Origin: a virus
Virus record (IMG/VR): IMGVR_UViG_3300027778_000003
Span: 1-47,722 of that record
Length of the DNA: 47,722 bases
Reading direction: 5' to 3' (one strand)
In this document: positions 1-47,722 of the stretch, in pieces
Layout: every line of letters begins with the position of its first letter
Position numbering within the stretch: the first letter of the stretch is position 1
Notes under the pieces: generated by a model
What the model saw: the letters and a program-made list of their open reading frames with translations, nothing else
Database searches by the model: none
Told to the model about the DNA's origin: nothing
Made by a program: the position numbers and the translations under genes

Positions 1-628
1 GCATGAAGGGCCAGGTCGAGCTCGTCGCGATGCCCGGCTTCGAGCAGTACGAAGAGCTGCGCATCGTCTACATGGATCGGGGCGAGAAGCGCATCGCCGG
101 CAAGCGCGAGAGCTGGCAGCCCGTGACCGAGCCGCCGAAGAAGCTCCGACCCGAGGAGATCCAGATGGTCGCGATGGCTGCCGACCGGCAGCTCCGGGCG
201 CTCGACGAAAACGCGCCCCTGATGTGGTGGGCGCCCCAGCTCGAGCGCGTGCACGACGGCGGGCTCGTGAAGGTCATCGCCGAATACCTGCTCGCGCGAG
301 GCTAGGATGCTCGACAGGTCGCTCTACTCCCCGAGCCCCTGGAGCTCGAAGTACCACGAGGCGACCGCCGATCAGGTGCTCGGGGGAGGAGCCGCGGGGC
401 CCGGCAAGAGCTTGACCCTGCTCTGGGATTCCATCGCCACCCAGGCCGTCATCGAGCAGGCGCGCATGACGGGGCAGCTGCTCGATCAGTTCCCCGAGTG
501 GCTCGCAGACCTCTGCAGGAAGCACCCCATCCGGCAGGGCGAGAGCGAGGGGCACACGCTCCACATGCGCCGCACGATGCCGCAGCTTCAGGAGACCATC
601 GACCGCTCGATGCGCATGTTCCCGAAGT
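1..628. repeat. Terminal overlap of the window, left copy
   Basis: This segment matches bases 47089-47722 in gene order and mostly in sequence. About the first 127 bases are identical, the next ~180 are strongly diverged but homologous, and the segment from the terminase start onward is again nearly identical with scattered third-position changes. A net 6-bp difference falls in the diverged part. The simplest reading is a circularly permuted genome of about 47.1 kb sequenced past its own start, with two alleles present in the population. A tandem prophage junction is the alternative. Confidence 0.85.
3..305 (+). CDS. Hypothetical protein upstream of large terminase, 5'-truncated copy
   Basis: I do not recognise this family. 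The frame is open to the window edge. The complete version at 47049-47399 starts 14 codons before the Met used here, so this copy is truncated. Its first ~41 visible residues are identical to the other copy, then the sequence becomes only about half identical, while keeping common positions (KLR.EE, AADR.LR.L, LVKVIA.YL). It ends one base before the terminase start codon, so it belongs to the packaging operon. Its size and position would fit a packaging accessory protein, but nothing in the sequence proves it. Confidence 0.75.
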   Translation: MKGQVELVAMPGFEQYEELRIVYMDRGEKRIAGKRESWQPVTEPPKKLRPEEIQMVAMAADRQLRALDENAPLMWWAPQLERVHDGGLVKVIAEYLLARG

Positions 629-1818
629 TCGACCCGCACGCGCGCTACTCGAAGGAGCTGCACCGCTGGGAGTTCGCGACCGGCTACAAGTACACGTTCG
701 GCCATTGCCGCGAGAGCAACAGCCACGAGGACTACCTCTCGAAGCAGTACACCGCGCTCGATCTCGACGAGGCCTACCAGTTCGAGGAGAAGCAGTTCGA
801 GGAGCTCGACGGCCGCGTCCGCACCGCCGACCCCGTGCTCCGGCACTTCAAGCGCACGCGCCTCATGAGTAACCCCGCGCCGGGCTGGCTCAAGGACACC
901 TTCGTCACCCCCGAGCGCAAGGGCAACACTCTCCTCAAGCGCAAGGTGCTCGACCCGCTCACGGGCGAGTTCGAGTGGAAGACGCAACTGTTTCTCCCTG
1001 CAACACTCGACGATAACCCCGACAAGGGCTTCGTCCGTGACTACAAGTTCAAGCTGCTGAGCAAGCCCGCCCACATGCGCGCGCGCTATCTCTACGGCGA
1101 CTGGGACAGCGTCGAAGGCGGCTACTTCGAGGACGACTACAACCCGGGCGTGCACGTGATCGCGCCGTTCAAGATCCCGCGCGACTGGCCCAAGTTCCGC
1201 GTGATGGACTGGGGCTTCAAGACGCACGGCGTGTGCGGCTGGTTCGCGCTCGACCCCGACGAGAACCTGTATCTCTTCTACGAGTTCAACTTCCGGCTGA
1301 TGAAGGACGCCGAAGTCGCCAAGCGCATCATTGAGATCGAGAAGAGCTTCGGGTTCTGGGACAAGAACGAGAACAAGAGCCGGCTGCTCTCGTCCGTCGC
1401 CGACACCCAGCTCTGGGAGGAGCGCGGCGACTCGGGCAAGAGCAAGGCGCAGGTCTTCGCCGATCACGGCATCTACTGGGAGCCCGCCGACAAGGCCTCG
1501 ATCCAGCGCAACGCCGAGCGCGTGACGGAGCGGCTACGCGACTACGACGAGCGGCGCCCGCCGGCGCTGCTCATCTTCGAGAACTGCAAGAAAACTACCG
1601 AGATGTTCAGCAGCATCAAAGTCGACGAGAACGACTCGCTCATCCCCGACAAGAAGAGCCCGCTCAAGCACTGGTTCGACATCGTCGCCTACGGAGCCGC
1701 GCGCGCGAGCCGCGGGCGAGGGAGCATCGTCATGGAACTGCACGAGTTTGACAGGCCCGACAACGACAACTCCGACGAGGCTCTGCCCAAAGCGAGCGGA
1801 TTCGGGTACGGGAGCTGA
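307..1818 (+). CDS. terL: Terminase large subunit
   Basis: DNA-packaging motor, an ATPase plus headful nuclease that docks on the portal. The N-terminal ATPase has a Walker A loop at residues 26-35 (GGGAAGPGKS, K34) and a Walker B at 151-155 (LDLDE). The C-terminal RNase H-fold nuclease shows the expected spaced acids: D301 in MDWG, D366 in VADTQ and D458 in HWFDIVAYG. At 503 residues it is of normal length. The ATG follows the preceding stop by one base, indicating translational coupling. A headful (pac) mechanism agrees with the circular permutation of the window. A second, 3'-truncated allele begins at 47401. Confidence 0.95.
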   Translation: MLDRSLYSPSPWSSKYHEATADQVLGGGAAGPGKSLTLLWDSIATQAVIEQARMTGQLLDQFPEWLADLCRKHPIRQGESEGHTLHMRRTMPQLQETIDRSMRMFPKFDPHARYSKELHRWEFATGYKYTFGHCRESNSHEDYLSKQYTALDLDEAYQFEEKQFEELDGRVRTADPVLRHFKRTRLMSNPAPGWLKDTFVTPERKGNTLLKRKVLDPLTGEFEWKTQLFLPATLDDNPDKGFVRDYKFKLLSKPAHMRARYLYGDWDSVEGGYFEDDYNPGVHVIAPFKIPRDWPKFRVMDWGFKTHGVCGWFALDPDENLYLFYEFNFRLMKDAEVAKRIIEIEKSFGFWDKNENKSRLLSSVADTQLWEERGDSGKSKAQVFADHGIYWEPADKASIQRNAERVTERLRDYDERRPPALLIFENCKKTTEMFSSIKVDENDSLIPDKKSPLKHWFDIVAYGAARASRGRGSIVMELHEFDRPDNDNSDEALPKASGFGYGS

Positions 1819-1819
1819 T

Positions 1820-2077
1820 ATGACAGAATCTGTCACACCTCCGGATCCGCCTCTCGTCGACCCCGAGACGGGCGAGACGCCGCCGCTGTCGCCGCCTCGC
1901 ATGCGCCCGGACCCGCTCGCGTGGGCGTACAAGCTCGCGATGGAGAACGATCCCGAGTGGCAAAAGATCCTCGCCGAGCCCTCCGAGGGACCGGCGAGGT
2001 GGTGGAAGCCAGAGGAGGAGCTCGTGCCTAGCGGCAAGTACGTGACCGTGCAGTGGGAGCCCGACGATGCCGCGTGA
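1820..2077 (+). CDS. Hypothetical protein between terminase and portal
   Basis: An 85-residue protein that I do not recognise. Residues 1-30 are rich in Pro and acidic residues (PPDPPLVDPETGE). The rest is Trp-rich (AWAYKLAMENDPEW, ARWWKPEEEL). The ATG overlaps the region of the terminase stop (TGATATG), and its own 3' end overlaps the portal start by 11 bases, so it is translated as part of the packaging operon. It could be a packaging or portal accessory protein. The function is unknown. Confidence 0.7.
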   Translation: MTESVTPPDPPLVDPETGETPPLSPPRMRPDPLAWAYKLAMENDPEWQKILAEPSEGPARWWKPEEELVPSGKYVTVQWEPDDAA

Positions 2078-4325
2078 AGAAGAGACCCGCGAGGGGATGG
2101 AGGCGCCCCCCGAGGCGCAGAAACCGAACCTGTTCGAGCTCGGGCAGGACACGCCCGCGGGCGACCCCTTCGAGTACGACCCCGACGCGGTCAATCTCGT
2201 CACCGAGTTCAAGGCGCACCCCGAGGGACGCGCGGCGCTCAAACGCATCAGCCACAAGTGCCTCACCGAGTTCGAGAACGCGTGGGCGGCGACGGAGAAG
2301 TTCAGGAAGAACAACGCCGACGTCTGGAAGCTCTTCAGCGGGCTGCTCGATCCGAAAGACCCGCCGTTCGATAAGATGGCCAACGCGCACGTGCCCATCC
2401 TGATGGAGAACACCATCCGGATGACGACGCGCCAGGCGTACGAGCTCTTCGGCAACTGGACGAACGTGTTCGGCGTCACGCCCATCGGGCCCGACGACGA
2501 GAAAACGGCGAAGCTGCTCTCGCTTCACGGCAACTGGCAGATCCGAAAACGGATCAAGGACTTCAAGCGGCAGATCGGCCACCGGGGCCTCTTGATGTTC
2601 GATCTGTTCGGCGACGTCGTCTGTCACAGCTACTGGGATCCGCAGCACCGGTGCAACAGACACGAGGTGCTCTCGGCGAACGAGTTCGTCTGCGCCAACG
2701 CGCACGTCTCGACCATGCCCGACTTCTCGGATGTCTCCTGGGTGGCGAAAGTCATCTTCATGGACGCCCACGAGCTCCGGAAGATGGAGGGGACGTGGGA
2801 AGATCTCGACACGACGCTGAAGAACCTGCCCCCCGACTGGGATGATGCGACGCTCACGCAGGAGCTCCGCGAGCAGGTCGACAAGAGCATCGGCGTCGAC
2901 TCCTCCGCCTACCAAAAGGGCCAGTACCGCATCATCCAGTACGAGGGCTGGGCGAACCTGCCGCCGTCGACTGCGATGGACGCGCAGGGCGAGCCGGCCG
3001 AGGCGCGAGACCGCTACTGCAAGATCATCATCGACTACCAGACGCAGACCGTGCTCGCGCTCTCGATTCACGAGCGGGTCGATCCGTACGAAAAGCGCCG
3101 GTTCGAGTTTCAGATGCAGGAGCTTCAGCGCTACCAGGCGGGGCTGCAGGAGATCCAGGCGTTTCAGCAGGAGCTGCAGCAAACGCAGACCTCGGCGATG
3201 GAGCTCGCGCATTCCTTGCCCGCCGACGGCGACGGCCCGGCGCAGGCCATCATCATGGCCCGCTCGCTCGGCGACATCCAGCCGCCGCCCGAGCCCACCA
3301 TGCCCGACTGGATGCAGGGCAACCCCCAGGCGCAGCCGCGCCCGCCCGAGAGCGTGCCGATCCGCATGTTCAGCCACGGCGTGAACATCGAGCCCTTGCA
3401 GGGAATCATCGGGCTCGGCACGGGCATGATCCACGCCGCCCAGAACAAGGCCGCCAACATCTCGCTCTCGGCCTTCATCGACCAGGCGACGCTCGGCAAC
3501 TTCAAGAACTTCGTCGTCAAGGGCGGGGTGAAGTTCGCCGGCGGCGACAAGATCGCGATGGCGCCGGGCAAGCTCCACACCGTGCAGGGCGCGACGGACC
3601 TTTCGAAGGACATCCTGCCGCTCGACTTCGGGCAGGCAAACCCGCAGTTCCTGCAGCTCATCGAGATGCTCGTGCGCTTCGGCAACACCGTGAGCAACAC
3701 CCCCGAGGTGCTCTCGGGCGAGAGCGGCAAGAGCGGGGAAACCGCGCAGGGCATCAGCGCGCGCATCGAGCAGGCGACGAAGATGCTCTCGGTTCCGACC
3801 CAGAAGTACGCCGACTTCGTGACGCAGGTGCTCATCAACAACGCGCTTCTGAACGCCATCTTCCTCGAAGACGTCGAGTGGTTCAGCGTGAACAACCACG
3901 ACCCCTCCGTCGGAGCGATGGGGCGGCAGACCTTCTCGGTCGGACGCGAGATGTACGACCGCCCCTATGACGTCGAGATCAGCGCCGACCTGAAGTTCAC
4001 GTCGACCGCGCAGCGCATCCAGGAGGCGGACGCGCTCGTGCAGATGCCGAACGCGGTGCCCGAGCTCGCGGGCAACTTCGCCTTCAAGCACATGACCATC
4101 TCGAAGAGCCTCGAAGCGCGCAACCGCTACGATCTCATCGGGCTACTCGGCGCCCCGCCCCAGCCCCCGCAGCAGTTCGGCGTGCCGACGAGCCCGCCCA
4201 TGCCGCCGCCGGGGATGGCGCCTCCGGGCGCGCCGCCAGGACCGGGGGGTCCGCCGCCAGGCGCCCCGCCGCAGAAGCCGCCGGGGCCGCCGCCGGCGAA
4301 CCAGCAACAGAAGGGAGCCGCGTGA
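2067..4325 (+). CDS. Portal protein (P22-like podovirus type)
   Basis: Dodecameric head vertex through which DNA is packaged and ejected. The identification rests on position directly after terminase, length (752 residues, close to P22 gp1) and features typical of podovirus portals: an N-terminal alpha/beta region with FENAWAATEKFRKNN and PILMENTIRMTTRQAYELFG, then a long helical core with Gln-rich helices near residues 345-375. Residues from about 690 to the end are almost only Pro, Gly and Ala, an unusually long disordered tail that probably points into the capsid or binds partners. Its start overlaps the preceding gene. No frameshift is seen. Confidence 0.8.
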   Translation: MPREEETREGMEAPPEAQKPNLFELGQDTPAGDPFEYDPDAVNLVTEFKAHPEGRAALKRISHKCLTEFENAWAATEKFRKNNADVWKLFSGLLDPKDPPFDKMANAHVPILMENTIRMTTRQAYELFGNWTNVFGVTPIGPDDEKTAKLLSLHGNWQIRKRIKDFKRQIGHRGLLMFDLFGDVVCHSYWDPQHRCNRHEVLSANEFVCANAHVSTMPDFSDVSWVAKVIFMDAHELRKMEGTWEDLDTTLKNLPPDWDDATLTQELREQVDKSIGVDSSAYQKGQYRIIQYEGWANLPPSTAMDAQGEPAEARDRYCKIIIDYQTQTVLALSIHERVDPYEKRRFEFQMQELQRYQAGLQEIQAFQQELQQTQTSAMELAHSLPADGDGPAQAIIMARSLGDIQPPPEPTMPDWMQGNPQAQPRPPESVPIRMFSHGVNIEPLQGIIGLGTGMIHAAQNKAANISLSAFIDQATLGNFKNFVVKGGVKFAGGDKIAMAPGKLHTVQGATDLSKDILPLDFGQANPQFLQLIEMLVRFGNTVSNTPEVLSGESGKSGETAQGISARIEQATKMLSVPTQKYADFVTQVLINNALLNAIFLEDVEWFSVNNHDPSVGAMGRQTFSVGREMYDRPYDVEISADLKFTSTAQRIQEADALVQMPNAVPELAGNFAFKHMTISKSLEARNRYDLIGLLGAPPQPPQQFGVPTSPPMPPPGMAPPGAPPGPGGPPPGAPPQKPPGPPPANQQQKGAA

Positions 4326-4328
4326 TGC

Positions 4329-4544
4329 ATGCGTGACCTCGACCTGCTGGAACAGTACCTGCTCCGGCTACGACAGGAGTTCCTGCAGGCATCGCACCGC
4401 GCGCTCATCGGCGGCTTCGAAGACATCGCGCTGCGCGAGGCCCGGGGCTACGCGCTGCAAGCCGAGCTCTGCGACCGCATCCGCGGCTCGCTGAAGGAGC
4501 TCACGGACGACCCGGCGCAATTCATCAAGGTGTACCTCTCATGA
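4329..4544 (+). CDS. Small helical hypothetical protein
   Basis: A 71-residue protein predicted to be almost entirely helical, with a heptad-like pattern (DLLEQYLLRLRQEFLQASHRAL). It lies 3 bases after the portal gene, and its stop overlaps the next start (ATGA at 4541). The family is not recognised. Its place between portal and scaffold suggests a head-assembly accessory role, which is inferred only from order. Confidence 0.65.
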   Translation: MRDLDLLEQYLLRLRQEFLQASHRALIGGFEDIALREARGYALQAELCDRIRGSLKELTDDPAQFIKVYLS

Positions 4545-5230
4545 CAGCACGACCCATCTATTCCTTCCCCGAGCCCGAGAAGACGAGCTCGTGGAAGCCC
4601 GAAGACCGCGGCGAAGTCCGCATCGAGCTGCGCGACACCGAGCGCGACGCGGCCACCAAACGCACGGCGCTCATCAGAGCGCGCATGTCGCCGCCCGAGG
4701 TGCTGAAGCTCAGCCCGAAGCTCGAAGCCGCGCGGCAGAAGTGGGGCATCCCCGACGGCTTCTTCAAGTACGCCGCCGGCTTCGACCGCATCTTCGTCTT
4801 CCCCGTCGATCCGTTCGACCAAGACGACAAGCTGCCGAACTCTTTCCTGTTCCGCGCGCAGACCACGAAGCAGAAGGACCTTCAGGAGGGATTCCGCGGC
4901 GTGCTCATCAGCGCGGGGCTGACAGCGATGGATCGCCTCATGAGCCACGGCTACGAGCTCGGCGACATCGTGATGACGAACAAGAACGTTCCCTTTGCTC
5001 GGCGCATGGAGCTGCTCGAAGGAGAACCCATGTTCGTGCTCGTGATGCGCGACGGCGACCTCGCCGGTAACGAGACGCTGCAGGCGGACATCCTCGCCGG
5101 CAGGCGCCGCGTCGTCGATGTCGGCGGCGGCGATGGCTACGGCCACCAGCTCGCGGAGCCCTCGCCCGAAACCCCCGGCGAGTGGATCGTACGCAAAAAG
5201 CAATCCGTCTACATCAACGACACGTGGTGA
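4541..5230 (+). CDS. Hypothetical head-region protein with a possible GroES-like fold
   Basis: A 229-residue protein. Residues ~78-190 resemble a GroES-type co-chaperonin barrel: FDRIFVFPVDP near the start, then RGVLISAGLTAMDRL, then HGYELGDIVM, and VLVMRDGDLAGN with a GD turn typical of these barrels. A short polar N-terminus and a C-terminal extension surround it. Phages such as T4 and RB49 encode GroES analogues for capsid folding, and this gene sits just before the scaffold and capsid genes, which fits. The similarity is by eye and weak. A structural head protein is the alternative. Confidence 0.6.
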   Translation: MTARPIYSFPEPEKTSSWKPEDRGEVRIELRDTERDAATKRTALIRARMSPPEVLKLSPKLEAARQKWGIPDGFFKYAAGFDRIFVFPVDPFDQDDKLPNSFLFRAQTTKQKDLQEGFRGVLISAGLTAMDRLMSHGYELGDIVMTNKNVPFARRMELLEGEPMFVLVMRDGDLAGNETLQADILAGRRRVVDVGGGDGYGHQLAEPSPETPGEWIVRKKQSVYINDTW

Positions 5231-5233
5231 CCC

Positions 5234-6133
5234 ATGAGTGGCTATTTCCAAGGCGATCCCGATAGGCAGTCCGTCGTCGTCCCGTTCAGCGACGACGAGA
5301 GCGTCCGCGACGACGAGCTCATCACCGAAGAGGACAAGCCCACCGACACCTTCGAGGAGCGCAAGACTCGGAAGGAGAAGCGGCAGCAGCGGCTGCAGGG
5401 CATCATCCAGCAGGGGCGCAAGACCGCCGAGGAGCTCGAAGGCGAGAAGAAGGCGAACGCGGAGCTGCGCGAGCGGCTCGCTCGCCTCGAAGGCGTGGTC
5501 GGCGCGACGCAGAGCCAGCGCCAGGCGGCGCCCGCCGACGGCAAGGACGAGTTCGAGCGCGAGCTCGACGACATCTACCAGACGCAGCAGAACGCCTACA
5601 AGGCAGCTCAGGCCGAGGTGAAGGCGGGCACACTCACCGAGGAGCGGCAGCGCTACTACGAGAAGATCGCGCGCGACATCGAGGCGCGCAAGAGCACCGT
5701 GCACACCCGGCGCGTGCTCGCGCAGACCGAGCCCGTGCGCCAGCAGAACCAGGCGCAGCAGGTGTGGGTGCAGAAGTACCCGGACGTCTACCGCAACCCG
5801 AACGCCTTCCAGTACGCGCAGGGCAAGGCGCAGCAGCGGCTCGCGCTCGGCGAGCAGATCACCGCCCAGGTCGTCGACGAGATCATGGGCGAGACGATGA
5901 CGACGTTCAAGCTCGGGCCCAAACCCGCGCCGTCGCAGAGCGAGCGGGCGAAGCTGTCCGGCATCGCGGCGAGCGGCGGGGGCGGCGGCGGGCGCTCCGA
6001 CGCCGGCGTCGCGCTCACCCCGGCGATGCGACAGATGGCGATCGCCGCCTACGACCACCTGCCGGAGGCGGAAGCGATCAAGGCGTGGACGAACAAGACC
6101 GGGAAAAGACTGAGGGAAAAGAAGGTCGTGTGA
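5234..6133 (+). CDS. Probable scaffolding protein
   Basis: A 299-residue, highly charged protein with no hydrophobic core pattern. Residues ~36-90 form an extended coiled coil rich in Glu, Lys and Arg (ERKTRKEKRQQRL, ELEGEKKANAELRERLARLE). There is a Gln-rich middle, a Gly-rich stretch near 255 (GGGGGG) and a basic C-terminus (TGKRLREKKVV). This architecture, with its position between portal and major capsid protein, is that of podovirus scaffolds, whose basic C-terminal helix binds coat protein. The assignment is by context and composition, not by a sequence signature. Confidence 0.7.
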   Translation: MSGYFQGDPDRQSVVVPFSDDESVRDDELITEEDKPTDTFEERKTRKEKRQQRLQGIIQQGRKTAEELEGEKKANAELRERLARLEGVVGATQSQRQAAPADGKDEFERELDDIYQTQQNAYKAAQAEVKAGTLTEERQRYYEKIARDIEARKSTVHTRRVLAQTEPVRQQNQAQQVWVQKYPDVYRNPNAFQYAQGKAQQRLALGEQITAQVVDEIMGETMTTFKLGPKPAPSQSERAKLSGIAASGGGGGGRSDAGVALTPAMRQMAIAAYDHLPEAEAIKAWTNKTGKRLREKKVV

Positions 6134-6280
6134 GCGCGCGCCGGCGCTCCAATGAATTGGAGCGCGTGCCAATCTATTGACACGCTGCCGGCCGTCTGCT
6201 TCCCTGTAGCGCGACAGTAGCCCGGCAGCCCGTCACCCACGACGCGCCTGTCTGAACCCGGTGGGAGTTCAGGCGGAGCA
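6134..6280. promoter_or_regulatory. Intergenic control region before the capsid genes
   Basis: This 147-base gap in an otherwise packed late operon holds three things: a perfect 22-base palindrome (6144-6165), a -35-like TTGACA at 6177-6182 without a convincing -10 at 16-18 bases, and a second inverted repeat CTGAAC/GTTCAG at 6252-6257 and 6267-6272. It may be an internal promoter with operator, or a processing/termination site that raises capsid expression. CTGAAC also recurs in the non-coding repeats near 44.1 kb. Confidence 0.4.
6144..6165. repeat. Perfect 22-bp palindrome
   Basis: GCGCTCCAAT, two bases (GA), then its exact complement ATTGGAGCGC. It starts 11 bases after the scaffold stop codon. 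It could be an operator for a dimeric protein or the stem of a transcript hairpin. No T-run follows, so a classical intrinsic terminator is unlikely. Confidence 0.7.
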
Positions 6281-6754
6281 GTGGTGGCTGAAGCGACGGA
6301 GCAGGTACAGGGCAAAAAGGGTGGGATGCGGCGTGAGGATCCTCCGCCGCGCCCTGTCGAGCAGGTCGCCAACCGCGGCTTTCTCGAAGGCTCCGACGGG
6401 ACGAAGCACTTCGTCTGGGTAAGCGAAGTCAACGACCCGACGCTGAACGTCGGATCGTACCTCGCCCAGGGCTACAAGGTCTCGCAGTTCGACCCCGACG
6501 AGGCGAAGCCGACCGTCGGCTACAACGAATACAAGCAGGGGGACCCCATCAAAGCGATGGGCATGGTCCTGATGGAGATCCCCGTCGAGAAGAAGCGCGC
6601 TCTCGACGAGATCGGCTGGAAGCGAGCCGACGCCATCCAGGAGACCATCCGGCAGCGCGACATCGATCCGCTCTCGAATGACGAGGCGGCGCGGTTCAAG
6701 GGCATCAAGAGCGTGCGCGCCGACAGCGACGATCGCCGCAAGTGGCAGTTCTGA
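6281..6754 (+). CDS. Hypothetical structural-region protein
   Basis: A 157-residue protein beginning with a GTG (a second GTG follows directly). GGCGGAG lies just upstream as ribosome binding site. The N-terminal 35 residues are basic and Pro-rich. The remainder looks globular (GFLEGSDGTKHFVWVSEVNDP, TVGYNEYKQGDPIKAMGMV). It sits directly before the decoration and capsid genes. I do not recognise the family. A head-assembly or decoration role is possible by position only. Confidence 0.65.
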   Translation: MVAEATEQVQGKKGGMRREDPPPRPVEQVANRGFLEGSDGTKHFVWVSEVNDPTLNVGSYLAQGYKVSQFDPDEAKPTVGYNEYKQGDPIKAMGMVLMEIPVEKKRALDEIGWKRADAIQETIRQRDIDPLSNDEAARFKGIKSVRADSDDRRKWQF

Positions 6755-6787
6755 AGTCCATGACCTTCACCATGAGGTTCGACGACA

Positions 6788-7489
6788 ATGGCTAACACCC
6801 ACCGATACGGCATCCGGTTCGTCCGCAGCATCAGCGGCAATGACACCCCGCAGATCTTCACCCACCCGATCGCGAGCGGCTACGCGCCGGTCACCGTCGT
6901 GGGCGCGGGATCGAGCGTGAACCTCAACATCGGCGACCCCGTGAAGTTCGCCGAGGATGGCACGCTCATGCTCACGCAGACCGGGCAGGACAGCTCCGGC
7001 GCGAACGCCGACAGCGACGACTATTCGTTCGGCGTCATCGTGGGGTTCCCTCGCGTCATCGTCGGCGGCTACCCGCGTCCGGGCGGCTTCTACACGTCGG
7101 GCACGACCTACTCGGGCGGCATCGGCGGCGACAACGCCCCGCTCGTTTCGGTGATCCCCGTGGCGGGCAACATCTTCGAGATCGACGCCAACGCCGTCAT
7201 CGGCGCCGGCACGAAGAACGCCGCGATGGCCGTGGTCGGACAGACCGCACGCATCGCCTACAGCGTGCTGTCGAGCGGCAACGGGCAGCCGAAGGCAAAC
7301 CCCCGTCTAAACGTCGCGGACCTCGCCGCTGGCGGCGCCAACCAGCTTCAGTTGCTGGTCGTTGGCCTCGGCAAGGCGGGCGACGCGATGGACTTCTCGT
7401 CCAGCGACGTAACCCTGCAAGTGATGTTCACCGCGCTCGATCTGGCGCAGCAATCCGACCCCGCCATCTTCGGCGCGAACGTCGAGTGA
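6788..7489 (+). CDS. Probable capsid decoration protein
   Basis: A 233-residue, beta-rich, Gly/Ala/Val-rich protein without charged clusters (VTVVGAGSSVNLNIGDPVKF, YSFGVIVGFPRVIVGGYP). The composition and GD-turn beta pattern are like phage head decoration proteins, and the gene lies 10 bases upstream of the major capsid gene, where decoration genes are common. No signature motif establishes this. A beta-rich minor head protein is the alternative. Confidence 0.6.
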   Translation: MANTHRYGIRFVRSISGNDTPQIFTHPIASGYAPVTVVGAGSSVNLNIGDPVKFAEDGTLMLTQTGQDSSGANADSDDYSFGVIVGFPRVIVGGYPRPGGFYTSGTTYSGGIGGDNAPLVSVIPVAGNIFEIDANAVIGAGTKNAAMAVVGQTARIAYSVLSSGNGQPKANPRLNVADLAAGGANQLQLLVVGLGKAGDAMDFSSSDVTLQVMFTALDLAQQSDPAIFGANVE

Positions 7490-7499
7490 GGAAGCGACA

Positions 7500-8414
7500 A
7501 TGAGTGAGATTTTCACCAGCACCGCGGCGCTCGCGCTGAAGGACACGCTCGAGGACATCGACACCGACGAGCACGGGTCCGAGGGCAGCAAGGCCGTCTT
7601 CAACAAGTGGTGCACCGTCAAGAACATGACGGACAACTACATCGAATATTACGAGATCGCCGGCGGCGGTCTCGCGGGTGAGAAGCCCGAGGGCGAGAGC
7701 ATCCCGGTCGGGACCATCATCGAGGGCCCCCTCACTCGCTTCAACGCGCGCACCTTCGGTCAGCGAATGATCGTGAGCGAAGAGGCGATGGAGGACATGA
7801 AGTACGACAAGGTCATCCAGGCGGCGAAGCGCAACAATCGCTCGCTCTGGAAGCTCGTCGACTTCGACGCGACCCTGATGCTGGTCCGCGCCACGAGCAC
7901 GAGCTACGTCGGCGGCGACGGCCAGCCCCTCGCGAGCACGACCCACGTGCTGCCGGGCGGCGGCACGTACTCTAATATGTTCCCCTCGGCGCAGTTCTCC
8001 CCGAGCAAGGCCGCGCTCGTCATCGCGCAGGCGCAGCTCATGCAGCAGGTCGGCCACGACGGGCTCATCGACGGCGTCGAAGCGAAGAAGGCCGTGTTCC
8101 CGGTGCAGCAGTGGGGGATCTGGCGCGAGCTGCTCGGTTCGAGCTACGACCCGACCCCGGGCGCGTTCAACGCGATCAACGTCGTCAACCGCGACATGAA
8201 CCTGACGCCGGTTCCGGTGAAGTACTGGAACACGACCACGACGAACTGGGGCCTCATCACCGATGCGGAGCTCGGCGTGATGTTCTTCTGGCGGCGCAAG
8301 CCCAAGAGCAACACGTGGGTCACCGAGGACAAGACGATGATGAACTACGGCATCACCGCGCGGTGGAGTCGTGGCTGGGTCAACCCGCGCGGCTTCTTCT
8401 TCTCGAACGCCTGA
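7500..8414 (+). CDS. Major capsid protein
   Basis: The likely coat protein, 304 residues, probably of HK97 fold. It has an N-terminal helix (STAALALKDTLEDI), a region resembling an E-loop/N-arm (residues ~35-75), a spine-helix-like segment (EEAMEDMKYDKVIQAAKRNN) and a beta-rich C-terminal A-domain-like part ending MNYGITARWSRGWVNPRGFF. The size, the place after scaffold and decoration genes, and a good GGAAGCGACA-ATG start region agree. There is no evident prohead-protease site, in keeping with scaffold-based podovirus assembly. Confidence 0.8.
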   Translation: MSEIFTSTAALALKDTLEDIDTDEHGSEGSKAVFNKWCTVKNMTDNYIEYYEIAGGGLAGEKPEGESIPVGTIIEGPLTRFNARTFGQRMIVSEEAMEDMKYDKVIQAAKRNNRSLWKLVDFDATLMLVRATSTSYVGGDGQPLASTTHVLPGGGTYSNMFPSAQFSPSKAALVIAQAQLMQQVGHDGLIDGVEAKKAVFPVQQWGIWRELLGSSYDPTPGAFNAINVVNRDMNLTPVPVKYWNTTTTNWGLITDAELGVMFFWRRKPKSNTWVTEDKTMMNYGITARWSRGWVNPRGFFFSNA

Positions 8415-8426
8415 AGGTCACACGCC

Positions 8427-8507
8427 ATGGCCAAGTCGAAACCCATGCCGGTAGCCAAACCGGCGCCCAAGCCCCCGAAGGGCACGAAGAAGGGTAAGGG
8501 CTGCTAA
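8427..8507 (+). CDS. Tiny basic Pro/Lys-rich peptide
   Basis: A 26-residue frame starting ATGGCCAAG and ending TAA, whose last A is the first base of the next ATG. The peptide is built from Lys, Pro, Ala and Gly (PVAKPAPKPPKGTKKGKG) and ends in Cys. A GAAGG sequence precedes it. The strict TAATG coupling and the one-sided composition argue that it is translated. It may bind DNA inside the head or cap the capsid protein. The function is unknown. Confidence 0.55.
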   Translation: MAKSKPMPVAKPAPKPPKGTKKGKGC

Positions 8508-9394
8508 TGAGCACCACTCCGAACTTCGCCGGCAACTTCCTCGGCAACACGTCGCCGTTCCTCTCGAACTTCGCCGCGGTCGCGAGCCCGTGGGGAACGT
8601 TCGTCAAGCCTGGCGGGCGCGTCGCCGCCTACGTGCGCTCGACGGGCGCGCAGGATGGCGAGGACCACTTCGCCGCCTCGGGCCTGCTCGTCGCGACCAT
8701 CAACGAAGGGCTCAAGCGCTGCCGCTCCGGGCAGAACGACATCGTGTTCGTGCTGCCCGGCCACACCGAGACGTACTCGACCACGGGCGCCGTGTGGGCA
8801 AACCTGGTGGCAGGCGCGCAGATCATCGGCGTCGGCTCTGCTGGCGCGACGAATGCGCCGACGCTGAACCTGACGCACGCGGGCGCGAGCATCGCGCTCA
8901 ACGTGGCGAACGTCACGCTCGCGGGCTTCAACATCGTGGGCGGCGTCGCGACGGCGACGGCGTCGATCGTCATCACCGGCGCGGGCGTGACCCTTGCCGG
9001 CAACTTCCTGAACTTCAGCGGCTTCGCCCTCGGCGCGAACTCCCCCATCGCGGTAACCGGCGCGGCAACGTGCTCGATCATCGGCAACAACATCGTTGCC
9101 GACTCGACCGCGACGATGATCGCCATCACGGGAGCGGCGAGCACGAACTTTCTCGTGCAAGGCAACATCGCGCGCCAGGCGCAGGCCACGAGCGGCGGCG
9201 GCTTCTCGTCGACGGCAAACACGAGCGGCATCAGCGGCCACTACTCCGACAACTACTTCAAGACGGCGACGACCTCGACCGGCGGCGCCGGCGTCATCGT
9301 GCTCGGGGCAGCCACCATCACCACGGTCGGCAATCACGAGAACTACGGCGGCGAAGAGACGGCGGCCGCGAGCCTCCTGGTCACGGGCGCCTGA
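8507..9394 (+). CDS. Beta-helix-like minor structural protein next to capsid gene
   Basis: A 295-residue protein. From residue ~125 on it has a regular short-strand pattern rich in Val, Ile, Thr, Asn and Gly (VTLAGFNIVGGV, CSIIGNNIVADS, NFLVQGNIARQ) with repeats of ~25 residues, the look of a right-handed beta-helix. The N-terminal ~100 residues appear to be a separate globular region. Placed right after the capsid gene and far from the tail fibre, it could be a head fibre or decoration spike. No catalytic motif is visible. Confidence 0.6.
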   Translation: MSTTPNFAGNFLGNTSPFLSNFAAVASPWGTFVKPGGRVAAYVRSTGAQDGEDHFAASGLLVATINEGLKRCRSGQNDIVFVLPGHTETYSTTGAVWANLVAGAQIIGVGSAGATNAPTLNLTHAGASIALNVANVTLAGFNIVGGVATATASIVITGAGVTLAGNFLNFSGFALGANSPIAVTGAATCSIIGNNIVADSTATMIAITGAASTNFLVQGNIARQAQATSGGGFSSTANTSGISGHYSDNYFKTATTSTGGAGVIVLGAATITTVGNHENYGGEETAAASLLVTGA

Positions 9395-9407
9395 TTCATG
9401 GAGAGCA

Positions 9408-9752
9408 ATGAGCCGGAGCGTCCCGCGCAACATCGACAGGAAGGGCGAGCACCTATCGCGTTGCGACGTGTGCGGCGTGCCGTTCCTGCGAAGCGCGCTC
9501 CGGCGGGGCCGCGACGGCCAGCTGCGCTGTGAGAACGACCAGCCCGGGCGCGACGAGCTCACGCTCGCCGAGCTGACCGCAAACCGGGCCTCCGCGCTCA
9601 GCCAGCGACTCGGGATGACGGCGCCTGCCGACGGCGCCGTCCCCGATGTCGACAGCGCGGGACAGCCCTCCTCCGCCTCCTCCTACACCGGGCCGGCGCG
9701 GCGCTTCACCGCGAGCGACGTGTTCAACGGCACGCCGCCGACGGGGTTCTGA
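9408..9752 (+). CDS. Hypothetical protein with N-terminal zinc-ribbon-like motif
   Basis: A 114-residue protein with CDVCG at residues ~19-23 and a further Cys (LRCEND) about 20 residues later, resembling half of a zinc ribbon. The rest is polar and low in complexity (GQPSSASSYTGPARRFTASD). It overlaps the downstream adaptor start (TGATG). It lies among head-completion genes and is likely a small virion or assembly factor. The family is not recognised. Confidence 0.6.
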   Translation: MSRSVPRNIDRKGEHLSRCDVCGVPFLRSALRRGRDGQLRCENDQPGRDELTLAELTANRASALSQRLGMTAPADGAVPDVDSAGQPSSASSYTGPARRFTASDVFNGTPPTGF

Positions 9753-10483
9753 TGACGATCGCGACTTCGCCCTCGGCCCCGGTCAGCCTGAACGAGCTCA
9801 TCCTGCTCGCGTACAAGCGCGCCGGCGTCTTGCCCGTCGAGGCTCGCCTGTCGGGCGCGAACATGGTGCCCAAGCTCGAGCACGGGCGCCAGACCCTGAA
9901 CCTCATCATGGACGCGCTCGCGACCGAGGGGTTCATCGCGCGCACGACGGGGTTTCACGATCTCGCGCTCGTCGCGGGCGAGCCCTACTACACGCTGCCG
10001 AACGACATCCTCGACGTGCACGAGGATGCGATGTACGTGCCGCCCGAGAACCCCGACACGAAGTTCACGACGGGCGAGCTCGTCTGCAAACAGATCGATC
10101 TGTTCAAGTGGAGCACGCTGACCGTCAAGGGCAGCATCTCGACGCGCCCCCAGCTCTACTGCGTCTTCCGCCACGGCGCGCTCGTCAACGTGCGCTTCTG
10201 GCCCGTGCCGAGCGAGGCCGGGGTGATGCGGCTCAACGTCACGCGGCTCTTCGGGTCGAGCTCGGACGGGACGAAGAGCGCCGACCTCGAACGCTTCTGG
10301 TACGACTGCCTCTGCTGGCAGCTCGCCTACTACGTTGCCATCGATAGCTCGATGCCGTCCGATCGGGTGAGCCTGCTCGCCGGCATCGCCGAGTCGAAGA
10401 AGAGGCAGTGCGTCAACTTCTCCTTCGAGCACACGAGCGGCCCCCAGGTGGTGCTCGACTACACGACGCAATGGAGCGCGTGA
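9752..10483 (+). CDS. Head-tail adaptor (P22 gp4-like tail accessory factor)
   Basis: A 243-residue protein that would bind below the portal. The N-terminal helical part (SLNELILLAYKRAGVLP, LNLIMDALATEGFIARTTG) is typical of podovirus gp4-type adaptors, which describe a small helical bundle followed by a beta region (GEPYYTLPNDILDVHEDAMY) and a long C-terminal arm. Length and position before a gp10-like gene support the call. Start and stop are coupled to the upstream gene by a one-base overlap. Confidence 0.7.
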   Translation: MTIATSPSAPVSLNELILLAYKRAGVLPVEARLSGANMVPKLEHGRQTLNLIMDALATEGFIARTTGFHDLALVAGEPYYTLPNDILDVHEDAMYVPPENPDTKFTTGELVCKQIDLFKWSTLTVKGSISTRPQLYCVFRHGALVNVRFWPVPSEAGVMRLNVTRLFGSSSDGTKSADLERFWYDCLCWQLAYYVAIDSSMPSDRVSLLAGIAESKKRQCVNFSFEHTSGPQVVLDYTTQWSA

Positions 10484-10545
10484 GATGTGGCGCGCTTCGG
10501 AACCGACCGCTGCGGTAGTTGCCTCAGGGAGCGAGGGCTAACCGT

Positions 10546-12144
10546 ATGCCCACTGCCCCCATCCCCTTCGGGCCAACGCTCGAGACGAGCGGTGAGCCGA
10601 TCAGCGGCGCGTCGAGCGAAGCCTTCAACGTCATCCTCGACGCTCGCGGAGTCCTCCGAAAGCGCCCCGGCCTCGTCGCCTACACGGGTGTCGCTCCCGC
10701 TACTGCCGTCGACGCGGCCGGCGTGCTCGGGCTGTACCTCACGGAAAGCAAAGTAGCCCACACCTCCGGCACGCACACGGTCAGCGGTACGCACCCCGGC
10801 GTGCTCTACGCAGTGGGCGCCACGGTGAACGCCTCGGGCGGAGGGCACAATACCGGGCGCAACGTCTACCGAATCGCCGGGGGGACCGCGACCTTGGTCG
10901 GTACGGGCGCAGCCAATGAGGATCGTCTCGCGACTCCTGCTGCGATCGCCACGACGCGGTTCCCCAGGCCGGTGTTCGCCGAAACCGAGGCATTGCTCGT
11001 CATCGCAGGTGGCGCGGAGGTTGGGAGGATCGACATCCGCCCCGAGACGTTTGCGGCCCCCGACTTCACGACGAATGCCGACTACCAGGAGATGAAGTTC
11101 CTCGGCGGCTGCCCGCCGCTCGCGAGCCACATCCTCGGCAACAGCTCGCGCCTGCTCGCCAACGACACGCAGCTCGATCAAACGAAGCTCCGGTTCAGCG
11201 ACATCACGCAGGGCATCGTCGACGTCACGGGGCACGAGACCTGGGCGCCGTCGCCCGGCAGCGCGGGCTTCTTCACGGCGGAGGCGCGGCCCGACTCCAT
11301 CGTCGCCTGCGCCGAGAACACCAACGACATCTTCGTCTTCGGCAAGACGAGCCTGCAGCTCTTCAGCCCCGACACGAGCGTGACGTTCGCGCCGAGCATC
11401 ACGCGCGAGGTCGGCTGCCTCGCAGCCTACAGCCCCGTCAAGGTCGACGACCGCTTCGTGTGGCTCGACCACCTGACCCGCATCGTCATCAGCGACGGGC
11501 GGGAATGGGAGGACGTCGGCAAGCCCGTGCAGGCGACGCTCGACGCGCTGACGACCCCGAGCGACTGCTACGGCTACCGCTTCAGCGAGAGCTTCGCCGA
11601 CGCGGTCGTCTTCCGCTTCGAGACGGACGAAGAGACGCTCGTGCTTCAGCCCGGCATCGGCTGGGGCCGCTGGGCGCTGCACACGGCCGCGACCGACACG
11701 TTCACGATGTTCCCGGTGCTGAGCCACCTCTGCCGCCAAGACGGCGGGCTCAATGTCGTTGGGCTCTCCGACGGCACCATCCGCCTCCTCACGCTCGACG
11801 CGGAGACGGACCTCGGCGCGGCCATCGTGGCCTACTGCCGCACGGGCTTTCTCGATCGGGAGAGCAACAATCGCAAGCGCACGACGGCCGTGCATCTCGC
11901 CTTCAAGCGCGAGCCCGAGCTGAGCCGCGACGTCGTCTGCTACCTCGAATGGCGCGATGACCTCTCGCCCGAGTGGAACGAGATCGCCATCGAGCTGTCG
12001 TGCGACGACGGCGACTTGAACCCCGTCATCCCGCTCTACTCGCTCGGCGTCTACCGCCGGCGGCAGTGGCGGTTCCGATTCCCGAGCGAGAAGGGCCTGT
12101 TCCTCGTCCGCGCGCTCGAAACGTTCGAGGACCTCGGCAGCTGA
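10546..12144 (+). CDS. Packaged-DNA stabilisation protein (P22 gp10-like tail hub)
   Basis: A 532-residue protein resembling the gp10 beta-propeller that closes the portal channel. Residues ~30-40 have the typical RKRPGLVAYTG opening. The core carries NTNDIFVFGKTSLQLF and REVGCLAAYSPVKVDDRFVW followed by DHLTRIVISDGREWEDVG, a pattern shared with gp10 relatives where the protein reads propeller blades with repeated aromatic strands. I chose the ATG at 10546 because GAGGG lies upstream. An in-frame ATG 27 bases earlier exists. Confidence 0.75.
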   Translation: MPTAPIPFGPTLETSGEPISGASSEAFNVILDARGVLRKRPGLVAYTGVAPATAVDAAGVLGLYLTESKVAHTSGTHTVSGTHPGVLYAVGATVNASGGGHNTGRNVYRIAGGTATLVGTGAANEDRLATPAAIATTRFPRPVFAETEALLVIAGGAEVGRIDIRPETFAAPDFTTNADYQEMKFLGGCPPLASHILGNSSRLLANDTQLDQTKLRFSDITQGIVDVTGHETWAPSPGSAGFFTAEARPDSIVACAENTNDIFVFGKTSLQLFSPDTSVTFAPSITREVGCLAAYSPVKVDDRFVWLDHLTRIVISDGREWEDVGKPVQATLDALTTPSDCYGYRFSESFADAVVFRFETDEETLVLQPGIGWGRWALHTAATDTFTMFPVLSHLCRQDGGLNVVGLSDGTIRLLTLDAETDLGAAIVAYCRTGFLDRESNNRKRTTAVHLAFKREPELSRDVVCYLEWRDDLSPEWNEIAIELSCDDGDLNPVIPLYSLGVYRRRQWRFRFPSEKGLFLVRALETFEDLGS

Positions 12145-12155
12145 AGGAGTGAGCA

Positions 12156-12686
12156 ATGGGATTGTTCGACATCATCGCTAGCGGGATCAACCCGATCCTC
12201 GGAGAGGATACCGTTGCGCGCCTTCCGGTCGTCAACGGCTTGCTCGGCGCGGAATCCGACTCGCAGAAGGCCCTGATTAAAAAGCAGGAGCAGCTCGATG
12301 CCGAGGCGAAGAAGCGCGAGCAGCAGAACGTTCAGGCGCGCATGCGGGCGCTCGGCCAGAGCATGCTCGCCTTCAACCCGCAGAACCAGATGATGGCTCA
12401 GATGTTCGGGCCGCAGGCGGCGTTCAGTCCGCAGCAGTTCGCTCAGATGACGGGCGACCCCGGTGCGCGCTCGGAGGCCGAGTACAAGCAGGCACACGCC
12501 AAGGCGCTCGAACAGCCCTGGGCGGGCGACAGGCGGCTGTCCACGCAGGGCTGGAGTGCCGCGGACATCCAGCGCATGCAGGAGAACGAGAAGCGCAAAA
12601 AGATGATCGCGCAGCAGATGACGCCGCTCGGGCCCGGCCCCGCGCCGCTGAACCTGCCGCCGGCAGCAGCCGCGAGGAGGTATTGA
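12156..12686 (+). CDS. Probable ejection (internal virion) protein, small
   Basis: A 176-residue protein with a hydrophobic N-terminus (MGLFDIIASGINPILG), a Lys/Glu/Gln coiled-coil segment (ALIKKQEQLDAEAKKREQQN) and a Met/Gln-rich middle. It is the first of four genes between the gp10-like hub and the tail genes, exactly where P22 has its ejection proteins gp7, gp20 and gp16. The function is assigned from order and composition, and no family motif is seen. Confidence 0.6.
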   Translation: MGLFDIIASGINPILGEDTVARLPVVNGLLGAESDSQKALIKKQEQLDAEAKKREQQNVQARMRALGQSMLAFNPQNQMMAQMFGPQAAFSPQQFAQMTGDPGARSEAEYKQAHAKALEQPWAGDRRLSTQGWSAADIQRMQENEKRKKMIAQQMTPLGPGPAPLNLPPAAAARRY

Positions 12687-12687
12687 C

Positions 12688-14613
12688 ATGCCCTCGTATT
12701 CTTGGGATCTCGACCCCCAGTCGAACTACATCCAGCCCCCGCCGAAGCCCACGAGCAACACGGGTTACTACGATCCGCGCATGGGGGCGACGACGCAGAT
12801 GCAGACGTCGGGCCCCACGGCGCCGCAGCTGTCGACCGTCGACCGGACGGGCGCCGCCGCCGCGTTCGCTCCGCGCGATCCGATGCAGAACCCGGGCAAC
12901 AACCTCACGAATCCCGGCTACGACGAGCAGGCGTTTCTATACACGCAGAATCGTTACTTGAACGATCCGAGCGCGGGGCTGCTGCAGGACCAGTACAACA
13001 ACATGCAGAACCCGACCCAGGGTGAGCAGTTCATGAACGACAACCTCGGCACCCTGATGGGTCCGGGGCAAGGCGATCAGTATTGGAACCAGGTGCAAGG
13101 CCAGTACATGAACCCGATGGCGGGCGAGCAGTTCGCGCGCCAGGCGACGCAGAACTTCGGCGCGCAGGGCCCGGCGAGCGCCTTCTACGACCAGGCGATG
13201 GGGCAATACGATCAGTTCACGGGCTACACGGGCCCGCAGAACGCGCAGGGGCAGTACGGCCAGAGCGCGGCGAGCCTCGCCGGCGGCACGCAGGGCGAGC
13301 AGGGGCTCGGGCAGCTCGCGGGGCAGTACGGCGCCATCGGCCAGTACCAGGGCGGCAACAATGCGCTAGGGCAGTACCAGCAGAACGCATCGAGCGGGCC
13401 GCTCGCGGCGCAGTCGTTCTACGACCAGATCGCCGGCAGCTACGGCTCGATGGGGCAGTATTCGGATCCGAACCTCGCCGCGGGGCAGTACGCCCAGACG
13501 CAGCAGTCATTCGGGGCGCTACCGACGCCCGACTCGGCCGATCCCTTCTACGATCGGGCCATCCAGCTCGGTACGCAGAAGTACAACAGCCAGGCGGCGG
13601 GGCGCGGCGTCTACGGATCGAGCGACGCGCTGTCGGGCGTCGGCAACATCATCACCGACCTGAACGCCCAGCGCGCTCAGAACCAGTTCGGTAACGAGAT
13701 GAGCATCGCGCAGGAGAACCGCGCGCGACAGGAGCTGCTCGGTAACCAGGCCCGCATGGGCGACCTGTCGAGTCTCGCGGCATTCGGCGCGAACATGCAG
13801 GGGCTCCAAACGTACGGCGGGCTCGCCAACGCTGCCGGCAACCAGACGCTCGGGCAGCAGACGATGCTCGGTAACCAAGCGCGCGCTGCCGACCAGACCT
13901 CGCTCGATGCGTTCAACAGTAACCTCGCTGGCGTGAACACCTTCGCGAACGTCAACAACATGCAGGGCAACCTCGAGCTCAACAGGAACGAGCTGCTCGG
14001 CAACATGGCGAATAACGCCGACAGCCAGGCGCTCGGGGCGCAGCAGGCGAACATCTCGGGGCTCAACGCCTTCGGGAACCTCGCGAGCTCGGCCGACAGC
14101 GCGGAGACGAACCGCTACACCGCGACGACCTCGGCGATGAACAACGCCGACCGGACCGCGCTCGACCGGATGAACTCGGGCGCCGACATCGCCTTCCGCG
14201 GCGACGAGAACCAGCGCGCGAACTACGACAGCTCGATGCGGACGGCGGAGAGCGCGAGCCGCCTCGGCATGGACCGGAACAAGACGAGCGCCGACATCGC
14301 CAACACGCTCTCGAACAACGACCTGAACCGGCTCGACTCCTTCAACCGAGCGGCGAGCGGCGCAGAGGGCTCGCGGCAGGCGCGCCAGCAGGCCGCCATG
14401 AACGCCATCAGCGGCTACAGCCAGCAGGTGCAGGGCGCCATCTCGCAGGCGCTCAATGACGTCATCGACGGCAGCCAGGCCGACATCGAAACGGCATGGC
14501 AGACCGACGTGCTGCCTGTCCTGCAGCGCGCGCAGCTCGACCAGAAGCAGATCGATCAGGTCTACGAGCTGGTCAAGGGCGTCGCCGAAGCCAAGGCGAA
14601 GGGCGGAGGCTGA
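12688..14613 (+). CDS. Gln/Asn-rich ejection protein
   Basis: A 641-residue, low-complexity protein made of Gln, Asn, Gly, Ala and Tyr. Residues ~150-300 repeat short GQY units (AGQYGAIGQYQGG, AAGQYAQTQQ). Residues ~320-560 repeat LGNQAR/LLGN and D(R/Q)T.LD...S units, suggesting a long helical repeat. The C-terminus (DVLPVLQRAQLDQKQIDQVYELV) is a normal amphipathic helix. Such composition is seen in DNA-ejection proteins that pass unfolded through the tail. It lies 1 base from each neighbour's coupling distance (12686/12688, 14613/14617). Confidence 0.65.
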   Translation: MPSYSWDLDPQSNYIQPPPKPTSNTGYYDPRMGATTQMQTSGPTAPQLSTVDRTGAAAAFAPRDPMQNPGNNLTNPGYDEQAFLYTQNRYLNDPSAGLLQDQYNNMQNPTQGEQFMNDNLGTLMGPGQGDQYWNQVQGQYMNPMAGEQFARQATQNFGAQGPASAFYDQAMGQYDQFTGYTGPQNAQGQYGQSAASLAGGTQGEQGLGQLAGQYGAIGQYQGGNNALGQYQQNASSGPLAAQSFYDQIAGSYGSMGQYSDPNLAAGQYAQTQQSFGALPTPDSADPFYDRAIQLGTQKYNSQAAGRGVYGSSDALSGVGNIITDLNAQRAQNQFGNEMSIAQENRARQELLGNQARMGDLSSLAAFGANMQGLQTYGGLANAAGNQTLGQQTMLGNQARAADQTSLDAFNSNLAGVNTFANVNNMQGNLELNRNELLGNMANNADSQALGAQQANISGLNAFGNLASSADSAETNRYTATTSAMNNADRTALDRMNSGADIAFRGDENQRANYDSSMRTAESASRLGMDRNKTSADIANTLSNNDLNRLDSFNRAASGAEGSRQARQQAAMNAISGYSQQVQGAISQALNDVIDGSQADIETAWQTDVLPVLQRAQLDQKQIDQVYELVKGVAEAKAKGGG

Positions 14614-14616
14614 GCG

Positions 14617-16866
14617 ATGCCCCTCGACTTTGCGAGCATGCTCCTGCAGCCGACGAAGGCGTCGCCGTGGAATCTATCCCCGGACGGTAGCGGAAGCGCC
14701 CGCGAGCAGCTCAAGCTCGCCCGCGAGCGCTTCGAGGAGGAGAAGCGGCAGAACGATCGCGCGGAGGAGCTGCGACGCATCGAGGAGGCGGGGCGCAACG
14801 CGCGCTCCGCGATGGAAGCGCAGCAGGCGCGCGCGGCGGCGGAGGCCACGCGGCAAGCGGCGCTGCTCAAAGAGCAGCAGGGCGCGATGCAGAAGTTCGG
14901 CGAGCTCGCCGGCAGCGGCAAGGTGCAGCAGGCGCACGCGATGACGCCCTACCTCGAGCAGCTCGGCATCGACGCGAATAACCTCGGCACCGTCGGGGGG
15001 CTGCCCGTCTTCCAGCTGCAGAACCGCGCCGAAGAGGCCGCGCGCGCCAGCGCCGAGTGGGAGCGGCAGCCGCGCGCCATCGACAGCGCCGACGGCACCG
15101 AGAGCGCGACCCAGTCGCTGAGCCGCATGGACGCGCTCGGCTACCCTACGAACGAGCGCGGCACGCTCGACGACCCGAGCGCGACGCGGGGGCCCTCGTC
15201 GGCCGAGGGCGAGCTCGGCTTCGAGGCGACCGGCGCGCTCGACGAGGCGACGACCGACGCGATCACCGCGGGAGAGGCGGACCTTGCGACCGCGGAGGAG
15301 TTCGCGGGCGATGGCGTCGCGGAGGTGAGCGTCGGGCGAGGCATGGTGCCGGCGTCGCTCTCGCGCGGCGACGCCTTCGCCCAGGCGCTCGCCGCGAGCC
15401 AGCACGCACGCGACACGAACAAGCCCCTGCGCGGCCCCGACGAAGAGGACTTCCAGGGCGCCGTCCCGCGCAACGTCATCGACTTGCCGGCGATGGCGGC
15501 CGAGACGAACGCGCGCCTGAGCCCGATGCTCAAGAGCATCGGCGGGTCGCTACCGACGCGAGCACTCAGAGACACGGCCGAGGCCGTCGGCAAGGGCGCC
15601 GCGGGGCTCGGGCTCGAGGCGACCGACGCGCTCGGCGAGTTCACCAAGGGCATGGCCCCCGCGCTCGACATCTACAAGAGCGAGCAGAACATCCAGGCGC
15701 AGAAGGCGAAGGGCAACGAGCTCGGCCGTATGGAGCGGGGCACGCTGCGCAAGTGGGGCGAGGACCGGGGTAAGACGCTTTACGGCGACCGCGCGATCGA
15801 TAAATCGATCAACTCGATCAACAAGGCGGACGAGGTCGATCGCGTCCTGAACAACAAGAACCGCGAAGACGACGGCATGGTCGCCAACGCCGTAATGGAG
15901 GCCCAGAACCTCAAGGGCGCCCCGAGCAACACCGACCTCGAGTTCGCGTTCAACATCCCGAAGGGCGATCTGGTCACGAAGGGGTTCGCCATCATCCAAG
16001 AGGCCGTGCGGGGCGGGATGAGCGACGCGCAGAAGGCGGCCGTCAAGAGCTACATGCAGGCTGTGCGCGAGACGCAGCGCCGAAACCTCGACGAGTACCT
16101 CGACAACGCCTTCGACACCATCGACAACGACCGTTCACTCGATCCGGAGGAGCGCGCCGGCTTCAAGAGCTACGTCGAGCGGTCGGTGCCGGCGTCGGTC
16201 TATAACCGGTACTGGGAAGAGCGAGAGAAGCGAGAGAAGGCCTCGGGCGGCGCGCGGCGCAGCTCGGGTCAGGGCGCGACCGCGCCGGCCTCGGGCGAGG
16301 CGGGCGCGGAGCTGCAGCGCCAGGCCGACGCCGCCGGCCTCAACGGGCAAGTGCTCGGCCAGCTCATGGGCGGCGAGAGCGGCGGCGCGACGAACGCGGC
16401 GAACGACAAGTCGAGCGCAAAGGGTGTCTTCCAGCTCATCGACGGCACGGCGCAGCTCATGGGCTACAAGGACGCCGCCGAGTACGCGAGCGAGCCGCTC
16501 GAAAAGCAGATCGAGGTCGGCCTCAAGCTCTTCAAGAACAAGGGCATCACGAAGGACAGCCCGCCCGAAGACTACGCGCTCGTGCTCGCCGCGCCCTCGT
16601 TCGTCGGCAAGTGGAAGAGCCGCGACGACGTCGTCTACAAGAAAGACTCCGACGAGTGGAAGGCGAACGCGCCGTGGCGCCCGGCGGACGGCGGCGACAT
16701 CACGGTCGGCAGCATCGCCGACTACTACATCAAGGGCGGCAAGGCGCCGGCGAAGGCGGACGCTCCCTCTCCCGCGCAGGCGGCGCCGAACGACCTCGGT
16801 CTGCCCGAGCCGAAGACGGCGGCCGAGAAGCGCATCATCGAGCTCTTGAAGAAGCGAGGCGGCTAG
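14617..16866 (+). CDS. Ejection protein with lytic transglycosylase-like domain
   Basis: A 749-residue protein. The N-terminal ~110 residues form a charged coiled coil (LKLARERFEEEKRQNDR, AEELRRIEEAGRNAR). Residues ~575-660 look like an SLT-type domain: GQVLGQLMGGESGG with a candidate catalytic Glu at E587, then KGVFQLIDGTAQLMG, which matches the usual Gly-x-Phe-Gln strand after the catalytic glutamate. Such domains open peptidoglycan locally during DNA injection. It is placed with the other ejection genes. The middle region is low-complexity. Enzyme activity is inferred. Confidence 0.7.
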   Translation: MPLDFASMLLQPTKASPWNLSPDGSGSAREQLKLARERFEEEKRQNDRAEELRRIEEAGRNARSAMEAQQARAAAEATRQAALLKEQQGAMQKFGELAGSGKVQQAHAMTPYLEQLGIDANNLGTVGGLPVFQLQNRAEEAARASAEWERQPRAIDSADGTESATQSLSRMDALGYPTNERGTLDDPSATRGPSSAEGELGFEATGALDEATTDAITAGEADLATAEEFAGDGVAEVSVGRGMVPASLSRGDAFAQALAASQHARDTNKPLRGPDEEDFQGAVPRNVIDLPAMAAETNARLSPMLKSIGGSLPTRALRDTAEAVGKGAAGLGLEATDALGEFTKGMAPALDIYKSEQNIQAQKAKGNELGRMERGTLRKWGEDRGKTLYGDRAIDKSINSINKADEVDRVLNNKNREDDGMVANAVMEAQNLKGAPSNTDLEFAFNIPKGDLVTKGFAIIQEAVRGGMSDAQKAAVKSYMQAVRETQRRNLDEYLDNAFDTIDNDRSLDPEERAGFKSYVERSVPASVYNRYWEEREKREKASGGARRSSGQGATAPASGEAGAELQRQADAAGLNGQVLGQLMGGESGGATNAANDKSSAKGVFQLIDGTAQLMGYKDAAEYASEPLEKQIEVGLKLFKNKGITKDSPPEDYALVLAAPSFVGKWKSRDDVVYKKDSDEWKANAPWRPADGGDITVGSIADYYIKGGKAPAKADAPSPAQAAPNDLGLPEPKTAAEKRIIELLKKRGG

Positions 16867-16867
16867 G

Positions 16868-19570
16868 ATGGCGCTCACCCCCGAAGAAGAAGCCGAGCTC
16901 GCGGAGCTCTTGAAGGCGCACCCCGAGTTCGCGGCGGCGGCGCCGAAGAAGGGCGCCGTCATCGACCAGAAGCCGACGCCCGGATCCGAGGAGGGGCTCG
17001 GCGGCATTCAGGCCGTCTACGGCAAGGACTGGACGGCGTACGGCCAGGGCGGGCAGCCCATCGCGCAGACCCCGGACGATCGCGCGCGCGACGACGCCGC
17101 GGTGCAAGCGGAGGCCGAGCGGGTCGCGGGCATGCTCGATCCGCGCTTCTCGCTCGTGCCGCAAATCCTCGCGCTGCAGCCGGCGACGAACGACCCCCAG
17201 GGAGATCAGGCGGCGGCGGCGAAGTACCAGGCGGGGCAGCGCGACGCGATCTTCATCTACGAGCCCCCGGTGGCGGTCGTGCGCAAGCACCTGCTCGAGA
17301 ACCCCGCGATGCTGCGTGCGGTGAGCGACGAGGTGCCCTCGCAGCTCGAGCTCGACTCGATGACCTCCGACTCGCCGCTCTACCAGGCGGCGGCTGACTG
17401 GATGTTCCAGCAGGTGGACAAGGCGGCGACCGAGAAGGGGCAGAAGATCATCCGCTACTCGCGGGCGCCGTGGCTGCAGAGCGACAAGAGCATCCCCGAG
17501 ACGCTGAAGCTCAAAGTCCAGGGCGCCGACTCCGAATGGGCCAACCAGGCGCAGGCCTTCGTGCTCGGCGTCGACGACATGGGAGCCGCCGGCGCGGCGC
17601 GCGCATCGCAGGAGCGGTACGAGCCGACGTCGATGCTCACCCAGCCTCGCCCGGGCGTGAACGAGAGCGTCCCGCAGTCGAGCGCGGAGGTGAACGCCTG
17701 GACGGAGCAGGAGTATCCGCTCTCCTACGGCGCGGGGCAGGTCGTCGGGATGCTGAGCCCGCGGAGCATCTTCAACAAGCTCTGGGGCGGGCTCGAGCAG
17801 GGCGGCGCCTGGCTGGCCCAGGCGGCAGCCAAGACGCGGCTCGGGGCCTATGCGGCCGATGTGGCGGCCCCTGCCGTCAAGAGCGTGGCGGGGGCCGTGG
17901 GTGACGCCGCGACGGGCGCGGTCGCCGCCGGCACGGGGCAGGTCCTGCAGGAGTACGTCGATGCTTCAGGGCGCGGCGAGATGCCCGACCTGGCGGAGGC
18001 GGGAGAACGCGTGCGGGACGTGGGGGAAACGGGCGGCATCCTCGCCGGCCTCGGCAGCGGCGGGCGGCGCCTGGCAGAGGCGGGCGCCGCCGGCATCCGC
18101 CAGTCGCCCCGCTTCACGGGGCCGCGCGGCCCTGGCGCCGTGGGGCGGACGGAGGCGAACATGGAGTATCGCTTCGGCCGAGAGCCGAGGCTCAGCGGCG
18201 AGACGCGCTCGCTCGTGAAGGAAGCGAACGAGGGCGGCTACCAGCCGAGCGACGTGCTCACCGAGGAGATCGCGGGGCCCGTGGGCAAGGCCGCCGAGCA
18301 GAACGCCCGCGTCTCGGCCGACCGCGCCGGCGCCGTGCGCGCGAGATACGTCCGCGAGCCCGAGGGGGCCCAGCCGGTGCCGGTGACCCAGACGCAGGAG
18401 ACCGCCCTCGAGAAGCTCCGCGACCACTACCAGCCGCAAGAGGGCGGGCGCTTGCGTGCGGTCGACGACCGCACGCCGCCTTCGTTCAAGGTGTTCAACA
18501 GCGTGGCCGGCGACGTGTCGACGTCTCCGGCGAAGGGAGCGGCGAAGCTCACCCCCGACGAGGCGGAGAACTTCCTCGGGGCGCGAGCGCGCTACAAGCT
18601 GCTCGAGGACGACATCAAAGCAGCGAACCAGCGCGCGGGCGCGGCTCCGAAGGAGCGCATCGAGCGCGACTCGTACCTGCGGACGCTCGATCCGAAGAAG
18701 CGCGCGGCAGCCGACGAAGAGATCGAGGCGAGCATCGAGGACATCGTCGGCGACGTCACCCCGACGGCGGCCCGCCGCGACGCGGTCGAACAACAGGTGC
18801 TCCGCGAGCTGGTCGACGAGGCCTCGTTCGTGGAGGCGAACGGGACGCTCGGCGACTACCTGCGGCAGCGGGGCATCGATGCGGTGTACGTCTCGCCGCG
18901 CGCGCTCGATGCGCGCCGCGCCGACACCCTGATCGGGCTCTTGAAGGACGACGACCTGGTCAAGGCCGCCAAGCGCGACCGGGGTCAGTTCCCCGTCGGT
19001 GGCAAGCGGGGCGGGTACAACGAGCTGCTCGAGAAGCAGGACGCGGAGGCCGCGCGCCACGCGAACATCCAGAAGTCGGTGGCGCCCGGGGGCGACGCCT
19101 TCCAGCCCGTCGCGGGCCTCTACCATAGCCGCCCCGGCGAGAAGCAGCTCGTCGACCAGGTCAAGACTCTCGCCGACCAGGCCGGCGTCCGCCCGCAGCT
19201 CGACCGCCTGCGCGGTCTGCAGGAGACGCTCGCCATCCAGAACCGCGCGAGCTTCCGCGGCCCGCAGGGGCAGACGCGCTCGCCCTTCGCGCCCCAGAAC
19301 ATGATGGACGCCGCCCAGCTCCGGCTCGCCTTCCCGGTGCTCCGGGCGCTCGAAGGCCCGCTCGGGCCCTTGCGCGGCTCGACCGCCGGGCGCCCTGCGC
19401 TCATGGGCGGCGGCGAGACGGAGGCGGCGCAGCGGCGAGCCGAGAGCGGCGCGCGCGGGCGCTACGAGGCGGCGCGCGACAAGCGGCTGAAGGAGATCGC
19501 GGAAGCGAAGGCCGCCGAAGAGAGCGAGAGCGAGCGGCGACGGACCGAGACGATCCAGAGGAGACGATAG
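16868..19570 (+). CDS. Large ejection protein with glycine-zipper segment
   Basis: A 900-residue internal virion protein candidate. It begins with a charged helix (TPEEEAELAELLKAHPEF). Residues ~285-400 are Gly/Ala-rich and hydrophobic (YGAGQVVGMLSP, SVAGAVGDAATGAVAAG, GILAGLGSGG), as expected for a segment that inserts in the host membrane. The C-terminal third is highly charged with coiled coil and ends in a Glu/Arg tail. Its position last in the ejection block and its great length compare with P22 gp16 or T7 gp16-type proteins. No enzymatic motif was recognised. Confidence 0.65.
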   Translation: MALTPEEEAELAELLKAHPEFAAAAPKKGAVIDQKPTPGSEEGLGGIQAVYGKDWTAYGQGGQPIAQTPDDRARDDAAVQAEAERVAGMLDPRFSLVPQILALQPATNDPQGDQAAAAKYQAGQRDAIFIYEPPVAVVRKHLLENPAMLRAVSDEVPSQLELDSMTSDSPLYQAAADWMFQQVDKAATEKGQKIIRYSRAPWLQSDKSIPETLKLKVQGADSEWANQAQAFVLGVDDMGAAGAARASQERYEPTSMLTQPRPGVNESVPQSSAEVNAWTEQEYPLSYGAGQVVGMLSPRSIFNKLWGGLEQGGAWLAQAAAKTRLGAYAADVAAPAVKSVAGAVGDAATGAVAAGTGQVLQEYVDASGRGEMPDLAEAGERVRDVGETGGILAGLGSGGRRLAEAGAAGIRQSPRFTGPRGPGAVGRTEANMEYRFGREPRLSGETRSLVKEANEGGYQPSDVLTEEIAGPVGKAAEQNARVSADRAGAVRARYVREPEGAQPVPVTQTQETALEKLRDHYQPQEGGRLRAVDDRTPPSFKVFNSVAGDVSTSPAKGAAKLTPDEAENFLGARARYKLLEDDIKAANQRAGAAPKERIERDSYLRTLDPKKRAAADEEIEASIEDIVGDVTPTAARRDAVEQQVLRELVDEASFVEANGTLGDYLRQRGIDAVYVSPRALDARRADTLIGLLKDDDLVKAAKRDRGQFPVGGKRGGYNELLEKQDAEAARHANIQKSVAPGGDAFQPVAGLYHSRPGEKQLVDQVKTLADQAGVRPQLDRLRGLQETLAIQNRASFRGPQGQTRSPFAPQNMMDAAQLRLAFPVLRALEGPLGPLRGSTAGRPALMGGGETEAAQRRAESGARGRYEAARDKRLKEIAEAKAAEESESERRRTETIQRRR

Positions 19571-19573
19571 ATA

Positions 19574-19996
19574 ATGAGCAGCCAGACCATCATCAAATAT
19601 GTCGACACGGCGCTGCCCACGACGGCCGCCGCGGTGACCTTGTTCAACAGCGTGACGTCGTTCCCGCCCGGCGGCAGCTTCCACCTGCTCGGACAGCAGT
19701 GGTTCCAGTACGGGCTCGTGTTCGACAGCGCCGGAGGCACCATCACCGGCACGGTAACCGGGCAGTGGTCGGACGACAAGGGTGTCACGTGGAACGAGTT
19801 CTATGCTTCGGGCACGTTGAACGACGACGTCTCGAACGAAGACGAGGTCTACGTCGGCATGTTCAAGGACGTGCGGTTTCTGTTCACCGCGGCCACGCAG
19901 AACGCGACGGTGTTTATCGCGGCGCTGTCGCTCAACTGCCACAAGGCGACGAGCACGAGGACGGCCACCGACGTGCTGGTGAACGCGCTCGCATGA
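19574..19996 (+). CDS. Small beta-rich tail-region protein
   Basis: A 140-residue protein that is beta-rich and Thr/Val-rich, with alternating strands (SFHLLGQQWFQYGLVFDSAG, TITGTVTGQWSDDKGVTW). Its stop overlaps the next start (ATGA at 19993). It is the first of three small proteins placed just before the tail fibre, so it is probably a tail-tip or fibre-attachment component. The family is not recognised. Confidence 0.6.
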   Translation: MSSQTIIKYVDTALPTTAAAVTLFNSVTSFPPGGSFHLLGQQWFQYGLVFDSAGGTITGTVTGQWSDDKGVTWNEFYASGTLNDDVSNEDEVYVGMFKDVRFLFTAATQNATVFIAALSLNCHKATSTRTATDVLVNALA

Positions 19997-20406
19997 CGCT
20001 CTCACTCGGCGCTCGTGCGTCGATGCTCGACGGGTTCGAGACCTACATGCTGGTGGGCTCGGGCACGGCGAACTTCACGCTCTACCAGACGAACACCTCG
20101 CTCGCGGTCTTCCCGCTCGCCGCTTCGCCCTTCGGGGCGGGCAACCTCGACAGCATCGTGGCCGCCTCGACCCCTATCAGCTCGACGGGGACGGAGGTCG
20201 CCGGCACGGCCAACCGCTTCATCATTACCAACCAGAACGGCGACACGGCGCTCTCGGGCTCGGTCGGCGCCATCGGCAGCGGCGCCGACATCGAGCTGCC
20301 GAGTCTGACGGTGACGGCGGCGGCGACGCAGACGCTCAACGCGCTCGTGCTTCGAATGGACGCCTACGGCACCCTCTCGGTGGAGGCGAGCCTCACCCTG
20401 CAATGA
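19993..20406 (+). CDS. Small beta-rich tail-region protein
   Basis: A 137-residue protein starting at the ATG that overlaps the previous stop. It is rich in Ala, Thr, Ser and Gly with repeated strand-turn units (TANFTLYQTNTSLAVFPL, ADIELPSLTVTAAATQT), and looks like a virion beta-sandwich. It is coupled by overlap to both neighbours. Role by position: tail or fibre base. The family is not recognised. Confidence 0.6.
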   Translation: MTLSLGARASMLDGFETYMLVGSGTANFTLYQTNTSLAVFPLAASPFGAGNLDSIVAASTPISSTGTEVAGTANRFIITNQNGDTALSGSVGAIGSGADIELPSLTVTAAATQTLNALVLRMDAYGTLSVEASLTLQ

Positions 20407-20753
20407 GCATCGCACTCGGCAACCGCTACACGTTCAGCTCGCCCACCTTCCAGACCTCGGCGGGGACGGCGACGGATCCGACGACCGTCAAGTTCTACAT
20501 GCGCGAGCACGTGGACGGGACCGAGCTCGAATGGACCTACAACGCTTCGCCGACGGCGGGCACGCACTACCCCGTGGGTATGCAGCCCATCGTGCGGGCG
20601 AGCGCGGGGGTGTACTCGGTCGCCTACGACAGCCGCAAGCCCGAGCGGGTGACGGGGTTTTGGGTGGGGACGGGCACGGTCTACGACGCCGTGCAGGAGA
20701 CGCTCTTCGTGCGGCACGCAGAACTCGCGCTCATCGACCCGCCGAGTAGCTGA
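20403..20753 (+). CDS. Small tail-region protein preceding the fibre
   Basis: A 116-residue protein with a beta-rich pattern (TVKFYMREHVDGTELEWTY, VYSVAYDSRKPERVTGFW). Proteins of this sort, with a payload-like strand order ending in GFWVGTG, are common next to tail fibres and resemble immunoglobulin-like or BppU-type adaptor domains, but I cannot name it. It is coupled to the fibre gene by a one-base TGATG overlap. Confidence 0.6.
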   Translation: MSIALGNRYTFSSPTFQTSAGTATDPTTVKFYMREHVDGTELEWTYNASPTAGTHYPVGMQPIVRASAGVYSVAYDSRKPERVTGFWVGTGTVYDAVQETLFVRHAELALIDPPSS

Positions 20754-23700
20754 TGGCTGATTGCGACGACCGGCAGCTATCGGAGGCCCAGCGCCAGGCG
20801 GGCTACCAGAACCAGCGCACGGGGGTGCAGCAGGCGGTGCGCCCCTTCAGCGGGCGGCCGACGCTCGACAACCTCATCGACTACATCAACCGCGAGCTGT
20901 TCCCCGCGGTGAAGGCGACGCGGAACAAGGTCAACGACGTTTACCTACAGACAACGGACAACGCCCCATCGGGCAATCCGCTGCAGTACTACTTCTCGAC
21001 CGAGACGGCGGCTGCTGATCCCACGGCGGGGCGCGTGCGGCTCAACGCGAGCCCGCAGGATACCGCGACGACGCTCCGGGTGAGCGAGCAGAACGCGCGA
21101 CTCGTCGACGCACGGCCGTGGCTCGAGGTGATGGCGGGCGGCGCGACCACGCCGCTCGGGGTGGTGACGCTGAGCGACGCCGTGAACCCGGCGAGGTTCA
21201 TTCGGTTCGACCTCAACTCGATGACCGATCAAGGGGTGTACTGGGATCTCTCCGTCACCGTCATCGAGAGCAGCCATGACGATCCCTTCGTCGACGGCGG
21301 CGGGCTCGTCATCTCGTTCATCCCTGGCGTCGCGAGCACGGGCACGACGGTGCCCGCGGGCGCGCTCACGCCCATCGGCCCCAACACCGTGCTCGGCAAC
21401 CCGACGGCAAGCACGGCGGCGCCGACCGAGATCGCCATCGACGATCTGAGCGTGCTCGGCAGGGCGGGGCTCGCGGGGACCGGCAACCTCGAAGACATCA
21501 CCGTGCCCGGGACGGGCACGTTCACCGGCGAGAGCGTGTTTCTCCGTTCGCCGTCGGTGCGCACGTCGCTGCAATTCCGGAACTTCACGCTCGGCGATCT
21601 GCCGCTCATCAGCGACAACCGCTTCGTCGGCAACGTGACGGGCGCCACGGCACGGCCCGCATACACCGATCTCGCGCAGCTCGCGCAGGATCTATTCGGC
21701 ATCGGCTGGGATGCGGCGACCCACAACTTCAGGCTCAGCGACGTGCTCGACAACACGTTCATGGGCAACACTTCGGGCGCGACGACGTACCCCCAGCCCA
21801 CGCCTCTTTCCGACCTCGATAGCATCAGCATCACGTATGAGAATGTCGGCAAGTCGTTCGTGCGCGAAGCGCTGACGGGCGACGTCACGGCGCTGCAGAA
21901 CAACAACACCGTCACCGTCAACGCGAACGCCATCACGAACGCGAAGCTCGACGACATGGCGGCCAACACCGTCAAGGCAAACGCGACGGCGAGCACGGCG
22001 GATCCGACCGACTTCCCCGTCGGCACGAACAGCGTACTCGGCCGCGTCGCAGGCAACATCGTCGCCGCCCAGGTCGTGACGGCGCAGATCGCGGACGCGG
22101 CGGTGACCAACGCCAAGCTCCGCGACAGCGCGGGGATATCCGTCATCGGTCGCGCGACGACCACCACGGGCGTGCCGGCGGACATCGTCGCGACGTTTGG
22201 GACCGGCGTCGTGTTGCGCGAGAGTGGCAGCACGATCGGGTGGGGCACGGTCGCTACCGCCGGTATCGCCAACAACGCTATCACGAACGCCAAGCTCGCT
22301 CAGATGGCGCAAAGCCGCGTCAAGGGCCGAGCCGAGGGGGCAGGCACGGGCGACCCCACCGATCTGACTCCAACCGAGGTCGTCAGCATTATCGACGGCG
22401 AGAATGCGACGTGGACGGGCGCGCACTCCTTCACGGGGGCGAGCCATACCGTCAACGTGAGCGGCGCGGCCAACACGACCGCGGGCGCGACGAGCACGAT
22501 CCAGACGTCGGCGGGCAACCTGATCCAGGCGTCGGCGGTCGACTACTTGCTGACGGCGCAAGCCGACGTCGTCATCAACGCGGGCGACACGGCCGGCGGG
22601 GTCGCGATTCATGCGGGACTGACCCCCAAGACGGCGGCGAACGATAACCGCGTCACCATCACCGCCGACGATCAGGTCGTGCTCGAACCGACGGGCTCGT
22701 GCCGCATCTTTACGGGTGGCGTCGAGCGCGTCGAATATGAGTCGACGGGCGCGTGGCAGATATCGGGCGCCGTGGGGACCACGGGTCACACCATCGTCAC
22801 GGCGGGAGCGGGAGCGCCGCCCGCCTGGGGCCAGCTACCGACGGCGGGCATCGCCGACGATGCCGTCACGAACGCAAAGCTCCGGAACTCGGGCGCGCTC
22901 AGTGTCATCGGGCGAAGCGCGAACAGCACGGGCGATCCGGCGGACATCAGCGCGGTCGCCGCCTCGGGCTCGGTGCTACGCGAGAGCGGGAGCACGGTAG
23001 GGTTTGGCACCATCGCGACAGCGGGCATCACGGATGCGGCCGTGACGAACGCGAAGCTCGCCGACATGACGGCAGGGACCGTCAAGGGCCGTCAGATCGA
23101 CGCCACAACGGGTGTTCCGGTCGATCTGACGGGGCTCGAGGTCGCCGAACTCATCCGCTTCGGCACCACCCAGGCGGTGACGCTCGCCGCGACTACCAAC
23201 GACCAAACGCTCAACGCTGACACGACCGTCATGCGCATCACGCCCACCGGAGCGCAGACCCTTACGGGCATCACGGGCGGGGCGCAAGGACGCCTGTTGT
23301 TGCTCGAGAATATCGCGGCGGCGGGTAATCCTTTGACGCTCGCGAGCCTCGATGCGGGCTCGCTAACCGCGAACCGTCTACGCACGCCCGGTGGCGTCGC
23401 GCTCGTGCTCGGGTTTCGCGAGTCGGCGATCCTGCGCTGGGAAACGAACAACAACGACTGGCGTGTCGTGGCCGTGTCCCGCGCGACCGCGGTCGCCGAT
23501 GCGGATTACGGCGATATCACGGTCACGAGCTCAGGCGCGACGTGGACCATCGACAACAGCGCCGTGACGCTTGCGAAGATGGCGAATCTCGCCGCCGGCA
23601 CGGTCATCGGCAGGCAGATTGACGCGAGCACGGGCGTCCCGGTCGCGCTCGCGGGCGCCGAGCAGGGCGAGAACATCCGGTTTAACACGCGGCAGACCGT

Positions 23701-25339
23701 CGCGGCATCGGGCACGCTCGATATCACGCTCAACGATGACACCACCATACTCGTGCTGCAGCTCTCGGCGGATGCGACGCTACGCTCGATCAGCAACACG
23801 GCGAGCGGTGATGGGCGTCTCCTGCGCATCGAGCACGATTCGGGCTCGGCGTTCACGCTGACACTCGGTCACAACCTGGCGACGCCCACGTTCTTCCCGC
23901 TCTACAACTCCGACGAGGCGGACATGCAGGTCCGGCGGGGCTCGACGGTCGTCTATCGCTCGCGGTCAGGGTTCTGGCGGCCGGAGATCCCGAGTTCGCG
24001 GATGCGAGTTCGCAAGAACTCGACCGGCACGGTGTTCGATCGCGGGCGGTTCAATCTCATCGAGGGAACGGGCGTTACCCTCACGGTCACCGACGATAGC
24101 TCGAACAACGAGGTCGACGTCACCATCACGGGCGGCGTCGTCAGCGACGGCGACAAGGGCGACGTCACGGTCAGTTCGACCGGCACCGTCTGGACGATCG
24201 ACAACGACGTCGTCACCGACGCGAAGCTGCGCAACTCGGGGGCTCTCAGTGTCATCGGGCGCAGCGCGAACAGCACGGGCGATCCGGCGGACATCTCCGG
24301 CACGGCGTCGAGCGATCAGGTTCTGAGGGTCAGCGGCACGACGCTCGGGTTTGGCACCGTGGCGACGGCGGGGATTGCGAACAACGCCGTGACCGACGCG
24401 AAGATCCGCCAGAGCGCGGGGCTCACCGTCATCGGTCGCGCCGCGAACAGTACGGGCGACGTCGCCGACATCGGGGCGGGCGTCGACGGGTACGTGCTGC
24501 GCCGCATCGGAACCCTGCTCGGGTTTGGCCCCATCGCAACGGCGGGCATCGACGACGACCAGGTCACGAACGCGAAGCTGCGCAATTCGGGGGCTCTCAG
24601 TGTCATCGGGCGCAGCGCGAACAGCACGGGCGATCCGGCGGACATCTCGGCGACAGCGGCGAGTGGCGCCGTCCTGCGCGAGAGCGGCAGCGCCCTTGGC
24701 TTTGGCACCATCGCGACGGCGGGCATCGCGGACGCGGCGGTGACGCTCGCGAAGCAAGCAAACCTCGCGCAGTCGACCATCATCGGCCGGGCAGAGAGCG
24801 CGGGCACGGGCGTGCCCCAGGCGCTCACGAGCACCCAGGTCGCGGCCATCATCGACGGCGAGCCGTTTACTTGGCTGAGTTCGCACACGTTCAACGGCAC
24901 GAACCACACCGTCACCGCCAGCGCCGACATCACGCTCACCGCCGGCGGCACGTTGACGCTCTCCGCAACCACCCAGGTGCAGGCGACGAGCCCGACCCGG
25001 CTAGCGAGTTCCGTTGCTCTCGACGGCGTCACGAGCACGGCGACGACGGCGGCCAACGACCTCGTGATTGGCTCCGTTTCGGCTGTACGTTTCACGGGGC
25101 CTGTCGATCCTCTGACGGGAATGGTGGCCGTGGTGGGCGGTCAAACAGTGCTCCTCGTCAACGCGCATGCGTCGACAAACATGGGCGTTCACATGGAGAG
25201 CGCGAGTTCGACGGCGGCGAACCGCTTCGCCGGCGTCGGGACCTCGCGTGTCATTCGTCCCGGCGAGATGGCTCTCGCGTGGTACGACAGCACGAGCAGT
25301 CGGTGGCGCCTGCTCTGCCGCGACGAGGTCGACCTATGA
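20753..25339 (+). CDS. Tail fibre protein built of repeats
   Basis: The 1528-residue receptor-binding fibre candidate. A short helical N-terminus (residues ~1-60) would attach to the tail. Residues ~60-170 form a beta domain. From about 200 to 1400 the chain is made of recurring units with core phrases AVTNAKL, VIGRSANSTGDPADI, VLRESGS and GFGTIATAGI, interrupted by non-repeat domains (e.g. ~880-940). The C-terminus (DPLTGMVAVVGGQTVLLVNAHAS to the end) resembles a terminal knob. Internal DNA repeats make this a place for recombination and domain gain or loss. No endosialidase or depolymerase motif was recognised. Confidence 0.85.
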   Translation: MADCDDRQLSEAQRQAGYQNQRTGVQQAVRPFSGRPTLDNLIDYINRELFPAVKATRNKVNDVYLQTTDNAPSGNPLQYYFSTETAAADPTAGRVRLNASPQDTATTLRVSEQNARLVDARPWLEVMAGGATTPLGVVTLSDAVNPARFIRFDLNSMTDQGVYWDLSVTVIESSHDDPFVDGGGLVISFIPGVASTGTTVPAGALTPIGPNTVLGNPTASTAAPTEIAIDDLSVLGRAGLAGTGNLEDITVPGTGTFTGESVFLRSPSVRTSLQFRNFTLGDLPLISDNRFVGNVTGATARPAYTDLAQLAQDLFGIGWDAATHNFRLSDVLDNTFMGNTSGATTYPQPTPLSDLDSISITYENVGKSFVREALTGDVTALQNNNTVTVNANAITNAKLDDMAANTVKANATASTADPTDFPVGTNSVLGRVAGNIVAAQVVTAQIADAAVTNAKLRDSAGISVIGRATTTTGVPADIVATFGTGVVLRESGSTIGWGTVATAGIANNAITNAKLAQMAQSRVKGRAEGAGTGDPTDLTPTEVVSIIDGENATWTGAHSFTGASHTVNVSGAANTTAGATSTIQTSAGNLIQASAVDYLLTAQADVVINAGDTAGGVAIHAGLTPKTAANDNRVTITADDQVVLEPTGSCRIFTGGVERVEYESTGAWQISGAVGTTGHTIVTAGAGAPPAWGQLPTAGIADDAVTNAKLRNSGALSVIGRSANSTGDPADISAVAASGSVLRESGSTVGFGTIATAGITDAAVTNAKLADMTAGTVKGRQIDATTGVPVDLTGLEVAELIRFGTTQAVTLAATTNDQTLNADTTVMRITPTGAQTLTGITGGAQGRLLLLENIAAAGNPLTLASLDAGSLTANRLRTPGGVALVLGFRESAILRWETNNNDWRVVAVSRATAVADADYGDITVTSSGATWTIDNSAVTLAKMANLAAGTVIGRQIDASTGVPVALAGAEQGENIRFNTRQTVAASGTLDITLNDDTTILVLQLSADATLRSISNTASGDGRLLRIEHDSGSAFTLTLGHNLATPTFFPLYNSDEADMQVRRGSTVVYRSRSGFWRPEIPSSRMRVRKNSTGTVFDRGRFNLIEGTGVTLTVTDDSSNNEVDVTITGGVVSDGDKGDVTVSSTGTVWTIDNDVVTDAKLRNSGALSVIGRSANSTGDPADISGTASSDQVLRVSGTTLGFGTVATAGIANNAVTDAKIRQSAGLTVIGRAANSTGDVADIGAGVDGYVLRRIGTLLGFGPIATAGIDDDQVTNAKLRNSGALSVIGRSANSTGDPADISATAASGAVLRESGSALGFGTIATAGIADAAVTLAKQANLAQSTIIGRAESAGTGVPQALTSTQVAAIIDGEPFTWLSSHTFNGTNHTVTASADITLTAGGTLTLSATTQVQATSPTRLASSVALDGVTSTATTAANDLVIGSVSAVRFTGPVDPLTGMVAVVGGQTVLLVNAHASTNMGVHMESASSTAANRFAGVGTSRVIRPGEMALAWYDSTSSRWRLLCRDEVDL
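24221..24648 (+). repeat. Near-identical 77-bp direct repeats inside tail fibre gene
   Basis: Bases 24221-24297 and 24572-24648 differ at only one position that I can see (a synonymous C/T). A third, more diverged copy lies at about 22872-22949. They encode the NSGALSVIGRSANSTGDPADI unit. Such identity in DNA suggests recent duplication or gene conversion between fibre modules. Confidence 0.85.
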
Positions 25340-25950
25340 AGAGCGCGATCATCATTCCCGCCTACAGCCACATCGATCACCGCCTCGAGCGGGTCATGCT
25401 GGAAGCGGGGCTCCCCTGGCTCGCGTTGCACGGTCACAGCGACGTGCCGCGGGTGCGGTCGCTGCTCATCGAGCAGGCCCTCGTGACGAAGGCCGAGCGC
25501 ATCATCCTCATCGACGCCGATACGGTGCCGACCGTGGGCGTGCTGCAGGCTCTAGCCGAGCGCGTCGAGGTCACGCCGAGTCGGGCGGTCTGGGGCATGT
25601 ACCCGCTGCGCGAGGGCGATCGGTGGAGCGTGAACCCACTGAGTGAGCGCGAGGCCGACGTCGCCATCCGGGAGGGGCGGGGCTTCCGCATTCGCACGGG
25701 CGGGCTTGGGCTCTGCGCCATACACCGAGAGAGTCTCGTGCGCCTGGGCGACGCCCTGCCGACTGTGAGAGAGGACACGGGCCTCGCGTGGCGACCATTC
25801 TGCGTCCCGTTCGTGCGGGGTTCGGACTACTTTGCCGACGACGGCTCGCTCTGCGTCCGGCTCGATGAGAGCGGGACCGAGCTCTGGTGTGAGCCGCGAT
25901 TGAGGGCGGGGCATGTGGTAGAGTCGGTGCTCTCGGAGCTTCGAGGCTGA
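25336..25950 (+). CDS. Glycosyltransferase-like protein (GT-A fold)
   Basis: A 204-residue protein with the layout of a short GT2-type nucleotide-sugar transferase: an opening strand IIIPAY, a strand-loop IILIDADTVP with a DxD metal motif at D60-D62, an acceptor-side TGGLGLCAIHRESL near residue 121, then GSDYFADDGSL near 162-171 and a late His (AGHV, H193) that commonly completes the metal site. It overlaps the fibre stop (ATGA), so it is co-translated with the fibre. It may glycosylate fibre or host surface. Loss of one acidic residue would be needed to exclude activity, and none is evident. Confidence 0.7.
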   Translation: MKSAIIIPAYSHIDHRLERVMLEAGLPWLALHGHSDVPRVRSLLIEQALVTKAERIILIDADTVPTVGVLQALAERVEVTPSRAVWGMYPLREGDRWSVNPLSEREADVAIREGRGFRIRTGGLGLCAIHRESLVRLGDALPTVREDTGLAWRPFCVPFVRGSDYFADDGSLCVRLDESGTELWCEPRLRAGHVVESVLSELRG

Positions 25951-25960
25951 AGGGATCACC

Positions 25961-26170
25961 ATGGCCAACGCCAAACGCCGCCGCACCCAGGGCACGACCG
26001 ACGACGACTTTGACATGCTGCTCAGTGCCGCGCTCGCTCAGCTCTTGCCCGCGCGCCACATCGCGTCCGGTGACTCCTGGTACTTCCGAGTCGAGGGCTC
26101 GGGCGACGAGGCGCAGCTCGTCATCACGCGCTCGCGGGCAAACGTGACCACCCCTGATCCCGAGTCCTAG
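25961..26170 (+). CDS. Small hypothetical protein
   Basis: A 69-residue protein. It has a basic N-terminus (ANAKRRRTQG), an acidic stretch (TDDDFDML), then a beta-like segment (SWYFRVEGSGDEAQLVITR). GAAGGGATCACC precedes the ATG. Its stop codon shares CTAG with the stop of the convergent lipoprotein gene. The family is not recognised. It may be the last gene of the late structural operon. Confidence 0.55.
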   Translation: MANAKRRRTQGTTDDDFDMLLSAALAQLLPARHIASGDSWYFRVEGSGDEAQLVITRSRANVTTPDPES

Positions 26171-26742
26171 AACTCCTCGGGGTTCAATTCGAGGCAGGGC
26201 AGGCGCGAGCAGACGCTGTCGAGCGCCGCCGAGTCGATGACGTCGAGCCGCTCCTTCTGCCCCGACAGCACGCCGTTCGAGTCGACGTGGTCGCCGCCGA
26301 GCGCGTGCCCGAGCTCGTGCGATACAGTGCGCGTGCGCTGCGCGGGGCGGGCGTGCGCGTTGATCTCGATGCGGTCGCGCTCGGCGCTCGTCACGCCGGG
26401 CGCCTCGGAGCCATCCGGGCGCAGGACGCTCGCGACGAGCACGACGGGCACGCCGCCGTCGGCGACGTAGATGTCACAGCCGGTGGCGACGGCCCAGCGA
26501 GCGGCCGCCTCTTCCACGTCGCGCCGCAGAGCCTCGTCGGGACCGAATGCCACGTAGCAGTACGCCTCGCCGACTTCGGCGTCGGGGGGCGGAGTAGATC
26601 GCTCGCTCTGGTGGCTGGTTTTACCCGAGGGAGGGGGGGTACCTTCAGGCTTCTGGCACGCCAGAGCGAGCGGCAGACTGAGTAACAGACCGAGCGCGCG
26701 GGTGGGAAGCACAATCGGAAAGGAACGGCAAGAGGGCGCCAT
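26167..26742 (-). CDS. Lipoprotein with metzincin-type zinc protease motif
   Basis: A 191-residue secreted lipoprotein. The N-terminal signal ends in a lipobox LALAC with the lipidated Cys at residue 29, followed by a Pro/Ser linker to about 57. The domain contains HELGHALGGDH (H142, E143, H146, H152), the metzincin zinc-binding consensus HExxHxxGxxH. The Met-turn methionine is not evident: the expected place reads NGVLSG. Two Cys near the end (C178, C183) may pair. It is alone on this strand, tail-to-tail with the late operon, as for a lysogenic-conversion gene (moron). The substrate is unknown. Host envelope modification or superinfection exclusion are possible. Confidence 0.75.
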   Translation of the reverse strand: MAPSCRSFPIVLPTRALGLLLSLPLALACQKPEGTPPPSGKTSHQSERSTPPPDAEVGEAYCYVAFGPDEALRRDVEEAAARWAVATGCDIYVADGGVPVVLVASVLRPDGSEAPGVTSAERDRIEINAHARPAQRTRTVSHELGHALGGDHVDSNGVLSGQKERLDVIDSAALDSVCSRLPCLELNPEEF

Positions 26743-26751
26743 CCTTTAGCT

Positions 26752-26763
26752 TTTCACGTGAAA
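26752..26763. promoter_or_regulatory. TTTCACGTGAAA palindrome, possible operator
   Basis: A perfect 12-base inverted repeat located 9 bases upstream of the lipoprotein start codon. The position overlaps the likely ribosome binding or promoter region, so a bound dimer could repress the gene. The binding protein is unknown. Confidence 0.45.
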
Positions 26764-26812
26764 CACCTCGGTGCAACACGCCCCATTCAGCACAGCGCCC
26801 CACAATGGAGCC

Positions 26813-26842
26813 GCCCCTCCCCGCGCTCACGTGGGGAGGGGC
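26813..26842. repeat. GC-rich stem-loop
   Basis: GCCCCTCCCC pairs with GGGGAGGGGC across a 10-base loop containing CTCACGT. It is a very stable hairpin. No T-run follows on either strand, so it is not a textbook intrinsic terminator. It may insulate the divergent units. Confidence 0.6.
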
Positions 26843-27065
26843 CATGGCATGAGCGCCCCCGTCGGCCGCGCCGGGGGCCAGCGCTTTGACGCGGTTACAG
26901 CACGCCAGCCTGACAACGATTACCCGATCGTCGCCCTCGGGTCCGGCTCGCCCCGGACGGCTTTGCCCCAGGAAACAGGGACAGACCCGAACACTACCAG
27001 AGCTTGAGGCCGCGCCGGCCGTTCGTCAACTTTGACCACTGCTCGCCTGTGCGGTACTCTGCGGC

Positions 27066-27527
27066 GTGACGGACGAGCCACGCCGCCCGCGCTTCCCCCG
27101 TCCGTCCGAGCTGAAGGACGACGAGGTCGTCGAGATACCGCCGACCGAGCGTGTGCCGCGCCTGCCGCCGCCGCGAGGCGAGCCGTTCAAGAAGCTCGTG
27201 CAGACGCAGAGCGACACGATCGCCGAGATACTGAGCATCCAGCGAAAGATGGCGCTGCAGCTCGACGGCTTCGGCGGGATGATGAACCGCCGCTTCGATC
27301 TCTTCCACGAAGAGCTGGCGCTGCAGCGGTCGAGCATCGACGCTGTCGAGAAGCTCGTGAAGCAGGACCACGCGCCGCGCATCGAGAAGGTCGAGACGAC
27401 GCTCGGGCACAAGGTGGCCAAGGGCGGGGGGATACTCGGCATCGCCATCGTGGCGTTGCCGCTCTTGTCGGATGTGCTGCCCAAGTGGAAGGGGCTGTTC
27501 GACGCGATCCTCGAGGCGCTTCGATGA
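27066..27527 (+). CDS. Possible holin or membrane-linked lysis protein
   Basis: A 153-residue protein with GTG start. The first ~55 residues are Pro/Arg/Glu-rich. Residues ~60-115 form a coiled coil (TIAEILSIQRKMALQLDGF, SIDAVEKLVKQDH). A single hydrophobic segment at ~121-140 (GGGILGIAIVALPLLSDVLP) could span the membrane, with a short tail. Upstream and overlapping (ATGA) with the endolysin, it occupies the holin slot. The long soluble N-terminus is unusual for a holin, so a membrane anchor or regulator of lysis is also possible. Confidence 0.55.
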   Translation: MTDEPRRPRFPRPSELKDDEVVEIPPTERVPRLPPPRGEPFKKLVQTQSDTIAEILSIQRKMALQLDGFGGMMNRRFDLFHEELALQRSSIDAVEKLVKQDHAPRIEKVETTLGHKVAKGGGILGIAIVALPLLSDVLPKWKGLFDAILEALR

Positions 27528-27991
27528 GCTTCCGGCTCGGGGCGCTCAGCGAATCGAACCTCGTCGGCGTGCACCCCGATGTCGTAGCCGTCGTGAGGAA
27601 GGCCATCCTCATCAGCGAGATCGACTTCACGGTGCACGACGGGCTGCGGACGCTGGCCGAGCAGAAGAAGCTCGTCGCGTCGGGGGCGAGCCGCACGCTC
27701 GAGAGCTACCACCTGACGGGCGACGCGGTCGACCTCGTGCCCTTCGTGAACGGCAAGCTCCGATGGGAGATGCCGCTCTGTAACGAGGTGGCCCGAGCGG
27801 TGCTCGAAGCGAGCGGCAAGCTCGGGGTGCGGCTCGTGTGGGGTCGGGTCTGGGACGCGGAGCTCGTCGAGCTCGACCCGGACGACTTCGACGGCGAGCG
27901 CGCGCTCTACGTGCAGCGCTACCAGCGCATTCACGGCCTGAAGAAGTTTCCGCTCGACGACGGTCCACACTTCCAGCGGGTGAGGTCGTGA
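27524..27991 (+). CDS. Endolysin, M15 family L-alanyl-D-glutamate/D,D-peptidase
   Basis: A 155-residue zinc peptidase cutting peptide stems of peptidoglycan at the end of infection. The M15 signature is clear: SYHLTGDAVD at 61-70 gives the SxHxxGxAxD motif with zinc ligands H63 and D70, and the third ligand H149 is in DGPHFQ. GVRLVWG at 101-107 is the usual strand before the catalytic acid region. It resembles T5-type lysins in length. There is no signal peptide, so release needs a holin, probably the gene it overlaps upstream. It overlaps the next gene by GTGA. Confidence 0.9.
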   Translation: MSFRLGALSESNLVGVHPDVVAVVRKAILISEIDFTVHDGLRTLAEQKKLVASGASRTLESYHLTGDAVDLVPFVNGKLRWEMPLCNEVARAVLEASGKLGVRLVWGRVWDAELVELDPDDFDGERALYVQRYQRIHGLKKFPLDDGPHFQRVRS

Positions 27992-28173
27992 GCGTCTTCA
28001 AAGCGATCTGGAAGGTGGTCGACGTGCTGCTCGGCGTGGCCATCCGAGCCGACGAGCTGCGCGAGCGGCGGCGGGCCCGGAAGAAGTTCCGGGACGTGGT
28101 CGACGAGCCGCCGAAGGACAGCGGGCGATCGCGGGCGCCGACCGTCATCCTTCGGCGCCAGCCCCCGCACTGA
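27988..28173 (+). CDS. Small lysis-cassette protein
   Basis: A 61-residue protein with GTG start overlapping the endolysin stop. The first ~20 residues are amphipathic to hydrophobic (FKAIWKVVDVLLGVAIRADEL), followed by a strongly basic region (RERRRARKKFRDV) and a Pro/Arg tail. It could be a small membrane-active lysis factor. No spanin lipobox is present. The family is not recognised. It is the last gene of the rightward late block, ending one base before the convergent stop. Confidence 0.55.
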   Translation: MSVFKAIWKVVDVLLGVAIRADELRERRRARKKFRDVVDEPPKDSGRSRAPTVILRRQPPH

Positions 28174-28314
28174 CTACCAGTCGCCGGGCGGCAGGCGCCG
28201 CTCGAGCGCCCACCGCGTCCAGAAGAGCAGGACCGCGTCGGACAGGACGCTCTCGATGCTGCGTCCTTCGGCTGCCGCTACTCGCCGGAGTCGAGCGCTG
28301 TGCTCGGGGGACAG
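28174..28314 (-). CDS. Possible ribbon-helix-helix protein with non-standard start
   Basis: A short open frame of ~46 residues. From LSPEHSARLRRVAAAEGRSIESVLSDAV it follows the helix-turn-helix rhythm of CopG/Arc DNA-binding or RHH-like proteins, ending ERRLPPGDW. No ATG, GTG or TTG fits. A CTG preceded by GAGGTG at good spacing (two adjacent CTG codons, 28312-28317) is the best start. It overlaps the end of the endonuclease gene. Translation is uncertain, but the protein-like pattern argues that this is a real gene. Confidence 0.4.
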   Translation of the reverse strand: MSPEHSARLRRVAAAEGRSIESVLSDAVLLFWTRWALERRLPPGDW

Positions 28315-28628
28315 CAGAGCACCTCGAGGATGAACGCCGCCGCCCGCTGCGCGCTCGTCGGATTGATGGCGTTCGCCCGGAAGAGCAGCACGCGCCAGCC
28401 CTGGCGCACGGCCTCGTTCCACTTCTCGTAGTCCGCAGTCATCCCCTTGAACGACTGGTGTCGGCCGGCGCCGTTGATCTCCGCCGCGAGCTTCTGGCTC
28501 GGGAAGGCAAAGTCGAACTTCCACTTGCGTGCCTTGTCGAACGGGAACTCCCGGGTCAAGTCCCACCCCGGTAGGGCCTGCTCGGCGAGTGCGACCGCGA
28601 GCCATTCCTCAGCCTTGCTTCTGGGCAT
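28278..28628 (-). CDS. PD-(D/E)XK-like phage endonuclease
   Basis: A 116-residue protein from the ATG at 28628. The core KWKFDFAFPSQKLAAEING followed by GRHQSFKGMTADYEKWNEA and GWRVLLF is the pattern of small phage endonucleases related to Vsr/DUF559 (acid in FDFA, Glu in AAEI, later Lys/Tyr helix, and the VLLF strand). In other phages such genes lie with recombination genes and may resolve branched DNA. Here it is three genes downstream of the exonuclease-annealase fusion. The start overlaps the upstream stop by 20 bases. Confidence 0.7.
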   Translation of the reverse strand: MPRSKAEEWLAVALAEQALPGWDLTREFPFDKARKWKFDFAFPSQKLAAEINGAGRHQSFKGMTADYEKWNEAVRQGWRVLLFRANAINPTSAQRAAAFILEVLCCPPSTALDSGE

Positions 28629-28836
28629 GGTCGACCTGCCATTCGAGCACGACGCCCTGTTCCCCGACGGCGAACTCGTCGTCGAAGGGCGCCGGGTAGA
28701 CGCCGATCGCCGCATCCGAGGGGATATGGATCCCCTTCGCCTGCGCGATCTCGACGAGCTCGCGCAGCAGGATGGTGACGGTGACCCTCGTCGTGGTCTT
28801 GGACTCGGCCTTCACACGCCACCGATCGCTTTCCAT
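28609..28836 (-). CDS. Small hypothetical protein in recombination operon
   Basis: A 75-residue protein with a basic N-terminus (WRVKAESKTTTRVTVTILL) and an acidic C-terminal half (FDDEFAVGEQGVVLEWQVDH). Both ends overlap neighbours (25 bases with the fusion gene, 20 with the endonuclease), so it is translated in the operon. The family is not recognised. It may be a partner or inhibitor of the recombination proteins. Confidence 0.6.
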   Translation of the reverse strand: MESDRWRVKAESKTTTRVTVTILLRELVEIAQAKGIHIPSDAAIGVYPAPFDDEFAVGEQGVVLEWQVDHAQKQG

Positions 28837-30560
28837 GCGGCGGACGCATCCCAGTCTTCATCGTGCAGGTCGTCGCCCTTGTGCCAGAGCTCGAGCGCCG
28901 CGCCGAAGCGCATCGCCGCATTGCGCAGGGCATCTCCGATAATCTCCTTCTCGCGCGCGCCCGGGTCCTGCCCGTTCTTGCTCTGCGCGTTGCCGTAGCC
29001 GAGCCGCGTCACGCCGCAGACGGTGAGCTTGATCCAGAGACCGCCGGTCGCGTCGAAGAGCGGCAGCCCCTTCGGGTCGACGGCCATCGGCTCCCACGTC
29101 CACATGGGGTCGGCCTCGAGCAGCCTGTCGGTGAGCGCGGCGTGCCCGACGTAGTCGAGGTGAATGATGCGCGGGTGGTGCCAGCCGCCGCACACGTTGC
29201 AATTGCGCTTCTCGTTCGGCGGGCAGTTGTTCTGCTCCTTCGTGCCTTTCGGCAGCTTGCTAATCTGATGCTTCTCGAACGGGGCGCGCAGCAGGGCGAG
29301 CCCGCGCAAGTTGGCCTTGGCGGGCCCAGGCATGGCCAGGACGGGAGCCGGAGGATTGGGCACTGCACCGTTCTGTGTAGACGTGATGGTGCGCACGAAT
29401 GGCGCAGCGGTCTGGGCGGCGCGGGGCTCGCCGAAAGGGATGAACTCCTCCCGCTTTGCCTTCCGCCACTCCTCCTCGCGCTTCTCCTCCTGCTCGTGCT
29501 GCTCGCGTGCCGCGCGGTCGGCGTTGCGCTCGCGCTCGTGCTCGGCACGGGCGGCCGCCTCCTGGCGCAGGAACTCGTCGGCGCGCGGGTCCTTGCCGAT
29601 GAGGGGCTCACGCGGCACCGCCCCGCCGCGCGGCCCCTGCTCATACTCGGGCTTGCTCGCCTGGAAAGCGGGCTCCGCGTCTGCGGCGGCGGCGGCCGCG
29701 CTGAGCTCGTGCCGCGAGGGCTCGGGCATGGGCGTGGCGTTGCCCATGAAGCCGTCGAACGCGAGCTCGACCTGGGGCGCCATCGTCTCGGCCACCTTCG
29801 GCTCGGCGCGCACGAGCAGGGCCTCGGCGTCGAGGTCGAGCTTCGTGTCGAGGGTCGTGAGCTTGAGCGACAAGACGAGCTGTTCCCAGTTCGCGCGCAG
29901 CGACTCCCACACCTTGCCCGAGCCGGTGGCGAGGTGCTCGGCGATGCCCGTCAGCGTCTTGTGCTCGCCGATGAGGCCGGCGGCTTTGACGGGGCCGATG
30001 CCCGGCACGCCCGGCACGTTGTCGCTCTTGTCGCCCGTGAGCGCCAGGAACAAGGGGATCTGCTCGGGGGTGACCTCGAACTTCTCCTTCACTTCCTTCG
30101 GGCCCCGGAAGTATTCGGCGCGCTCGCCGTGCTTGGGGACGAGCTGCAGCACGTTGTCGGTGACGCACTGAGCGAGATCCTTGTCGGCGCCGACGAGCCA
30201 GACCTCCGCCCAGCTCTCGCCGTAGATGCGGGCTAGCGTCGCGATGACGTCGTCGCCTTCCTTCCCCTTGACGCGCGCCATCGGGTAGCCGCGACTCTTG
30301 AGCGCGTCGTAGAGCCAGCGCTTCTGATAGATCTCGGTCGTCTCGGGCTCGACGCGGTTCGCCTTGTAGTCGGGGAATACTTCCTTGCGATCGTAGGGCG
30401 GGTAGTCGAGGCAGAGCACGACGCGGTCGACGCGGGCCGCGACTCGCTCAATCTCGGCGAGCGTGTTCTGTCCGCCGGCGTTGGGGTTCGCCTCGTAGGT
30501 GCGCTTGAAGAGGCAGCCGACGTCGACGAGGGCGATGGTCTTGTTCTGGGGCATGGTCAT
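28812..30560 (-). CDS. Fusion of FEN-type 5'-3' exonuclease and Rad52-like single-strand annealing protein
   Basis: A 582-residue single chain. Residues ~1-275 are a complete FEN/T5-type exonuclease: D13 in LVDVG, D52 in CLDYPPYDRK before FPDYKANR, E101/D103/D104 in EGDD, D126/D128 in GADKD, D177/D180 in TGDKSDNVPG and the helix-hairpin-helix VPGIGPVKAAG. A Glu/Arg-rich linker (~330-375) joins a C-terminal part (~418-570) like phage Rad52-type annealases: PFEKHQISKLPK, Cys/His cluster C446, C454, C457, H461, then HLDYVGHAALTDRLLEADPMWTWEP and DALRNAAMRFGAALELWHKG. It would resect double-strand ends and anneal the exposed strand in one molecule. ATG overlaps the upstream stop; a second Met lies two codons in. 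Confidence 0.9.
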   Translation of the reverse strand: MTMPQNKTIALVDVGCLFKRTYEANPNAGGQNTLAEIERVAARVDRVVLCLDYPPYDRKEVFPDYKANRVEPETTEIYQKRWLYDALKSRGYPMARVKGKEGDDVIATLARIYGESWAEVWLVGADKDLAQCVTDNVLQLVPKHGERAEYFRGPKEVKEKFEVTPEQIPLFLALTGDKSDNVPGVPGIGPVKAAGLIGEHKTLTGIAEHLATGSGKVWESLRANWEQLVLSLKLTTLDTKLDLDAEALLVRAEPKVAETMAPQVELAFDGFMGNATPMPEPSRHELSAAAAAADAEPAFQASKPEYEQGPRGGAVPREPLIGKDPRADEFLRQEAAARAEHERERNADRAAREQHEQEEKREEEWRKAKREEFIPFGEPRAAQTAAPFVRTITSTQNGAVPNPPAPVLAMPGPAKANLRGLALLRAPFEKHQISKLPKGTKEQNNCPPNEKRNCNVCGGWHHPRIIHLDYVGHAALTDRLLEADPMWTWEPMAVDPKGLPLFDATGGLWIKLTVCGVTRLGYGNAQSKNGQDPGAREKEIIGDALRNAAMRFGAALELWHKGDDLHDEDWDASAAWKAIGGV

Positions 30561-30799
30561 GTTCCTTTCACGAGGCGGAGGTTGTGGCGGCGGGCGACGA
30601 TCTGTTTCGCCCGGGCGAGCTGCGCCGCGAATGAGTCGCGCAGGGTGTTGTCGCCGACGCGGGGCAGGAGGTCGTCGAGATGGTCGATGAGGTAGTCGAG
30701 CACCCGGCGCGGGCTCTCGACCGAGAGCTCGAAGTGCAGCTGTTCGAGCTTCCTCGAAAACTGCGTGCGGGCCCGGTGCTGGGCGTAGTGGGTCGTCAT
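30557..30799 (-). CDS. Small hypothetical protein upstream of exonuclease-annealase
   Basis: An 80-residue, mainly helical, charged protein (RTQFSRKLEQLHFELSV, RVLDYLIDHLDDLLPRVGD) ending in basic residues. The ATG at 30799 gives a compact protein, and an extended frame upstream is out-of-place coding of the neighbour. The stop overlaps the fusion gene start (ATGA). The family is not recognised. It may modulate the recombination protein. Confidence 0.6.
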   Translation of the reverse strand: MTTHYAQHRARTQFSRKLEQLHFELSVESPRRVLDYLIDHLDDLLPRVGDNTLRDSFAAQLARAKQIVARRHNLRLVKGT

Positions 30800-30866
30800 G
30801 TCCACTGCCTTCGGTGTGCCATGACGTTGGGACAAGTACCAGTCGTGACTGTTGCGTGCATGTCGA

Positions 30867-31166
30867 TTACCAGCCCGGAACGGGACAGTGGTGATAGAGC
30901 GAGCCCTCGGGGGCGGGCCCCGCGCCGGGCTTCCACTCGGGCGGGTAGTAGTCGGGCGCGTTCGGCCAGGGGTCGAGTATCTCGCAGAGCACGGGGCTGC
31001 TCCTGCGCTTGCCGTCCTCGAGCAGCCGCACGCGGGGCGGCTTCTGCCGGAGCTCGAGCGGCCAGCGCAGACCATCGAGCACGACGAAGAAGACGTCGCC
31101 CTTCTTCGCGTACTGGAAGGTCAGGCTCCACGGCACCGGGTGCATGCGCACGGTGGGCGGCATCAT
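30867..31166 (-). CDS. Hypothetical protein in early leftward operon
   Basis: A 99-residue protein with a beta-rich start (VPWSLTFQYAKKGDVFFVVLDG), basic middle, and a C-terminal segment rich in Pro, Trp and Tyr (DPWPNAPDYYPPEWKPG). The start is the ATG overlapping the upstream stop at 31163. Downstream, 67 non-coding bases contain a small inverted repeat CAGTC/GACTG (30840-30851). The family is not recognised. Confidence 0.55.
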   Translation of the reverse strand: MMPPTVRMHPVPWSLTFQYAKKGDVFFVVLDGLRWPLELRQKPPRVRLLEDGKRRSSPVLCEILDPWPNAPDYYPPEWKPGAGPAPEGSLYHHCPVPGW

Positions 31167-31411
31167 GTGACCACCTTGAGGTAGCGCAGGTAGTCGCGGC
31201 CCGCTTCGGTGAGCGCGAGCCCGCGCGCGATGCGCGGCGTCTTCGTGAGCATGCCCTTGCGCACGAGGGCGATCACGCTGCAGAAGCCGGTGTGAGGGCT
31301 GGTCGTCCCGAAGTGCTTGCCCATCTCCTCGAGCGTCGGGGGGTAGCCGTGCTCGGCGACGAACGAGCCGATGAAGCGCAAGACCCGGGCCTGCTTTGGG
31401 GTGAGGCTCAC
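31163..31411 (-). CDS. LexA-type winged-helix protein without peptidase domain
   Basis: An 82-residue protein from the GTG at 31411. LTPKQARVLRFIGSFVAEHGYPPTLEEMGKHFG is the LexA N-terminal DNA-binding pattern, followed by a second helix and wing (IALVRKGMLTKTPRIARGLALTEAG). The autoprotease half is missing, so it is a stand-alone DNA binder. Start overlaps the previous stop (GTGA). A similar small protein is at 35574-35813. It may regulate the early operon or the phage switch. Confidence 0.7.
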   Translation of the reverse strand: MSLTPKQARVLRFIGSFVAEHGYPPTLEEMGKHFGTTSPHTGFCSVIALVRKGMLTKTPRIARGLALTEAGRDYLRYLKVVT

Positions 31412-32538
31412 GCGACCTCCGGGATGGCGCCGCCCGGCGGGACCGGGCCCCACTGCTCGAGCTGCTCGAGGGTGAGCCTGCCCGTCGGGTCGAAGCCCGC
31501 GCGCGCTTGTTTGGCGGCGACGGTGAGCCGCTCGCCGAGCACGTCGCGCCTCGACAGCGGGGCGGGCAAGGGCTGGGGGTGGTCAGCGAGCACACCTTTC
31601 AGCAGAGCCTCGAGCGGGAGCCCGTGCTTGGCCGCGAACGCCCTCTGGCGCGCGTCGGGCTCGAAGGGCTCCACCGGGAGCGCCGGGCCACGGAAGCCGC
31701 TCCTAGGGGCCGTAGCGGCGGAGCGTTGGGCATCCTTCGCCCGGTTCGTCTCCTCCCACGTTCGCCAGTTGCCGAACTGCTGCCTCACCCACTCGCGTTG
31801 ATCGCGCACGCCCGACCGCCCGCCGATGCTGGCGAGGTTGCGAGCGGAGGCGAGGCGCTCGCGGAACCACTCGCGGCTCACGCCGGCGAGCACGGCTTCG
31901 TCCTCGAGCCCCGTCTCGTCGAGGCCTTCGAGGTCGTGGAAGCGGCGCACGACGGGGATGGTGTCGAGCTCTTCGTTATCGAAGCCCTCGCGCGCGGGAG
32001 GTACAACAACTTCAGAAGAGGGTTTGGGTTTAGGTTTCGGTTTAGGTGCGTCTACGGTTTCGCTACTCGCGTCTACGTGTGGACGGGTGTCGACGCGCTC
32101 ACCGGTCGCGAGGAAGTGATCCTCGGCGTCGTACGGCAGCGGGCCGGTCTCCTCGGGGAACGGCAAGGGCAGCTGCTTCGCGCGCTTCTGCTTGGCCCAG
32201 TTGCGCTTGCGTGCCTTCTCGGCCTCGCCCTTGGCGCGCTCGCGGTAGGCGACGAAGTTGACGATGTGCCAGCCGCGCTCGACCTTGATCGCGCGACGCC
32301 CTTCGAAGTCGGGCGTCGAGGAGTAGGGGTCGGGGCTCTCGATGAGAGCGATGGCGGCCTTCGCCTGGTCGAGGGTGACGCCGGCCTGCTGCGCGACGCC
32401 GGGCACGGTGCCGACGACGAAGCCCTCGGGGTCGGCCATGAGCAGGAACCAAATCCAGACGCAGCGCGTGGCCGGGTCAGCCGCCCACATGCTGCTCGTG
32501 AGGAAGTCGCGGAAGACGGGGGTGTAGGGATGCCTCAT
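31408..32538 (-). CDS. Replication initiator-like protein
   Basis: A 376-residue protein resembling phage replisome organisers. The N-terminus MRHPYTPVFRDFLTSSMWA then RCVWIWFLLMADPEG and VPGVAQQAGVTLDQAKAAI is the winged-helix domain typical of these initiators. A linker with a KPKPKPKP stretch (~165) is followed by an acidic to basic C-terminal half that would recruit the helicase loader. The linker DNA has hexanucleotide repeats and inverted/direct repeats (32021-32097), so the origin may lie within the gene, as in lambda O. The start overlaps the HTH gene upstream. Confidence 0.65.
   Translation of the reverse strand: MRHPYTPVFRDFLTSSMWAADPATRCVWIWFLLMADPEGFVVGTVPGVAQQAGVTLDQAKAAIALIESPDPYSSTPDFEGRRAIKVERGWHIVNFVAYRERAKGEAEKARKRNWAKQKRAKQLPLPFPEETGPLPYDAEDHFLATGERVDTRPHVDASSETVDAPKPKPKPKPSSEVVVPPAREGFDNEELDTIPVVRRFHDLEGLDETGLEDEAVLAGVSREWFRERLASARNLASIGGRSGVRDQREWVRQQFGNWRTWEETNRAKDAQRSAATAPRSGFRGPALPVEPFEPDARQRAFAAKHGLPLEALLKGVLADHPQPLPAPLSRRDVLGERLTVAAKQARAGFDPTGRLTLEQLEQWGPVPPGGAIPEVA
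32021..32097. promoter_or_regulatory. Iteron-like repeats within replication gene, candidate origin
   Basis: On the + strand, four GGTTTN hexamers (32021-32044) are followed by GCGTCTACG at 32048-32056 and again at 32069-32077 (21 bases apart, two helical turns), an inverted near-copy in GTGGACG (32079-32085), and GTGTCGACGCG (32087-32097). The same two motifs occur at 35358-35395. The direct and inverted spacing suggests binding of an initiator or repressor. Confidence 0.5.
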
Positions 32539-32741
32539 CGGGTGGCCCCCTCCGGGGGGCGCTCGCCGGGTTCGAAGTCGACGAACTGGAAGAGCTGGCG
32601 CGCGATCCATGGGTTCTGGCGGAGCTTCTCGAGCGCGCGGTGTTCGAGCTGCTTGACGCGGTTGGTGGAGATGTGGAGGGCCTTGGCGATCTCGCGCACG
32701 GTCATCCCGTCGCGCCGCAGCCAGTCGTGCGCGGTGCTCAC
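32535..32741 (-). CDS. Small sigma-region-4-like HTH protein
   Basis: A 68-residue protein. MTVREIAKALHISTNRVKQLEHRALEKLRQNPW matches the HTH of sigma-70 region 4.2 (the -35 binding helix, with NRVKQLEHRALEKLR). Only this domain is present, so it may be an anti-terminator, sigma-like or transcription regulator. ATGA overlaps with both neighbours place it in the replication operon. Confidence 0.7.
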   Translation of the reverse strand: MSTAHDWLRRDGMTVREIAKALHISTNRVKQLEHRALEKLRQNPWIARQLFQFVDFEPGERPPEGATR

Positions 32742-32941
32742 ATGCCCTCCGGCAGGGGCAAACCATCCTCCGGCAGGGGCAAACCATCCAGCCTAGCGAG
32801 CAGAGTCTCGGCGTGCCGGCGCAGCTCGTCGTTGCTCTGGCGCAGCTCGGCGACCTGCTCGCGCAGCGCGGTGATGGTGTCGCGCATGACGGCGATGGTG
32901 TCGTCGGTGTAGGTGCTTTCGGTTCGGCTGAACTCGGTCAT
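32738..32941 (-). CDS. Small coiled-coil protein
   Basis: A 67-residue protein with a long heptad helix (AVMRDTITALREQVAELRQSN) and a short C-terminal duplication LPLPEDGLPLPEGM. The matching DNA repeat (GGCAGGGGCAAACCATCC twice) lies at about 32753-32787. The gene overlaps the HTH gene and the integrase. The family is not recognised. Confidence 0.6.
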   Translation of the reverse strand: MTEFSRTESTYTDDTIAVMRDTITALREQVAELRQSNDELRRHAETLLARLDGLPLPEDGLPLPEGM

Positions 32942-34683
32942 GACTTCCTCCGGCGGGCGTCGAGTGAGGAGACGTTGTCGGGGGCTACCGCACGTCGGCG
33001 CTTGGCGACCTCCAAGAGGGCCGTGGCGGAGTCGAGATCGCCCTCGCTCATCGCCAGGCGCACGGCGAGCTCGAGGGCCTCGTCGAGGCTGCCGAGTAAT
33101 GGCCGGGAGTTCTGGCCGGCGGCAGTCGCACCGAGTGGTTTGGCGTCGTTTTCGAGGTCACCCGAAACGACTCTTCCATGCGAAAACCCCTTAAAAACAG
33201 CTTCGGTCTTGGACTCCGAAGCCAAGGGTCGAAGGTTCGAATCCTTCCGGGCGCGCAGCGATATCATTGAGCTTTCTCCTTCCTTGGATACTTTCTCAGA
33301 CCGAGTTTCGGCCGAGAGCTGGCCAATATTCGGTGAGCCGAAGGTGCTCGCTGGGTGAGCAGAAGGGGCGATGGTCATCACCTGGCGCTCACCTTCCCGC
33401 GACTGACCCGAGGGCAAGAGTCTGCTCGGCACCGCCCCCGCCGGCACCGCGAGCGCCTCCGTCGGGTTCTGCAGATAGCGGCCGTGGGCGCGCAAGTCGG
33501 AGGCGTGCCCCGTCAAGGCCGCGCTCGTCTGCACGTTGACCCCCGCCTTGCCGAGCGCCTGGCTCCACGCCCGTCGCCAAGAGTGGAAGTCGACGGGCAG
33601 CGTGTACTTCGTCTCCTCGAACAGCTCCCGCTCCTTACCCGTCATCGGGCGACCCGGCACCCAGCGGCCGACGGGGCCCCTCTGCCCGCGGCCGGCGTCT
33701 GGGTCCCAGCGCTCGATACCGAGCGCGCGCCGGAGGTCCTGGCGCATCGCGTGGGCGTGGCTGTCCTGCGTCTCGCGCAGGCCGCCGGCGCTCTCTCCCC
33801 GGAGCAGCGGGAACACCGGACCCTTGCGGGGCCGCCCCTGGTGCACCCACCAGCGATAGACGACCGGAGCGAGCCCCTCGGGCACCTCCATGCGCTGGGG
33901 CGCCGCGCCCTTCGTGCGGGGCACCCACGCCTCGGCGAACGAGGGCTCTCCGCTCGCGTCCTCGTCGAGCAGAAAGTTATCCTCCCAGGTCGCGACGTGC
34001 AGATCGTTGGTGCGCTCGCCGCCGAGGCAGCGCGCGATGCAGCTCATCGTCTGGCGCATGAGCACCCCGACGCGGTGCCGGGGCACGGGGTGCTGCCAGG
34101 CGAGATACGCGAGCAGGACCTCGTCGCGCGCCACGGCCCGCGTCTTGTCGAGCGTCGCCTTGAAGAGCGGCATCCGCGCCTTCGGATCGTCCATGGTGGC
34201 GAGCCCCGCGCTCTCGAACGTGAACTTGAGCGCCTTTCGGAGATGCTTCACGTGGTCGTCCGAGTAGCCCCGGCTGCGCTGATCCTCGAGCAGCGCCTTC
34301 ACTTCGTCCGGGGTGATGGCCGCGATGGGGCGCGCTCCGAATGGCAGTGGGTGGCTCTCGGTCACGAAGGGGTAGGCGTGGTTTCGAAGGCGCCCCTCCT
34401 CGATGTCGACGCGCGAGACCTGGCGCGCCTCTCGCGCTCGGAGCGCGACGACCGCCTGCTCCTCGAAGGTGACGAGCGACGCCTCGCCCGGCGCGGGCAA
34501 GTCGGCGGCCGTGAGCTTTCCGATCTTCACGCGAGCCACGTCGAGCTCGGCCGTGTCGAACTGCACCCGGCGCCGCACCGCGACGCCGTCGATATCGAGC
34601 GTCACGCGCGCCCCCGTCTTGCCCGACGCGAGACGGACGGGCCTCGGCTTGCGGGGGCGACCGGGCCTCTTCTTCTCGGTCAT
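32938..34683 (-). CDS. int: Tyrosine integrase carrying attP inside its gene
   Basis: A 581-residue recombinase. The catalytic set is visible: R224 in GERTND, H367 and R370 in FHSWRRAW, H393 in LTGH and the nucleophile Y403 in HGRYL. N-terminal ~1-180 includes AP2-like and core-binding regions. After the active site, residues 477-492 (RARKDSNLRPLASESK) are encoded by the antisense of a tRNA-Arg 3' half, followed by ~90 further residues with an amphipathic helix (SLDEALELAVRLAMSEGDL). Integration would cut the gene there and replace that tail. The gene sits in the middle of the early operon (ATGA overlaps both sides). Confidence 0.9.
   Translation of the reverse strand: MTEKKRPGRPRKPRPVRLASGKTGARVTLDIDGVAVRRRVQFDTAELDVARVKIGKLTAADLPAPGEASLVTFEEQAVVALRAREARQVSRVDIEEGRLRNHAYPFVTESHPLPFGARPIAAITPDEVKALLEDQRSRGYSDDHVKHLRKALKFTFESAGLATMDDPKARMPLFKATLDKTRAVARDEVLLAYLAWQHPVPRHRVGVLMRQTMSCIARCLGGERTNDLHVATWEDNFLLDEDASGEPSFAEAWVPRTKGAAPQRMEVPEGLAPVVYRWWVHQGRPRKGPVFPLLRGESAGGLRETQDSHAHAMRQDLRRALGIERWDPDAGRGQRGPVGRWVPGRPMTGKERELFEETKYTLPVDFHSWRRAWSQALGKAGVNVQTSAALTGHASDLRAHGRYLQNPTEALAVPAGAVPSRLLPSGQSREGERQVMTIAPSAHPASTFGSPNIGQLSAETRSEKVSKEGESSMISLRARKDSNLRPLASESKTEAVFKGFSHGRVVSGDLENDAKPLGATAAGQNSRPLLGSLDEALELAVRLAMSEGDLDSATALLEVAKRRRAVAPDNVSSLDARRRKS
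33209..33255 (+). other. attP candidate: 3' half of tRNA-Arg(CCG)
   Basis: The + strand reads the 3' part of a tRNA: anticodon loop CTCCGAA (33214-33220, anticodon CCG), stem remnant, variable loop, T-arm GAAGG-TTCGAAT-CCTTC (33231-33247), acceptor CGGGCGC and discriminator G. The 5' half and D-arm are absent, and position 31·39 does not pair. This is the usual identity block shared by phage attP and a tRNA attB. An inverted repeat CTTCGG (33201-33206) / CCGAAG (33216-33221) flanks the expected crossover. Confidence 0.8.
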
Positions 34684-34958
34684 GGCTTCACCTTCTTCGC
34701 TGCCTCGCGCCACGCGAGCGCCGCTTCGCCGGCGAGCTCTGCCAGCTGCTCGACGGTGAGCTGCGCCGCGAGGCCCGTGACGAGGTCCGTGACGCTGCCG
34801 CGCCAGACCGTGACGGGCTCCTTTCCCTGCCGCTCGACGATGAACAGGCCTTGGCGAGCGAGCACCGAGCAGAGGGTCGCGACCGGCACGAGCGCGAGCT
34901 TCTCCTCGAGCTCGTCGAGCGGCACGATGACCGGGTCGGAAAACACGCGCGTGCTCAC
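34680..34958 (-). CDS. Hypothetical protein between xis-like gene and integrase
   Basis: A 92-residue protein from the GTG at 34958. It has a beta-helix-like start (TRVFSDPVIVPLDELEEKLALV) and helical repeats (LVTGLAAQLTVEQLAELAGEAAL). GTGA overlap with the upstream gene and ATGA with integrase. The family is not recognised. It may assist recombination directionality. Confidence 0.55.
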   Translation of the reverse strand: MSTRVFSDPVIVPLDELEEKLALVPVATLCSVLARQGLFIVERQGKEPVTVWRGSVTDLVTGLAAQLTVEQLAELAGEAALAWREAAKKVKP

Positions 34959-35299
34959 GCCGCACCGTCCTTTCGCAGCCACGACAGGCACGCCTCGAGC
35001 TCGAAGCGCGGGCTCTCGCCGAGCCTGAGGTGCGGCATGCCCTGCCGCCGCATCTTATCGACCATGCTCGAGCTGCAGCCGAGGCAGAGCGCCAGGGCCT
35101 CCCGATCGAGCAGCACCGGCTGAGCCCGCCGCTCGCCGAGCGCGCTCTCGACCGCCTGCCGCACGAGCCCCGCGAGCTCGCCCCGCGTCACCGTGAACGC
35201 CGGGGCCGTGTCGTTGTCCGCCGCACCCCCGCCCACACCCCCCGAAGTCTCGCCCAAGCGCAAGAACTTCGGGCGCTTCTGCCCTCTGCCTTCTTCCAC
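34955..35299 (-). CDS. Excisionase-like HTH protein
   Basis: A 114-residue protein. The C-terminal half VLLDREALALCLGCSSSMVDKMRRQGMPHLRL then FELEACLSWLRKDG follows the winged MerR/Xis helix-turn-helix pattern used by phage excisionases. The N-terminal half is Gly-rich and flexible. GTG at 35299 was chosen because GGAGG lies 5 bases upstream; a longer in-frame extension covers the operator repeats. First gene of the leftward operon, two genes from int, which supports an excision or regulatory role. Confidence 0.65.
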   Translation of the reverse strand: MEEGRGQKRPKFLRLGETSGGVGGGAADNDTAPAFTVTRGELAGLVRQAVESALGERRAQPVLLDREALALCLGCSSSMVDKMRRQGMPHLRLGESPRFELEACLSWLRKDGAA

Positions 35300-35357
35300 G
35301 GCCACCTCCGTCAGGGTGTCGCCACCCTGGATTACCTCGGGCGCGTCCCTGCTCCCG

Positions 35358-35395
35358 GTGTCGACGCGGTGTCGACATGCGTCTACGTGTAGACG
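35358..35395. promoter_or_regulatory. Operator-like repeat cluster in early control region
   Basis: GTGTCGAC occurs twice (35358- and 35369-, 11 bases apart), followed by the near-palindrome CGTCTAC-GT-GTAGACG (35380-35395). The same composite is found at 32048-32097. It lies between the predicted leftward promoter and its first gene, so a bound protein could block leftward transcription. Confidence 0.55.
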
Positions 35396-35409
35396 AAGCG
35401 TGACGGAAG

Positions 35410-35438
35410 TGTATAGAGTCCCCGAGGGGGGCTGCCTC
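35410..35438 (-). promoter_or_regulatory. Candidate leftward early promoter
   Basis: Read on the minus strand: GAGGCA (35438-35433) as a weak -35, a 17-base spacer with a CCCC/GGGG inverted repeat, and TATACA (35415-35410) as -10. Predicted start lies just before the operator cluster 35358-35395 and ~110 bases before the excisionase-like gene. Confidence 0.35.
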
Positions 35439-35512
35439 ACTTTGGTACGCGGGTGGAGTCGGGACAGAGGGGATGGACGGGGATGGACGGCAGAGGTGGG
35501 TGGGACGGCGCG

Positions 35513-35541
35513 TTGCATGACTGGAATGAGTACCATAGGGT
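35513..35541 (+). promoter_or_regulatory. Candidate rightward early promoter
   Basis: TTGCAT (35513-35518), 17 bases, then TAGGGT (35536-35541), a partial sigma-70-type match ahead of the rightward early operon that begins at 35574. Only weak -10 similarity, so this is tentative. Confidence 0.25.
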
Positions 35542-35573
35542 AGGAGCTTGTCCATAATCCCCGGGAACCGACC

Positions 35574-35813
35574 ATGACCCCCAATACCGAACTGACCACC
35601 GCGCAGAAACAAGCACTCGTCGCCTACCGCCGCCATTGCGACGAACACGCCGGCGAGCCCCCGACCGTGCGCTGGCTCGCCGACGCCCTCGGCAAGAGCC
35701 CCAACGCCGCCCACCAGCTCATTCAACGCTTGCGAGAGAAAGGTTACCTGTCGATGAAACCCGTCACCATCATCCGCTCCAAACTCACCGCCAAGGGCAG
35801 GGCCGCACGATGA
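35574..35813 (+). CDS. Small LexA-like winged-helix regulator
   Basis: A 79-residue protein. TTAQKQALVAYRRHCDEHAG then PPTVRWLADALGKSPNAAHQLIQRLREKGYL matches the LexA-type DNA-binding domain (compare 31163-31411), with a short basic tail. It is the first gene of the rightward operon, facing the leftward operon across the control region, which is the usual position of a switch repressor or Cro-like protein. No dimerisation/peptidase domain, so cleavage-type induction is not evident. Confidence 0.7.
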   Translation: MTPNTELTTAQKQALVAYRRHCDEHAGEPPTVRWLADALGKSPNAAHQLIQRLREKGYLSMKPVTIIRSKLTAKGRAAR

Positions 35814-36022
35814 GCAGCGAAGAGGCGAAGGGCGAGCTGAACTTCCAGTCGACGCGCAAACGCATGCGCGCCGTCGCCGACATGCTCGACATCCTCGCCC
35901 GCTTCGAGAGCGCGAGCGACCGCGAGGCGCTGCTCGTCGCCGTCGTGAGCACGACGAGCGAACGAGCCGGCGATCTCATGGACGAGCACCTGCGCAAGCA
36001 CTTCGAGAGGCGCGGGCGATGA
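35810..36022 (+). CDS. Small helical hypothetical protein
   Basis: A 70-residue helical, highly charged protein (RMRAVADMLDILARFESASDREALLVAVVSTTSE) with a basic end. Overlaps both neighbours (ATGA). The family is not recognised. Confidence 0.6.
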   Translation: MSSEEAKGELNFQSTRKRMRAVADMLDILARFESASDREALLVAVVSTTSERAGDLMDEHLRKHFERRGR

Positions 36023-36237
36023 ACCACTCCGCTCGCGTCAAAGGCTTCATTCACTGCCGCACCTGCACCCTCGGTGGGCAAACGCAGCGCCTCGAAGTCG
36101 GCGTCACCGATGAGAGCCTCATCGTGCTCTGCAGAAAGCACGGGCTCGTCGGCGAGTGGTCCCCCCACGATCTCGCTCTGCTGCTCGCTCACCCGCCCGA
36201 ATGCGAGTGCTGCCGCCACGGGGGGCCGCCGTCGTGA
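36019..36237 (+). CDS. Small zinc-binding protein
   Basis: A 72-residue protein with CRTC near residues 13-16, a Cys in VLCRKHG and the cluster CECCRH near the end, enough for one or two zinc sites. The beta-rich centre (TQRLEVGVTDESLIVLC) suggests a zinc ribbon. Overlaps both neighbours. Function unknown. Confidence 0.6.
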   Translation: MNHSARVKGFIHCRTCTLGGQTQRLEVGVTDESLIVLCRKHGLVGEWSPHDLALLLAHPPECECCRHGGPPS

Positions 36238-36503
36238 GCCGCAAGTACCTCGAGCCGGGCTGGAAGCGCTTCGAGCAGCAATGCCTTCACCCCGATGCGG
36301 GCGACGTGCAGCGCCGCTCGATGCGCCAGGCGTTCTACGCCGGCGCCCTCGTCGTCTTCTCAACCCTCGAATCCCAGGTGAGCCAGGGCGACGAGATCAC
36401 CGACGCCGACATGGATCTGATGTCGACCATCGACGCCGAGCTCCGAGCGTTCGGGGCCGAGCTCAAACGCCTCGCCGAGGCCTCGCGAAAGCGGTCGTCA
36501 TGA
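36234..36503 (+). CDS. Conserved-type phage hypothetical protein
   Basis: An 89-residue helical protein from GTG (36234), overlapping the previous stop. AFYAGALVVFSTLESQVSQGDEITDADMDLM followed by a helix with many charged residues resembles a small family often present in high-GC phage early regions (about 90 residues, start near MRQAFYAGA). I cannot give its function. Confidence 0.6.
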   Translation: MSRKYLEPGWKRFEQQCLHPDAGDVQRRSMRQAFYAGALVVFSTLESQVSQGDEITDADMDLMSTIDAELRAFGAELKRLAEASRKRSS

Positions 36504-36925
36504 AGCCGCTCGTCGCGCGTCCGGTGACCGACGACGCCTTCTTCACCGCCTTGTCGAAGCGGCTCGAAGCCGCCGACGTCGCCGACTGCTCCGAGTGGTC
36601 GCAGGGGCTACGGTTCACCGTGTGGCACGGCGGCTGCGCGTTCATCGCCATCATCGAGGTCGAGCCCCATCTCTACCCCGACGGCTCGGTGAAACCCTGG
36701 CGTCATCTGTCGGTGAGCTGCGCTCACCCGCCCAGGGTGCCGAGCTGGGCGGAGCTCGCGCACATGAAAGAGCTCTTCCTCGGCGACGAGAAAGCTCTGC
36801 TCGTGCTGCCGCCGCGCGCCGAGTACGTGAACGACCATCCCTCCGTGCTGCATCTCTTCTCCGGGCCCGATGAATTGCCGGACTTCCGGAGCGAGTACGC
36901 GGTGAACGGGAGGCCGAGTATATAA
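36500..36925 (+). CDS. Hypothetical early protein
   Basis: A 141-residue, mixed alpha/beta protein (LRFTVWHGGCAFIAIIEVEPH, WRHLSVSCAHPPRVPSWAEL, LHLFSGPDELPDF). Phage early regions often carry such DUF-type proteins with the phrase RVPSW.EL and a Pro-rich end. I do not recognise a function. The ATG at 36500 overlaps the upstream stop. Confidence 0.6.
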   Translation: MKPLVARPVTDDAFFTALSKRLEAADVADCSEWSQGLRFTVWHGGCAFIAIIEVEPHLYPDGSVKPWRHLSVSCAHPPRVPSWAELAHMKELFLGDEKALLVLPPRAEYVNDHPSVLHLFSGPDELPDFRSEYAVNGRPSI

Positions 36926-36931
36926 TGCCGC

Positions 36932-37291
36932 GTGGACTTCCTCGTCGCGTTTTTGCCCTTCCTCGCGCTCGCGGTCCTGCTCGCCGCGCTCGTCGTCTCC
37001 GTCAACGTGCTCGGGCGACGCCTCGAAAAGCACGCCGACTGGCTCCGCTTGCTCGACGTGCGCGTGCATAACCTCGACAAGGACCGCAAAGCCACCTGGG
37101 CGCGTCATCTCGAGCGCCCCTTCGCCCTCGAGATGACCGAGCGGCAGCTCGTGCCCCCACCCTTGCCGCCGCGCGCGCCAACACTCGGCGCCATCGACTG
37201 GGAAGAAGAACTCGTCGACACCGAAGAGCTGCAGAAGAAAGAGACCGGGCGCTACCCGCTCGGCAAACCCCCGGAAGGATCCGAACAATGA
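36932..37291 (+). CDS. Small single-pass membrane protein
   Basis: A 119-residue protein from GTG (36932). Residues ~3-26 (FLVAFLPFLALAVLLAALVV) are a transmembrane segment. The remaining ~90 residues are charged and Pro-rich (RQLVPPPLPPRAP) and would face the cytoplasm. Overlaps the next gene. Function unknown. Confidence 0.6.
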   Translation: MDFLVAFLPFLALAVLLAALVVSVNVLGRRLEKHADWLRLLDVRVHNLDKDRKATWARHLERPFALEMTERQLVPPPLPPRAPTLGAIDWEEELVDTEELQKKETGRYPLGKPPEGSEQ

Positions 37292-37800
37292 CACCGCAAC
37301 CTGAACTCTTGCCCGAGGGAGCCCAGCTCCTCGAATGGAAGCTCACCCCCGACGTCTACACGCAGCACGGCGACGGCTGGCGCGAGTGGGGCCCGGGAGA
37401 GTGGGACAGTGAGCCCGATCGCGTCGAATGGCGCGTCGCAGGCTCGCCTCATCCTCGCCTGGCCATCCGCAACCGCTTCGGCGCGTGGTGCGGCTATGTC
37501 GGCGTGCCCGAGGGACACCCGCTCTTCGGCAAGAGCTGGGATGACGAGGCATTCCACGCGCTCGACGTGCACGGCGGGCTCACCTACGGCGAGATGTGCG
37601 CGGGCCTCATCTGTCACGTGCCCCAGCCCGGCGAGCCCGATCACGTCTGGTGGCTCGGCTTCGACTGCGCCCACTCGGGCGACCAGGCGCCTGGGCTGCG
37701 CAAGGGCACAATATTCGAGTGGGAGAGCTACAAGCCAGTCGGCTACGTCATCGCCGAGACGGAGAAGCTCGCGCGACAAGTCGAGGAGGCGGCGCAATGA
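37288..37800 (+). CDS. Hypothetical early protein, Trp-rich
   Basis: A 170-residue protein rich in Trp, Gly and Asp (HGDGWREWGPGEWDSEPD, GAWCGYVGVPEGHPLFGK, VWWLGFDCAHSGDQAPGL). The phrase GYVGVPEGHP-x-GK-x-W and the FDCAHSGD motif recur in phage-encoded hypothetical proteins of other high-GC hosts. The function is unknown. Overlaps both neighbours. Confidence 0.65.
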   Translation: MTPQPELLPEGAQLLEWKLTPDVYTQHGDGWREWGPGEWDSEPDRVEWRVAGSPHPRLAIRNRFGAWCGYVGVPEGHPLFGKSWDDEAFHALDVHGGLTYGEMCAGLICHVPQPGEPDHVWWLGFDCAHSGDQAPGLRKGTIFEWESYKPVGYVIAETEKLARQVEEAAQ

Positions 37801-38150
37801 CGACCGATGATGAACTGCCCGATCCGCCCCACGTGATCGAAACGCAAGAGCTCGCGCAAAGGGTCGTGACCGGAATCGTCGATTACCTCGCCCAGCTCGG
37901 CTGGGATTACGCCGTCGTGTCCATCGCGCGGCGCATCGATCTCGAGCCGGGCCATGCGATGGCGCCAGGCGCCACCGGTATGCACGTCGATAAGCGCCGC
38001 ATGGCCCCCGCGCTCGAAAACGAAGCCGCCGCGCTCCACACCATCGCTCGCCAGCTCGAAGAGATGCATCAGGGCGCAGGCGCAACCATCTCGAGCTACG
38101 TGCAGGACAAGAGCAATTACGCGAGCGGGCGGCGGGAGTGGCCCCGGTGA
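37797..38150 (+). CDS. Hypothetical early protein
   Basis: A 117-residue protein with helix-rich ends (LAQRVVTGIVDYLAQLGWDY, AALHTIARQLEEMHQGAG). The ATG at 37797 overlaps the previous stop. The longer frame upstream is the shadow of that gene. Not recognised. Confidence 0.6.
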   Translation: MTTDDELPDPPHVIETQELAQRVVTGIVDYLAQLGWDYAVVSIARRIDLEPGHAMAPGATGMHVDKRRMAPALENEAAALHTIARQLEEMHQGAGATISSYVQDKSNYASGRREWPR

Positions 38151-38398
38151 TCGCGAGCGTCGAGCGCGTGGTCTTGCGCGCCGCCGTCGGCCACGACAAC
38201 TACGCCGACGTCGAGAAGCTCGCGGCTCTGCTCGATAGCCTCGAAGCGCGCGGCGCCATCAGCGCGGAGGGCCTCTCGGTCATCATCGCCGCCATCGCCG
38301 ACGAGATCGTGACGCAGCGGGTGGCGGTCGAGTTCGGTAGTTTCTTGTCATGCGACCCGGCCGAGCGCGATACTCCCGTGCCGGAGGACCCCGCATGA
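38147..38398 (+). CDS. Small helical hypothetical protein
   Basis: An 83-residue protein from GTG (38147), coupled by overlap. Helical and amphipathic (DYADVEKLAALLDSLEARG-type region, VIIAAIADEIVTQRVAV), Pro-rich end. Not recognised. Confidence 0.55.
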   Translation: MIASVERVVLRAAVGHDNYADVEKLAALLDSLEARGAISAEGLSVIIAAIADEIVTQRVAVEFGSFLSCDPAERDTPVPEDPA

Positions 38399-38520
38399 AT
38401 ACTCTCTGGCTGCGACTCATCTACACCGTGCACATGACCCTTCCCTTGCCGCTCGCCGCTGCGCATATCGCGCGGCTCGACGCGGCCACCGCCGAGCGCC
38501 TCCGGGTGCTCTTCTCCTAA
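38395..38520 (+). CDS. Very small hydrophobic-amphipathic protein
   Basis: A 41-residue frame with ATG overlapping the upstream stop (ATGA) and ending TAA. The N-terminal part (LWLRLIYTVHMTLPLPLAAA) is hydrophobic, the end charged. It could be a small membrane protein. Coupling to the previous gene supports translation. Confidence 0.5.
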   Translation: MNTLWLRLIYTVHMTLPLPLAAAHIARLDAATAERLRVLFS

Positions 38521-38566
38521 CCCACTGCCTCACCCCCCCCAACCCAGAACCCCGAACACATGAACC

Positions 38567-39148
38567 ATGACCCGTCCACTCACCGCCCCTCTCGCGCAAG
38601 TCGCTCTGCATCGCTCGAACGTGGTCGACATGCCGCCGTCGACCTATCGCCCGAGCCCACCGAGCACGCGCCCGAGGAACATGCCCCCGAATGCCCTCGA
38701 ACCCGATCGCTCGCTCGTCGTGGGCTACAGCCCGCCCGCGCGAGAGCCCACGCTCCGCAGCGCCCCCGAGCCGCCCAAGAACCCCGCGCCGAAGGTGAGT
38801 GACGTGGCTGCGAAGAAGACGCGCAAGCGCGCGAAGGTCACCGCCGAAACGCGCTCTGTCGCCGTCGCACGCGTCGAAAAGCTCACCGCGGCAGGTAACC
38901 CGAGCGCGGAGGCGGTCGCCTCCGTTGCAAAGGAGTTCGGCGTGACCGAGGCGGCCGTCTACCAATGGCGCAAGGCGGCGCGGGATGCAGCGCCAGCGAG
39001 CGCGAACGGCCCGGCGAAAGCAGCGCCCGCGTTCGACGGGCTCGATCTCATTCTCGACATCATCGAGCTGTGCGAACGGGCCAAGAAGGGGCTCAGCAAG
39101 TCGCAGCGCGCGCGGCTCAAAGCCGCGATCGACGAGAGGCTCTCGTGA
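38567..39148 (+). CDS. Putative HTH protein with low-complexity N-terminus
   Basis: A 193-residue protein. Residues ~1-78 are Pro/Ser/Arg-rich. Residues ~80-150 are basic and include SAEAVASVAKEFGVTEAAVYQWRKAAR, a helix-turn-helix of the transposase/terminase-small type. A C-terminal helix (LDLILDIIELCERAKKGL) follows. A GTG start in the middle (in VSDVAAKK) may give the shorter form. Stop overlaps the next start. It may be a DNA-binding regulator. Confidence 0.55.
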   Translation: MTRPLTAPLAQVALHRSNVVDMPPSTYRPSPPSTRPRNMPPNALEPDRSLVVGYSPPAREPTLRSAPEPPKNPAPKVSDVAAKKTRKRAKVTAETRSVAVARVEKLTAAGNPSAEAVASVAKEFGVTEAAVYQWRKAARDAAPASANGPAKAAPAFDGLDLILDIIELCERAKKGLSKSQRARLKAAIDERLS

Positions 39149-39594
39149 ACCGCAAGGAGCGGCGCGCGGCCGCCTCCCGCGGCGACGACACGATGGGCAA
39201 GAGCTACACGGTCTTGCCGGGGGTGCCCGCGAGTGTGCGCAACAGCCCGGCCTACAAGGCAGGGCAGGCAGCGGCGGCGAGCGGGCAGGGCTTCCCGCCC
39301 GAATACTTCGCCGAGATAGAGGGCGCGGCGCGCTGGGCGCGGCGATGGCTCGACGAGCACCGCGGCGCGGTGCTGCGCTGGCTCGAGTGGGATGGAGACA
39401 GGACGTTCATCGCGGCAGGGCTCGACACGGGCGCGCCCTATCTCGCCGACAGTCCCGACGCTTTCCGTCTGCTCGCGTGGCTCGACGAGATGACCGGGCG
39501 TCGGCTCTCGCTCAATCAGGCGGGCTGGGCACTGCGCAAGCTCGGGCTGATACCAATGCCCGATGGCAGCACGTGGAAAGGAGAGCCGTCGTGA
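39145..39594 (+). CDS. Hypothetical early protein
   Basis: A 149-residue protein from GTG (39145), coupled to the HTH gene. Basic N-terminus (NRKERRAAASRGDD), alpha-rich centre (EGAARWARRWLDEHRGAVLRWLEW). Not recognised. Confidence 0.55.
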   Translation: MNRKERRAAASRGDDTMGKSYTVLPGVPASVRNSPAYKAGQAAAASGQGFPPEYFAEIEGAARWARRWLDEHRGAVLRWLEWDGDRTFIAAGLDTGAPYLADSPDAFRLLAWLDEMTGRRLSLNQAGWALRKLGLIPMPDGSTWKGEPS

Positions 39595-39938
39595 TGCGCG
39601 AGGTCTCGTCCGACGAGATGACGACGGCGGCGGCTCTCGGCATCCTCGATCGCGCCGTGGATCCGATCGGGCACTGGTGGCTCTATAAGCGCGTACTCGG
39701 CGACGGTCGCGTGCTCTATCTGCAAGCGATGCTGGGCAACAACCTACGCATCAGCCTGAGCAGGCACGAGCACGACATGGGCTTTCACTCAAACTACTGC
39801 TTCCACGACGTGAGAGAAGCGTGGCGCTCCGCGCTCGGCTGGGATGGCGAGGGCGATCCGGAGGGCTGGGTACGGCATATCGAGACCGGGCGGCGTCGTC
39901 CCGATGGCGACGCGGAACGGGAGTACGTGAGGCCATGA
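39594..39938 (+). CDS. Hypothetical early protein
   Basis: A 114-residue protein, helical start (DEMTTAAALGILDRAVDP) and Trp-rich middle (GHWWLYKRVLGDGRVLYLQ). Start ATG at 39594 overlaps the previous stop by one base; a GTG one codon earlier is also possible. Not recognised. Confidence 0.6.
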   Translation: MREVSSDEMTTAAALGILDRAVDPIGHWWLYKRVLGDGRVLYLQAMLGNNLRISLSRHEHDMGFHSNYCFHDVREAWRSALGWDGEGDPEGWVRHIETGRRRPDGDAEREYVRP

Positions 39939-40144
39939 CCTGGGTGAGCGCGCCGCTGTGCATCGTGTGCTTCCGCAAGCTCAAAGGGCCCGCGGCAGAA
40001 GCCGTGACCGTGCAACATCTCGCGCCGGGCGAGCGCTGGCAGCCGTGCGCGCTCTGCGAGGGACCATGCGACGCCGTTCCTGGTATCTACTGGCGCCTGT
40101 ATCTCGAAAAGCCGCCTGTTATTCCACCACCCCAGGCGGCCTGA
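39935..40144 (+). CDS. Small Cys-rich hypothetical protein
   Basis: A 69-residue protein with CIVC (residues 9-12) and CALCEGPC near 38-45, spaced like a zinc ribbon. Pro-rich end. Overlaps the previous gene (ATGA). Probably zinc-binding, role unknown. Confidence 0.6.
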   Translation: MTWVSAPLCIVCFRKLKGPAAEAVTVQHLAPGERWQPCALCEGPCDAVPGIYWRLYLEKPPVIPPPQAA

Positions 40145-40151
40145 AAGGACG

Positions 40152-40574
40152 ATGATGAACGGCCTCAATCGCGTGATGCTACTCGGTAACCTCGGCGCCG
40201 ACCCTGAGCTGCGCATGACGGCAGGCGGGCAAGCCGTGCTCAAGCTGCGCCTGGCGACCACCGAGAGTTATCTCGACCGTGACAAGGCGCGGCAAGAGCG
40301 CACCGAGTGGCATAACGTGGTCGTTTGGGGCAAGCGCGCCGAAGGGCTCGGCAAGATCCTCGGCAAGGGCGATCGCGTCTGCATCGAGGGGGGGCTCCGC
40401 ACGAGCAGCTACGAGAAGGACGGCGAGAAGCGCTACAAGACGGAGGTCGTCGCGACGAATGTCGTTCTTTCGGGTGGCGGCAAGAACGCGTCGCGACCCG
40501 CCAAACAGGACGACGCCGAGCCCCCCATGGGGCCCGGCGCCGGTGACTTCGATGACGATGACATTCCGTTCTAA
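40152..40574 (+). CDS. ssb: Single-strand DNA-binding protein
   Basis: A 140-residue SSB protecting single-stranded DNA during replication and recombination. Residues ~3-110 are the OB fold with NRVMLLGNLGADPELR, EWHNVVVWGKRAEGLGKIL and DRVCIEGGLRTSSYEKDG. A short linker is followed by the acidic tip DFDDDDIPF, the standard partner-binding tail. It is the last gene of the rightward early operon. The stop overlaps a convergent gene by four bases (CTAA/TTAG). Together with the exonuclease-annealase fusion it could complete a recombination set. Confidence 0.95.
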   Translation: MMNGLNRVMLLGNLGADPELRMTAGGQAVLKLRLATTESYLDRDKARQERTEWHNVVVWGKRAEGLGKILGKGDRVCIEGGLRTSSYEKDGEKRYKTEVVATNVVLSGGGKNASRPAKQDDAEPPMGPGAGDFDDDDIPF

Positions 40575-40792
40575 GTGACGCTCCAAAGGCCGCTCCGGAC
40601 GGTCTTCGGGACGTCGCGCACGAGACCCTTGCGCTCGAGCGCCAGCAAGTGGCGGTGGGCGACCTGGCGAGCAATCCCGAGCCGCTCTGCGACGGCGTAA
40701 CTCGACGGTTGCTCGCCAGCGGCCACCAGGGCGGCCACGGCTTCGAGCGTCGCCTGCTCGGCGGGCGTCGCGCCCACGGCCGCGCGTCTCAC
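40571..40792 (-). CDS. Small HTH regulator
   Basis: A 73-residue protein from the GTG at 40792. LEAVAALVAAGEQPSSYAVAERLGIARQVAHRHLLALERKGLV matches a winged-helix (MarR/Lrp-like) DNA-binding domain with a short wing. GTGA overlap with the membrane gene upstream. Last gene of the leftward accessory block. Regulator of unknown target. Confidence 0.65.
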   Translation of the reverse strand: MRRAAVGATPAEQATLEAVAALVAAGEQPSSYAVAERLGIARQVAHRHLLALERKGLVRDVPKTVRSGLWSVT

Positions 40793-41061
40793 CGCGCCAC
40801 CAGCCCGGCCACGAGCAGGACCACGAACGCGAGCGGGGCGAGGAAGACCAGGAGCCACACGAGCAGCCAGCACAGGCCCGCCAGGCCCGCCACGGCCTGG
40901 AAGGGTAGTAGGAGCCACTCCGCGTCACCGGACGCGTCCAGGGGGCGCGTAGGGGCCACGGGGGGCAACGGCCGCCGGTAGCCCTCCCACACGTTGCGCA
41001 GGAAGAGCACGACCGGCACGCCGCCGACCAAGGCGATCCCAAAGGCCTGGGAGAGGGTCAC
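40789..41061 (-). CDS. Small membrane protein
   Basis: A 90-residue protein from GTG (41061). Two hydrophobic stretches, one near residues 5-22 (QAFGIALVGGVPVVLFL) and a long one in the C-terminal 40 residues (AVAGLAGLCWLLVWLLVFLAP), suggest two to three membrane passes. Could be a superinfection or lysis-related factor. Not recognised. Confidence 0.6.
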   Translation of the reverse strand: MTLSQAFGIALVGGVPVVLFLRNVWEGYRRPLPPVAPTRPLDASGDAEWLLLPFQAVAGLAGLCWLLVWLLVFLAPLAFVVLLVAGLVAR

Positions 41062-41507
41062 GCGATCCCCCACGGGGCGTCATCGTAGCCCGGCAGGCGG
41101 CGCACGGCGTGCGCCTCGATGGCGTCTACGAGCTTGCGGGCGGCGCTGTCCTGCCATCCCGGGTGTTCGCACGCCTGATAGGCGTAGCAGTGGCAAGCCT
41201 TGATGATGGCGAGGCGGGGCGTCATGCGCGCATCGGCCTCGATGGTGCGCGGGACATCGAAGCCGTCGTAGGCGGCCGCGTCGAGGTGATGGTCGCGCGG
41301 GTAGCGGTGGGCGAGGCTCTTCAGATTCTCGCTCGCGAGCATCGAGGCAACCCGCGAGATGGTGCGCCGGGTGGCGCCGGGCTTGTGTTCAAAGCCATCC
41401 CGCTCGAGCTCAGTGCGCAGCTCATACGGCACGGCCTCGAGCAGGTGGGCCACGGCGTACGCGGCGAGGATGCCGAGGTGACGATCGGAGCACATGAAAG
41501 CGGACAT
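41058..41507 (-). CDS. Hypothetical accessory protein
   Basis: A 149-residue, mostly helical protein (DRHLGILAAYAVAHLLEAVPYEL, LAIIKACHCYAYQACEHPGW). Preceded by the cluster's repeated hairpin and AACC-AAGG leader. Not recognised. The His/Cys-rich centre could bind metal. Confidence 0.6.
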   Translation of the reverse strand: MSAFMCSDRHLGILAAYAVAHLLEAVPYELRTELERDGFEHKPGATRRTISRVASMLASENLKSLAHRYPRDHHLDAAAYDGFDVPRTIEADARMTPRLAIIKACHCYAYQACEHPGWQDSAARKLVDAIEAHAVRRLPGYDDAPWGIA

Positions 41508-41573
41508 GTTCGGTTTCCTTGGTTTGGGTTGGCCGTCATCTCCGCGCCTTACCCTTGCGGGTGAGACGCGGAG
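41508..41573 (-). promoter_or_regulatory. Repeated leader: GCAA-loop hairpin plus AACC-AAGG box
   Basis: On the transcribed strand a stem of CTCCGCG/CGCGGAG and TCACCC/GGGTAA is closed by GCAA (41573-41540). About 10 bases later comes CCAACCC-AAACCAAGG just before the ATG. Similar hairpins and boxes precede the next genes to the right. Confidence 0.6.
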
Positions 41574-41579
41574 TGATGG

Positions 41580-41855
41580 TCAAGGCTTGGGTTCGAGCGC
41601 ATCGAGGCGTTGCTCGACGGCCCGCACGCGCCGCTCGAGTGACTGGCGGGCGTTGCGATCCTTGATTGCCTCGCGGCTCGTCTTGGCAATGTGAGCCTTG
41701 ATGTCTCGGACATCGACCTCGATTAAGTCGAGCTTGTCGAGCGCTAGCGCGACATCCGTTTGAAGCTCGCGGATGTCGGACTGTATCGGCTCTAACGCGA
41801 GCGATAGCGCTTCGACAATGAAGCCGCGTAGTGCCTGCAATTCGGCCTCTGTCAC
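41580..41855 (-). CDS. Coiled-coil hypothetical protein
   Basis: A 91-residue protein from GTG (41855) with heptad-patterned helices through most of its length (LEPIQSDIRELQTDVALALDKLDLI, RQSLERRVRAVEQRLDALE). Coupled by GTGA overlap to the small membrane peptide upstream. Possibly an adaptor or tether for it. Not recognised. Confidence 0.65.
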   Translation of the reverse strand: MTEAELQALRGFIVEALSLALEPIQSDIRELQTDVALALDKLDLIEVDVRDIKAHIAKTSREAIKDRNARQSLERRVRAVEQRLDALEPKP

Positions 41856-42007
41856 TTGCTCACCTTGCTTTCCCGGACGGCCTTCTCTGCCGCCGTGTAG
41901 GCCGCTTGCGTGTGCGTGCCGAGAGCCTTGAATGCAGCTTCGATGCGCGGCCACCCGAGCAATTGCACGAGTAGGACGGCGAGGATTCCAGCGATGAAAC
42001 GGGTCAT
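41852..42007 (-). CDS. Very small membrane protein
   Basis: A 51-residue protein with hydrophobic N-terminus (RFIAGILAVLLVQLLGW) and a charged tail. ATG at 42007 is preceded by the TAGAGGTTAC leader. It overlaps the coiled-coil gene. Confidence 0.6.
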   Translation of the reverse strand: MTRFIAGILAVLLVQLLGWPRIEAAFKALGTHTQAAYTAAEKAVRESKVSK

Positions 42008-42044
42008 TGTAACCTCTAGGGTGAGTCGAGCTTGATTGCTCGCA

Positions 42045-42072
42045 TCGCCCCGTTGCGCTTGCGACGGGGCGA
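42045..42072 (-). promoter_or_regulatory. 12-bp hairpin between accessory genes
   Basis: TCGCCCCGTTGC pairs with GCGACGGGGCGA around a 4-base loop (42057-42060), 10 bases after the upstream stop. Same placement as the other cluster hairpins. Here the loop on the transcribed strand reads AAGC. Confidence 0.6.
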
Positions 42073-42081
42073 GACGAGAGG

Positions 42082-42435
42082 TCAGGCAGCGGGGCGGACC
42101 ATCGCCTCCAAACGGTTCCGCATCTCGAGCAGCGCGTCGCAATGGCGAGCGCCGGGCGTCGTCCCCATACCCTCGAGGCGGCCCGCATACGCCCATGCTT
42201 GCGCGGCCGCTCGCACGACGATCAACGGGTTAGTGTGCTCGAGCGCGGTCAACAGTGACTCGCATAGATAGGCGCGTAGCTGTTTCTCGCGTTCCCCCGG
42301 AAACGGCCGGCAGTAGAAGACACCAGACGAGCGAACCTCGACGGCCGGGTCGCAATAGTCGTTCTGAAGAGCCTCGCGATAGAGCCAAGCGAGACGACCG
42401 GTTTCCGCCTTAGCGGTGAGCGTTGCAATGTCCAC
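42082..42435 (-). CDS. Hypothetical accessory protein
   Basis: A 117-residue helical protein from GTG (42435; a TTG start further upstream would extend it through the leader hairpin and is less likely). DIATLTAKAETGRLAWLYREAL, RAYLCESLLTALEHTNPLIVV. Preceded by the ACAACC-AAGGGTTAC leader. Not recognised. Confidence 0.55.
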   Translation of the reverse strand: MDIATLTAKAETGRLAWLYREALQNDYCDPAVEVRSSGVFYCRPFPGEREKQLRAYLCESLLTALEHTNPLIVVRAAAQAWAYAGRLEGMGTTPGARHCDALLEMRNRLEAMVRPAA

Positions 42436-42471
42436 TGTGTAACCCTTGGTTGTGTCGGCTGAAGTGCCGCA

Positions 42472-42497
42472 CGGGACCGCGATTGCTCGCGAGCCCG
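42472..42497 (-). promoter_or_regulatory. Hairpin with GCAA loop
   Basis: CGGG-CGCGA pairs with TCGCG-CCCG across TTGC (GCAA on the transcribed strand), with a small AC/AG internal loop. It lies between two accessory genes and upstream of the AAGGGTTAC leader. Confidence 0.6.
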
Positions 42498-42506
42498 AAC
42501 GGAACT

Positions 42507-42938
42507 TCAATCGGCAAGCGGGCGCGTGGTGTCGTAGTTCGGGTCGTACGACCCGAGAAACAAGCGCTTGCCGCCGCGCTGGACATAGGTAGAGCCGCTA
42601 TTGGACCAGCACATGACGCGCACGCGGTACCAGCGTCCACCGATACGCAGCTGCCAAGCCGTTGGCAAGCGCCCGCCATAGCCGCTACGGGTCTGCCCGC
42701 TGGTGGGGACGGCCGTCACACGGCGCGCCTGGATGGTCGACTCGTCCAGATAGAAGGGCCCGCGTGCGGCGACTTGCTCCGCCACGCAACCGTCGCAAGT
42801 CATATCGCCAGCGCCCTGGTCCCCTGCAAAGACGGGCGTAGCGTGCCCGCACGCCACATCGTGCTCATCGATGTGCGCGTGTTCCGTGCAATAGAACGCG
42901 CCCTCGATTGCGTACCCAACGACATCATATGCTTTCAC
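42507..42938 (-). CDS. Cys/His-rich phage accessory protein
   Basis: A 143-residue protein from GTG (42938). YCTEHAHIDEHD near residue 16 and MTCDGCVAEQ near residue 46 make a probable zinc site. Then a beta-rich C-terminal part (WQLRIGGRWYRVRVMCWSNSG, FLGSYDPNYD). Small Zn proteins of this general layout are frequent in phage early regions, function unknown. Preceded by the CACGAGGTTTC leader. Confidence 0.6.
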   Translation of the reverse strand: MKAYDVVGYAIEGAFYCTEHAHIDEHDVACGHATPVFAGDQGAGDMTCDGCVAEQVAARGPFYLDESTIQARRVTAVPTSGQTRSGYGGRLPTAWQLRIGGRWYRVRVMCWSNSGSTYVQRGGKRLFLGSYDPNYDTTRPLAD

Positions 42939-42969
42939 GGTTGAAACCTCGTGTGGCGGGCTGGAGTGC

Positions 42970-43011
42970 CCGGTATGCCTCGCTACCCTTGCGGGTGACG
43001 GGGCATGCCGG
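42970..43011 (-). promoter_or_regulatory. Long hairpin with GCAA loop
   Basis: CCGGTATGCC at 42970-42979 pairs with GGCATGCCGG at 43002-43011, continuing inward to ACCC/GGGT around TTGC (GCAA on the transcribed strand). It stands 4 bases after the upstream stop codon. Confidence 0.65.
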
Positions 43012-43015
43012 AGTG

Positions 43016-43402
43016 TCAGCCGTGCACGCGGCCGCGGTACGCCATGAGGTCGACCGAACCGTATGGCTTGCTTGCTTGCGAGAGACGCTCGCCTCGCTCA
43101 CCGAGTCCACGGTCCCAAAAGCCCGCGCCGTGCCCATTGCGCGTGAGCCAGAAGTCATGCCCGCACTGGGATTCATCGAGACCCGCCAAGTCGTCCGCGT
43201 TGTCACGCTGGAAAGCTTTGCAGTCGCGGACCATCTCGAGCAGGGTCGCGCGCGCGATATCCTCGGGCCCGTAATTGTCATCGAGAGGGGCGCCCATGTT
43301 CCCATCGGCGTCGCACTCGGTGGAGGACCAGAGTGCGCACTCGATGTAGCCGGTGGTAAACGAGTCGAGAGAGGCGAGGATGTCAGACTTAGAACGTGCC
43401 AT
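43016..43402 (-). CDS. Conserved phage hypothetical protein (DFWLTRNGHGAGFWDR type)
   Basis: A 128-residue protein with the phrase HDFWLTRNGHGAGFWDRG near residues 82-99, which I have seen as a conserved core in phage-encoded hypothetical proteins of Proteobacteria. The N-terminal part (SLDSFTTGYIECALWSST) is also typical. ATG at 43402 preceded by CCCAGGTTAC. Role unknown. Confidence 0.7.
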   Translation of the reverse strand: MARSKSDILASLDSFTTGYIECALWSSTECDADGNMGAPLDDNYGPEDIARATLLEMVRDCKAFQRDNADDLAGLDESQCGHDFWLTRNGHGAGFWDRGLGERGERLSQASKPYGSVDLMAYRGRVHG

Positions 43403-43447
43403 TGGAGTAACCTGGGTTGTTTGGGCGTGAGTGCCCGCCGTGAGTGC

Positions 43448-43489
43448 CCGGTAAGAGCCGCGACCGTTGCCAGTCGCGGCGCTTGCCGG
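43448..43489 (-). promoter_or_regulatory. Long hairpin with GCAA loop
   Basis: CCGGTAAG/CTTGCCGG and GCCGCGAC/GTCGCGGC form a nearly continuous stem of about 18 pairs; the loop TTGC (43467-43470) is GCAA on the transcribed strand. It lies between two accessory genes. Confidence 0.65.
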
Positions 43490-43493
43490 AAGC

Positions 43494-43838
43494 TCACCAG
43501 CGGTTGTCTGCCGTGATCTCTCGCTGGTAGATCGTTTCGGCGTTCATCTCGGCCAGCTGAGCCACATCGATGCGACCCGCCAAACGCTCGCAGACGCCCG
43601 TTGCCTTGAACGCGCAGAAGTTTGCGAGCGCCCGCATGGCGGCGTCCGTGGTTTGATTGAAGCGCCGGGCGAACGCAGCGAGCTCACCGCCGTTGGCGCG
43701 CGCCTCGAGATCGGCGCCAAGCGCGGCGTAGTTGATCGGCGAGTGCGGGTCGCTCGGGTCGTTGCGGTTGGCATCGACGAGGGCGGTGAAGTAGGAGCGA
43801 TCGTAGGGGGCAAGCGTGGCGAATCGGTGGGCTGTCAT
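43494..43838 (-). CDS. Hypothetical accessory protein
   Basis: A 114-residue, alpha-helical protein (DLEARANGGELAAFARRFNQTTD, AMRALANFCAFKATGVCERLAG). The first gene of the leader-hairpin cluster; preceded by CCGAGATTAC before ATG. Not recognised. Confidence 0.6.
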   Translation of the reverse strand: MTAHRFATLAPYDRSYFTALVDANRNDPSDPHSPINYAALGADLEARANGGELAAFARRFNQTTDAAMRALANFCAFKATGVCERLAGRIDVAQLAEMNAETIYQREITADNRW

Positions 43839-44315
43839 GACTGGTAATCTCGGTTGGATGGCTGAACGGTATGGTGATGGGAGCGAGAAACGGCGGGGGA
43901 ATCAGTCGAATCTCTGCGCGTTTCGCACTGCCGACTCAGTAATTTTGCCACGGAGCTAGGTGCTAGGCACCCGTTATCCGAGCTCAGGGCGCAGATAGCT
44001 CGCCATTCTGGGACGATCCGGGGGGCAGGGCTGTCCGCTGCCTAAACCCGGGGCGGCGTCAAGCGGAAAGCGCGGCGCGCAACCACTGAACGCCCTGTGC
44101 AACTCCTCAGCTGTTCAGTGCCATGCGCCACTGCTCAGAAGGTGCAGCTCCTCGAGTGTTCAGTGCTTTCCGTTCAGCTGCGCACTCGCCACTGAACGCG
44201 CGACACCTGAACGCGCGGCTGCAGCTCCTCAGGTGTTCAGTGGTCGCCGGGTACCCCCTGGCCCCCCACCCCGCCCAGAGGCGGGGCGAACCACCCCATC
44301 CCACCGATCTAAAAT
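43839..44315. promoter_or_regulatory. Large non-coding control region
   Basis: These 477 bases contain no convincing gene. They hold repeated GTTCAGTG/CACTGAAC elements at 44083-44243, a small GGTGC-TAG-GCACC hairpin (~43959-43971), and a short AT-rich patch (AAAATTTAC) by the stop of the neighbouring gene. As the leftward cassette genes start just to the left, promoters for them probably lie here. Confidence 0.5.
44083..44243. repeat. Direct and inverted repeats of a 22-bp element with GTTCAGTG
   Basis: Three copies of GCA(A/G)CTCCTC...TGTTCAGTG start at 44099, 44144 and 44221. They are mixed with inverted half elements CACTGAACG (44085-, 44190-) and CACCTGAACGCGCG (~44204-). Two perfect 8-bp inverted pairs are CACTGAAC/GTTCAGTG (44085-44092, 44113-44120) and ACACCTGA/TCAGGTGT. 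This suggests a protein-binding array or RNA structure. Confidence 0.7.
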
Positions 44316-44549
44316 TTACAACTCGGACCCAGCAGGCCGGACCGGGCCGTAGACGCGGCAGCTCCGATGCGCCCGCCCGTACTCCCGCATGATGGCGACC
44401 GCCATCCCGATAGGCAGCGGGAGCGCCGCCCGGAACACGTCCCCGCAGTGCATGCAGACCAGCACCATCTGCTCGTCGGGCAACACCATCCACACGCTCC
44501 GCGGCGAGCTGTAGTCGTAGACGACGTGGCTGTCCTTCGCCTTGCTCAT
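44316..44549 (-). CDS. Small Cys-containing hypothetical protein
   Basis: A 77-residue protein from ATG (44549). VLVCMHCGDVFRAALPLP includes a CxxC zinc half-site, and HRSC lies near the end, so a zinc ribbon is likely. ATGA overlaps the gene upstream. Last gene of the zinc-ribbon operon. Not recognised. Confidence 0.6.
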   Translation of the reverse strand: MSKAKDSHVVYDYSSPRSVWMVLPDEQMVLVCMHCGDVFRAALPLPIGMAVAIMREYGRAHRSCRVYGPVRPAGSEL

Positions 44550-44713
44550 CGTTCCCGCTCGAAGACCCACCACACCACGCCATGCGCGAGCACCTGCCCG
44601 CCCGCGAAGTACATCGCGACCCGCGCAGCCGCTTCCGGGCTCACTGCGTAGTAGAGGAACAGCAGGAACGCGAGCAGCACGCACTGGACGCGCCATGCCG
44701 AGCGGGCGCTCAC
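44546..44713 (-). CDS. Small membrane protein
   Basis: A 55-residue frame from GTG (44713) to TGA, overlapping both neighbours (GTGA, ATGA). The sequence contains two hydrophobic stretches (VQCVLLAFLLFLYYAV and MYFAGGQVLAHGVVWWVF), likely two membrane passes, with a charged end. Function unknown. Confidence 0.6.
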   Translation of the reverse strand: MSARSAWRVQCVLLAFLLFLYYAVSPEAAARVAMYFAGGQVLAHGVVWWVFERER

Positions 44714-44895
44714 TGCGCCTCCCCGTAGAGCGCCGCCGCCACGCGATCAGCGCACCTCTTGCACTCCGCGCACGTCGCGAGCTGCCGGTCCATCACGGCC
44801 ACCCACTTGTGCCCCGGTCCCCAGTCCTTCGGCAAGCCGTGGACGCTCCCGCAGAGCACCCGCCCGTAGAGCAGCACGTGGACCGTGGGACTCAC
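44710..44895 (-). CDS. Small zinc-binding hypothetical protein
   Basis: A 61-residue protein from GTG (44895). LATCAECKRCADR gives a CxxC-xx-C site; an earlier Cys (RVLCGSVHG) may complete it. Overlaps on both sides. Not recognised. Confidence 0.6.
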   Translation of the reverse strand: MSPTVHVLLYGRVLCGSVHGLPKDWGPGHKWVAVMDRQLATCAECKRCADRVAAALYGEAQ

Positions 44896-45230
44896 CGTCC
44901 CTCCGGCATCGGGATGCAGGTGCAGTTGCCGCCGCTCACGCGGTACGCGCAGTCCCGATCGTGGTCGATGGGTACCGCCCCCCTGCAGTGCGGGCACTCG
45001 GGCCCGTGCGGCAGGATGGTCCGGAGGTAGCAGTCGACGTGCACGGGCTCACGCGACCAGACCACCTTGCCCTCTTCGACGGCGTGCACGACCGAATGAA
45101 CGAGCCCCTGGCTACCCTCGATGATGGGCTCCCGGCAGCGCATGCAGAGCTCGCCGACAGGCGTCGCGACGTGGTCGTTCGGATCGCAACACGGAGCGCC
45201 CCAGCTCGCCCCAAACCACTGTTCCGTCAC
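44892..45230 (-). CDS. Zinc-ribbon hypothetical protein
   Basis: A 112-residue protein from GTG (45230) with CCDPND, CMRCREP and later CPHCRG and CTCIP, giving at least two zinc sites. WSREPVHVDCYLRTILPHG in between resembles phage zinc-ribbon accessory proteins. Overlaps on both sides. Function unknown. Confidence 0.65.
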   Translation of the reverse strand: MTEQWFGASWGAPCCDPNDHVATPVGELCMRCREPIIEGSQGLVHSVVHAVEEGKVVWSREPVHVDCYLRTILPHGPECPHCRGAVPIDHDRDCAYRVSGGNCTCIPMPEGR

Positions 45231-45412
45231 TGGTCCTCCCCATCCGAAGGCGAGTAGACGAACGACTCGCCCGGCACATCGACCTGCTTCGTGACCATCA
45301 GGTCGCAGTCGAGGCAGAACGTGTACCCCCCGATGCCGCCCCCGCCGGCGAAGCCATATCCGGAGCTCATCTCTCCGCCGCACACCGGACAGCGCCCGTC
45401 GTCCTCGCTCAC
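45227..45412 (-). CDS. Small zinc-ribbon protein
   Basis: A 61-residue protein from GTG (45412). CPVCGGEM at residues 8-15 and FCLDCDLM at about 32-39 form a classical two-CxxC zinc ribbon. Gly-rich loop between. Overlaps on both sides. Confidence 0.65.
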   Translation of the reverse strand: MSEDDGRCPVCGGEMSSGYGFAGGGGIGGYTFCLDCDLMVTKQVDVPGESFVYSPSDGEDQ

Positions 45413-45645
45413 TCGTCCTCCCGGCATCCGCTGCAGAGCTTGCCAGGCTCGTGCAGCTGGTAGTGCTTCGTGCAGAGCTGCACGCTCTTCTCGCAGCAGG
45501 GGCACTTCGCGGTGTTCCGAGGAAACAGCTCCAGCGCAGCGACGAAGGCCTCGGCGGTCTTCCACGACGCCTCGATGCCGTCGTTCAGCCCATTCATCAG
45601 CACCACCGTCGCCACCAGCCGCTGGCGCGGCGTCGTCTCGCTCAT
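45409..45645 (-). CDS. Small zinc-ribbon protein with helical N-terminus
   Basis: A 78-residue protein. An N-terminal helix region (RQRLVATVVLMNGLNDGIE) is followed by CPCCEKSVQLC and CSGCRED, a zinc site. ATG overlaps the previous stop. Not recognised. Confidence 0.65.
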   Translation of the reverse strand: MSETTPRQRLVATVVLMNGLNDGIEASWKTAEAFVAALELFPRNTAKCPCCEKSVQLCTKHYQLHEPGKLCSGCREDE

Positions 45646-45932
45646 GGCTCCGCCACCACGCAGCGCAGCCGCATCACGCCGCCGGCGACCAGGTCGATGA
45701 CGTCCCCCATCTCGGCCTTCGGCGCCTCGCCGAGGCGCACCTCGATGATTCCATGGCGCTCCTGCCCCTCCACGGCGCGCAGCATGTGCAGCCGAACCCC
45801 CGCCTCCGTGCCGTCCGGGAAGCTCGCCCGCGAGAACACCGTCGGCGTGTCCGCGAGCAGCACCTCGAAGGCCTTCGGCACCAGGACACGCACGAGGATC
45901 GTCTCCCCGTCACCCTGAAGTTCAGTCCCCAT
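45642..45932 (-). CDS. Hypothetical protein, first of zinc-ribbon operon
   Basis: A 96-residue beta-rich protein (ETILVRVLVPKAFEVLL, GVRLHMLRAVEGQERHGIIEV) with ATG at 45932. No Cys cluster. Family not recognised. The region between it and the next leftward gene (45933-46124) is non-coding and probably holds the operon promoter; a TGAACAG element there echoes the 44.1 kb repeats. Confidence 0.6.
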   Translation of the reverse strand: MGTELQGDGETILVRVLVPKAFEVLLADTPTVFSRASFPDGTEAGVRLHMLRAVEGQERHGIIEVRLGEAPKAEMGDVIDLVAGGVMRLRCVVAEP

Positions 45933-46124
45933 CAGCGCCGACTACCGGATCTCGTCCGCAACGGGTAGCTGAACAGACGAACCCTGGGGGGACACCACCG
46001 CGGTTTCGGCGATTACGATGCCGTCTGGCGCTCCCGTCTCCGCAGCGTCGCTCCGCTGGACTTATCTTCTGTCCCGGCCGACGAGAAGTCCATCACTAAG
46101 TGACGCCTGAGCAGTGTCATCCGC

Positions 46125-46403
46125 TCAGTGGCTGCCGATGGTCACCCTCGGATTGCCCTGCAGGTGCCGGAAATGCGCGATGCACAGCCCCACCCCCCGC
46201 GCCGTCGTCCACTTCACCGCGCGCCGGCACGGGCCCGGGTAGCTCTCCCTGAGCATCGACTGATCACGAAGGAAAACCAGCACCCGATGCGGGGTCACCC
46301 GCAGGAAAGACGCGATCTCCTTCACGTAAAACCGCTCTCCTTTCGTGGCCTTCGTCGGAGGGGGCAATACTGAACGTTCGTCACTGGCCGGATGGCGTGC
46401 CAT
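46125..46403 (-). CDS. Small HTH-like DNA-binding protein, divergent from packaging genes
   Basis: A 92-residue protein. KGERFYVKEIASFLRVTPHRVLVFLRDQSML has a MerR/excisionase-like helix-turn-helix pattern. GAGGA lies 4 bases before the ATG. It diverges from the terminase operon with only 11 bases between start codons, so it may regulate late packaging genes. Cannot name the family. Confidence 0.6.
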   Translation of the reverse strand: MARHPASDERSVLPPPTKATKGERFYVKEIASFLRVTPHRVLVFLRDQSMLRESYPGPCRRAVKWTTARGVGLCIAHFRHLQGNPRVTIGSH

Positions 46404-46414
46404 ATTGTCCTCGC

Positions 46415-46846
46415 ATGACGTTCTACCCGACGCCGATGCTCCGAGAAATCAACGGGCAGGCCGAGAAAGAGGCCCGCCTCACCCGGATGCTCGAGATCGA
46501 GGACGAAATCTACCAGACCGCCGCGGGTATCCTCCACGCGACCCTGGATTTCTGTCACGTGACGCCCGATCAGGAGGAGCCCCCCGAGGAATGGGTGGCC
46601 CGTTTCGGGGCAGACGCCGCCAAAAAGCGCCTCGCCGTCGCCAAAGCGGGCTGGCTCCCCCAATCCCTCGGCCCCTCGGGCCCCAAGTACGCCGTCCAGC
46701 TCGTCGCCGGCATCTCGCGCGCGCGCCGCATGCAATCCGGGCAGCTCGGAGCCCCCCGCGAGGTGAACGCCAAGATCGCGCTGCCCGCGCCCACCAGCGC
46801 CGGCATGCCCGGAGCCCCCGAATACCCCTCGAAGGAGATCGAGTGA
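46415..46846 (+). CDS. Candidate terminase small subunit
   Basis: A 143-residue protein from ATG (46415). Helical N-terminus (LREINGQAEKEARLTRMLEIEDEIYQTAAGILH), a middle with WVARFGADAAKKRLAVAKAGWLP and a Pro/Ala-rich tail. Length and place as first gene of the packaging operon fit a small terminase subunit that recognises pac. No HTH motif is convincing. Alternatives are a packaging accessory protein. Its stop overlaps the next GTG. Confidence 0.45.
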   Translation: MTFYPTPMLREINGQAEKEARLTRMLEIEDEIYQTAAGILHATLDFCHVTPDQEEPPEEWVARFGADAAKKRLAVAKAGWLPQSLGPSGPKYAVQLVAGISRARRMQSGQLGAPREVNAKIALPAPTSAGMPGAPEYPSKEIE

Positions 46847-47049
46847 GCGCTCTCGACGGCGGCACCTTCGGCCTCACCGAGGAGTTCGATCGCCTCGTCG
46901 ACCGTCTCTTCGAGATCGCAGAGGCAGAGGGGCGTCGCCTTTCGATCCGCGTCAGCTCGCCGCGGGGCCTCGTGCGCGACGAGAGAGGACGCGTTCTCGG
47001 AAGGCTCCGCCAGGCGAAGCCGGCGAAGAAACGGAAGCGAGCGGCCTGA
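46843..47049 (+). CDS. Small basic protein in packaging operon
   Basis: A 68-residue protein from GTG (46843). Helical start (TEEFDRLVDRLFEIAEAEG), then a beta hairpin-like piece (RRLSIRVSSPRGLVRDERG), then a very basic end (KPAKKRKRAA). May bind DNA. Overlaps both neighbours. Confidence 0.6.
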   Translation: MSALDGGTFGLTEEFDRLVDRLFEIAEAEGRRLSIRVSSPRGLVRDERGRVLGRLRQAKPAKKRKRAA

Positions 47050-47399
47050 TGCTCATCGCCGGGCAGCGGATGGTGCGGGTCGACGACGGCATGAAGGGCC
47101 AGGTCGAGCTCGTCGCGATGCCCGGCTTCGAGCAGTACGAAGAGCTGCGCATCGTCTACATGGATCGGGGCGAGAAGCGCATCGCCGGCAAGCGCGAGAG
47201 CTGGCAGCCCGTGACGCCCGTTCCGCGCAAGCTGCGCTTCGAGGAAGTCATGCACGTGGCTTTCGCCGCCGACCGCGCGCTTCGCTCTCTCGAACGAAAC
47301 GAGCCCTCCCTCTTCTGGCAGCCCCCGGCGAGCGACCACGTCCCCCACGACCCCGAGCTCGTGAAAGTCATCGCCGACTATCTCGACCGGCGAGGCTAG
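47049..47399 (+). CDS. Hypothetical protein upstream of large terminase, complete copy
   Basis: A 116-residue protein, the full-length allele of the truncated gene at 3-305. The N-terminal region is identical in both, while the C-terminal ~60 residues differ (here PVPRKLRFEEVMHVAF). ATG at 47049 overlaps the previous stop. Not recognised. A packaging accessory role is likely by location only. Confidence 0.75.
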   Translation: MLIAGQRMVRVDDGMKGQVELVAMPGFEQYEELRIVYMDRGEKRIAGKRESWQPVTPVPRKLRFEEVMHVAFAADRALRSLERNEPSLFWQPPASDHVPHDPELVKVIADYLDRRG

Positions 47400-47722
47400 G
47401 ATGCTCGATCGCTCGCTCTACTCGCCGAGCCCGTGGAGCTCGAAGTACCACGAGGCGACCGCCGATCAGGTGCTCGGGGGAGGAGCGGCGGGGCCCGGCA
47501 AGAGCCTGACCCTGCTCTGGGATTCCATCGCCACCCAGGCCGTCATCGAGCAGGCGCGCATGACGGGGCAGCTGCTCGATCAGTTCCCCGAGTGGCTCGC
47601 AGATCTCTGCAGGAAGCACCCCATCCGGCAGGGCGAGAGCGAGGGGCACACGCTCCACATGCGCCGCACGATGCCGCAGCTTCAGGAGACCATCGACCGC
47701 TCGATGCGCATGTTCCCGAAGT
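47089..47722. repeat. Terminal overlap of the window, right copy
   Basis: Counterpart of bases 1-628. The position of exact identity, diverged middle and reconverging terminase start shows the same genome coordinate read twice from two alleles. Confidence 0.85.
47401..47722 (+). CDS. terL: Terminase large subunit, 3'-truncated second allele
   Basis: The first 107 codons of the large terminase, cut by the window end. Protein sequence is the same as the copy at 307 over the compared part (Walker A GGGAAGPGKS included); DNA differs by a few synonymous changes. Confidence 0.9.
   Translation, partial: MLDRSLYSPSPWSSKYHEATADQVLGGGAAGPGKSLTLLWDSIATQAVIEQARMTGQLLDQFPEWLADLCRKHPIRQGESEGHTLHMRRTMPQLQETIDRSMRMFPK

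Follow-up and report, generated by a model that had tools for sequence, protein, structure and literature searches.

The window analysed here, the entire 47,722-base IMG/VR record IMGVR_UViG_3300027778_000003, encodes a single 582-residue protein in which a FEN-type 5'-3' nuclease is joined to a Rad52-like annealing domain. We interpret this gene product, with a probability of roughly two in three, as a single-chain phage recombinase ("SynExo") in which FEN resection or flap removal is tethered to Rad52-like annealing. Sequence and predicted fold show that both domains are present with the active-site acids intact, that the fusion occurs in independent contigs and that the annealing module has been interchanged. 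The fusion is real, conserved and apparently undescribed, and it is wider than a first reading of this DNA by itself could reveal.

Domain structure of the fusion protein and its genomic setting

The fusion frame begins with an ATG at 30560 and ends with a stop at 28812 on the minus strand, and its 582 codons contain no internal stop (Table 1). The earlier note, which named no strand, had placed a nuclease and an annealing domain in one frame of this length, and that frame proved to be intact. The ATG shares bases with the stop codon of the frame upstream, 30557–31075 (ATGA), an operon-like arrangement. Translation of a separate annealing domain from the methionine at residue 410 was considered and was rejected because this residue is absent in L005, one of the related fusions described below.

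Table 1. Coordinates of the fusion gene, its parts and other features in the window.
Feature	Position	Strand	Basis
FEN-type 5'-3' nuclease/Rad52-like annealing fusion, 582 aa	28812..30560	-	ORF and Pfam/PHROG profiles
FEN/T5-type nuclease domain, ~residues 7–250	29811..30542	-	PF02739, PF01367, PDB sequence matches
Linker, ~residues 251–417	29310..29810	-	Domain borders
Linker motif IGKDPRAD, residues 321–328	29577..29600	-	Alignment, motif list
Rad52-like annealing domain, residues 418–572	28845..29309	-	phrog_3290, AlphaFold, Foldseek
Cys/His cluster C454-x2-C457-x3-H461-x5-H467	29160..29201	-	Two alignments
Stretch differing between window and L085, flanks align; module exchange	28621..29463	-	blastn
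75-aa frame overlapping 3' end of fusion gene	28609..28836	-	No convincing Pfam/PHROG match
Small downstream gene	28278..28715	-	Borderline DUF559, phrog_503
SSB	40152..40574	+	Pfam PF00436 1.3e-30; phrog_44 5.5e-47

Both the Resolvase-like N domain and the SAM/H3TH C domain of FEN/T5-type nucleases were identified in the N-terminal half. In Pfam, 5_3_exonuc_N (PF02739) matched residues 43–161 (E 7.9e-20) and 5_3_exonuc (PF01367) matched residues 163–246 (E 2.5e-22), each above the cut-off, and in PHROGs the "exonuclease" family phrog_107 matched residues 34–203 (E 6.4e-29). The closest solved structures by sequence in the PDB were the nuclease domains of DNA polymerase I, ExoIX (XNI) and T5 exonuclease. 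All nine acidic residues previously proposed for the active site (D13, D52, E101, D103, D104, D126, D128, D177 and D180) were found under those residue numbers. These positions were acidic in 39 of 39 nucleases (six from Rad52-type, 32 from RecT-type and one from ERF-type proteins), with one D103 to E as the sole change, and the E101–D104 and D126–D128 columns were partly selected because two scan patterns covered them. Based on these matches, we assign this half to the FEN family, with a predicted 5'-3' exonuclease or flap activity.

The annealing half was matched by phrog_3290, "single strand annealing protein", over residues 418–572 (E 2e-49). The Pfam family Rad52_Rad22 (PF04098) gave no match to this half up to E 1, so that the protein falls outside that Pfam family. 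A PDB search with the annealing-family profile gave no match either, and a predicted fold was therefore needed to place this half. The AlphaFold model of residues 405–582, from a 71-row alignment, had a mean pLDDT of 89, and in Foldseek its best PDB matches were Mgm101 from yeast, human RAD52 and Sak from phage 80alpha (E 8e-5 to 4e-4, probability 1.00, TM ~0.4–0.5). These three proteins share the fold predicted for the window's domain but are only ~12–16% identical to the window's protein in the fold alignments and lack a nuclease domain. The predicted fold and the PHROG label point to a divergent family within the Rad52 superfamily, for which annealing of single-stranded DNA is predicted. 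The domain families claimed for the two halves were thus each recovered by profile, the annealing half also by its predicted fold.

The annealing domain does contain the Cys/His cluster that had been pointed out from the letters alone. C454, C457 and H467 were kept in at least 90% of the 71 rows of one alignment, and H461 in at least 90% of the 15 rows of another. Unlike RAD52, Mgm101 and Sak, proteins of the PHROG 3290 family have this cluster as a feature, and it is possibly a metal site. The linker, which was described as Glu/Arg-rich, has 33% charged residues and also 37% P/A/G. Its length in close relatives was ~130–150 residues, judged from HMM hit borders.

The fusion gene is accompanied by a downstream gene that can also be aligned in L003, L004, L005, L085 and L088. 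The suggestion of a "branched-DNA-type" endonuclease at 28278–28628 was not borne out for this gene, which showed only a borderline DUF559 match (20.5 bits vs a cut-off of 20.6) and a match to phrog_503, whose function is unassigned in PHROGs. DUF559 belongs to a Vsr-like nuclease superfamily. Elsewhere in the window there were matches to a terminase large subunit (307–1818) and an endolysin (27527–27991, plus strand). The minus-strand frame 32938–34965 weakly matched phage integrases and has an HxxR...H...Y region like that of tyrosine recombinases, and 31163–31453, also on the minus strand, encodes a LexA-type DNA-binding domain. Based on the integrase-like frame and the LexA-type domain, the phage was probably temperate.

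Occurrence of the fusion and exchange of the annealing module

When IMG/VR was scanned for the annealing half, 80 loci were returned, four of which (L003, L004, L005 and the divergent L006) have a FEN domain in the same frame, and a FEN profile scan added L099 as a Rad52-type fusion. With the window included, six contigs carry the Rad52-type fusion in a single frame; a search for the same fusion in databases, as the earlier note had proposed, thus found it in five others. In L007 the pair was present as two overlapping genes, with the annealing gene first. The annealing genes of L002 and L008–L082 were standalone, and their retrieved flanks contained no FEN gene. As most of the Rad52-like relatives are standalone, the annealing domain in general needs no such nuclease. 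The 59 genes beside standalone annealing genes included two YqaJ and a few HNH matches, and no consistent nuclease partner. Standalone members of PHROG 3290, ~48–57% identical to the window's domain, are carried by Mycobacterium phages Marvin, Fruitloop and others, by Streptomyces phage ZL12 and by Arthrobacter phage MrSmee, in each case without a fused nuclease. The annealing family was also found in L180, a contig binned as Candidatus Moraniibacteriota.

The FEN scan also identified proteins that have a nuclease closely related to that of the window but a RecT-like C-terminal half (PHROGs 561 and 4171), with Pfam RecT above the cut-off in L085, L092, L093, L257 and others. After a second scan, in which the RecT-like half was the query, the FEN-RecT fusions in a single frame totaled 31 distinct sequences. 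The RecT-like half of L093 was modeled by AlphaFold with a pLDDT of 85, and lambda Redbeta was its sole significant PDB match (E 1.2e-6). In addition, L140 combines a FEN domain with an ERF-type domain (PF04404, 27.3 bits vs a cut-off of 25). There were thus 38 single-frame fusions in all, in which three types of annealing domain share one nuclease partner, and the annealing half appears from these sequences to be interchangeable within the family as a Rad52-, RecT- or ERF-type domain.

The earlier note had raised the concern that a frameshift or an assembly error joined two genes. The set does contain an apparent frame error: the FEN and RecT-like halves of L096 were in two overlapping frames (4773–6618), unlike its near-twin L095, in which they form one frame; the L096 split may be read as a sequencing error or as a natural split. 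An artifact of this kind in the window is nevertheless so improbable that we regard it as refuted, because five other independent contigs carry the same single-frame fusion and, across the set, six Rad52-type and 31 RecT-type contigs have one frame.

No record covered 80% of the window's fusion among 50,697 phage or 72,556 plasmid records, and the RecT-type fusion of L093 reached 80% coverage in none of the phage records. When 1,091 bacterial genomes from three phyla were searched for fusions with the RecT-like profile, only seven matches were obtained, none in a frame longer than 357 aa. A full-text literature search, with some likely sources beyond its reach, found no description of such a fusion, and fusions were not mentioned in the literature searched on the diversity of annealing proteins.

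Other architectures were observed for the FEN domain itself. In four contigs of large phages (L106:4032–5882, L110:3693–5720, L116:3885–5702 and L158:3858–5816) the FEN domain was C-terminal and a NusG-like part N-terminal. The latter was identified by weak matches to PF02357/KOW and to the antiterminator family phrog_6386 in L106, L110 and L116, and L158 had a similar sequence. A further FEN group (L119, L120, L122, L124, L131, L143 and L145) had a conserved C-terminal extension of ~150 residues around PQCGFYxRRLVRGGPFVPARIWRE, with no convincing family match.

Comparison of the window with its close relative L085 located an unusually clear exchange of modules. With blastn, 29464–31786, which spans the genes upstream, the nuclease and most of the linker, aligned at 73%, and 28174–28620 (downstream gene) aligned at 78%. 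The unaligned stretch between them comprised the annealing module only, for which L085 has a module from a different family (Table 1). Protein identity was 66% up to residue 360, within the linker, and then ended.

In a tree of 41 nucleases, the Rad52-type nucleases were scattered among the RecT-type ones. A single clade for all six of them was rejected (AU p 0.0002), which implies at least two module exchanges, and a single clade of the four close to the window was permitted (p 0.35). A single clade was likewise permitted for the fused Rad52-like modules (AU p 0.79), and they may therefore have been captured once and later passed from one nuclease to another. Independent capture of the Rad52 modules was considered and found to be unsupported, as the fused annealing domains can form one clade.

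One alternative is that the two halves work independently, the fusion only setting equal dosage or co-expression with no mechanistic coupling. Consistent with this, L007 encodes the nuclease and the annealing protein as separate overlapping genes, and the linkers across the fusion set range from short to about 170 residues. However, the one-frame arrangement persists across 38 sequences and three kinds of annealing domain, and the motif I-G-K-D-P-x-A-D is common, with few changes, to ten members of both the Rad52 and RecT types. We therefore consider independent halves very unlikely. A scan for further proteins with the motif returned fusions of known types only.

Proposed mechanism and relation to known systems

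We infer end resection by the nuclease, DNA annealing by the second domain and coupling of the two through the tether. In the single-chain recombinase that we favor, the N-terminal FEN-type nuclease would digest the 5' strand of a DNA end or remove a 5' flap. The Rad52-like C-terminal domain, tethered by the long flexible linker, would then bind the exposed strand, oligomerize and anneal it to a complementary single strand. The phage SSB is a likely partner of the fusion protein, and the SSB gene claimed at 40152–40574 was confirmed by its profile matches (Table 1). Like Red and RecET, the protein may contribute to repair, to replication that depends on recombination or to genome mosaicism.

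The FEN family comprises structure-specific 5' nucleases, which are best known for the removal of flaps and primers, so trimming instead of resection is possible. The annealing half would in that case pair strands first, the FEN half would then remove 5' flaps or Okazaki primers, and the host or another nuclease would resect. The intact active-site acids and H3TH region are compatible with such a role, but neither a YqaJ search of the window nor profile scans of ~29 of its frames, chosen from the whole set, found another recombination exonuclease, and we consider this alternative, although the main rival to the resection model, unlikely.

Other phages assign the chewing of DNA ends and the pairing of strands to separate proteins. 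T7 gp6 is a FEN-family 5'-3' nuclease that works with gp2.5, a ssDNA-binding and annealing protein, and the T5 D15 exonuclease is another phage nuclease of the FEN family. These nucleases are of the same family as that in the window but are separate proteins, and T7 gp2.5 is an OB-fold protein, unlike the window's Rad52-like half. Lambda Red (Exo and Redbeta) and Rac RecET, like the fusion, combine a 5'-3' exonuclease with an annealing protein, but they do so in two genes and with a nuclease of the lambda-exo/RecE type, whereas the window has one chain and a FEN nuclease. Profile searches found no match to YqaJ, RecT or Pfam Rad52_Rad22 in the window, and its nuclease, being FEN, is not a lambda-exo/YqaJ/RecE exonuclease. 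The two parts of a SynExo pair, a 5'-3' exonuclease and an annealing domain, are nonetheless present in one frame. With a FEN nuclease and no YqaJ, the fusion may work like a SynExo pair and is not a member of Red/RecET; we regard it as a version of the exonuclease-annealase pair and not as a separate kind of system.

In lambda Red, contact between the exonuclease and Redbeta is needed for efficient dsDNA recombination, and mixed Red/RecET pairs fail (PMC5052646). In the fusion family, by contrast, one annealing type has taken the place of another next to the same nuclease, and the contact requirement of Red makes this natural module exchange informative. We speculate, at a little under even odds, that the fusions are a widespread single-chain resection-annealing family in uncultured phages, in which the covalent tether replaces a specific exonuclease-annealase contact. 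Rad52, RecT or ERF cassettes would then be free to replace one another as the annealing half attached to one FEN nuclease, and IGKDPxAD would serve for docking. The swapped-module fusions offer a direct test of whether tethering alone suffices, since one nuclease could be paired with a Rad52- or a RecT-type partner, tethered or cut, and the fusions may serve as one-gene recombineering tools.
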